DNA of 32,564 nucleotides from IMG/VR virus record IMGVR_UViG_3300048065_000709, positions 1 through 32,564 of that record. One strand, written 5' to 3'. Each line of letters starts with the position of its first letter. The first letter of the stretch is position 1. A model generated the notes under the pieces. It saw only the letters and a program-made list of their open reading frames with translations. It did not search any database and was not told the origin of the DNA. This document shows positions 1 through 32,564 of the stretch, piece by piece. This DNA comes from a virus. Both the position numbers and the translations under genes were made by a program.

Positions 1-18
1 TGATTTTAATATTTCCAT
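1..18 (-). CDS. Start of a leftward gene, cut by the window edge
   Basis: An ATG on the minus strand at 18-16 is preceded by a G-rich Shine-Dalgarno (AGGGGGT) and begins one base after the stop of the 54-aa leftward gene. Only six codons (MEILKS) lie in the window, so nothing can be said of its function. Its position shows that a leftward operon continues beyond the window. Confidence 0.5.
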
Positions 19-19
19 A

Positions 20-184
20 TTACCCCCTTTTTTTAAGTTCAATTCTAAGTTTAGCAAGGTGATTAATATAAACCCCAATCCAAAATTTTGTTTGCTGTTT
101 AATCCACCTCTTATTGTTTAGCAAGTTTTCAGCTTTCTCAATATTCTTGATTAAGTCGTCCTTGCTCATTTTTTGTATTTTCAT
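20..184 (-). CDS. Small leftward hypothetical protein (54 aa)
   Basis: This short leftward gene starts at an ATG with a good ribosome site (AGGAG at 193-189, five bases from the start) and ends at TAA. The product begins MKIQKMSKDDLIKNIEKAEN and is rich in Lys, Asn and Ile. It looks like one or two amphipathic helices with no signal peptide or membrane segment. I do not recognise the family. It is the first gene of a leftward transcript whose likely promoter lies at 339-368, divergent from the methyltransferase and the rest of the phage. Divergence from the late genes suggests an early or regulatory role, but that is inference. Confidence 0.6.
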   Translation of the reverse strand: MKIQKMSKDDLIKNIEKAENLLNNKRWIKQQTKFWIGVYINHLAKLRIELKKRG

Positions 185-263
185 AATTCTCCTTTTTAGT
201 AAGTTTTTAATTTTTGTTTAGTCTCGTTATTCCGAGAGTTCCCCTAGTCATCAAGGGTAGCAA

Positions 264-314
264 TTGGTTTCCTCGCTTAGTGCATGAGTAATCCCTTTTT
301 GGTTTCCTCGCTTA
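264..314. repeat. Two direct copies of a 16-bp sequence, 35 bp apart
   Basis: TTGGTTTCCTCGCTTA occurs at 264-279 and again, identically, at 299-314, a spacing of 35 bp. Both lie inside the presumed leader of the leftward transcript, where they would read as TAAGCGAGGAAACCAA. They could be paired protein sites on one DNA face or an RNA element. Confidence 0.7.
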
Positions 315-338
315 CGATTTCTTCAATCTCTATATAAG

Positions 339-368
339 ATTATACATCTATTTACATATTTGATTCAA
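339..368 (-). promoter_or_regulatory. Leftward sigma70-type promoter
   Basis: On the minus strand TTGAAT (368-363) is followed after 18 bp by a perfect TATAAT (344-339). The predicted start near 332 gives a leader of about 150 nt before the 54-aa gene, and this leader carries both copies of the 16-bp repeat. The extended upstream block of the four rightward promoters is absent. Confidence 0.5.
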
Positions 369-408
369 CAAATTTGTAATATAAATTTGCATTAGTTGAA
401 GCTGCTAA

Positions 409-517
409 AGTCATTCAAAATCTGTGGATCCTATATCTGGGATAGTCATTCAAAATTCCAGGCCTGTACAATTTTTATACAGTCATTCAAAATTCCAGGC
501 CTGTACAATTTTTGTAC
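409..517. repeat. Three-unit 35-37 bp tandem array
   Basis: Units start with AGTCATTCAAAA at 409, 444 and 481. The second (444-480) and third (481-517) are 37 bp and differ at one base near the end. The first (409-443) is 35 bp and keeps only the first dozen bases plus scattered matches. Units two and three each contain a CTGTACAA half-site facing an inverted copy, so the array places operator-like dyads at a fixed 37-bp spacing. Iteron-like or operator function is inferred. Confidence 0.75.
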
Positions 518-520
518 AGG
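500..520. promoter_or_regulatory. Perfect 9-bp inverted repeat, operator-like
   Basis: CCTGTACAA (500-508), TTT, then TTGTACAGG (512-520) is a perfect dyad with a 3-bp centre. A near copy with one mismatch in the 8-bp core (CTGTACAA / TTATACAG) lies at 464-482. It is likely a binding site for a dimeric repressor or activator. A transcribed hairpin with a 3-nt loop is possible, but no U-tract follows. Confidence 0.6.
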
Positions 521-613
521 GGGGTTATTAGACCTCTTAATCTGCCTGACCACAGCACCCCCTAACACGTACTCATTTGGATTTTTTGAAAAAGCAAAAA
601 AGACGCACACAGC

Positions 614-628
614 GTATCATAATGATAC
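614..628. promoter_or_regulatory. 15-bp palindrome upstream of P1
   Basis: GTATCAT-A-ATGATAC is a perfect 7-bp dyad around one central base. It ends 16 bp before the -35 of P1 and overlaps the ACC at 627-629 that begins the conserved upstream block. The placement suits an activator or repressor acting on the methyltransferase promoter. Confidence 0.55.
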
Positions 629-644
629 CTTCTTAAAATAATCC

Positions 645-673
645 TTGACATTTTCCCTCAAATTTGATATACT
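645..673 (+). promoter_or_regulatory. Promoter P1 (leaderless methyltransferase mRNA)
   Basis: TTGACA (645-650), 17-bp spacer, TATACT (668-673). The usual start, seven bases past the -10, is 680, exactly the A of the methyltransferase ATG, and there is no room for a ribosome site. The upstream block 627-652 matches those of P2, P3 and P4, with ACC exactly 18 bp before the -35. Confidence 0.8.
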
Positions 674-679
674 TACATT

Positions 680-1519
680 ATGAAAGTATTAAGTTTATTT
701 GATGGAATAGCATGTGGAAAAGTAGCTTTAGAACGGGCAGAAGTACCTATAGATGAGTACTACGCTTCGGAAATAGATACTCACGCTATATCTATAGCAC
801 ATAACAACCATCCAGACATGCGCCAAATAGGAAACGTACTAAACATAGATTATTCTAGATTACCTAAAATAGATTTATTAATCGGAGGCTCACCTTGTCA
901 AGGCTTCTCTAATGCAGGAGGAGGTTTAGCTTTTGAAGACGAGCGTAGTAAACTCTTCTTTGAATTTGTACAAGCTATGGTGGATTTAGAACCTAAATAC
1001 TTCTTGTTAGAGAATGTAAAAATGAAACAAGAGTGGGTCAATATAATTACAGAATATATGGAAGTCGAACCTATACTTATAAATTCAAGTTTAGTTTCAG
1101 GACAACATAGAGAGCGTTACTACTGGACAAATATACCAAATGTTGGTTTACCTTACCCAAAAAGATTAATACTACAAGATATACTAGAAGAAAATGCAGA
1201 TAAGAAATATGATGCTACAGAAAATGCAATGTCAAAGTATGATGGAGGAAAATATTTAAATCCTACATACAAAGGACAAGGTAATAGAGTTCACGATATA
1301 AATAAACCTTCTCCTACTTTATGTGCGGGGTCTAATGGTTACTCAAATGGTTATATAAATTATCAAGACAGAATCAGAAAACTTACTCCAATTGAGTGCG
1401 AAAGACTACAAACTCTTCCAGACAATTATACAAAAGGAGTATCAGACACTCAACGCTATAAAGCTTTAGGAAATGGTTGGACTGTTGATGCCGCAACACA
1501 TATATTTAAACATATCTAA
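680..1519 (+). CDS. DNA (cytosine-5) methyltransferase
   Basis: This enzyme transfers a methyl group from S-adenosylmethionine to C5 of cytosine in duplex DNA. All core motifs can be read in order: motif I LSLFDGIACG (residues 4-13), motif IV GGSPCQGFS with catalytic Cys73, motif VI ENV (111-113), motif VIII QHRERYYW (142-149) and motif X ALGNGWTVDAA near residue 262. At 279 aa it is short for the family, because the target-recognition region between motifs VIII and IX is small, as in orphan phage enzymes. No restriction endonuclease gene adjoins it, so protection of phage DNA from host restriction, or marking of DNA, is more likely than a restriction-modification pair. P1 places the transcription start on the ATG, so the mRNA is probably leaderless. 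Recognition sequence unknown. Confidence 0.95.
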   Translation: MKVLSLFDGIACGKVALERAEVPIDEYYASEIDTHAISIAHNNHPDMRQIGNVLNIDYSRLPKIDLLIGGSPCQGFSNAGGGLAFEDERSKLFFEFVQAMVDLEPKYFLLENVKMKQEWVNIITEYMEVEPILINSSLVSGQHRERYYWTNIPNVGLPYPKRLILQDILEENADKKYDATENAMSKYDGGKYLNPTYKGQGNRVHDINKPSPTLCAGSNGYSNGYINYQDRIRKLTPIECERLQTLPDNYTKGVSDTQRYKALGNGWTVDAATHIFKHI

Positions 1520-1551
1520 CACTTAAAAATCACACCTACTAAAAATACTTC

Positions 1552-1580
1552 TTGACATTCATGTCAAGTTTTGTTATAAT
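1552..1580 (+). promoter_or_regulatory. Promoter P2 with a dyad over the -35
   Basis: TTGACA (1552-1557), 17-bp spacer, TATAAT (1575-1580), with the predicted start at 1587 on the ATG of the next gene. A perfect inverted repeat, CTTGACATTCATGTCAAG (1551-1568), covers the -35, as a repressor site would. The upstream block 1534-1559 is shared with the other three promoters. No terminator is seen before 9101, so P2 may drive the whole 1587-9100 operon. Confidence 0.85.
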
Positions 1581-1586
1581 TCACAT

Positions 1587-2054
1587 ATGGCAAAGAATCA
1601 AATATCTACAAGAATAAGCCCAGAAGGACTGGAAATTGCAAACGCATATCTCGAAGTCGGTAACGTAAAAGCTGTATCAATCAGACTACGAATTGACGAA
1701 GGAAAAGTATCAGAATACTTAGCTAAAAGAGAGGTGAAGCAATACATCGACCAAATATATCTAGACACGGGGTATCGAAACCGTTTTAAATTAGCCGAAG
1801 TCCTTGATGACCTTATTGACCGCAAACTCGAAGAAGCAGAAGAAAGTGAAGTATACACTAACAAAGATATTGCAGATTTAGTTGCCCTTTCACACAAAAT
1901 TCGCATGGATGAGATGAAAGCTCAAACAGAATTAGAAAAAGCACGAGCAGCAAACATCAAAAACCAGACCAATGTCCAAATCAATAGTGCAGAAATGCCT
2001 TTTGGTCAAGGAAATTATGGTGAACTCATGAAAAAATTGTTAAAGGATAAATAA
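1587..2054 (+). CDS. Putative terminase small subunit
   Basis: This 155-aa protein is charged and helical. Residues about 25-55 (GNVKAVSIRLRIDEGKVSEY and on) look like a helix-turn-helix, followed by long helices rich in Glu, Lys and Arg, ending in a flexible tail with GQGNYGELMKKLL. The plan, an N-terminal DNA-binding helix-turn-helix followed by an oligomerising coiled coil, is that of small terminase subunits, which recognise the packaging site and recruit TerL. The assignment rests on architecture, not on a diagnostic motif. TerL lies more than 10 kb downstream rather than next door, which is unusual. A DNA-binding regulator is the alternative. The start is fixed by P2, whose predicted transcription start is the ATG itself. 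Confidence 0.5.
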   Translation: MAKNQISTRISPEGLEIANAYLEVGNVKAVSIRLRIDEGKVSEYLAKREVKQYIDQIYLDTGYRNRFKLAEVLDDLIDRKLEEAEESEVYTNKDIADLVALSHKIRMDEMKAQTELEKARAANIKNQTNVQINSAEMPFGQGNYGELMKKLLKDK

Positions 2055-2056
2055 AA

Positions 2057-2230
2057 ATGGAAAAGAAAATACTACAAGTCGTAAATTTATCCCCTTCAGA
2101 GTCATGGGTAGAAAAATTAACAAATGTTCACCCCATGAAGCAGATAACTTATGCTTCAATTATTCAAATTACAGTATTTTTTGCTATGCTCGGCATGTTT
2201 AAGGTAAACTCATGGATATTTTCGATTTAA
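2057..2230 (+). CDS. Small membrane protein (57 aa)
   Basis: The ATG has an AAAGGA site about ten bases upstream and follows the previous stop by two bases. The product has a soluble N-terminal half (MEKKILQVVNLSPSESWVEK) and a single hydrophobic segment at about residues 30-50 (ITYASIIQITVFFAMLGMF), ending NSWIFSI. It overlaps the next gene by 19 bases. The family is not recognised. It is the first of several one-helix proteins that precede the curli-like genes. A holin-like role is conceivable but unsupported. Confidence 0.6.
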   Translation: MEKKILQVVNLSPSESWVEKLTNVHPMKQITYASIIQITVFFAMLGMFKVNSWIFSI

Positions 2231-2505
2231 TTAGCAAAGTAGGAGCTCCTATTGCAGCTGCAGTATTGATGGGAGGCTTTATTTTCATCATTATGAAACA
2301 AATAATGAGTGGAGTAGTGAATCAAATTGGTACTTTGAAAGGATTTTGCGAAATGTTGGTAACAAGAATTAAAACTATGAACAATGACATTATAAGACTA
2401 GACACAAGCGTATCTAGCGCACTAGAATTAACACCAGATTTAGACAGAATAGCAAGAGCAGAAAATTTTGTCGAAGACGGTAAGCTCGATGTAAGGAGAG
2501 ACTAA
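2212..2505 (+). CDS. Membrane-anchored coiled-coil protein, paralogue A (97 aa)
   Basis: An N-terminal transmembrane helix at about residues 10-30 (GAPIAAAVLMGGFIFIIM) is followed by an amphipathic coiled coil containing IKTMNNDIIRLDTSVSSALE and an acidic tail. The 91-aa product of 2824-3099 has the same plan and a matching stretch (LDNDMIRLQQKVNTVLQM), so the two look like diverged paralogues separated by the ACP gene. The helix at the extreme N-terminus resembles YvrJ-like small proteins, but this is not certain. It overlaps its neighbours on both sides, which implies coupled translation. It may form a membrane platform with its paralogue; that is inference. Confidence 0.75.
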   Translation: MDIFDLISKVGAPIAAAVLMGGFIFIIMKQIMSGVVNQIGTLKGFCEMLVTRIKTMNNDIIRLDTSVSSALELTPDLDRIARAENFVEDGKLDVRRD

Positions 2506-2720
2506 TGATAGAACAAATGATTGCAAGAAAATTAAAAATAGATGTGTCTGAAGTAACAGATGACAAGCATTTAGTAGAAGACTTAGGAGCGGATTCACTT
2601 GATACCGTAGAGTTAATAATGGAACTTGAAACAGACCACGATATAGAAATTGCAGATGAAGATGCAGAAACTTTAGTGACTGTAGGAGCAATAAAACAGT
2701 ATATAAAGGATAACGGATAA
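2505..2720 (+). CDS. Acyl carrier protein
   Basis: At 71 aa this is a near full-length acyl carrier protein. It is strongly acidic with the invariant phosphopantetheine site GADSLDTVELIMELE, where Ser31 is the attachment residue, and the usual four-helix pattern (KLKIDVSEV in loop 1; IADEDAETLVTVGAIKQYI at the C-terminus). Holo-ACP carries acyl chains in fatty acid and lipid metabolism, and it also binds unrelated partner proteins. No acyl-ACP synthase, acyltransferase or phosphopantetheinyl transferase gene is visible nearby, so the host must modify and charge it. It starts on the last base of the upstream stop and ends in a TAATG overlap with the next gene. Its place among membrane proteins and curli genes suggests envelope or lipid work, but that is inferred. 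Confidence 0.9.
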   Translation: MIEQMIARKLKIDVSEVTDDKHLVEDLGADSLDTVELIMELETDHDIEIADEDAETLVTVGAIKQYIKDNG

Positions 2721-2836
2721 TGGATGTAGTAAGTGCTTGGGATAGCTTATCATACTGGGACGGCATACTATTTACTTTTTGGATAGGTCTATTATATACT
2801 TATAAAGTATGGATAGATAATAAATGGAATCGTTAA
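2720..2836 (+). CDS. 38-aa single-helix membrane peptide
   Basis: Start and stop interlock with both neighbours: TAATG with the ACP gene, and a 13-base overlap with the next gene. The peptide begins MDVVSAWDSLSYWDGILF and is mostly one Trp- and Tyr-rich hydrophobic helix, ending in a charged KVWIDNKWNR. No family is recognised. The overlap geometry on both sides is the best evidence that it is translated. Confidence 0.6.
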   Translation: MDVVSAWDSLSYWDGILFTFWIGLLYTYKVWIDNKWNR

Positions 2837-3099
2837 TAACAAGTATACAGCAATATGGTTTCCCTATAGTTGCGATGGTTGGTTTAGGTTATTTTGTTTA
2901 TTATGTATGGCAAACTATGATAAATGTTATTGGCCCCGCTGTAAAGGAAATGCATTTTGCATTAATAAAACTAATTGACCAAATAAGAATGCTTGACAAC
3001 GATATGATTCGTCTCCAGCAAAAGGTAAACACTGTTTTACAAATGAAAGAAAATGAGAAAAAATTTAATAATAACACTACTAATCGTAACAACAAGTAA
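2824..3099 (+). CDS. Membrane-anchored coiled-coil protein, paralogue B (91 aa)
   Basis: This protein has the layout of the 97-aa product upstream. An N-terminal membrane helix (about residues 10-32, containing FPIVAMVGLGYFVYYVW) leads into a coiled coil with RMLDNDMIRLQQKVNTVLQM, then an Asn- and Lys-rich tail. Its last 47 bases overlap the CsgF reading frame, so that tail is coded in two frames at once. This directly links the small membrane genes to the curli-like block in one transcript. Function unknown. Confidence 0.75.
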   Translation: MESLITSIQQYGFPIVAMVGLGYFVYYVWQTMINVIGPAVKEMHFALIKLIDQIRMLDNDMIRLQQKVNTVLQMKENEKKFNNNTTNRNNK

Positions 3100-3544
3100 T
3101 GCAACAGAATTAGTACATAAGTTTGGCTCGCCAAGTTTTAGTGGGATTAATCAATCCGCACACTATTTGACAATTGATGAGCAAGAAAGAACAAGAAAAG
3201 ATGCTCTTGCTCAAAAAGCACAGGATGCTCTAGACGAAGCTCAAAGAGAAGCAGATAACACAACTCTTGCTAAATTTTTAAGAAACTTAGAATCAAGAAT
3301 ATACTCAACACTTGCAAAGGATATATCAGAATCTCTTTTTGACTATACAAATCCTGGCACATTAGAAAACCCTGTCACAGGTGAGATATGGCTTGAAGGA
3401 AACAGAATAATTTGGACAAACAATGGAGTCTCTATTACTCTCGTAGTCGAAGAATGGATGGATGGAGTATTGCTCTCAACAACAACTATCGAAATACCTG
3501 TAGGAAGCTTTGGAGGATGTTTTAGTGACTGTACGACTGGTTAG
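3053..3544 (+). CDS. csgF: CsgF-like curli assembly protein
   Basis: In curli systems CsgF is exported to the outer membrane, plugs its N-terminus into the CsgG pore and couples secretion to fibre nucleation. Here a 17-residue signal peptide (cut about ...TTSNA|TELV) exposes HKFGSPSFSGINQSA, which matches the E. coli CsgF N-terminus (FRNPNFGGNPNNG), the part that enters CsgG. The C-terminal half keeps the paired strands seen in CsgF (GEIWLEGNRIIWTNNGVSI, then a TTTIEIPVG strand). At 163 aa it is longer than E. coli CsgF (138 aa), with a charged helical insert around residues 40-75. It ends GGCFSDCTTG, a C-x3-C pair absent from E. coli CsgF. It overlaps the gene upstream and csgG downstream. 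Confidence 0.85.
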   Translation: MRKNLIITLLIVTTSNATELVHKFGSPSFSGINQSAHYLTIDEQERTRKDALAQKAQDALDEAQREADNTTLAKFLRNLESRIYSTLAKDISESLFDYTNPGTLENPVTGEIWLEGNRIIWTNNGVSITLVVEEWMDGVLLSTTTIEIPVGSFGGCFSDCTTG

Positions 3545-4406
3545 TATTTTATTCTTGCTTACTGGATGTGCTTCATTTGGAGTGCAACAGGATAATTGCT
3601 ATAGATTTGAAGAAGGCTTTGGAAAAGATGTTGTAACTGGAGTAGCAAAAACAGGCACAGATAGAATGGTATGTAAGACAGGCCCCGTGATACAACCAAG
3701 TGCTACACAACAATTACTTAACTTACCTTATCCAAACCAGAAGACTGTTGTAGCAGTGTACAGCTTTGGAGATAACACAGGTCAAAGAAAAGGCGGAGAT
3801 AACATTGCAAGTTTTAGTACTGCAGTAACTCAGGGAGCTCATCACATTCTAATTGAAGCTTTAAGAGATGCTGGTAGAGGAAACTGGTTTGTAGTTGTAG
3901 AAAGAAGCGGATTAGACTCTTTAACAAAAGAAAGACAACTTGTGAGAAGTACTTTTGAAAGTTACAACAAAGGAGCAGATGGAAAAACAATTTTAAAACC
4001 ACTACTATATGCAGGAATGATTATAGAAGGTGGTATTGTTAGTTATGATACTAACATAAGAACTGGGGGTAACGGTGCTCGATACTTAGGTATCGGTATG
4101 AAAAATCAATATCGTGAAGACATCGTTACAGTAACATTAAGAGCTGTATTAGTTCAAACAGGGGAAGTCTTGTTAAATGTTACAACCACAAAAACTATAC
4201 TATCCACAGGAGGTGGGGGCGATGTATTCAGGTTCATAGAACTTGGTACAGAACTTGTCGAAATCGAAAGTGGTAGTACAGAGAACGAGGCTGTTGGCCA
4301 AGCTGTAAGAGCTGCTATTGAAGCCGCTGTATATGGCTTAGTTGTACAAGGACTCGAAAAAGAGGTTTGGGATTTTAATTACTCAAGCCTGGGAGAGAAA
4401 GAATGA
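3525..4406 (+). CDS. csgG: CsgG-like outer-membrane curli secretion pore (lipoprotein)
   Basis: CsgG forms the nonameric outer-membrane channel through which curli subunits leave the periplasm. The GTG at 3525 is chosen because GGAGG (3512-3516) sits eight bases upstream and it gives a short signal ending in the lipobox LLTGC (Cys15). An in-frame TTG at 3510 would only add five residues. Family stretches are clear: VVAVYSFGDNTGQ, FSTAVTQGAH, ERSGLDSL, IIEGGIVSYDTNI, GGNGARYLGIG, TGEVLLNV and TTKTILS, collinear with E. coli CsgG. Length (293 aa) is close to the usual 277. It starts inside csgF and shares ATGA with the curlin gene downstream. The phage copy looks intact, so it should make a working pore. 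Confidence 0.95.
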   Translation: MTVRLVSILFLLTGCASFGVQQDNCYRFEEGFGKDVVTGVAKTGTDRMVCKTGPVIQPSATQQLLNLPYPNQKTVVAVYSFGDNTGQRKGGDNIASFSTAVTQGAHHILIEALRDAGRGNWFVVVERSGLDSLTKERQLVRSTFESYNKGADGKTILKPLLYAGMIIEGGIVSYDTNIRTGGNGARYLGIGMKNQYREDIVTVTLRAVLVQTGEVLLNVTTTKTILSTGGGGDVFRFIELGTELVEIESGSTENEAVGQAVRAAIEAAVYGLVVQGLEKEVWDFNYSSLGEKE

Positions 4407-5080
4407 AAAAGATAATTGGACTATTCGCGATATGTCTATCTTTTACAGCGTTTGCGGGTAATAATGATTTATATATTACTCAAACAGGTACAGGACTTAC
4501 ACTTACTATTGATCAAATAGGTGCTACTAACACAGTTGGTAAAACCGACAATAGATTTACTTTGTCAGGTACTTCAATGACAGTAGATATAGACCAGATT
4601 GGTGATACTAACACCTTCTTGGCCTCACTACTTCAAGGCAACTCATCTAGTTGGACTTATAAAGTCACTGGTGATAGTAACACTGCTACTTTAGCAGGTG
4701 GAGCTACCGGAGACATTGCTAGTTCTGATTTTGACTATATTACAATCGGTGACAGTAATGCTCTTACATGGACTCAGGGTGCTGCTTCGACAGCTACCGG
4801 AGCTAACACTGACTTTACTATAACAGGAACTTCAAATGCTGTAACAGGTACTTGCGAAGTTGTGGGTTGTATAAATAATTGGACTATTAGTGGAAACAGT
4901 AATAGTATTACTACTACTCAGACAGGTTCTGCTGACCATCAAATCACAGCATCTTTAACTGGTAGCTCGAATACTGTTACGATTGACCAAACTGATACTG
5001 CAAGTACAAACGTTGCGAATATAATATCTACCACTTCAAATGGTACTATTGATGTAGATCAATGCGCTTCTGGCTGTTAA
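4403..5080 (+). CDS. Curlin-like exported repeat protein 1 (225 aa)
   Basis: A signal peptide (MKKIIGLFAICLSFTAFA) is followed by Thr-, Asn-, Gln- and Gly-rich beta repeats with curlin-type Q-x-G elements: ITQTGTG, IDQIGATN, IDQIGDTN, TTTQTGS, plus repeated (G)DSNxxT and GTSNAVT turns. In curlins such stacked strands form amyloid secreted through CsgG. The repeats are looser than those of E. coli CsgA or CsgB. Unlike them it has cysteines: CEVVGC mid-protein and a terminal CASGC. It begins within the csgG stop (ATGA), so it is translationally coupled to its presumed export channel. Amyloid formation is inferred from the repeat type and neighbours. A non-amyloid beta-solenoid is the alternative. 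Confidence 0.8.
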   Translation: MKKIIGLFAICLSFTAFAGNNDLYITQTGTGLTLTIDQIGATNTVGKTDNRFTLSGTSMTVDIDQIGDTNTFLASLLQGNSSSWTYKVTGDSNTATLAGGATGDIASSDFDYITIGDSNALTWTQGAASTATGANTDFTITGTSNAVTGTCEVVGCINNWTISGNSNSITTTQTGSADHQITASLTGSSNTVTIDQTDTASTNVANIISTTSNGTIDVDQCASGC

Positions 5081-6162
5081 TACTTTTTAGTATACCAGCC
5101 TTTTCAATTGAGATAGGAGAAATATCTGAACTAAAAGGCAATGGAGAAATTACTAGAGTAAACTCTAATGATTCTTTCAGTGCGGAGATAGCTTCAGATA
5201 TTTTTTCCTACGATGATGTAAGAACAGGAAACGGAAGACTCGCGATACAGTTTCTAGATGATTCTATAGTTAAACTAACAGAACACTCAAAGTTAATTAT
5301 AGATGAATATATCTTTGACCCAGACCCAGCAAAGAGTAAAATGGCTCTTAACATGGCATCTGGAACAGCTCGATTCATTTCGGGTGCTTTTGGAAAAATT
5401 AATAAAGAAAACATAACTATTAATACTCCTACAGCTAAGATAGGTATTCGTGGAACAGATTTTACAACAACAGTAGATGAACTAGGTAGAAGTTTAGTAA
5501 TCTTACTACCAGATGAGAATGGAAACTCTTCAGGAGAGATAACAGTAACAACTGCATCTGGAGTAGAGGTACTTAATGAGCCTTTTCAAGCAACAATGGT
5601 TTCAGCGTGGGAACAACCACCCACACAAGCTGTAACTCTTGGAGGTCTCACACTTGGACTAATTGACAATATGCTAATTGTTCAAAGACCTGAAGAAGTT
5701 GAACAAGCAATCGAAGAACAAGAAGCAGGAGTCTCGCCTACCGCAGACTTAGATAAAGACTTCTTTGAAGATGCACCAGACTTAAACTGTGATGCTCTAG
5801 TAGAGGAATGTGACGAAGATGACAAAGAAGTTACAAGACTAGACATCGATTTGCTAAGTGTAGAGTTTCTAGTAGATTTACTAGCACTTGTAGAAACAAC
5901 AAGCAAAAAGAAAGGACAAACTTCAGAATTAAATGGAGTAGAACTCGAAGGTATAATAGCAGGTTTTGACCCTGTATATCAAACATACACTTTTGTGGAA
6001 GAAGGAATGATTTACTTTGTACATGAAGGACAGAACAATTACGACATAGGTATCGATACAAATGCAGGTACTTATTTATATATAAACAACGCAGGAGTAA
6101 TATTGGAGGTAAATATCAATGGTGCGGGTGATAACGTTATTATTATTAATCAGTCCCCTTAG
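5062..6162 (+). CDS. Exported FecR-domain protein
   Basis: A signal peptide (about MRFWLLILFSIPAFS) precedes a FecR domain at about residues 16-140, with the typical ending ITINTPTAKIGIRGTDF. The rest is acidic (EEVEQAIEEQEAGVS; CDALVEECDEDDKE) with a C-terminal region that may be beta-rich. FecR domains occur in periplasmic sensors and in envelope proteins that often sit beside CHASE2 or cyclase genes. Here the cyclase lies two genes downstream. There is no membrane helix after the signal, so classical FecR anti-sigma signalling is unlikely. It overlaps curlin 1 by 19 bases and curlin 2 by 44. A role in sensing or organising the curli apparatus is inferred from context. Confidence 0.85.
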   Translation: MRFWLLILFSIPAFSIEIGEISELKGNGEITRVNSNDSFSAEIASDIFSYDDVRTGNGRLAIQFLDDSIVKLTEHSKLIIDEYIFDPDPAKSKMALNMASGTARFISGAFGKINKENITINTPTAKIGIRGTDFTTTVDELGRSLVILLPDENGNSSGEITVTTASGVEVLNEPFQATMVSAWEQPPTQAVTLGGLTLGLIDNMLIVQRPEEVEQAIEEQEAGVSPTADLDKDFFEDAPDLNCDALVEECDEDDKEVTRLDIDLLSVEFLVDLLALVETTSKKKGQTSELNGVELEGIIAGFDPVYQTYTFVEEGMIYFVHEGQNNYDIGIDTNAGTYLYINNAGVILEVNINGAGDNVIIINQSP

Positions 6163-6913
6163 CTTTGCTGGGGATAACTCTACTACGATTATTACAAAAG
6201 GAACAAATAATCAAATTACTACTAAGCAAGTAGGAAATGGTAATACTACTTATATTCTTTGTGGAGCAAATTCAGGTGGAACTCTAACAGGAGCTTCCTA
6301 TAGCGCTCATAGCTGCACAAATGCCGTATGGAGTAGTACTATAGAAGGCAACAGTAATACAGTTAAGATGTATACTGTGTGGTCAAACAATATAGGAAAT
6401 TCTTCTACTGTAACTATAGACGGCAATGATAATTATGCATATATTGACCAAGATGAAGACGACAATGTAGTAACTATTACTCAAACAGGCAACGACAACC
6501 ATGCAGAAGCATTAGGCTCAGGAGACGACAATGTTTATTCAACTACTCAAACAGGAAACAACAAATATAGCAAAATATTCTATTTCGGTGATGATTCTAA
6601 TATTACTGTTAATCAGTATGGGACTGGTCAACATAATTCTTATATTTATGGAAATGGTGGTGCGCACAATAACTCGGCTACTGTAATTCAGTATGGCAGT
6701 GGTAATAAGGATGCAGACATCTTTTTTTACAACTCTGATAATGAAGTAGATTTAACACAATATGGAACAGGAGCTCACGTAGCAAATATGAAATTCTATA
6801 CAACAGGATATGATGTAGATGTAACTCAACTTGGAGCTACAAATCAAACATATACCGCAACTTTCAATTGTACAGCTGATTGTACAAAAACAATATCTAT
6901 TACACAACAATGA
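6119..6913 (+). CDS. Curlin-like exported repeat protein 2 (264 aa)
   Basis: GGAGG upstream sets the ATG, which lies 44 bases inside the FecR gene. After the signal peptide (MVRVITLLLLISPLSFA) come repeats of about 20-25 residues, each with a Q-[TYLV]-G element and Asn or Asp ladders: KQVGNGN, ITQTGNDN, TTQTGNNK, VNQYGTGQ, VIQYGSGN, LTQYGTGA, VTQLGATN. This is closer to the CsgA/CsgB consensus (Q-x-G-x-x-N) than the first curlin. Cysteines occur as a spaced pair in the first third (CGAN ... AHSC) and as CTADC near the end. It is probably the second fibre subunit or the nucleator. Which of the two plays CsgA or CsgB cannot be told from sequence. Confidence 0.85.
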   Translation: MVRVITLLLLISPLSFAGDNSTTIITKGTNNQITTKQVGNGNTTYILCGANSGGTLTGASYSAHSCTNAVWSSTIEGNSNTVKMYTVWSNNIGNSSTVTIDGNDNYAYIDQDEDDNVVTITQTGNDNHAEALGSGDDNVYSTTQTGNNKYSKIFYFGDDSNITVNQYGTGQHNSYIYGNGGAHNNSATVIQYGSGNKDADIFFYNSDNEVDLTQYGTGAHVANMKFYTTGYDVDVTQLGATNQTYTATFNCTADCTKTISITQQ

Positions 6914-7317
6914 AAAAATTACTACTCCTAGGATTATTTATTCAACTAGAGGCTTATGATTTTAACTTTGAGCAAATGAAGGAAGATGCGGAAAGAATAA
7001 AGGCTTCTGAGTATAGTTACAATTTTGATTTTCAAAATCCAAGACATAAATACTTTGCAGTAATAAATACATTAGATGTTGCTACTACGATATATGCTAT
7101 GGAGAATAGAAATACTTTAGCAGAAGCTAATTATTTACTTCCGGCAAAACCAGAACTTGAAGAGTTAATAATACAAAAAACTATAGTACTATACTCTCTA
7201 TATCATTTAGGGCTTTTTAGCGAGTACCCAGAAGACCAGTGGTATATAAACGCAATGAACATAACTCTAACGGCTGCAGTACTAAGCAACCTATATCATA
7301 TAAATACTAATGAATAA
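6910..7317 (+). CDS. Small membrane protein, DUF5658-like (135 aa)
   Basis: The ATG at 6910 overlaps the curlin 2 stop as ATGA and gives a signal-like start (MKKLLLLGLFIQLEA). A TTG 30 bases upstream is less likely. After a charged stretch, VINTLDVATTIYAMENRNT followed by EANYLLP resembles the lD-xxT...EaNp signature of DUF5658 membrane proteins. One or two further hydrophobic helices follow (about residues 88-100 and 112-128). Function is unknown in that family. It overlaps the cyclase gene by eight bases, so it belongs to the same module and could be a partner of the CHASE2 cyclase. Confidence 0.65.
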   Translation: MKKLLLLGLFIQLEAYDFNFEQMKEDAERIKASEYSYNFDFQNPRHKYFAVINTLDVATTIYAMENRNTLAEANYLLPAKPELEELIIQKTIVLYSLYHLGLFSEYPEDQWYINAMNITLTAAVLSNLYHINTNE

Positions 7318-9100
7318 ATTAATAAGCCCAAGCATAGGACTCTCCTTACTAGCACTTCTTATCTGGAATCCTTACCCTTTTAAAATACTTGAACTAAGTA
7401 CATTCGATTACTTAATGTCAAACTCCCCAACAATTCAAAACGAAAATATACTTCTTGTCGATCTGGACGAAGAAATAGTAGAAGCTTATGGAGGGTATCC
7501 TCTACCAAGAAGTTTATTTGCAAGTATGATAGACAGAACCGAAGGTGTATCTGGTCTAACTATACTAATGCCTGACCCCGACTTACGTGACCCTACTAAT
7601 GATTATAAATTAGGAGCGGTAATGTTTGATAAACCAACTGTGTTAGCGTATGCAGCTTCCACTCAAGCAACAGAGTCAGGACCTCATGTAGGTACAGCTC
7701 AATTAGGGGAGAATCCATTACCATGGCTATTGAACTATCCGGGAATTTTACGACAACTATCAATCTTACAGCTAAACGCAGAGGGCGTAGGCTTAATAAA
7801 CTCAAGTCCAGAAATAGACGGCGTCGTCAGGCGCATGCCAGTAGTCGTAGGAAGCGGAAATAAACTATATCCAAGTTTTCCCCTCGAAATGTTAAGAGTA
7901 GCAGTAGGCGACCCAAGTTATCAAATTAAGACTAATGAAACAGGAATAGAATGGTTAAGAATACCAAACTATCCACTAGTAAATACTGATGCAAATGGTA
8001 GAGTTTGGGTACAACAAAATATAAAATTTCATAGACAAACTGCATCAGAGTATATGGAAAGCCCAATACCAGCACCTTTTGTTATCTTTGGGGTTACAGC
8101 GGAAGGAGTAACTAACCCAGTGCCCACAGCACAAGGAGCTGTATATCCGCACGAAATCCAAGCAAATGTTCTCCACTCTTTAATAGAGGGAAACAGTCCA
8201 TCCATCCCGACATGGAATGTAGCAGTAGAGTTAGGAGCCGCCCTTTTAGCTCTACTATTACTTTCGATTACTGCATCTCGTATATGGTTATCAGTTCCAG
8301 TTTTATTACTAACTATTGGGGGGCTTATTTACTTTACGCTGGAAATGTGGAAATCTTCTTACTTGGTTGATGTTTCTGGAACTGTTTTAATCGCATTCGT
8401 TTTCTGGGCTATTGAAAGTTTCCGTAATTTCATTACGCAATATTTGCTTCGATTACAAATTAAACAACAATTTGGCACGTACGTTAGTCCGGCCTTGGTA
8501 AAAAAATTACAGGACGACCCCACATTACTGAGATTGGGTGGGGAGACAAAACGACTCACTTTTCTTTTTTCAGATATTCGAGGATTCACACCAATTTCCG
8601 AAAAATACCAAAAAGACCCTCAAGGTCTTACTCATTTAATTAACCGCTTTTTAGACAATCAGACTGAAATAATTTTGAAACATGAAGGCACAATAGATAA
8701 ATATATGGGAGATTGCATCATGGCTTTCTGGAATGCTCCCTTAGATGTAGAAGAACAAGAAAGAAAAGCCACAGAGTGTGCTATCGAAATGAGAATAGCA
8801 TTAGGAGAATTAAATGAAAAACTCAGGGAAGAAGGCCTTGACGAAATTAACACAGGGGCTGGAATCAACACAGGACCATGTGTTGTTGGAAATTTTGGGT
8901 CTAGTACTCGTTTCGACTATAGCGTACTTGGTGATGCCGTTAATCTAGCAGCACGATTAGAATCCTCTTGTAAAGACTACGATGCGGATTTAATCATATC
9001 TGAGCACAGTTTAGTTGACGGTTTTGACTACGAGTTTCTTGACGAAGTGACGGTAAAAGGCAAGTCTGAGCCAGTTAAAATATACACCATCAGAAAATAG
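7310..9100 (+). CDS. CHASE2-domain class III adenylate cyclase
   Basis: The enzyme should make cAMP from ATP in response to an extracytoplasmic signal. A first membrane helix (about residues 6-22) leads into a periplasmic CHASE2 domain (about 25-300; VDLDEEIVEAYGGYPLPR is typical), then three membrane helices (about 303-370) and a C-terminal cyclase domain (about 412-596). All catalytic residues are visible: metal-binding Asp422 in FSDIRGFT and Asp468 in DKYMGD, ATP-selecting Lys464 and Asp542 (VLGDAVNLAARLES), and transition-state Asn545 and Arg549. Lys plus Asp predicts ATP over GTP. It closes the curli-like operon and is followed at once by promoter P3, whose conserved block overlaps its last codons. 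A complete cyclase of this type is very unusual in a phage and was probably taken from a host. Confidence 0.95.
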   Translation: MNKLISPSIGLSLLALLIWNPYPFKILELSTFDYLMSNSPTIQNENILLVDLDEEIVEAYGGYPLPRSLFASMIDRTEGVSGLTILMPDPDLRDPTNDYKLGAVMFDKPTVLAYAASTQATESGPHVGTAQLGENPLPWLLNYPGILRQLSILQLNAEGVGLINSSPEIDGVVRRMPVVVGSGNKLYPSFPLEMLRVAVGDPSYQIKTNETGIEWLRIPNYPLVNTDANGRVWVQQNIKFHRQTASEYMESPIPAPFVIFGVTAEGVTNPVPTAQGAVYPHEIQANVLHSLIEGNSPSIPTWNVAVELGAALLALLLLSITASRIWLSVPVLLLTIGGLIYFTLEMWKSSYLVDVSGTVLIAFVFWAIESFRNFITQYLLRLQIKQQFGTYVSPALVKKLQDDPTLLRLGGETKRLTFLFSDIRGFTPISEKYQKDPQGLTHLINRFLDNQTEIILKHEGTIDKYMGDCIMAFWNAPLDVEEQERKATECAIEMRIALGELNEKLREEGLDEINTGAGINTGPCVVGNFGSSTRFDYSVLGDAVNLAARLESSCKDYDADLIISEHSLVDGFDYEFLDEVTVKGKSEPVKIYTIRK

Positions 9101-9103
9101 TAC

Positions 9104-9132
9104 TTGACTTTTAGTTGTCATTTTGCTATAAT
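9104..9132 (+). promoter_or_regulatory. Promoter P3
   Basis: TTGACT (9104-9109), 17-bp spacer, perfect TATAAT (9127-9132). The predicted start near 9139 leaves a leader of about 36 nt with AAGGGAA before the ATG at 9175. The upstream block (from 9086) keeps the ACC 18 bp before the -35 although it lies in the last codons of the cyclase gene. P3 probably restarts transcription for 9175 onward. Confidence 0.8.
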
Positions 9133-9174
9133 TATGAAAGAACAAAAAATGTTCAAAAGTTTAAGGGAATTATT

Positions 9175-9372
9175 ATGGATGCTAATGAAGTGGCCGCAGA
9201 GCTTGCCAAGCATGAAGCTGTATGCGCAGAACGGTGGAAAACTTGTTTTAATAAGTTTGACGACATCGAAAACTCTGTAAGCAGAATAGAAACAATATTA
9301 ATTAGCGTATCAGGCACCCTTATTGTAGCGGGCGCTGGCATCATATGGACTATGTTCGCAATGCATGGTTAG
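9175..9372 (+). CDS. Small membrane protein with C-terminal helix (65 aa)
   Basis: The ATG at 9175 has a purine-rich site (AAGGGAA). Upstream in-frame codons run into P3 and are excluded. The first half is charged and helical (ANEVAAELAKHEAVCAERWK; IENSVSRIETILI) and the last 22 residues form a membrane helix (VSGTLIVAGAGIIWTMFAMH). This layout is common in small phage membrane proteins. Neither holin nor spanin function can be claimed, since no endolysin is visible in the window. Confidence 0.75.
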   Translation: MDANEVAAELAKHEAVCAERWKTCFNKFDDIENSVSRIETILISVSGTLIVAGAGIIWTMFAMHG

Positions 9373-9380
9373 GAGAAAAC

Positions 9381-9554
9381 ATGAAAAAAGATTATCAAAC
9401 AAAAGACATAAAAGCTACTAAGACTAAAAAAGTTGAAGAGGGAGTAATATTTGAAGACAGCAAACTTTATAAGTTTGTTTGGAAAGGAGAGACTCATGGC
9501 TTTACTAAATTAGAAAATGCAAAAATTGCATTAAAAAGAGAAAAAGGAGAATAA
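9381..9554 (+). CDS. Small Lys-rich hypothetical protein (57 aa)
   Basis: AGGAG lies a few bases before the ATG at 9381, which is preferred over an in-frame ATG at 9345 that would sit within the previous gene. The product has a basic, disordered N-terminus (MKKDYQTKDIKATKTKKVEE) followed by a small fold (LYKFVWKGETHGFTKLENAK). It is not recognised. The next gene starts immediately after its stop. Confidence 0.65.
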   Translation: MKKDYQTKDIKATKTKKVEEGVIFEDSKLYKFVWKGETHGFTKLENAKIALKREKGE

Positions 9555-9740
9555 ATGTCAAACTCAATCGAAGAAGCATTAAAAGATGCAGTCAAACAAG
9601 TAGAGTCAGGAACAGTACAAGAAGGAAAAGGAGCAGAACCAGAAGCATCTCCTCTCTCCGCTAGAGTAAAAAGACTACTTGCAAGAAAAACAAATCTTCA
9701 AAGAAATAAGAGACAAAAATTACCTAAAAATTTAAGGTGA
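9555..9740 (+). CDS. Small hypothetical protein with basic C-terminus (61 aa)
   Basis: AAGGAG is positioned correctly before the ATG. The N-terminal half is acidic (SIEEALKDAVKQVESG) and the C-terminal half is basic (VKRLLARKTNLQRNKRQKL). No family is recognised. It overlaps the next GTG start by four bases (GTGA). The charge asymmetry and small size resemble the head-associated basic proteins that follow, but less extremely. Confidence 0.65.
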   Translation: MSNSIEEALKDAVKQVESGTVQEGKGAEPEASPLSARVKRLLARKTNLQRNKRQKLPKNLR

Positions 9741-9892
9741 AAAAGAAAACACCTGAAGAAAGATACAATATTTGCAAACAATGTCCACACTTAAAAAAGT
9801 GGAAAGTTTGTGAACTTTGTAGTTGTTTTATGCCCCTCAAAACAAAAATAAGATGGGCGGAGTGTCCAGACAAACCACCGCGTTGGACATAG
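9737..9892 (+). CDS. Small Cys-rich zinc-ribbon-like protein (51 aa)
   Basis: The GTG start overlaps the upstream stop and follows AAGG. The product has CKQCPHLKKWKVCELCSC, then a basic linker and WAECP, i.e. paired CxxC knuckles (Cys13/16 and Cys25/28, plus Cys30 and Cys43). This pattern is common in tiny phage proteins (DUF6171-like by memory) and predicts a structural zinc site. Partner and role are unknown. Conserved Cys spacing and overlap with neighbours support a real gene. Confidence 0.7.
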   Translation: MKKKTPEERYNICKQCPHLKKWKVCELCSCFMPLKTKIRWAECPDKPPRWT

Positions 9893-9901
9893 GAGCACTA
9901 A

Positions 9902-10030
9902 ATGGCATTAACTGCTAAACAAAAGAAACTACCAAAAGCTTTACAAAGAGCTATCTTAGCAAAGCAAAAAGGTATGGGTAAGAAGAAGAAAAAGAAAAAG
10001 GGTGGAAAGAAGAAGCGTTCAAGAGGCTAA
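9902..10030 (+). CDS. Poly-lysine small protein (42 aa)
   Basis: A very basic peptide begins MALTAKQKKLPKALQRAILA and ends in an almost pure Lys tract with KKKRSRG. Its first residues (MALTA) match those of the basic protein at 11542. The site AGGAG lies a few bases before the ATG. It may bind nucleic acid, as a DNA-condensing or packaged head protein. This is inferred from composition only. It overlaps the next gene by 29 bases. Confidence 0.6.
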   Translation: MALTAKQKKLPKALQRAILAKQKGMGKKKKKKKGGKKKRSRG

Positions 10031-10418
10031 ACCTCTACCAGACTTTACCGTCTGGCTATGGTACTTTAGGAAAATAAAAGACGTATGTCCCTGGTCTTAT
10101 AAATCATTTATAGCAGGTACTACAAATATTGTTCCCTTCAAGTTAGATACTCTTATAGAAAACGAATCTAACTGGAACGAGCAACCATGGGAGGTGATCA
10201 TCTACACAATGGGTGAGAATCAGACTCTTGACGAAATGGACTCCATAGTGGAGAAAAGAAATGAAGTCCAGGACACTTGTGAATATTTATGGTCTCACCC
10301 ATCTTTTTCAAAAGGTGGAAACAATCAAACGCCTCAACCTATTATTATACAACAGGACAGGGCAAGATTAATGGAATTAAGAAATGGCAGTAAGAAAGAG
10401 AAAAAGGAAGGTCGCTAA
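10002..10418 (+). CDS. Hypothetical protein (138 aa)
   Basis: The frame is open from 9960 and offers only a GTG at 10002 as a reasonable start, which lies within the poly-Lys gene. The product is Trp-rich (DFTVWLWYFRKIKDVCPWSY; NWNEQPWEVIIYTM) with an acidic middle and a basic tail ending RNGSKKEKKEGR. I do not recognise it. Among its basic neighbours it stands out as a conventional folded protein. The exact start is uncertain. Confidence 0.6.
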   Translation: MERRSVQEAKPLPDFTVWLWYFRKIKDVCPWSYKSFIAGTTNIVPFKLDTLIENESNWNEQPWEVIIYTMGENQTLDEMDSIVEKRNEVQDTCEYLWSHPSFSKGGNNQTPQPIIIQQDRARLMELRNGSKKEKKEGR

Positions 10419-10587
10419 GAAAAGGCCTGTGCCAACCAACCCTGCACTATACGCAAGAGTAAAGGCAGAAGCAAAAAGAAAATTTAAGGTCTATCCAAGT
10501 GCATACGCAAATGGGTGGTTAGTAAAAACATATAAGCAGCGTGGCGGACGATACAGAATGGGCGTTGCAAGGAAAAAGAAAAAATGA
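10384..10587 (+). CDS. Basic protein with poly-Lys tail (67 aa)
   Basis: Both ends are strongly basic (MAVRKRKRKVAKKRP; RMGVARKKKK) around a core FKVYPSAYANGWLVKTYKQR with GGRYR. The YPSAYANGWLVK type of core recurs in small uncharacterised proteins of aquatic phages and algal viruses, as I recall. It shares no clear alignment with the next basic proteins apart from composition and tail. Nucleic acid binding is likely, role unknown. Confidence 0.7.
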   Translation: MAVRKRKRKVAKKRPVPTNPALYARVKAEAKRKFKVYPSAYANGWLVKTYKQRGGRYRMGVARKKKK

Positions 10588-10715
10588 TAAATTGGTTTAA
10601 ACTTAAACTAACACAAATATTAAATATAGTCACAGGAAAAGATAAAAACTGGGACGGGTCAGTAGATATCAAAGATAAAATGATAGCAGCTGAACAAAAA
10701 GCAAAAAATGGCTAA
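10584..10715 (+). CDS. Small hypothetical protein (43 aa)
   Basis: The start shares ATGA with the stop of the gene before, and the end overlaps the start of the next by eight bases, which supports translation. The product begins MINWFKLKLTQILNIVTG and continues with a charged NWDGSVDIKDKMIAAEQKAK. It is amphipathic rather than membrane-spanning. Not recognised. Confidence 0.55.
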   Translation: MINWFKLKLTQILNIVTGKDKNWDGSVDIKDKMIAAEQKAKNG

Positions 10716-10989
10716 ACCTAAAGGCGGATTATCAAAGTGGTTCAAAGAAAAATGGGTAGATATATCTAGACCTAAGAAAAAGGGTAGGTATCAACCCTGT
10801 GGACGGAAGTCTGCAAAAACTTCACGAAAAGGATACCCAAAGTGTGTACCTTTAGCACGTGCAAGAACAATGAGCAAAGCTCAGAAAAGGTCGGCAGTTC
10901 GCCGTAAGAGGGCAGTACCTCAAGGCGTTGGTGGAAGACCCACTAACGTACGTACTTTTACTAAACGGAGACGTCGAAAGAAGAAGTAA
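10708..10989 (+). CDS. Basic protein with Arg/Lys tail (93 aa)
   Basis: The core has LSKWFKEKWVDISRPKKKG, then YQPCGRKSAK and GYPKCVPLARARTM, a pattern I associate with a small uncharacterised family found in many aquatic viruses (possibly DUF5872). Two Cys in PCGR and PKCVP could bind metal. The end is RTFTKRRRRKKK. High charge and position just before the packaging gene suggest a DNA-associated protein. This is inference. Confidence 0.75.
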   Translation: MAKPKGGLSKWFKEKWVDISRPKKKGRYQPCGRKSAKTSRKGYPKCVPLARARTMSKAQKRSAVRRKRAVPQGVGGRPTNVRTFTKRRRRKKK

Positions 10990-10992
10990 AAT

Positions 10993-11166
10993 ATGAATAA
11001 TCTAACTCAAGAGATTGAAAAAGTATTAGATTTATCACAAAGATTAAAAGCGGCAGTTCACTTAGAACTAGAGTATGGCTGCCAACTAAAAAAGTTATTA
11101 AATTTACCGAGAACCCCAGATAATAAGGTTCTCATTAACAGGCTAATAAGCCAAAGTACTCGCTAA
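10993..11166 (+). CDS. Small helical hypothetical protein (57 aa)
   Basis: The ATG comes four bases after the previous stop, with the Shine-Dalgarno probably within the end of the basic gene (AAGAAG). The product is helical and Leu-rich (LTQEIEKVLDLSQRLKAAVH). It has an acidic to neutral charge, unlike its neighbours, and could be a dimerising coiled coil. Not recognised. Confidence 0.55.
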   Translation: MNNLTQEIEKVLDLSQRLKAAVHLELEYGCQLKKLLNLPRTPDNKVLINRLISQSTR

Positions 11167-11185
11167 GAGTAGATAGGAATTAAAA

Positions 11186-11458
11186 ATGGCAAGACAAGGC
11201 GGATTTTTAAGCGGACCAAGTGTCCACTCAACTTCCAAGCTAAGAAAGCATGTATTGAAAAGAGGTTTAACTCGTGATTTAAATGCAGCAGCTGGAACTT
11301 ATGTAAATACTAAGTCACCAATGTCCACACCAGGTGGATTTTATGGTGCAGCACCAAAAGCAGTAGGGCCAAGATTTGGTAAAACAGTCAACCCTAAAAG
11401 AGCAAAGTTTGGAAAGAAAACACCTTCTACTTTATTGACGAGAAGGAGAAGAAGATAG
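11186..11458 (+). CDS. Basic protein with poly-Arg tail (90 aa)
   Basis: A Gly-, Pro-, Ser- and Arg-rich chain of low predicted order (MARQGGFLSGPSVHSTSKLR; TPGGFYGAAPKAVGPRFGK) ends in LLTRRRRR. It resembles packaged or DNA-condensing proteins in composition but matches no family I know. A TAGGAAT lies upstream of the ATG. Confidence 0.65.
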   Translation: MARQGGFLSGPSVHSTSKLRKHVLKRGLTRDLNAAAGTYVNTKSPMSTPGGFYGAAPKAVGPRFGKTVNPKRAKFGKKTPSTLLTRRRRR

Positions 11459-11483
11459 TATTCTAAAACAAATCAATAAAATT

Positions 11484-11591
11484 ATGAAGTCGGGTAGACT
11501 CGACAAAGTAGTAAAGAAATCTTTACTTATAGGGATGAAAGATGGCACTAACAGCAGCAGAAAAAGCAAGGTTAAAAAAAGCAGGTCTTAG
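11484..11591 (+). CDS. Possible 35-aa basic peptide overlapping the next gene
   Basis: An open frame between two basic genes starts at ATG 11484 and gives MKSGRLDKVVKKSLLIGMKD, then a Ser-, Lys- and Arg-rich end. Its last 50 bases lie inside the 114-aa gene in another frame. There is no clear ribosome site. It fits the dense packing here but may be fortuitous. Confidence 0.25.
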   Translation: MKSGRLDKVVKKSLLIGMKDGTNSSRKSKVKKSRS

Positions 11592-11886
11592 CGGACTTAA
11601 TAAGCCAAAAAGAACCCCAAATCATAAAACCAAAAAAGCAGTAGTAGCTGTAAAAGTTGGTGGAAAAGTAAAGATTATAAGATTTGGGGCTCAAGGAATG
11701 GGCCATAACTATAGTCCAGAAGCAAGAAGAAGTTTTAAGGCAAGACATGCCAAAAACATAAGAAAGGGAAAGTCTTCTGCAGCGTACTGGGCAAACAAGG
11801 TGTTTTGGGCAGGTAAAGGAGGCTCTAAGAAGCGTCCACCCAGATCACAAAAAAGAACATTAGGATTAAAAAGAAGGAGAAGATAA
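11542..11886 (+). CDS. Basic protein with poly-Arg tail (114 aa)
   Basis: It begins MALTAAEKARLKKAG and continues with PKRTPNHKTKKAVVAVK, VKIIRFGAQGM and NIRKGKSSAAYWANKVFWAG, then ends KRTLGLKRRRR. The RTPNH, RFGxQG and SSAAYWANK elements recall a conserved small-protein family of aquatic phages (possibly DUF6321), function unknown. With its basic neighbours it makes a cluster ahead of the large terminase gene. It is coupled to the next gene by TAATG. Confidence 0.75.
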   Translation: MALTAAEKARLKKAGLSGLNKPKRTPNHKTKKAVVAVKVGGKVKIIRFGAQGMGHNYSPEARRSFKARHAKNIRKGKSSAAYWANKVFWAGKGGSKKRPPRSQKRTLGLKRRRR

Positions 11887-12113
11887 TGACAACTGCAAAC
11901 GGAACAAAACTATGGCTTGAAGAAGGCGTAGTTCATGCAGGAAAGATGCTACAAGATTTGATGAAAGTAGAAGAATTTAGAGACTTATCACCAGCAGAAA
12001 AGAAGATAAAAACAGTATCGGCTACTTACTGCTACCTTTATACTAAACTAAAAGAGCTGGATTTATTAGTAGATTCAGATGATAATTATTTCCCTGACGA
12101 GACAATACATTGA
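11886..12113 (+). CDS. Small acidic hypothetical protein (75 aa)
   Basis: TAATG coupling sets the start. The chain is helical (GTKLWLEEGVVHAGKMLQDL) with an acidic end (LLVDSDDNYFPDETIH). It ends with TGA sharing bases with the TTG start of the terminase gene. Its place directly before TerL, with the small size and helical character, would also suit a small terminase subunit, so it is an alternative candidate for that role. Confidence 0.65.
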   Translation: MTTANGTKLWLEEGVVHAGKMLQDLMKVEEFRDLSPAEKKIKTVSATYCYLYTKLKELDLLVDSDDNYFPDETIH

Positions 12114-13411
12114 TAGAAATTAGCCGTACAGATATACTAGGCGACTATCTTATGGACTTAAGTCCTGAAAGTCGTTTCATTAAACTACCCATAATGGAGT
12201 ATCTTGAACTGTTAGGTATAGAACCTAACTCATCCCAAAAAGCAATTATAAATGCTGTTAACAATCCCAAATATAGATTCGTTTGTGCGGCTATATCTCG
12301 TCGTCAAGGTAAAACTTATATTTCAAATATAATAGGACAACTAGTTTGTTTAGTACCAAACAGTCATGTACTATTAATGTCACCTAACTATTCATTATCG
12401 CAAATCTCATTTGATTTGCAAAGAAATCTTATTAAACATTTTGATTTAGAGGTACTTAGAGACAATGCAAAAGATAAAGTTATTGAACTTTCAAATAATT
12501 CTACAATTCGTATGGGTTCCATTAACCAAGTTGATTCGGTTGTGGGTAGGTCATACGATCTCATCATATTCGACGAGGCCGCTCTCACAGACGGGAGGGA
12601 TGCTTTCAATGTTGCGCTCAGGCCCACACTAGACAAAGAAAACTCAAAAGCAATCTTTATATCTACTCCAAGGGGTAGAAATAATTATTTTGCTGAGTTT
12701 TACTACAGAGGTTTTAGTGATGAGTTTCCAGAGTGGTGTTCAGTAAAAGCAACCTGGCATGAGAATCCTCGTGTAGCAGAATCAGATATTATTGAAGCAA
12801 AGAAAACAATGTCTGAGAATGAATTTGCACAAGAGTACTTAGCAGACTTTAATGTCTATGAAGGTCAAGTCTGGGCATTTAATCATGAAGAATGTATAGC
12901 AGATTTATCCCAACTTGATGTTAGTCAGATGGATGTTTTTGCAGGTCTTGACGTAGGTTATAAAGACCCTACAGCATTTTGTGTAATTGCTTACGACTGG
13001 GATAAAAGAAAATATTATCTAATAGATGAATATATGGATGCCGAGAAGACTACAGAACACCATGCAATGCAGATCCAAAAATTAATTCATAAATGGGATA
13101 TTGACTATATTTATATTGATTCTGCCGCTCAACAAACAAGATACGACTTTGCACAAAACTATGATATTAGTACTATCAATGCTAAAAAATCAGTACTTGA
13201 TGGTATAGGACATGTTGCAACAGTAGTTGATAATGATGAACTTATTGTTAACCAGTCCTGCAAAGAAGCCTTAATATCATTAGACCAATATCAATGGGAT
13301 CCAAACCCTAATTTATTAAAAGAGAAACCAAAGCATAATATGGCATCCCATATGGCGGATGCTATGCGATATGCGTTATATACATTTGAAACTACAGCCA
13401 CAACGTTCTAA
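12110..13411 (+). CDS. terL: Terminase large subunit (ATPase and nuclease)
   Basis: TerL pumps DNA into the prohead and cuts the concatemer. The ATPase domain has Walker A SRRQGKT (residues 63-69), Walker B LIIFDEA (Asp155, Glu156) and the coupling motif STPRGR (185-190). The RNase H-like nuclease has its three acidic sites at GLDVGYKDPT (Asp281), YIDSAA (Asp337) and HMADAMRYAL (Asp417). The 433-aa length is normal for a compact TerL. The TTG start overlaps the upstream stop; ATG at 12152 would shorten it by 14 residues and cannot be excluded. It lies directly after the basic-protein cluster, far from the putative small subunit at 1587. Confidence 0.95.
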   Translation: MIEISRTDILGDYLMDLSPESRFIKLPIMEYLELLGIEPNSSQKAIINAVNNPKYRFVCAAISRRQGKTYISNIIGQLVCLVPNSHVLLMSPNYSLSQISFDLQRNLIKHFDLEVLRDNAKDKVIELSNNSTIRMGSINQVDSVVGRSYDLIIFDEAALTDGRDAFNVALRPTLDKENSKAIFISTPRGRNNYFAEFYYRGFSDEFPEWCSVKATWHENPRVAESDIIEAKKTMSENEFAQEYLADFNVYEGQVWAFNHEECIADLSQLDVSQMDVFAGLDVGYKDPTAFCVIAYDWDKRKYYLIDEYMDAEKTTEHHAMQIQKLIHKWDIDYIYIDSAAQQTRYDFAQNYDISTINAKKSVLDGIGHVATVVDNDELIVNQSCKEALISLDQYQWDPNPNLLKEKPKHNMASHMADAMRYALYTFETTATTF

Positions 13412-13433
13412 TAACACCTACAAAAAACAGTTC

Positions 13434-13463
13434 TTGACATTTGCTGTATGTTTTTGGTATAAT
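13434..13463 (+). promoter_or_regulatory. Promoter P4
   Basis: TTGACA (13434-13439), 18-bp spacer, TATAAT (13458-13463), predicted start near 13470 and a leader of about 13 nt. The block from 13416 to the -35 matches P2 at 25 of 29 positions when extended one base each way. It probably drives the HNH, portal and capsid genes up to the terminator at 17384. Confidence 0.85.
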
Positions 13464-13482
13464 TCTAATTAAGAGTAGAAAT

Positions 13483-13854
13483 ATGAATTTCAAAAGAGAT
13501 TTAGTTAAATACGTACGAGATAAAGCGAAATCACAATATAAAAAATCAAGCGATTGTTATATCTGTGGAAGTACCGAACAGTTAGATTTTCATCACTATC
13601 ACGGGCTTACAGAACTACTAGAAACTTGGATAAAAAAGAAAAAATTAATTATTGAAAACGAGCAAGAAATACTAGAGATTCGACAAGCCTTTATTGATGA
13701 ACACTACAAAGAACTTTACGAGGATACTGTAACACTCTGCCACAGTCACCATATGAAATTACATTCAATTTATGGAAAACGACCCAAGTTGATACACGCA
13801 GAGAAACAAAAAAGATGGGTCGAGAAGCAGAGAGACAAATATGGCATGGTATGA
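13483..13854 (+). CDS. HNH-type zinc-binding nuclease-like protein
   Basis: The ATG at 13483 is the first after P4. Residues show CYICG (Cys25, Cys28), DFHHYHG (His37, His38) and TLCHSHHMKLH (Cys86, His87, His89, His90, His94), the layout of HNH nucleases with a structural zinc knuckle. HNH proteins beside terminase and portal genes often assist DNA cleavage during packaging in HK97-like phages. A free-standing homing-type endonuclease is the other option. At 123 aa it is a normal size. It overlaps the portal gene by 14 bases, which argues for a structural-operon role rather than a recent mobile insertion. Confidence 0.8.
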   Translation: MNFKRDLVKYVRDKAKSQYKKSSDCYICGSTEQLDFHHYHGLTELLETWIKKKKLIIENEQEILEIRQAFIDEHYKELYEDTVTLCHSHHMKLHSIYGKRPKLIHAEKQKRWVEKQRDKYGMV

Positions 13855-15058
13855 CAGATTATTAGGCAGAACTCCAGTAGTAGATGAGGAAAAACTAAAT
13901 CCTGCTCAATATGTAATATCCCGAAATGAGGGTATGACTGTTGACTCAAGGGAAATAGTTACCAACTACAGAAATGCTTATGAACAGTTAGAAATCGTTA
14001 ATAGAGCAGTCAATATGATTGTTGATGACGTTTCTGAAATACCCTTTGCAGTAGGAGAAAAGCTTGTAGGTACTACTAGCGTTCTTAAAAATATTCGTAG
14101 GTCAAAAGTAAATTTACTACTAAATATTGAGCCTAACCCTTTTCAAGATGTTAGTGCTTTTAAGAGAAATTTAATAATTGATTTACTTATAGATGGAAAC
14201 ATCTTTATTTACTTTGATGGAGCTCATCTCTATCATTTACCAGCAGATAAAGTAACAATCCATACTGATGATAAAACATATGTAGAAAGATATTCATATG
14301 ATAACTCAATAGATTACAGCCCTGATGAAATTATACACATAAAAGAAAATAGTTTCAATTCAATTTATAGGGGAGTTCCAAGGCTAAAACCAGCTTACAG
14401 AACTATGCAACTACTTGGTAGCATGAGAAATTTTCAAGATAACTTTTTTAAGAATGGAGCAGTTCCAGGGTTAGTCTTAAAATCACCAAATACTCTTTCT
14501 GAAAAAGTAAAAGAAAGAATGATGCAGGCCTGGAGTATGAGATATAATCCTAATACTGGAGGCAGAAGACCTCTAATATTAGACGGAGGGTTAGAAGTTG
14601 ATGCTTTAACAAAGATAAATTTTAAAGAACTAGATTTTGCAGAGTCCATAAAAGCAAATGAAAAAATTATTCTAGAAGCTATGGGAATACCACCAATTTT
14701 AATGGATGGAGGCAATAACGCAAACATAAGACCTAACCATAGACTATACTACTTAGAAACTGTTTTACCAATAGTCAAAAAAGTAGGATACGCACTAGAA
14801 AGATTTTTTGGTTTTTCACTATCTGAAGATGTAACAGGTATTCCTGCTTTACAACCAGAGTTAAGAGACCAAGCAGCTTATTACGCAACTTTAGTAAACA
14901 CAGGCATATTAAGTGCCAATGAAGCTAGAGAGGCCTTAGGCAAAGACCCTGTGGATGGATTTGATGAACCAAGAATACCTGCTAATATAGCGGGTTCTGC
15001 GGCAAATCCGGAACAAGGAGGTAGACCTTCAGAGGCTGCCCCAAGCGAGGAAGAATAA
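13841..15058 (+). CDS. Portal protein (HK97 family)
   Basis: The dodecameric portal forms the DNA entry channel at one capsid vertex and docks TerL. The 405-aa chain shows family features: an N-terminal clip and wing region (VNMIVDDVSEIPFAVG), IDLLIDGNIFIYFDG, the HIKENSFNSIYRGVPRL region, the stem around LGSMRNFQDNFFKNGAVPGL and the crown-side GIPPILMDGGN. The C-terminus is Pro-, Glu- and Ala-rich and probably disordered. The ATG lies within the end of the HNH gene. Order TerL-HNH-portal-protease/capsid is the classic HK97 arrangement. Confidence 0.93.
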   Translation: MAWYDRLLGRTPVVDEEKLNPAQYVISRNEGMTVDSREIVTNYRNAYEQLEIVNRAVNMIVDDVSEIPFAVGEKLVGTTSVLKNIRRSKVNLLLNIEPNPFQDVSAFKRNLIIDLLIDGNIFIYFDGAHLYHLPADKVTIHTDDKTYVERYSYDNSIDYSPDEIIHIKENSFNSIYRGVPRLKPAYRTMQLLGSMRNFQDNFFKNGAVPGLVLKSPNTLSEKVKERMMQAWSMRYNPNTGGRRPLILDGGLEVDALTKINFKELDFAESIKANEKIILEAMGIPPILMDGGNNANIRPNHRLYYLETVLPIVKKVGYALERFFGFSLSEDVTGIPALQPELRDQAAYYATLVNTGILSANEAREALGKDPVDGFDEPRIPANIAGSAANPEQGGRPSEAAPSEEE

Positions 15059-15060
15059 TT

Positions 15061-15327
15061 ATGACAAAAGATATGATGGTAAAAGCTCTTTCCGATTACT
15101 TTAAAGCAGAAGGCGGTCCTATGGATTTGCCTGCTTATAAAGGAAAAGGAAATGATGTTCCTGTTAAGGATTATTTATTAAGAAGAGCATTTGGTTCTTG
15201 GAGTAGAGTACTCAGCGTGGTATCAAAAAGATATCCTGTAGAAGTAGCTGCACCAGAAGTTAAAGAAGCACCTGTCGAAAAGAAAGCACCTGCTAAGAAA
15301 AAAGTGGAGAAGAAAGATGGCAAATAA
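15061..15327 (+). CDS. Small protein with Ala/Pro/Lys tail (88 aa)
   Basis: It starts two bases after the portal stop and overlaps the capsid gene by 11 bases. A small helical domain (MVKALSDYFKAEGGPMDLPA; RRAFGSWSRVLSVVSKRYP) is followed by a disordered tail of alternating Ala, Pro, Glu and Lys ending KKVEKKDGK. The GSWSRVL element resembles short helix-turn-helix repeats in some phage proteins. Its place between portal and protease suggests a minor head protein, not proven. Confidence 0.6.
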   Translation: MTKDMMVKALSDYFKAEGGPMDLPAYKGKGNDVPVKDYLLRRAFGSWSRVLSVVSKRYPVEVAAPEVKEAPVEKKAPAKKKVEKKDGK

Positions 15328-17356
15328 GATTTATCATTGGACTAGCACTTTTAAAGCACTCGGTGAATCAGAAGACGGTGGCGTTGATATTAAAGGTTCT
15401 GCAAGTACTAATGGACTTGATAGAGCTGGAGATATTATCGAAAGTGATGCATGGACAAAAGGTGGATTAGAAAATTTTAAAAACAATCCAATTATTTTGT
15501 TTAATCACAATTACGACAAACCTATTGGTCGTGCAAAAGATTTACAAGTTACAGAAAACGGTTTAGAGATATCTGCGAAGATATCTAAAGCTGCAGGTGA
15601 TGTAACTCAATTAATTAAAGACGGTGTCCTTGGAGCTTTTTCTGTTGGTTTCAAAGTCAAGGATGCTGATTATATGACTGAAACTGACGGATATAAGATA
15701 AAGGACGCGGAGCTTTTTGAAGTTTCTGTAGTATCAGTGCCTTGCAATCAAGGGGCAACCTTTGGTTTAAGCAAATCATTTGATAGTATGGAAGAATACA
15801 ACAAGTACAAGCAAACTTTTTATAAGGCTAACCCAGCAGAATCAGCAGACGCTGTTAATGTTGAGCAGCCAGGAAGGGAGGAATCCCACAACATGGAGAC
15901 AAATATGTCAAAAGAAAATAAATCTCCTGAAAGCAACTCAGAGTTCAATCTTGAGGCATTCGCAAAGCAAGTAGCTGCTGATACAGCTGCTGAAATTGCA
16001 ATGAAACAAGCTGAACAAAAAGCTGCTGAACAGAAGGCTGCAGAAGAAGCTGCTCAAAAAGCAACTGACGAAGCGGAAGTTCAAAAAGCTGCTGAAGAAG
16101 CAGATCAGGAAAAAACTAAAACTATAGTTGAAGCTGGACTAACAGGAGCTGAAAAGCTCATGAATGATGTTGAGTCTAGAGTTAAAGAAGACTACTCTAA
16201 CTTAGAGCAAGTTGTTAAAGGACTCGAATCTCAACTAGCTGAGAAATCAGAAGAAATCGTAAAAATGAGAGAGTCAAAAAGACATTTCTCAGACAGAAAC
16301 GGTCAAGGCGATTGGAAGAAAACTTTTGAGCAAGATATCGTTGACGCAAAATTTGCTGGTTTAGCTACTGGTAAAGGATGGGACAGTGAAGTTGCTAAAA
16401 ATGTGATGGAAAAAGTTAACACTCATTCAGGTGTTCAAGTTTCATCAGCTGATTTCGAGCAAATCGTTTCAACTAACATTGAAAGAGATATTCAAAATGA
16501 ATTAGTCTTAGCTCCTCTATTTAGAGAAGTGCCAATGACTTCTGCAAACATGATTATCCCAATCTTACCAGATAGTGGCTATGCTGAATTTACTGCAGGT
16601 TCTGCTGTATCAAATGACAACTTAGATATGAGATCTGCTACTTATGGTGATGATGCTGGGGTTAGTATGGCTGAAAGAACTCTTTCAACTAAAAAACTTA
16701 TCTCTCAATCATTCCTAGGTAATGAAACTGAAGAAGATGCAATCTTACCAATCCTTCCTTTAATTAGAGAATCAATGGTAAGATCACACGCTAGAGCAAT
16801 TGAAAACTCAGTCCTAGCTGGTGATGATGCTGACGGTGTATTTGGCACTGGCGGAGCTTCTTTCGAAGGTTTACTACACTTAGCAAGAACTGACAGTGAC
16901 TACACACAATCAGCAACTGCTTTTGCAACTGATAAAATTGTAGCAACTGACTTACTTGAAATGAGAAAGAATATGGGTAAATATGGTGTGAACCCAAGTG
17001 AAGTAGTGTATATTGTTTCACAAAGATCATACTACGAACTACTAGAAGATGCTGAGTTCCAAGATGCTAACCTAGTTGGCGACATGGCAACTAAGTTATC
17101 TGGTGAAATCGGACAAGTGTTCGGTTCAAGAGTTCTTCTTTGTGATGAATTCGCTACACCAGCAACTGCTAAGTTCGCAGCTATCGCTGTTAACCCAAGA
17201 AACTATGTAATGCCAAGATTAAGAGGCGTAACAGTAGAATCAGACTACGAAGTAATTAATCAAAGAAGAGTCTTAGTGGCTTCTCAGAGATTAGGATTCA
17301 CTGACTTAATTGACGGTGCAACTTCTAAATGGGCTTGGATGTATAAAGCTTCATAA
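15317..17356 (+). CDS. Fused prohead protease and major capsid protein
   Basis: Residues 1-155 form an S78/HK97-type prohead protease: FNHNYDKPIGRA carries His64, GAFSVGF Ser109 and AELFEVSVVSVP Glu135, so the catalytic set is present. Residues about 195-320 form an Ala-, Glu- and Lys-rich coiled coil equivalent to the delta (scaffold) domain. Residues about 325-679 are the HK97-fold capsid protein (ELVLAPLFREVPMTSANMII; RALEN-like AIENSVLAGD; LRGVTVESDYEVINQRRVL). Capsid maturation should remove the protease and delta region, with a cleavage near residues 320-335. An internal, in-frame start with GGGAGG lies at Met193, so capsid precursor without protease may also be made. A strong terminator follows. 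Confidence 0.93.
   Translation: MANKIYHWTSTFKALGESEDGGVDIKGSASTNGLDRAGDIIESDAWTKGGLENFKNNPIILFNHNYDKPIGRAKDLQVTENGLEISAKISKAAGDVTQLIKDGVLGAFSVGFKVKDADYMTETDGYKIKDAELFEVSVVSVPCNQGATFGLSKSFDSMEEYNKYKQTFYKANPAESADAVNVEQPGREESHNMETNMSKENKSPESNSEFNLEAFAKQVAADTAAEIAMKQAEQKAAEQKAAEEAAQKATDEAEVQKAAEEADQEKTKTIVEAGLTGAEKLMNDVESRVKEDYSNLEQVVKGLESQLAEKSEEIVKMRESKRHFSDRNGQGDWKKTFEQDIVDAKFAGLATGKGWDSEVAKNVMEKVNTHSGVQVSSADFEQIVSTNIERDIQNELVLAPLFREVPMTSANMIIPILPDSGYAEFTAGSAVSNDNLDMRSATYGDDAGVSMAERTLSTKKLISQSFLGNETEEDAILPILPLIRESMVRSHARAIENSVLAGDDADGVFGTGGASFEGLLHLARTDSDYTQSATAFATDKIVATDLLEMRKNMGKYGVNPSEVVYIVSQRSYYELLEDAEFQDANLVGDMATKLSGEIGQVFGSRVLLCDEFATPATAKFAAIAVNPRNYVMPRLRGVTVESDYEVINQRRVLVASQRLGFTDLIDGATSKWAWMYKAS
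15876..15895 (+). promoter_or_regulatory. Internal ribosome site and start in the protease-capsid gene
   Basis: GGGAGG (15876-15881) lies 11 bases before an in-frame ATG at 15893 (Met193), with a second in-frame ATG at 15905 (Met197). This is exactly the junction between the protease and the delta domain. Starting here would yield delta plus capsid without protease. The strength of the site at a domain boundary suggests a real start or the relic of formerly separate genes. Confidence 0.5.
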
Positions 17357-17383
17357 GTTTAACCTTAACAAGCTAAAGGTTTC

Positions 17384-17412
17384 AGGGAGTGTACCTAACA
17401 CTCCCTCTTTTT
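17384..17412 (+). terminator. Intrinsic terminator after the capsid gene
   Basis: AGGGAGTGT (17384-17392) pairs perfectly with ACACTCCCT (17398-17406) over a 5-nt loop and is followed by C then five T. It is the only convincing rho-independent terminator in the window. It lies between capsid and connector genes with no promoter after it, so partial read-through would set the ratio of capsid to tail proteins. Confidence 0.9.
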
Positions 17413-17416
17413 AATT

Positions 17417-18028
17417 ATGGCAGATTTAATAACATTAAGAGAATACAAAAACTTCGCTGGACTTACTGGAGAAAGTGAGAATGCGAAGATTAATGTCATC
17501 ATACCTGCTATTAGCCAAGCAGTAAAAACATACTGCGGCACAAGTTTTATAGACTATTATTCTAGTGATAAGACCGAATACTACGATATTAAGGATAAAT
17601 ACACTAATGCAATAATACTCGATGAGAGTCCAATCGTGAGCGTGACTTCAGTTGAAGAAAGAAAGAATCAATCAGACTCATATACGACTCTAATATTTGA
17701 AAATTCAGACTCAAGCGGAAAGTATGACTACGTAGTAGATTACAATGCAGATACTATATTTAGAACTACTGCAACAGGAGACAAAATGTTTCCACAAGGA
17801 AGAAGAGCAGTAAAAGTAGTATACAAGTCAGGATATTCAGCAACACCACAAGATTTAAAACTAGCATGTTTTGATTTAGTTAAGTACTATTTAAAAGACG
17901 AAAGAAAACAAAACTTAACTATTTCAGGTGCACAGATACAAAATCCTGTATCAACAAGTTTAAGAGAAAACATAGGTTTTCCTGACCATATTAAGCGTAT
18001 ATTGGATTTTTATAAAATTCATAAGTAA
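17417..18028 (+). CDS. Head-tail connector (HK97 gp6-like adaptor)
   Basis: This protein would form the ring below the portal. An N-terminal helix bundle (ITLREYKNFAGLTGESENAK), a middle beta insertion with YYDIKDKY and SPIVSVTSV, and a C-terminal KSGYSATPQDLKLACFDLVK are the usual layout of gp6-type connectors. It starts four bases after the terminator's T-run and lacks a Shine-Dalgarno of its own, which suggests modest translation. The stop is shared as TAATG with the next gene. Confidence 0.8.
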   Translation: MADLITLREYKNFAGLTGESENAKINVIIPAISQAVKTYCGTSFIDYYSSDKTEYYDIKDKYTNAIILDESPIVSVTSVEERKNQSDSYTTLIFENSDSSGKYDYVVDYNADTIFRTTATGDKMFPQGRRAVKVVYKSGYSATPQDLKLACFDLVKYYLKDERKQNLTISGAQIQNPVSTSLRENIGFPDHIKRILDFYKIHK

Positions 18029-19425
18029 TGGCAGATAAATTTAAGTTCAAGTATTTATCTAGAGATAAAAATACTGGAATAAGTTATGAAAAGTTAGTCC
18101 AAGAACAAGCAAAAAATATAGGAAAAACTGCAACAGATTTAGGAAAACAACTTAGAAATGTTCAGCTAGGTAGATTAGAAGGAAGTGAAGGATTTTTTAG
18201 AGAGTTAAACGATTCTCTTGCTGCAACAGGGTTAAGTAATGACCCTGAAGTAATGAAAGCATATAAAAGATTAACAGGCGAAGCAACTCAAAAACAACTA
18301 AGTTCTGCACTAGCTCAATTAGCAGGACATTTAAAAAGAGCAGGGTCTGCACTGCCTACACAGTGGAATATAGGACATAAAACAATGGAGCCTATTAATG
18401 TTTCTATCTCTTTGACTATAATGGCAATACAAAGCGGACTATTAGAACTAGAAGCAAAAGGAGAAGCAAATACAGCTTTCTACAGAAAACAACAAATAAC
18501 AGCTGAAAGACTAAGAAAATTAAGAGCTGTAGGACATGTTATCTCTCAAGCAGAAAAGAAAAATGATTTAGAAAATAAACAAATAGTTGCTAAATTAAAA
18601 GATATGAAAAAAGATGGACATATAGATATAAGCCATCTAAAACAGTTAGACTTAAAATTAAATGATGGAACTCTTGCAAGATATCAAATTGAAACAGAAG
18701 ATTTAAACAAAGATATTAAAGGAGTCAAACAAAAAACACTGGGAGCAATGAGAAAAGCTTTAGTATCTGGAACTGCTCAAGGAATGAGTTCTGACTTAGC
18801 AAAAGCATTAGGCGAAGCAGATATTACTAGCATTACAGGTTCTAAAAGCATTGGGAAAGAGTTAGGAGAACAATTAGTAGAAGCTGCAGTAGGTAAAAAG
18901 AAAAGAACTTATAAAAAAACAACTAAAGGAAAAACAAGAGTAAAAACATCTGTTGATACTCAAAAAATAACTACTAAAGCAAGAAAAGTTGGAACAGGAG
19001 CAGCTGTAATTGCAAAACAATTAGAAGCTCAAAATAAAATACTAACAACTGCTTCTATAGGTAAGTCAACTGATGACGAGGCACTTTCTCTTAATAAAAT
19101 TAAATTTAATATTAACAGAAGTTTAGGTGCAGAGGTTAGAAGAAATATGGGAAGACCTGCACTAATAAATAGAACAGGACAATTTTCAAATAGTGCTAGA
19201 CTTTTAAGTTTAAGAGATACAGGAAAAACATTAACAGGTGAATATACTTATACTTTAACAGGTGGAGGACAAAGTAAAAATAAAAGAGGAGTTTACTCAA
19301 CTTTTGAAAATTTAGGTAGTAAACAATGGCCTTCAGGATATAATCCAAAACCTTTAATAGCTAAAAGCATAAGAAACTTAGCTTTAAAGTATACCGAGAA
19401 AAAATTTACACTTAGGAGAGTATAA
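18028..19425 (+). CDS. Structural protein with tail-completion-like C-terminus (465 aa)
   Basis: The N-terminal three-quarters is Lys-rich and helical with no clear family. The last 110 residues (RPALINRTGQFSNSARLLSL; LTGEYTYTLTGG; VYSTFENLG; KPLIAKSIRNLALKY) resemble the HK97 gp10-type or minor neck proteins that act between connector and tail. The gene sits in the slot where such a protein is expected, after gp6 and before the tail terminator. Length is far above the usual 100-200 aa, so the N-terminal extension is novel or belongs to a separate head or neck function. TAATG links on both sides. Confidence 0.6.
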   Translation: MADKFKFKYLSRDKNTGISYEKLVQEQAKNIGKTATDLGKQLRNVQLGRLEGSEGFFRELNDSLAATGLSNDPEVMKAYKRLTGEATQKQLSSALAQLAGHLKRAGSALPTQWNIGHKTMEPINVSISLTIMAIQSGLLELEAKGEANTAFYRKQQITAERLRKLRAVGHVISQAEKKNDLENKQIVAKLKDMKKDGHIDISHLKQLDLKLNDGTLARYQIETEDLNKDIKGVKQKTLGAMRKALVSGTAQGMSSDLAKALGEADITSITGSKSIGKELGEQLVEAAVGKKKRTYKKTTKGKTRVKTSVDTQKITTKARKVGTGAAVIAKQLEAQNKILTTASIGKSTDDEALSLNKIKFNINRSLGAEVRRNMGRPALINRTGQFSNSARLLSLRDTGKTLTGEYTYTLTGGGQSKNKRGVYSTFENLGSKQWPSGYNPKPLIAKSIRNLALKYTEKKFTLRRV

Positions 19426-19871
19426 TGGCATACAGAACACAAAGAAAGAAAATAGCCGAAGCTCTTGTTAACAAATTTAAAGAAATTGATGGGAATCATC
19501 CTTTTAATTCAAACGTCTTTCAAAATGCTGATTCACATTTAGTATTTTTAGATGAAATACAACAATACCCAAAAGTATGTGTTGTAGCAGGCGACGAAAT
19601 ACGACAGTATCAGCCTGGAGGGTTTAAATGGAGATTTTTAACAGTAACAATTAGGGCATATGTAGAAGATGCAAATGACCCTCAAGAAGTTTTGTCACTA
19701 TTACTCGAAGACATCGAAAGAGTAATCGATGATAATGACATACTAGTGTATGACGATACTGTATCGCCAAACCTACAAACAACATCTATAACTATTCAAT
19801 CAATAGGCACAGATGAAGGAGTAATTTCTCCTTTAGGTATAGGCGAAATAGTAGTTGAAATACGATATTAG
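19425..19871 (+). CDS. Tail terminator-like protein (148 aa)
   Basis: The small alpha/beta protein shows a first helix (RKKIAEALVNKFKEID), strands with YPKVCVVAGDEI and WRFLTVTIRAYVED, a second helix (EVLSLLLEDIERVIDD) and a final strand GIGEIVVEIRY. This is the fold order of tail terminators (lambda gpU type), which cap the tail tube and join it to the head. The position just before the tail tube gene fits. No diagnostic motif exists, so the call is structural. Confidence 0.6.
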   Translation: MAYRTQRKKIAEALVNKFKEIDGNHPFNSNVFQNADSHLVFLDEIQQYPKVCVVAGDEIRQYQPGGFKWRFLTVTIRAYVEDANDPQEVLSLLLEDIERVIDDNDILVYDDTVSPNLQTTSITIQSIGTDEGVISPLGIGEIVVEIRY

Positions 19872-19935
19872 GAAACAGGTAAAGCAGAAAATTCTAGCTA
19901 AACCCTTTCCAAAGTAAATATAGGAGATAAGCAAA

Positions 19936-21522
19936 ATGGCTTTAAATCTATCAAGAAATACCTCGGTATTTGTCTCAACAGGTAATGGAGTACACGCAAG
20001 TGGTGGCTCTGTTGTGAGTTTGGATAATTTTGGCTCAGGTGGAAGTGGCTACGCAGTAGGCGATGTAATCACTATGGGCACAACAAGCGGTACTGGCTCA
20101 GGATTAAGAGTAATCGTTGCTTCAGTTAATTCAGGTGCTGTTACTTCTGTAGCAATTCCTAACAACTTTAGAGGAACAGGATATGCTGATAACGATACAG
20201 TTACAGGAACCTTAAATAACGGCAGCGATCACGGCAGTGAAACTGATTTCACAGCAGTAGTAAAAGGAACTACTGTTAGTACTACTACAGATGGTAGTAG
20301 ACTACCAACAGGTCTTTTTAAAGGAAATGGAACAGCTGCAAATACATTTAAAATTGGTGTATTAGATGGCTATAGTTTCTCACAAGGAAGTGACGCTACT
20401 GATGTAACAATCAGTGAAGCAGGTGCATCGCCAAATAGAGGCTCAAAAAGATTTAATGACTCTTTACCACCAGCAGAATGGTCTTTCGGTACTTACGTAA
20501 GACCTTATAAGCATGGTTCAAGCAGTCATAGATCAACTGACGTAATGGATATGTGTGAAAACATTTTATGGGCAGCTATTGCAGGAGCTAGTGTTACAGG
20601 AGCCAATCCATCAGGAACGGCAAGTGACCCGGCGGTTGTATGTGACGGAACAGATGCAGATGTATCTTTCGCAAGGTCAGACCACCACGAACTATTAAAA
20701 ATGTCTATTTTCTTTGCATTAGAAAATACAACTTACAGACTAAATGAGTGTCAAGTAAACCAAGCAGAAATTGACTTTTCAATTGATGGTATCGCTACTA
20801 TCACATGGTCAGGAAATGCTACAACTATTGACCAAGTGTCAACAGCTATAGAAGACCCTTCTAAAGCATTAATTGTAACTAGAACAAGCGCTACAGATGC
20901 TACAGATTCTACAAGTACAGCTACAGCTTATACTGAAGCATATAACTATGTAGATACAACTGCACCTAATGATGCGGATTATTTAAGAAATAAATTATCA
21001 ACATTAACTTTGAGTCACGCACGAAATAGTGCTAATGTATTAGAAGTTGGCGGTTCAGGTTCTGCTATTACTTATGATATAAATATTACAGGCGGTTCAC
21101 TAACTATTGCTAATAATATTACTTATGTAACGCCAGAAACTTTAGGTCTTGTGGATGTACCAGTAGGTTCTTTTACAGGTGCTAGACAAATTACTGGCTC
21201 TTTAACAATGTATCTAGATACTAAATCAAATGGTTCTAACCAGTTATTATCTGACTTAACAGCAGCTACTGACTTAGTTAACAACGAATTTGACATGAGT
21301 CTATTTATGGGCGGTGGTTCTTCTTCAGTTCCAGTAGTTGAATTTGACTTACCAAAAGCTCACTTACAGATACCTACTATTGAAACAGCAGATATTATAT
21401 CAACAACTGTTGAATTTGCTGCTCAAGGTACAGACCTGTTAACAGGGGATGAAATGACAGTTAAATATAAAGGTTCAACTACTCATTCAGACTCTACTTA
21501 TGCAACAGACTATACTGTATAA
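19936..21522 (+). CDS. Major tail tube protein with inserted domain (528 aa)
   Basis: TAGGAGA precedes the ATG. The N-terminus (MALNLSRNTSVFVST) and the later LPPAEWSFGTYVRPYKHGSS region fit a tail tube subunit. Residues about 22-90 form a Gly-rich inserted domain (GSGYAVGDVITMGTTSGTGS; FRGTGYADNDTVTG) of a type seen decorating phage structural proteins. The rest is beta-rich with a long Thr and Ser content. At 528 aa it is large for a tube subunit, as decorated tubes are. It is the first of two adjacent beta-rich tail proteins. The tape measure three genes on supports a long flexible tail. Confidence 0.75.
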   Translation: MALNLSRNTSVFVSTGNGVHASGGSVVSLDNFGSGGSGYAVGDVITMGTTSGTGSGLRVIVASVNSGAVTSVAIPNNFRGTGYADNDTVTGTLNNGSDHGSETDFTAVVKGTTVSTTTDGSRLPTGLFKGNGTAANTFKIGVLDGYSFSQGSDATDVTISEAGASPNRGSKRFNDSLPPAEWSFGTYVRPYKHGSSSHRSTDVMDMCENILWAAIAGASVTGANPSGTASDPAVVCDGTDADVSFARSDHHELLKMSIFFALENTTYRLNECQVNQAEIDFSIDGIATITWSGNATTIDQVSTAIEDPSKALIVTRTSATDATDSTSTATAYTEAYNYVDTTAPNDADYLRNKLSTLTLSHARNSANVLEVGGSGSAITYDINITGGSLTIANNITYVTPETLGLVDVPVGSFTGARQITGSLTMYLDTKSNGSNQLLSDLTAATDLVNNEFDMSLFMGGGSSSVPVVEFDLPKAHLQIPTIETADIISTTVEFAAQGTDLLTGDEMTVKYKGSTTHSDSTYATDYTV

Positions 21523-21524
21523 CA

Positions 21525-22433
21525 ATGACAGCGTACAATCTACTTCGAGAAAGTAGTGTACACATTGTACACAACGGGAGTCGTTACTTATTAAAGACGA
21601 CTCCTGAAGTGTCGTTCTCACAAACATTTGCGGAAGATGCATACGAAGTTAAGACTTTGCACGATCAAACAAAGATGTTTCAGGGAACAAGCGTAACAAA
21701 AGCAAATCCTGCAAACTTTAGTTTTGCAGTTCATCTAACTCAAGAGAAAGATGAATCAATTGTAAAAAGTCTTTTAACTGATTATGATACAAGCAATGGA
21801 GAACAATTACTAAAATCTTTTGACTTGTATATCGTGACAGGAGAAAGCACCTTTAAATTAGAAGGGTGTGTAATAACTCAAGGAGAGTTTAATTTAGCAA
21901 AAGGCTCGCCACTTATATTAACTGTAAGTGGACAAGCAAAACAATTGAGTAGAGTAGGAAATGCTAGCTATTCGTTGCCAGGTTCACTGGTAAACGCCAG
22001 TTCGACTAGAACTCCCACCCTATCTTTGTTAGATGTAGAGGTAGATTCAACAGATGTACCAAATCTAGCAACCGCCACTTTACAAGTGCAAAACAATATC
22101 AATTGGACTCCTTTTGAGACTTTACAAAATAGTTTGTCAGTTACTTCAGTAAGTAATGCAATGTACCCGACAACTTATACATTAGGAGATAGAGTAGTAA
22201 GCGGAAATATTACACAATATTTAACAAGTAATAATTCTAGCACTTTTCAATCTTTTGATACTTCAGCAAACGTAGCAGTAAAAACCATCGTAAATGATAG
22301 TACTTTTTTAAACGCTAACCTTACAGGATGTATGTTTACAAAAAGAAGTAATGTTGCTGAAGCATACACGCAGACTTTTGACTTTCGATTAGTTAATAGT
22401 CCTGCAAATTTAGGAACCATTATAACATATTAG
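21525..22433 (+). CDS. Second tail tube-like protein (302 aa)
   Basis: It follows the main tube gene by two bases. The N-terminus (AYNLLRESSVHIVHNGSRYL) and the order of strands parallel the tube protein, including a TYTLGDRVVSGNITQYLTSN stretch comparable to the first protein's FTGARQITGSLTMYL. The two are probably diverged paralogues. It may form part of the tube, the tail tip adaptor or a sheath-like layer. The absence of baseplate genes in the window and the lambda-like order favour a siphovirus tail protein. Confidence 0.6.
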   Translation: MTAYNLLRESSVHIVHNGSRYLLKTTPEVSFSQTFAEDAYEVKTLHDQTKMFQGTSVTKANPANFSFAVHLTQEKDESIVKSLLTDYDTSNGEQLLKSFDLYIVTGESTFKLEGCVITQGEFNLAKGSPLILTVSGQAKQLSRVGNASYSLPGSLVNASSTRTPTLSLLDVEVDSTDVPNLATATLQVQNNINWTPFETLQNSLSVTSVSNAMYPTTYTLGDRVVSGNITQYLTSNNSSTFQSFDTSANVAVKTIVNDSTFLNANLTGCMFTKRSNVAEAYTQTFDFRLVNSPANLGTIITY

Positions 22434-22446
22434 GAGAAAAAACAAA

Positions 22447-22893
22447 ATGGATTTAAAATCATTACTGGTAGACAGTAAAACAACTTGGGTAGAATTCCCA
22501 GGCTTAGATGGATTTGAAGTAGAACTTGCGAATTTATCTAGAAAAGAATTAGTAAACTTAAGAAAAAAGTGTACTCAAAGCAAGTTCAACAGAAAAACAA
22601 GAGCTTTTGAAGAAACTCTTGACGATGAAAAGTTCGTAAAAGAATTTTCAGAAGCAACTGTAAAAAGTTGGAAAGGATTAAAACTTTCATATTTAGAAGA
22701 TTTAATACTTGTAGATTTAAAAGGTCAAAATTTAGAAGATGAAATGGAGTATACATTAGAAAATGCTCTAGTGCTTGTAGAAAATTCATCGGAATTTGAT
22801 AATTGGCTCAACGAGGTAGTCTTTGATTTAGAAAACTTTCGTAGCAAACAGTCAGGAACTAATAAAAAAGAGACTGGAAGTATATCTAAATAA
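22447..22893 (+). CDS. Tail assembly chaperone, first frame (gpG-like)
   Basis: Tail chaperones coat the tape measure during assembly and are made as a short form and a frameshifted long form. This 148-aa acidic helical protein (SRKELVNLRKKCTQSKF; VLVENSSEFDNWLNEVV) lies exactly two genes before the tape measure. It ends after an A-run (22864-22869) where a shift would join the following frame. A GGAGA site precedes the ATG. Confidence 0.7.
   Translation: MDLKSLLVDSKTTWVEFPGLDGFEVELANLSRKELVNLRKKCTQSKFNRKTRAFEETLDDEKFVKEFSEATVKSWKGLKLSYLEDLILVDLKGQNLEDEMEYTLENALVLVENSSEFDNWLNEVVFDLENFRSKQSGTNKKETGSISK
22864..22870 (+). promoter_or_regulatory. Candidate programmed frameshift site (AAAAAAG)
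   Basis: In frame, the end of the first chaperone reads AAT AAA AAA GAG. The second frame (used at 22907-23233) is stop-free from 22832, so it overlaps the first by about 60 bases. Joining them takes a -2 slip on the A-run, or +1 on AAA-G. A -1 slip hits TAA within seven codons. The second frame's own ATG has no good ribosome site. Confidence 0.5.
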
Positions 22894-22906
22894 TCAACAA
22901 ATAGGT

Positions 22907-23233
22907 ATGACTAAGGACCAGTATCTCATGATGTGTGAGCAAACTGGGCAAGAGATAGATTGGGAAAAATGCCCTCCTGACTGGGAGGATTTTCCGGATA
23001 TAGTAGTATCAATTTTCAATATTTTCAATTCTTTAGGAGATAGAGTATATGGAGATGTTGGGTATGTTGGAAAAGATTTTACTACTTTTGATTTTTTAAT
23101 AAAACACTATAATATACAAAAGCATCAAATAGATTATGTATTTAACACTATACTGTGGTTAGACAGCAGAGCTATCAAAGACTCTCAGAAAAGAATAAAA
23201 GCTGAGACTGATAGATTAAAAAATAAAAAATAA
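22907..23233 (+). CDS. Tail assembly chaperone, second frame (gpT-like)
   Basis: The 108-aa frame (MTKDQYLMMCEQTGQEIDWE; PPDWEDFPDIVVSIFNIF; DYVFNTILWLDSRAIKDSQK) is helical and occupies the T position, directly before the tape measure. The ATG at 22907 is given as the formal start, but only AGG one base away precedes it. Production as the C-terminal extension of the upstream protein by frameshifting is more likely, since the frame is open well upstream. It is joined to the tape measure by TAATG. Confidence 0.65.
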   Translation: MTKDQYLMMCEQTGQEIDWEKCPPDWEDFPDIVVSIFNIFNSLGDRVYGDVGYVGKDFTTFDFLIKHYNIQKHQIDYVFNTILWLDSRAIKDSQKRIKAETDRLKNKK

Positions 23234-26200
23234 TGGCAAAAGGCAGCAATAAAATAACTGTTGAAGTTAATGGAGTAAATATAACAGGCACTAGAAAAGA
23301 GCTTGATAAACTTGCAGCATCTCAAAGAAAAGCTTCTCAAGGTAATCAAAAATTAGCTAATTCAAATATTTCTGCAGATAGAGGCATGAAAGGCACTGCA
23401 AATATGTCTTCAAATGTTTCTAAAAACTTTTCAAAAATGCAACAAGGTCTCGAAGGCGGAGGAGGCTCAGGGGGCCTTGTTCGTGCTTATGCTTTACTTG
23501 CTGCTAACGTTTTTGCTTTAACGGCTGCTTTTGGTATTTTATCTCGTTCTGCTCAAATAGATACTTTAACTGAATCCATAGAAAGATTAGAAGTTGTATC
23601 AGGAAAAGGTATAAAAAGTGTAGCAAGAGACTTACAAGAAGCTGCTGGATTTGGTTTAAGTTTTGCAGAATCTTTACGTTCCGTATCTTTAGCAACAAGT
23701 GCTGGATTTGGTGGGCCTGAAATTGAAAGACTAGGTGCAGTTGCAAAAAATGCCGCTATCTCTTTAGGTAGAAACCTTCCAGATGCTCTTGATAGAATCT
23801 TTCGTGGTGTTATTAAAGTTGAACCAGAACTTTTAGACGAAATTGGTTTATTTGTTCGTGTAAATGAAGCAGCTTCAAAATATGCTGCAGATCTAGGTGT
23901 TGCAGTCGGAGATTTAACAGAGTTTCAAAAACGTCAAGCATTTCTAAATGAAGCATTAGAACAAGGAGAGCAAAAATTCCAAGTCTTTGAAGATATTGAA
24001 ATTGATGCTTTTGCTAAATTACAAACTACTTTTGCTGATTTAACGCAAGATATTTTATCTTTTGCAAATAATGCTATAACTCCTTTAATAAATCTTCTTG
24101 CGGAAAATAAATTAATATTTACTTTAATTTTTACTGCAGTAGGAACAACACTATTAAGAATGGCTATTCCAGCTATGACTCAATTTACTGCAAGAACAGT
24201 AGAAAATGCTGTTGCAGCAAGAAAAGCAGCAGCAGAACAGCAAAAACAATCTAATGCTAAAATAGCTTTAATTAATGCAGAAGCAAAAGCACAACAAGCT
24301 TTACGAAGACAACAACTTGAAACTGAAAGACTTCAAATTCAGAAAGATACTAAAACAAGTAGTATAGGGGTAGGAGGTAGAGACGCTTCGAAAAGAATAG
24401 AAGCAGCCCTTCAAAAAGAAATAGCCGCTAAAGGAAGACTAGAACTTGTAAATAAAAGAATAGCAGATATAGAAAATCCTAGAGGCTTGAAACAAAGAGA
24501 GAAAAATGAAGAAGTCATGAAAGAACTCTCAATGTTAAAACAAGAAAAAATTATTTTAGAACAAATCAGAGCTATAGATAAAGATAAAGTCGACCCATTT
24601 ACAGGGCCTGTTAGAGGAAAAGAAGCAGATAGAACAGCAATACAAACAAAAATAAAAGCAATGACAGCAGAAAGACTTGCAAACGTACAAGTAATTGCAA
24701 GTAATAAAGGACTATTAGCATCTTTAAAACAAGTAGGTAAAGAATTCACCATTGTTAAAAATAATATTATAGCAACAACTAGAGCAACTGGGTTTTTTGG
24801 TAAAGCTTCTGCAAACTTAAGAGCAGGAATGTTCGCATTAAAAGCAAGCGCAATATCTTTAGCAACATCATTTCAAGCTCTTTGGACAGCAATAATGGGC
24901 CCTTTAACTGTATTTTTAATGATCTTACCTGTACTTCAAGCCGTTAATAGATTTTTTGGAGTAGGCAGTGAAGAAGCTGAAAATTTAACAAATGCGACAA
25001 AAGAAATGAACAGCGCCATGAAACTGTTGCCTGATAGAATTGAGCATGTTAATGAACAAATGAAGCTATTAGGAGAAGGAAACTTCAAAGCAGTTAATCA
25101 AGGTACAGAAGCTTTTAAAAATAGTATATATGAAACTATACAAGCACTTGATGAACAAATTAAAGCTTTTGATGAATATACAAAAAATGCTACGGGTTGG
25201 GCACAATTCTGGGGAGAAAAATTACCTGCATTATTTGGCGGCGGCACAAAAAGAAAAATTAAAAGAAATACAGATGAGATTATAGAAACTATAAGAGCTC
25301 AGAGTGATATGTTAACTCCAGAAATGAAAAGACTCTTTGCACAATTAGATGCAGCAGCTTTAACTAGAGGAGAAGAGGACGACAACACAGCAAGACAAGC
25401 TATACTTGATAGACAAAAAGAGGAAGCAGAAGGATTTAAAAATATTAGATCAGCTATTGACGGAGCTAGAGACTCCGCAAGAGCATTTTCTAACAGCTTA
25501 ATTGTAAAGACCGATGTTGACAAACCTTTAGCGACTTTTAGACAATTAAATACAGTTCTTGAAAGCGCCCTACTTTCTGAAAAAGAAAGAAAAAATGTAT
25601 TAGCCGAAATAGCAAATGATACTGCCATATTATCTTTAGCTACAGAAGACCAAAGAACAATATTAAAATCAATAAATATAGAAGATAAAGTAAAAAGGCA
25701 AATACTACAAGATATAGAGGATTCCTACTTTAGACAACAAGAAGTTTTAATAAGACAGAAACAAGAATTAGCAGAAATTAAAACACTCCAGCAATCTATT
25801 TCAAGTTTAACAAAAGTATCAGAAGGTGCAGTTGATAGAACTTTTCAATTAAAACAACAAGAGGTTGAAATACAAAGAGAAGGACTAGAGTTTCAAATTA
25901 GGTCAGCAGAAAAAAGTACGAGTTTAACTAGAGAAGAGATGTTAGAGTTAAGTAAAAAGAAAACCTTGCTTGGAAATGAAAAAGTTACTAAAGAAAACAT
26001 AGCTGCAGTTCAAGCAGCTCTAAATGCTTTACAAGAATTAGAGAATCTTGAATTGAAACAAAAGTTTGTTACTGCGACAGAAGAATTTAGACTATTATTA
26101 CAAAAAGCAGAGGTTCAAAAAACTTTATTAGGATATGAAGAAAGTCTTAATAAAGAAAAAATGAAACAAGTAGAGCTACAGGCAAAAATAGCACAATTTA

Positions 26201-27876
26201 GTGAAACAGGTTCAACATCTTTAAGCCCTGTTAGACAAGCGGCAGTTTTACTAAAACAAATTACACTAGAGAGCAGCACTTTAAAACAAAAAGAAAAAAT
26301 AGAAAAAGATATAGTAAAAAATAAATTTGCTATTATGAAAGCTGACTTACAAACAATGGCAACCATTGAAAGTAGCGAAAATGCTATTATTAATGCAAAG
26401 AAAAAAGCAAACAAAGACCAATTAAGAACTACACTTGAAGCTACAAAAATAGCCTTAGAAGGTGAACTTGTCAAAACTAATTTAATGTTTCAAAGAGGGC
26501 GATTGACTCAAGGCCAATTTGATATTACTGCACTAGCTATCCTCGATGCAATGAATGCTGTAGATGGTCAACTAAAATCCATAAGCGAAGAAACAGGCTC
26601 AACAGTAACAGAAATATCTACAAATTTTGCTAATGATTTAACAAACTTATCAGACGCACAAAAAAATGCTCTTGACGCAATAGGCTTAAAATTTGGAAAC
26701 CAAGTAGATACAATGGCAACCAAACTTTTAGATTTAATAAACAAGTTAAATCCTGGGTCTGATTTTGGTGATAACCTCTTTAAAAGTTTAAATAATAGAT
26801 TTGCTTCAGTTAATTTAATCACCTCCACAAAGAAAGATGAAGAAGGAAATGATATACCACTCTTAACTGATGCTCAAAAGAGGTCTGCAGTAATAAATAT
26901 GATGGAAGAGGATATGATGAGACTATCTAAATCCATAGAAGAAACATTAGGAAAAGATGGTGTATTACTATCTGCTTTAGCTGAAGTAGGTTCAAATATG
27001 ATAGACTTAGGACAAAATTTCGGAGCAACTTTTGCAGCAGCAGAGACAGGAGCAGAAAAAACAGCAGCAGTATTAACAGCAGTTGGTGGCGCTTTATCTG
27101 GCATACAATCAATAGTAAGTGCAAATGCAGAACAACAAGTAAATGATATAGATAAATTAATTGATGCTGAGAAAAGAAAAGACGGAAAATCAAAAGAGTC
27201 TGTTGAAAGAATAAAACAGATGGAAAAGCAAAAAGAGAAAGTCCAAAGAAAAGCTTTCGAGGTAAATAAAAAACTTATGATTGCACAAGCTATAGCTTCC
27301 ACAGCCTCAGGTATAGCAGCAACAATACCTTTATTAATACCCCCAACTACAGGATTAGCAGTAGCTCTTATGGCTATGATGGGTACAATTGGAGCAGCAC
27401 AAGTAGCTTTAATTTCTAAATTACAGTTTCAAGGAGGTTCTTCAGACACCCCTACAGCTCCAAGTACTGCATTAAGTATAGGCTCTAGATCGAGCAATGT
27501 AGATGTATCTAAGCAAACTACAGGCGGAGAACTTGACTACTTAAGAGGAGGTTCAACAAGCGGAAATAATCTTGGGGGAGCCGGTGGAGCTATGGGTAGA
27601 AAAGGCTACGCAAATGGCGGAGAAGGTATCGTAGTTGGAGAAAGAGGCCCAGAGATTATTACTCCTGCAGACCCAGTAGACATTACACCAAACTTTGCAC
27701 TTGGCGGAGAAACAAACGTAAACTTTACAATCAATGCAGTTGATGCAACTGGAGTAGAGGACTTATTAGTAAATCAGAGAGGAAACATTATAAGAATGAT
27801 AAGAGAAGCAGCCAACGAAAATGGAGAAGACTTTTTAACGCAAGTAGACCCAATGGCTTATGGGAGTAAAAGCTAA
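23233..27876 (+). CDS. Tape measure protein (1547 aa)
   Basis: The longest complete gene. It sets tail length and fills the tail tube. Hydrophobic segments occur at about residues 82-103 (VRAYALLAANVFALTAAFGI), 290-315, 535-578 and 1345-1400, separated by long coiled coils rich in Lys, Glu and Gln. The C-terminus carries YANGGEGIVVGERGPEIITP, a motif frequent at the end of tape measures. By the general rule of about 0.15 nm per residue the tail would be roughly 230 nm, so a long-tailed siphovirus is predicted. Membrane segments may help DNA cross the inner membrane. Coupled by TAATG on both sides. Confidence 0.95.
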   Translation: MAKGSNKITVEVNGVNITGTRKELDKLAASQRKASQGNQKLANSNISADRGMKGTANMSSNVSKNFSKMQQGLEGGGGSGGLVRAYALLAANVFALTAAFGILSRSAQIDTLTESIERLEVVSGKGIKSVARDLQEAAGFGLSFAESLRSVSLATSAGFGGPEIERLGAVAKNAAISLGRNLPDALDRIFRGVIKVEPELLDEIGLFVRVNEAASKYAADLGVAVGDLTEFQKRQAFLNEALEQGEQKFQVFEDIEIDAFAKLQTTFADLTQDILSFANNAITPLINLLAENKLIFTLIFTAVGTTLLRMAIPAMTQFTARTVENAVAARKAAAEQQKQSNAKIALINAEAKAQQALRRQQLETERLQIQKDTKTSSIGVGGRDASKRIEAALQKEIAAKGRLELVNKRIADIENPRGLKQREKNEEVMKELSMLKQEKIILEQIRAIDKDKVDPFTGPVRGKEADRTAIQTKIKAMTAERLANVQVIASNKGLLASLKQVGKEFTIVKNNIIATTRATGFFGKASANLRAGMFALKASAISLATSFQALWTAIMGPLTVFLMILPVLQAVNRFFGVGSEEAENLTNATKEMNSAMKLLPDRIEHVNEQMKLLGEGNFKAVNQGTEAFKNSIYETIQALDEQIKAFDEYTKNATGWAQFWGEKLPALFGGGTKRKIKRNTDEIIETIRAQSDMLTPEMKRLFAQLDAAALTRGEEDDNTARQAILDRQKEEAEGFKNIRSAIDGARDSARAFSNSLIVKTDVDKPLATFRQLNTVLESALLSEKERKNVLAEIANDTAILSLATEDQRTILKSINIEDKVKRQILQDIEDSYFRQQEVLIRQKQELAEIKTLQQSISSLTKVSEGAVDRTFQLKQQEVEIQREGLEFQIRSAEKSTSLTREEMLELSKKKTLLGNEKVTKENIAAVQAALNALQELENLELKQKFVTATEEFRLLLQKAEVQKTLLGYEESLNKEKMKQVELQAKIAQFSETGSTSLSPVRQAAVLLKQITLESSTLKQKEKIEKDIVKNKFAIMKADLQTMATIESSENAIINAKKKANKDQLRTTLEATKIALEGELVKTNLMFQRGRLTQGQFDITALAILDAMNAVDGQLKSISEETGSTVTEISTNFANDLTNLSDAQKNALDAIGLKFGNQVDTMATKLLDLINKLNPGSDFGDNLFKSLNNRFASVNLITSTKKDEEGNDIPLLTDAQKRSAVINMMEEDMMRLSKSIEETLGKDGVLLSALAEVGSNMIDLGQNFGATFAAAETGAEKTAAVLTAVGGALSGIQSIVSANAEQQVNDIDKLIDAEKRKDGKSKESVERIKQMEKQKEKVQRKAFEVNKKLMIAQAIASTASGIAATIPLLIPPTTGLAVALMAMMGTIGAAQVALISKLQFQGGSSDTPTAPSTALSIGSRSSNVDVSKQTTGGELDYLRGGSTSGNNLGGAGGAMGRKGYANGGEGIVVGERGPEIITPADPVDITPNFALGGETNVNFTINAVDATGVEDLLVNQRGNIIRMIREAANENGEDFLTQVDPMAYGSKS

Positions 27877-28592
27877 TGGCAACATTTACTAGTTTTGCAA
27901 ATAGATTACCTGACCCAAATTATGGTATAGCAGAAGACGGTTCTACTTCCAATACAACTGTAACAGGTCCTGGATTCAAAAGTGTCAAGTTTACAAGTGA
28001 GCAACCAACTACAATCAGTAGAACAAACAGCGGAAGAGTAATTACAAGAGCAATCGTAGCTCATAGATGGAAAGTACAAATAACTTACAATCCTATGACT
28101 CGTGACCAATTTGAACCTGTGTATAATTTTTTATTAGAAAAAAGAGGGCGTTTAAAACCTTTCTTTGTTGCATTACCACAATACGCGTCACCGAGAACGG
28201 CAACGAGTGGAACAATTTCAGTTTTGGGTAGTATAACATCAGGCGATACAAATTTTTTAATAGATGGAATGGACAGTGTCACTGGAGGATTACGTCCAGG
28301 TGACATGATAAATTTCTCAGATTCTGGAAATTCAAATCATAAAAAAGCATATCAAATTATAAAAGTTCATACAAATACGAATAAGTTATCCAGCGATTCA
28401 GCTTTAAACTCTACAGATAAGAGAAGACTTTATGTTACTCCATCTGTTGAAAAAGGAGTTGCAGATAATTCTACGATTACATATACAAATCCATTATTTC
28501 GAGTTGTACAAACTTCAGATGTTCAAGAGTACTCTCTTGGAGTAAATAACCTATATACATTTAGTCTTAATTTAGAGGAGGCTCAACCATAA
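27876..28592 (+). CDS. Minor tail protein (238 aa)
   Basis: The sequence (TFTSFANRLPDPNYGIAE; SGRVITRAIVAHRWKVQITY; FEPVYNFLLEKRGRLKPFFV; EYSLGVNNLYTFSLNLEE) has the small beta-sandwich pattern of distal or minor tail proteins that follow the tape measure (lambda gpM region). The RGRLKPFFV strand and final LYTFSLNL strand are the most typical parts. A linker-like beta insertion occupies residues about 110-190. It likely caps the tube and connects it to the tip protein. The gene starts in TAATG and ends in TAATG. Confidence 0.7.
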   Translation: MATFTSFANRLPDPNYGIAEDGSTSNTTVTGPGFKSVKFTSEQPTTISRTNSGRVITRAIVAHRWKVQITYNPMTRDQFEPVYNFLLEKRGRLKPFFVALPQYASPRTATSGTISVLGSITSGDTNFLIDGMDSVTGGLRPGDMINFSDSGNSNHKKAYQIIKVHTNTNKLSSDSALNSTDKRRLYVTPSVEKGVADNSTITYTNPLFRVVQTSDVQEYSLGVNNLYTFSLNLEEAQP

Positions 28593-31500
28593 TGGCAAAG
28601 AAAAGTATCAATACAGCTATAGAACAAATACTGGTCAGTAATTCTGATTTTGAGTATGCTCATCTTGTAAAATTTGAGAGACCTTTTGCACCTGATTCAC
28701 AGACAGATAAATTTAGAACAAATGCAAATAGATATGCATACTACACAGACGGCCCTCGCGATATTTCTTTCGATGATGGTTCAACTGACCAAGACGGAAA
28801 CTCAAACAGTTCACAGGTTTATAGAGCAAATAGAATACTAAATGTAGGTAGTTATTCAGAAACAACTACACCAAGAGCTACAAATATGTCTCTTACGTTT
28901 GCAGGCGAACATTTAGGAACTTCTGTAGTTTTAAATGGAACGTTTACTAATGGAGTTTTCACAGCAACGACAGAAATTTATAAGGGAGAGCCTGTAGACT
29001 TTGTAGAAGAAGGATTTAGAGAAGGCGATAAAATAAAGTTTACAAAAAGTTCAGGTAATTTTTCTACTGGAGTTTCTACACTTACTTATATCATCACAGG
29101 TTTTACAACAAACAATACCGTTATAGCATTAACTCCTACAGGTAATGATACTGACGACACCATTACTTATCCAACAGATTCAAACACTCAAGTAACTATT
29201 TCTTTAGAATCAGACGAACTAAGTGCAATCACAAACGAAAGATTAGTTTCTACACTTGCAAATCCTTCTTTTCTAAATAGAGAAGTATTTATTCATAAAG
29301 TATTTATTGACCCTGAAACAGGAGACCTTGCAGGAAACTCAAGCATACTTATCTTTAGAGGTATAATTGCAAAATGTAATTTAAACGAAAACGAAACCTC
29401 TTCAAGAGTTAAATGGGCACTTTCAAGTCATTGGGCAGACTTCAACCAAATTAATGGAAGAATAACAAGTGACGAGATACATAGAGCATTAGATGGAAAA
29501 TCTAGACCTCAACCAAATATGGCAATAAGACCAGAGTATGCAACAGATTTAGGATTTTTACACTCTGAAACAACATTGAATCAGATAGCAATTTATCAAA
29601 CAACAGAAAGTCGTTTTAAAATGAAATCAAAGAGAAGAGGTGGTCCAGCGGGTTTGTTTGGCGGAAGAAAATATTATACTGTAGAAGAAAAATATCAAGT
29701 TGATAATGAAGTTGATTTAAGTATTAACTTGCAAGGAAAACATTTACCTATAGTATACGGTGTTCAAAGAATAAATGGTATACCTATTTTTGCTGATACA
29801 GACAAAAATGACTCCAAAAAAGTATATGTAGCTTATGCAATTTCAGAAGGAGAAGTACACGGAATTTATAATGTCTATATAGATGGCGCCCCTTTAATTT
29901 GTACCGACAAAGGAGATTTTGATTTAAGAAATGCAACAAATGGAACAGATAAAGATAATTCTCAATTACAATGTTATGGAAGAGCAGATAAAGGAGACAC
30001 TTTAGGCGGAGCAGGAACTTCTTATCCTGGAGGAACAACCGCATTACTAGCTGCAATTAGTCAACTTAATAGAGCAATAAGATCATTAGAAAATAGCAAT
30101 AGTAGTGCAACTGCTTCAGAAGAGATTCTAGAACTTAGAGGAGAGTTATATGAATTAAATCAAATATATAAAGAAATTACAGAAGGAGACGCAGGATTAG
30201 TTACAGGAACAAGAGATGCTAGAGGTCTTTATCATGAGCAAATGGGAAGTATTCAGCATCCCTATAATATGGAGTTTCATTTTTACTCTGGAAAATCAGA
30301 CCAAAGAGCAGCAAATTTATTAGTTAGTAAAGCACAGGCAAACGGATTTAAAAGACAGAATGATTACTACGAAGGAACTTTACCTTACTGGTCTACAAAT
30401 CACAGATTATTAGATACTGCATATGTTGTTACTCTCACTACTATCAATGAAGACCAAACAACAGTACCTGAGTTAGAATATGTTGTTAAAGGAAAGCTAG
30501 TAGAATGTTATAATTATGATAATACTTATGAGCCTGCGCTAAGTAGTAGTGACTCACACAGTAATTTTTTACAAGGAGACCTTGTAACTGTAGAAAGAAG
30601 TACAAATGGCTCAAGTTATAGTACTGCTACTTCAGTAGGAAGTTCGAATACTTCTTTTAGAATACTAGATAAATATGTTTGGACAGGTGCAGATGGCAAC
30701 CAGTTTTATAGATTTAGATTAGATAAAAAACCTGACTTAGGGTATAATGATGGAGTACCTTCTTATCCTTATTTAAGATTAAAACAAGCAAATACTTCTA
30801 ACTACTGGCATATGAGAACATATAATGCAAAAGTAGTAGAAAATGCGTCACTAAATTTAAATAAATTTAATCCTACAAGTGTAAGTGATAGTAGCGGAAC
30901 TCTAACAATGACCTTTAGCGCTAATGATGCTACTGTATTAAAGGCTGGTTTTCCTTATTCTGCTACTTCTGGTATGATGAACTATCAAGTATTTTTAAAT
31001 AATGCAACACATTTAGATGGTTTAGAACAACAAGTAATTTCAGGAACTTGGAGCGGAAATACAATCACTTTTACAGGACTTACAGGGTATGCAGGAATAG
31101 CAAGTACAGGAGCCAATTTAACAAGCATAGAAGTACTTAGAGCAACGGCATTTACATTAACTAACTCAACTATACAAGCAATAACAATTGCTAGTGATTT
31201 AGTTGGAGAAACAATAACTCTAAACGAAACAGGAGAATCTAGAGTAATTACTTCCTTTACTCCTGCATTTGATTTAATAGTATTAGATACTCCATTTTTT
31301 ACTTTAACAGAACAAGCTTTTGATGATGGATTAACTTATACTATAAGTAGTACAAAAGGAGATAGAAGAGCTTCCAATAATCCAGCAATGCAGTTACTTG
31401 ATTATATTTCTAATAAAGGATATGGAAAAGACTTAGACCTTGATAATGACATAAATTTAGAAAGTTTTATAACTTCAGCCAGACTTTGTGATACTCGTTC

Positions 31501-32564
31501 AGATGTAACAATAACTTTAGTAGGAAGTAGTCAAGCTGTGACTGTTGGAGATGAGTATTACTTAACAGTAGACGGTAATAGTAGTTCAGCAACAACAGTG
31601 TCAGGAATAGTATCATCAAAAGAAGTTGTAGATGGAAACACAAAAGTAACTTTTATGGATGTATCAGGAAAATTTTCAAGAAAATACAATAATTATACAG
31701 ACTATGTTTTAGGCGACATAGTTTATACAGAAACAGGAAATTTTTATAGAGTTACTGATGCTAGTGCTGCTAATAGTGTAAATTATTCTGTAGGAGGTTT
31801 TCCTAATCATAGTGGCACACAAAACGGTTTTACATATATTACAAATCAATCTTTGGCAATATATAAAAGAGGTTCTTCTACTGGTAGCATTACTTGGGAT
31901 GTAAGTAAAGAGGTAGAGTATAGTTTATATGATGCAGACTTTATAAAATATTGGAGATATTTAGGTTGGGAAAGTCACGACCAAATGTGGGTAACACGTC
32001 ATCAAACTAACCTTATAATTGATAGTACTAAATCTGTTTTTCAAAATGTAAATACTTTTCTAACTCATTTTAATGGAATATTAAGCTATGCAAATGGTAA
32101 ATATAATTTAGATGTTGAAACTCAAACATCAGCTCCGCAAATTCAAAATACATTTAATTCTATAACTTATGATGAAAATGTAAATCCAGAATATATAGAT
32201 AATACAGATATTATTGGAGCTATATCTTTAAATGACGATTCTGCAAGAAATGCTAAAAATACAATGAAAGCTAGTATATTTGATCCTCAAAATAATTGGA
32301 GTACTCGAGCAGTTAGTTTCTTTAATTCAGATTTTGTAAAAGCAGATAGAGGCTTAGTAAAAACTGCAAGTTATACTGTTTCAGGAATAACAAACTATTA
32401 TAATGCTAGAATAAGTGTAGAAAAAGAATTAATTCAGTCAAGATTTAGTAAAGAAATTTCATTTACTGTAGGTCAAAAAGGTTTATTACTTAAAGCGGGA
32501 GCTGTTATTGCTGTAACTTATGACCCGTTTAAATTTGATAAAAAACTGTTTAGAATAGAAAATG
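28592..32564 (+). CDS. Tail tip / host-specificity protein, lambda J-like with gpL-like N-terminus (partial)
   Basis: The frame stays open from ATG 28592 to the window end, at least 1324 codons. The N-terminal 300 residues (ILNVGSYSETTTPRATNMSL; SRVKWALSSHWADFNQINGR) resemble minor tail protein gpL or DUF2163-type domains. From about residue 380 it has the J hub signature LPIVYGVQRINGIPIF then VYVAYAISEGEVHGIYNVYI, and near residue 930 NPAMQLLDYISNKGYGKDLD with SARLCDT, as in lambda J. A coiled coil sits around residues 490-530. It would form the tip that contacts the host receptor. The C-terminal receptor part is outside the window. L and J functions appear fused. Confidence 0.85.
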   Translation, partial: MAKKSINTAIEQILVSNSDFEYAHLVKFERPFAPDSQTDKFRTNANRYAYYTDGPRDISFDDGSTDQDGNSNSSQVYRANRILNVGSYSETTTPRATNMSLTFAGEHLGTSVVLNGTFTNGVFTATTEIYKGEPVDFVEEGFREGDKIKFTKSSGNFSTGVSTLTYIITGFTTNNTVIALTPTGNDTDDTITYPTDSNTQVTISLESDELSAITNERLVSTLANPSFLNREVFIHKVFIDPETGDLAGNSSILIFRGIIAKCNLNENETSSRVKWALSSHWADFNQINGRITSDEIHRALDGKSRPQPNMAIRPEYATDLGFLHSETTLNQIAIYQTTESRFKMKSKRRGGPAGLFGGRKYYTVEEKYQVDNEVDLSINLQGKHLPIVYGVQRINGIPIFADTDKNDSKKVYVAYAISEGEVHGIYNVYIDGAPLICTDKGDFDLRNATNGTDKDNSQLQCYGRADKGDTLGGAGTSYPGGTTALLAAISQLNRAIRSLENSNSSATASEEILELRGELYELNQIYKEITEGDAGLVTGTRDARGLYHEQMGSIQHPYNMEFHFYSGKSDQRAANLLVSKAQANGFKRQNDYYEGTLPYWSTNHRLLDTAYVVTLTTINEDQTTVPELEYVVKGKLVECYNYDNTYEPALSSSDSHSNFLQGDLVTVERSTNGSSYSTATSVGSSNTSFRILDKYVWTGADGNQFYRFRLDKKPDLGYNDGVPSYPYLRLKQANTSNYWHMRTYNAKVVENASLNLNKFNPTSVSDSSGTLTMTFSANDATVLKAGFPYSATSGMMNYQVFLNNATHLDGLEQQVISGTWSGNTITFTGLTGYAGIASTGANLTSIEVLRATAFTLTNSTIQAITIASDLVGETITLNETGESRVITSFTPAFDLIVLDTPFFTLTEQAFDDGLTYTISSTKGDRRASNNPAMQLLDYISNKGYGKDLDLDNDINLESFITSARLCDTRSDVTITLVGSSQAVTVGDEYYLTVDGNSSSATTVSGIVSSKEVVDGNTKVTFMDVSGKFSRKYNNYTDYVLGDIVYTETGNFYRVTDASAANSVNYSVGGFPNHSGTQNGFTYITNQSLAIYKRGSSTGSITWDVSKEVEYSLYDADFIKYWRYLGWESHDQMWVTRHQTNLIIDSTKSVFQNVNTFLTHFNGILSYANGKYNLDVETQTSAPQIQNTFNSITYDENVNPEYIDNTDIIGAISLNDDSARNAKNTMKASIFDPQNNWSTRAVSFFNSDFVKADRGLVKTASYTVSGITNYYNARISVEKELIQSRFSKEISFTVGQKGLLLKAGAVIAVTYDPFKFDKKLFRIEN

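Follow-up and report, generated by a model that had tools for sequence, protein, structure and literature searches.

A curli-type secretion gene module with a CHASE2 cyclase between the terminase genes of a T5-like marine virus

The IMG/VR record IMGVR_UViG_3300048065_000709, a 32.6 kb fragment analysed over positions 1 to 32,564 (hereafter the window), carries at positions 2057-9100 a block of genes which, on balance, we interpret as a viral type VIII (curli) secretion module that would place curlin-like solenoids on the infected cell and would be tied to a FecR/CHASE2-cyclase sensor. All of the module ORFs are open and lie on one strand, most of them overlapping, and Pfam profiles together with these ORFs bear out the original prediction of an intact, ordered series of genes for CsgF, CsgG, two curlin-repeat proteins, FecR and a CHASE2-cyclase, forming a phage-borne curli-like secretion/fibre module with a sensor cyclase in the late region of a tailed phage ('late' being read from gene position alone). 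The genes of the block and its flanks are as follows.

1587..2054, + strand: terminase small subunit (terS), left neighbour of the module (phrog_3802, 4.4e-40)
2212..2505, + strand: S1, small membrane protein, first of two paralogues (phrog_18771, 5.4e-25)
2505..2720, + strand: acyl carrier protein (ACP), a local insertion (PF00550, 2.5e-13)
2824..3099, + strand: S2, second small membrane protein (phrog_18771, 1.7e-26)
3053..3544, + strand: CsgF homologue with a signal peptide-like start (PF10614, 2.3e-9; phrog_35372, 2.3e-31)
3510..4406, + strand: CsgG homologue, outer-membrane secretion pore lipoprotein (PF03783, 5.3e-56; lipobox LLTGC from sequence)
4403..5080, + strand: curlin-repeat protein 1 (PF07012, Curlin_rpt, 1e-4, above cut-off; family alignment)
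5062..6162, + strand: exported FecR-domain protein with a curlin-like C-terminal motif (PF04773, 1.3e-11)
6119..6913, + strand: curlin-repeat protein 2, predicted beta-solenoid (PF07012, 4e-13, five repeats)
6880..7317, + strand: exported or membrane protein, DUF5658-like at E 0.08, variable member
7310..9100, + strand: CHASE2 sensor with class III adenylate cyclase (PF05226, 5.6e-28; PF00211, 4.7e-20)
9175..9372, + strand: small XhlA-like protein with one C-terminal hydrophobic stretch (phrog_38642; holin-like layout by eye)
12110..13411, + strand: terminase large subunit (TerL), T5-like, right anchor of the locus

Profile searches identified terS, terL, portal, protease-capsid fusion and major tail protein genes on the window, which also contains genes for a 1547-aa tape measure, a distal tail protein and a J-like tip. 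TerL is 46-49% identical across 97-98% to its homologues in Demerecviridae phages (two named records checked), and identities to T5-like phages are 40-41% for portal, 33-39% for capsid and 37-38% for the major tail protein. Judged by these four proteins, the carrier is a T5-like (Demerecviridae-like) marine bacterial virus, in which the module is placed between terS and terL.

The distribution of the module was examined in viral loci found with CsgG (the best 80 of 92 confirmed loci) and in loci anchored on TerL (the best 80 of at least 596, of which 21 were used, two of these contigs also being in the CsgG set). A search for the same gene order, as originally suggested, found the six-gene core CsgF-CsgG-curlin-FecR-curlin-cyclase in order in 66 of the 80 CsgG loci, and the arrangement is therefore not due to chance; 13 of the other 14 loci are truncated where the available stretch ends and one (L054) has FecR split in two ORFs. 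It had been cautioned that the block might be a host segment joined by misassembly, which we reject because an independent contig (L001) matches 10,971 bases from window base 1 at 99.8% identity and because terS lies 5' and terL 3' of the module in 14 of the 80 loci. Among the 21 TerL-anchored loci, which have at least 3.9 kb upstream, 19 contain a module gene (at least the cyclase), including six that also contain CsgF and CsgG and ten that show the cyclase only, because the contig starts there. The T5-like lineage thus looks like a third virus lineage with the curli module, as a regular part. The contig of locus L295 begins 3' of the XhlA-like gene and says nothing on the presence of the module. 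One relative without the module (L275) has several leader-bearing proteins between the XhlA-like gene and terL, for which we found no support as pili.

The module genes are under purifying selection, with dN/dS of 0.06-0.22 for those with estimable dS among five chosen T5-like relatives (0.05-0.07 for terL); a quickly built tree flagged long branches. A search of genome contigs with the FecR alignment returned four loci. Genes of phage type accompany the module in L085/L087 (one contig) and L086, and L088 (re-read as L124) lies on a contig of mixed, ambiguous gene content; the module as a whole was not seen in cellular DNA in this search.

For the secretion components, CsgG matches solved CsgG chains in the PDB (5e-46, 232 residues), the CsgF partner of a type VIII system is recognised above cut-off by its Pfam family, and exported curlin-repeat substrates are represented by PF07012 matches in two ORFs. 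No relative of CsgF was found among solved structures by phmmer, and no NCBIfam equivalog reached its cut-off, those for CsgA/CsgB also falling short. Structure prediction had been proposed as a check of the curlin solenoid, and AlphaFold indeed predicts curlin 2 as a beta-solenoid (mean pLDDT 83.7, pTM 0.84); a VIA structure search with this model returned common beta-helix folds, with no curli fibre structure among the 50 matches listed. N-terminal export signals can be read from the sequences of CsgF, CsgG, both curlins and the FecR protein. As noted originally, csgE, csgC and csgD are missing, since Pfam gave zero matches to their families among the ten ORFs in 2212-9100; the absence of CsgE leaves pore gating unexplained, which counts against a fibre-forming role.

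The FecR domain (PF04773) is present in all 43 family members, and its model superimposes on the PupR signalling domain (Z 15.1, rmsd 2.5, 135 residues). Upstream of this domain there is a short hydrophobic leader only, and a cytoplasmic anti-sigma domain was not found at the N-terminus; no other Pfam family is present in the window FecR protein (stray weak matches only among the 43 members), and the window proteins that were scanned included no recognisable sigma factor. A role as a cytoplasmic regulator is therefore rejected, the protein being exported and without an anti-sigma part, and the earlier suggestion that FecR and the cyclase may replace CsgD does not hold for FecR in that capacity. 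A curlin-like C-terminal motif is kept in 61 of 64 distinct relatives, the motif having been picked after inspection of the tails and the 64 sequences sharing kinship. In the AlphaFold model (mean pLDDT 66), blocks from residue 291 on score 73-88 and residues 195-285 mostly below 50. Even at E up to 10, Pfam Curlin_rpt matched none of the 43 FecR proteins, and hhalign of the tail against both curlin alignments gave a probability of about 1% (P 0.047), so the curlin likeness rests on the short motif and the predicted beta part. That Pfam and hhalign do not recognise the tail as curlin also counts against the fibre reading.

The cyclase resembles the CyaB chain (4e-36). Asp422, Lys464 and Asp468 are kept in 64 of 64 cyclases, Asn545 in 61 of 62 and Arg549 in 62 of 62; we take these to be the catalytic or active-site residues of a class III cyclase. 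By sequence, the protein is thus assigned a class III adenylate cyclase fold with conserved active-site residues. FecR adjoins a CHASE2 cyclase in 7 of 20 loci of cellular genomes and in 1 of 20 control stretches, the controls having been positioned by hand and several CHASE2 contigs being short. Among 18 of the best-scoring cellular FecR loci, where FecR proteins range from a few hundred to about 2000 aa, five match the cyclase model and none contains CsgG, CsgF or curlin. A comparable pairing is found in the Burkholderia BiofilmReg operon, a biofilm operon in which an exported LysM-FecR protein adjoins a CHASE2-sensor signalling protein; there it is a histidine kinase instead of a cyclase, and the passages of that paper cited here name no curli genes (PMC5192318).

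Small membrane proteins and an ACP had been predicted ahead of CsgF. These genes are present, but the ACP is rejected as a part of the module: beyond the window and the sub-locus L081 within it, its family was seen in the near-identical L001 alone, which places it outside the conserved module. The S family comprises 103 distinct sequences of 61-133 aa (median 94 aa), 62 of which have no His at all. By place, size and copy number, these are probably the genes termed 'HK' in PMC9599517, as far as its cited text describes them. We reject a histidine kinase identity given their length, the many members without His, and the lack of any Pfam kinase-domain match in the window S proteins. Matches to holin families are weak (S2 versus phrog_4898, E 0.006; S1, E 0.24). 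The DUF5658-like call for the 6880..7317 protein could not be sustained, its score being below cut-off; relatives of this protein occur in 12 loci, the window included. The XhlA-like gene lies 3' of the cyclase in all 24 T5-like loci with at least 1 kb downstream, and its product has no Pfam match and a sole phrog match, of unknown function.

Taken as a surface-fibre system, the module might work as follows. It would be expressed late in infection; the curlins would be exported into the periplasm and then through the CsgG-CsgF pore, and may form amyloid-like fibres on the surface of the infected cell. The FecR-domain protein would be kept at the periplasm or pore, where its curlin-like tail would touch the route taken by the fibre; the CHASE2 domain could read the FecR protein and set cAMP. 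The likeliest benefit would be a changed cell surface, either making infected cells clump with neighbouring or sibling cells or shielding them against other phages. Curli genes of pelagiphages are expressed in metatranscriptomes (PMC9599517). In Melnitz cultures, no clumping was reported by cytogram or TEM in the cited part of PMC9004378, which counts against this reading. A more specific version, which we regard as quite doubtful, is that the FecR protein is a fibre-anchored sensor with a folded periplasmic FecR domain as stopper, a flexible linker to the CsgG-CsgF pore and a C-terminal curlin-like strand that is built into the amyloid or nucleates it; whether fibre is being produced would then be read by the CHASE2 cyclase. 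If true, this would be a virus-encoded circuit sensing its own amyloid secretion, regular in a T5-like marine lineage.

Lysis genes 3' of the module in many carriers fit a lysis role equally well, and this too counts against the fibre reading. CsgG-CsgF could be a regulated pore or an outer-membrane weak point for lysis or its timing, with curlins as plugs or cargo, acting with spanins and endolysin; we consider this unlikely, but the best of the alternatives. Directly 3' of the cyclase, 16 of 29 loci without a T5-type terminase and with at least 1 kb downstream encode a spanin pair (13 loci), a phage lysozyme (12 loci) or both, and a spanin pair lies within 2.5 kb in 6 of 24 T5-like loci; the weak holin-like match of S2 points the same way, and a lysis role has been suggested for Melnitz (PMC9004378). 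However, such a device has no need of a conserved pair of curlins, FecR and a cyclase, the interval from the cyclase to terL in the window yielded no recognisable spanin or endolysin, and the HTVC008M and Melnitz records annotate no lysis gene beside the module. The Melnitz argument, as given in the cited part of that paper, rests on the absence of csgA/B, whereas the Melnitz-3 record annotates two curlin-repeat proteins. An uptake pore, in which CsgG admits large nutrients or cofactors during infection and FecR is iron-linked, was put forward in PMC7029224 and PMC9599517 (in the passages cited) but seems improbable here, because it leaves CsgF and the conserved, selectively constrained curlins unexplained, and neither the missing anti-sigma part nor the lack of a recognised sigma factor fits it. 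Decoration of the virion with curlin solenoids or the FecR protein would suit a module amid packaging and structural genes, yet it is very improbable, since the export signals would send module proteins away from the cytoplasm, the site of virion assembly.

If the module works as an amyloid-display system, viruses would make their hosts display amyloid, of which SAR11 and the OM43 strain encode none according to the cited parts of the papers above. Its regular presence in a T5-like lineage, beyond podo- and myoviruses, argues for usefulness across unrelated virus backbones. The FecR protein is part of the exported machinery and no usual iron regulator, and the supposed histidine kinases are small membrane proteins. 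Because of the spanin and endolysin neighbours, the alternatives of surface fibre and lysis lend themselves to a clear-cut experiment.

Curlins and a sensor cyclase beside CsgF/CsgG had been thought new. This is not so: a full T8SS module including curlins, FecR and cyclase was published in 2022 for podo- and myovirus pelagiphages (PMC9599517), and the records of HTVC008M (a Pelagibacter phage) and Melnitz-3 (a Methylophilales phage) partly show it as well. As described in the cited text of PMC9599517, the pelagiphage module shares the order small protein(s)-CsgF-CsgG-CsgA/B-FecR-CsgA/B-cyclase and the absence of CsgC, CsgD and CsgE. It differs in that the window carrier is T5-like and has its module flanked by terS and terL, contains an additional ACP and the exported 6880..7317 protein, and encodes S proteins that are not histidine kinases and a FecR protein for which we favour an exported, fibre-side position over a regulatory role. 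HTVC008M and Melnitz-3 likewise have the order CsgF, CsgG, curlin, FecR-type, second curlin-type and cyclase, their CsgG homologues being 45-49% identical to that of the window, but they are T4-like myoviruses (Kyanoviridae in the records) whose module adjoins replication genes, with the next structural genes on the other strand. Four alphaproteobacterial curli operons share CsgF-CsgG and curlin-repeat genes, and none contains FecR, CHASE2-cyclase or S-family genes within the 4.0-15.5 kb stretches examined. The module is thus known from other marine viruses, and what the present analysis adds is its T5-like carrier, the details of the small proteins and FecR, and the lysis-gene neighbours in other carriers.

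The curli-like block of the window consists of ten ORFs at 2212-9100, all open, on one strand and overlapping for the most part, and Pfam profiles match CsgF, CsgG, two curlin-repeat proteins, FecR, CHASE2 plus cyclase, and an acyl carrier protein in this block. The chain of CsgF, CsgG, two curlins, FecR and CHASE2 cyclase claimed in the original prediction is thus real, intact and conserved; its DUF5658-like call has only a weak Pfam match (E 0.08). PHROGs phage families of unknown function already exist for CsgF, CsgG, FecR, the CHASE2 cyclase and the small membrane proteins, indicating that the module recurs in phages. It most likely makes predicted curlin-like surface fibres in infection, with putative export, amyloid formation and benefit. 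The stand-alone acyl carrier protein (2505-2720), located between the two genes for small membrane proteins (S genes), was found only in the window and its near-identical contig L001.

Modules of this kind are already known. In the accessible parts of the respective papers, CsgF and CsgG were reported in phage together with a "sibling capture" idea (PMC7029224, 2020), curli genes were found on a T4-like contig (PMC7198788, 2020), and the full module was described in podo- and myoviruses, with metatranscripts and with superinfection defence or aggregation as the proposed benefit (PMC9599517, 2022). The supposed novelty of curlins and a sensor cyclase beside CsgG/CsgF therefore does not hold. 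For the Methylophilales phage Melnitz, the accessible text of PMC9004378 (2022) proposes lysis, reports that clumping was not observed and describes the phage as having no csgA/B; however, the Melnitz-3 record contains two annotated curlin-repeat proteins. Among open-licence PMC papers, we found no report of T5-like or other siphovirus carriers, or of FecR linked with curlin. What is new here is a T5-like lineage that regularly keeps the module, a reassessment of the FecR and "histidine kinase" genes, an exchange block and a lysis neighbourhood.

The carrier is a viral fragment of 32,564 bases, in which the module is flanked by the small terminase gene (terS) on the left and the large terminase gene (terL) on the right, followed by genes for a portal, a protease-capsid fusion, tail proteins, a long tape measure and a J-like tip. 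Compared with T5-like phages, identities are 46-49% for TerL (over 97-98%), 40-41% for the portal, 33-39% for the capsid fusion and 37-38% for the major tail protein (over 71-73%), and My1 and Slocum, both among the best matches, belong to Demerecviridae. A cytosine-5 DNA methyltransferase (680-1519; TIGR00675, 1.8e-42) directly precedes terS. The interval between the module and terL (10384-11886) encodes a run of small Lys/Arg-rich proteins with relatives in other T5-like loci; two are DUF5872-like, one of which also resembles phage minor head protein families.

By searching IMG/VR with the window CsgG, 92 relatives were confirmed and the best 80 were analysed. The same gene order, which had been proposed as a check, is complete (CsgF-CsgG-curlin-FecR-curlin-cyclase) in 66 of these 80 loci; 13 of the remaining 14 are truncated by the end of the retrieved stretch, and one (L054) has FecR split over two ORFs. 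terS was found ahead of the small proteins in 23 loci, terL behind the cyclase in 21, and both together in 14. Across 10,971 bases, the window shares 99.8% identity with an independent contig, L001. In a TerL-anchored sample (best 80 of at least 596 relatives), 21 loci had at least 3.9 kb upstream, two of which are also in the CsgG set, and 19 of the 21 contain module genes: 10 show the cyclase alone because their contig begins at that point, and six additionally include CsgF and CsgG. The cyclase is truly missing at its expected place in L275, and the L295 contig gives no information. In L275, a T5-like relative without the module, several leader-bearing proteins of unknown family (1442-4574) lie between the XhlA-like gene and terL and could represent a different exported system.

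In a quick CsgG tree, for which the program warned of long branches, all 18 rows with a T5-type terminase and four rows without a terminase on the contig form one group (SH-aLRT 98), which adjoins carriers with spanin/lysozyme neighbours, and viral rows are separated from four cellular rows with a support of 100. The tree suggests that the module entered the T5-like lineage once and was then kept long. In two T5-like carriers (L030:8088-8693, PF09694 3e-16, and a similar ORF in L036), a porin-like Gcw_chp protein follows the XhlA-like gene and precedes an IscU/NifU-like ORF (by eye). L124, from a MAG titled Saprospirales, is a phage or mixed contig, in which the module lies beside ORFs resembling, by eye, succinate dehydrogenase SdhB, an alternative oxidase and a TorF-like porin.

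Among 29 loci without a T5-type terminase and with at least 1 kb after the cyclase, the next genes on the same strand encode a spanin pair in 13, a phage lysozyme in 12 and at least one of them in 16; in two (L002 and L014) this place is taken by the T5-type small gene. After the cyclase, all 24 T5-like loci encode a small protein with a single hydrophobic stretch, and six of the 24 have a spanin pair. No spanin or lysozyme neighbour is annotated beside the module in the T4-like carriers HTVC008M and Melnitz-3, and the main text of PMC9599517 does not contain the words lysozyme, endolysin, spanin or holin.

Considering place, copy number and size, the S genes are probably the one or two short "histidine kinases" ahead of CsgF in the accessible text of PMC9599517. 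Since Pfam detected no kinase domain in the S proteins and 62 of the 103 distinct sequences (61-133 aa, median 94) contain no histidine, this name appears doubtful.

The FecR protein has a short leader followed by the FecR domain. Structural matches to its model include the PupR signalling domain (Z 15.1, rmsd 2.5, 135 residues), a Parabacteroides anti-sigma factor (Z 13.0) and the "cell surface anchoring domain" 5ix9 (Z 7.4, rmsd 2.2, 74/76 residues). Confidence is mostly very low for residues 195-285, and residues 291-366 form a beta part (pLDDT 73-88 per block) in a protein ending in NGxGxNxIxIxQS. G-x(1,2)-N with Q six residues later, a motif picked after inspection of FecR tails, is present in 61/64 distinct FecR tails and 152/155 curlin proteins versus 1/771 other ORF tails; homology between the FecR tail and curlin was not confirmed by Pfam or hhalign. 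The AlphaFold model of curlin 2 is a solenoid of twenty strands (mean pLDDT 83.7), whose structural matches are general beta-helices. A CxxxC pair lies at or near the ends of CsgF and both curlins (3510-3544, 5050-5080 and 6860-6910); because it is conserved across both curlin families, disulfide bonds are likely in these exported proteins. Residues aligned to the catalytic residues of CyaB/CyaC are conserved, and the CHASE2 cyclase is thus probably active.

Between the window and five chosen T5-like relatives, dN/dS is 0.06-0.22 for module genes in those comparisons that allowed a dS estimate and 0.05-0.07 for terL; saturation affected several of the terS and S comparisons. In L002, L005, L009 and L013, identity to the window in 300-base steps is 81-96% from CsgF through curlin 2, but only 54-67% in the CHASE2 part; the contrast is weaker in L006 and L007 and missing in L004, L015 and L016. 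The exported block, which includes FecR but not the sensor, seems to be exchanged as a whole.

CsgF was detected in five of 385 genomes of Alphaproteobacteria, including G001 (titled Maricaulis) solely via its module contigs. The other four contain CsgF-CsgG-curlin, and no FecR, cyclase or S gene was found in the examined part of these loci, in agreement with the accessible text of PMC9599517, according to which bacterial curli operons include neither FecR nor the cyclase. CHASE2 was present in 65 of 142 surveyed genomes, and a FecR model match lay within about 6 kb of 7/20 best CHASE2 places versus 1/20 control stretches; FecR also adjoins a CHASE2 kinase in a Burkholderia biofilm operon (accessible part of PMC5192318). 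Considering that no FecR or cyclase was found in the examined part of these four cellular curli loci and that FecR lies near CHASE2 in some other places, the viral module resembles a curli operon to which a separate FecR/CHASE2 sensor pair has been added.
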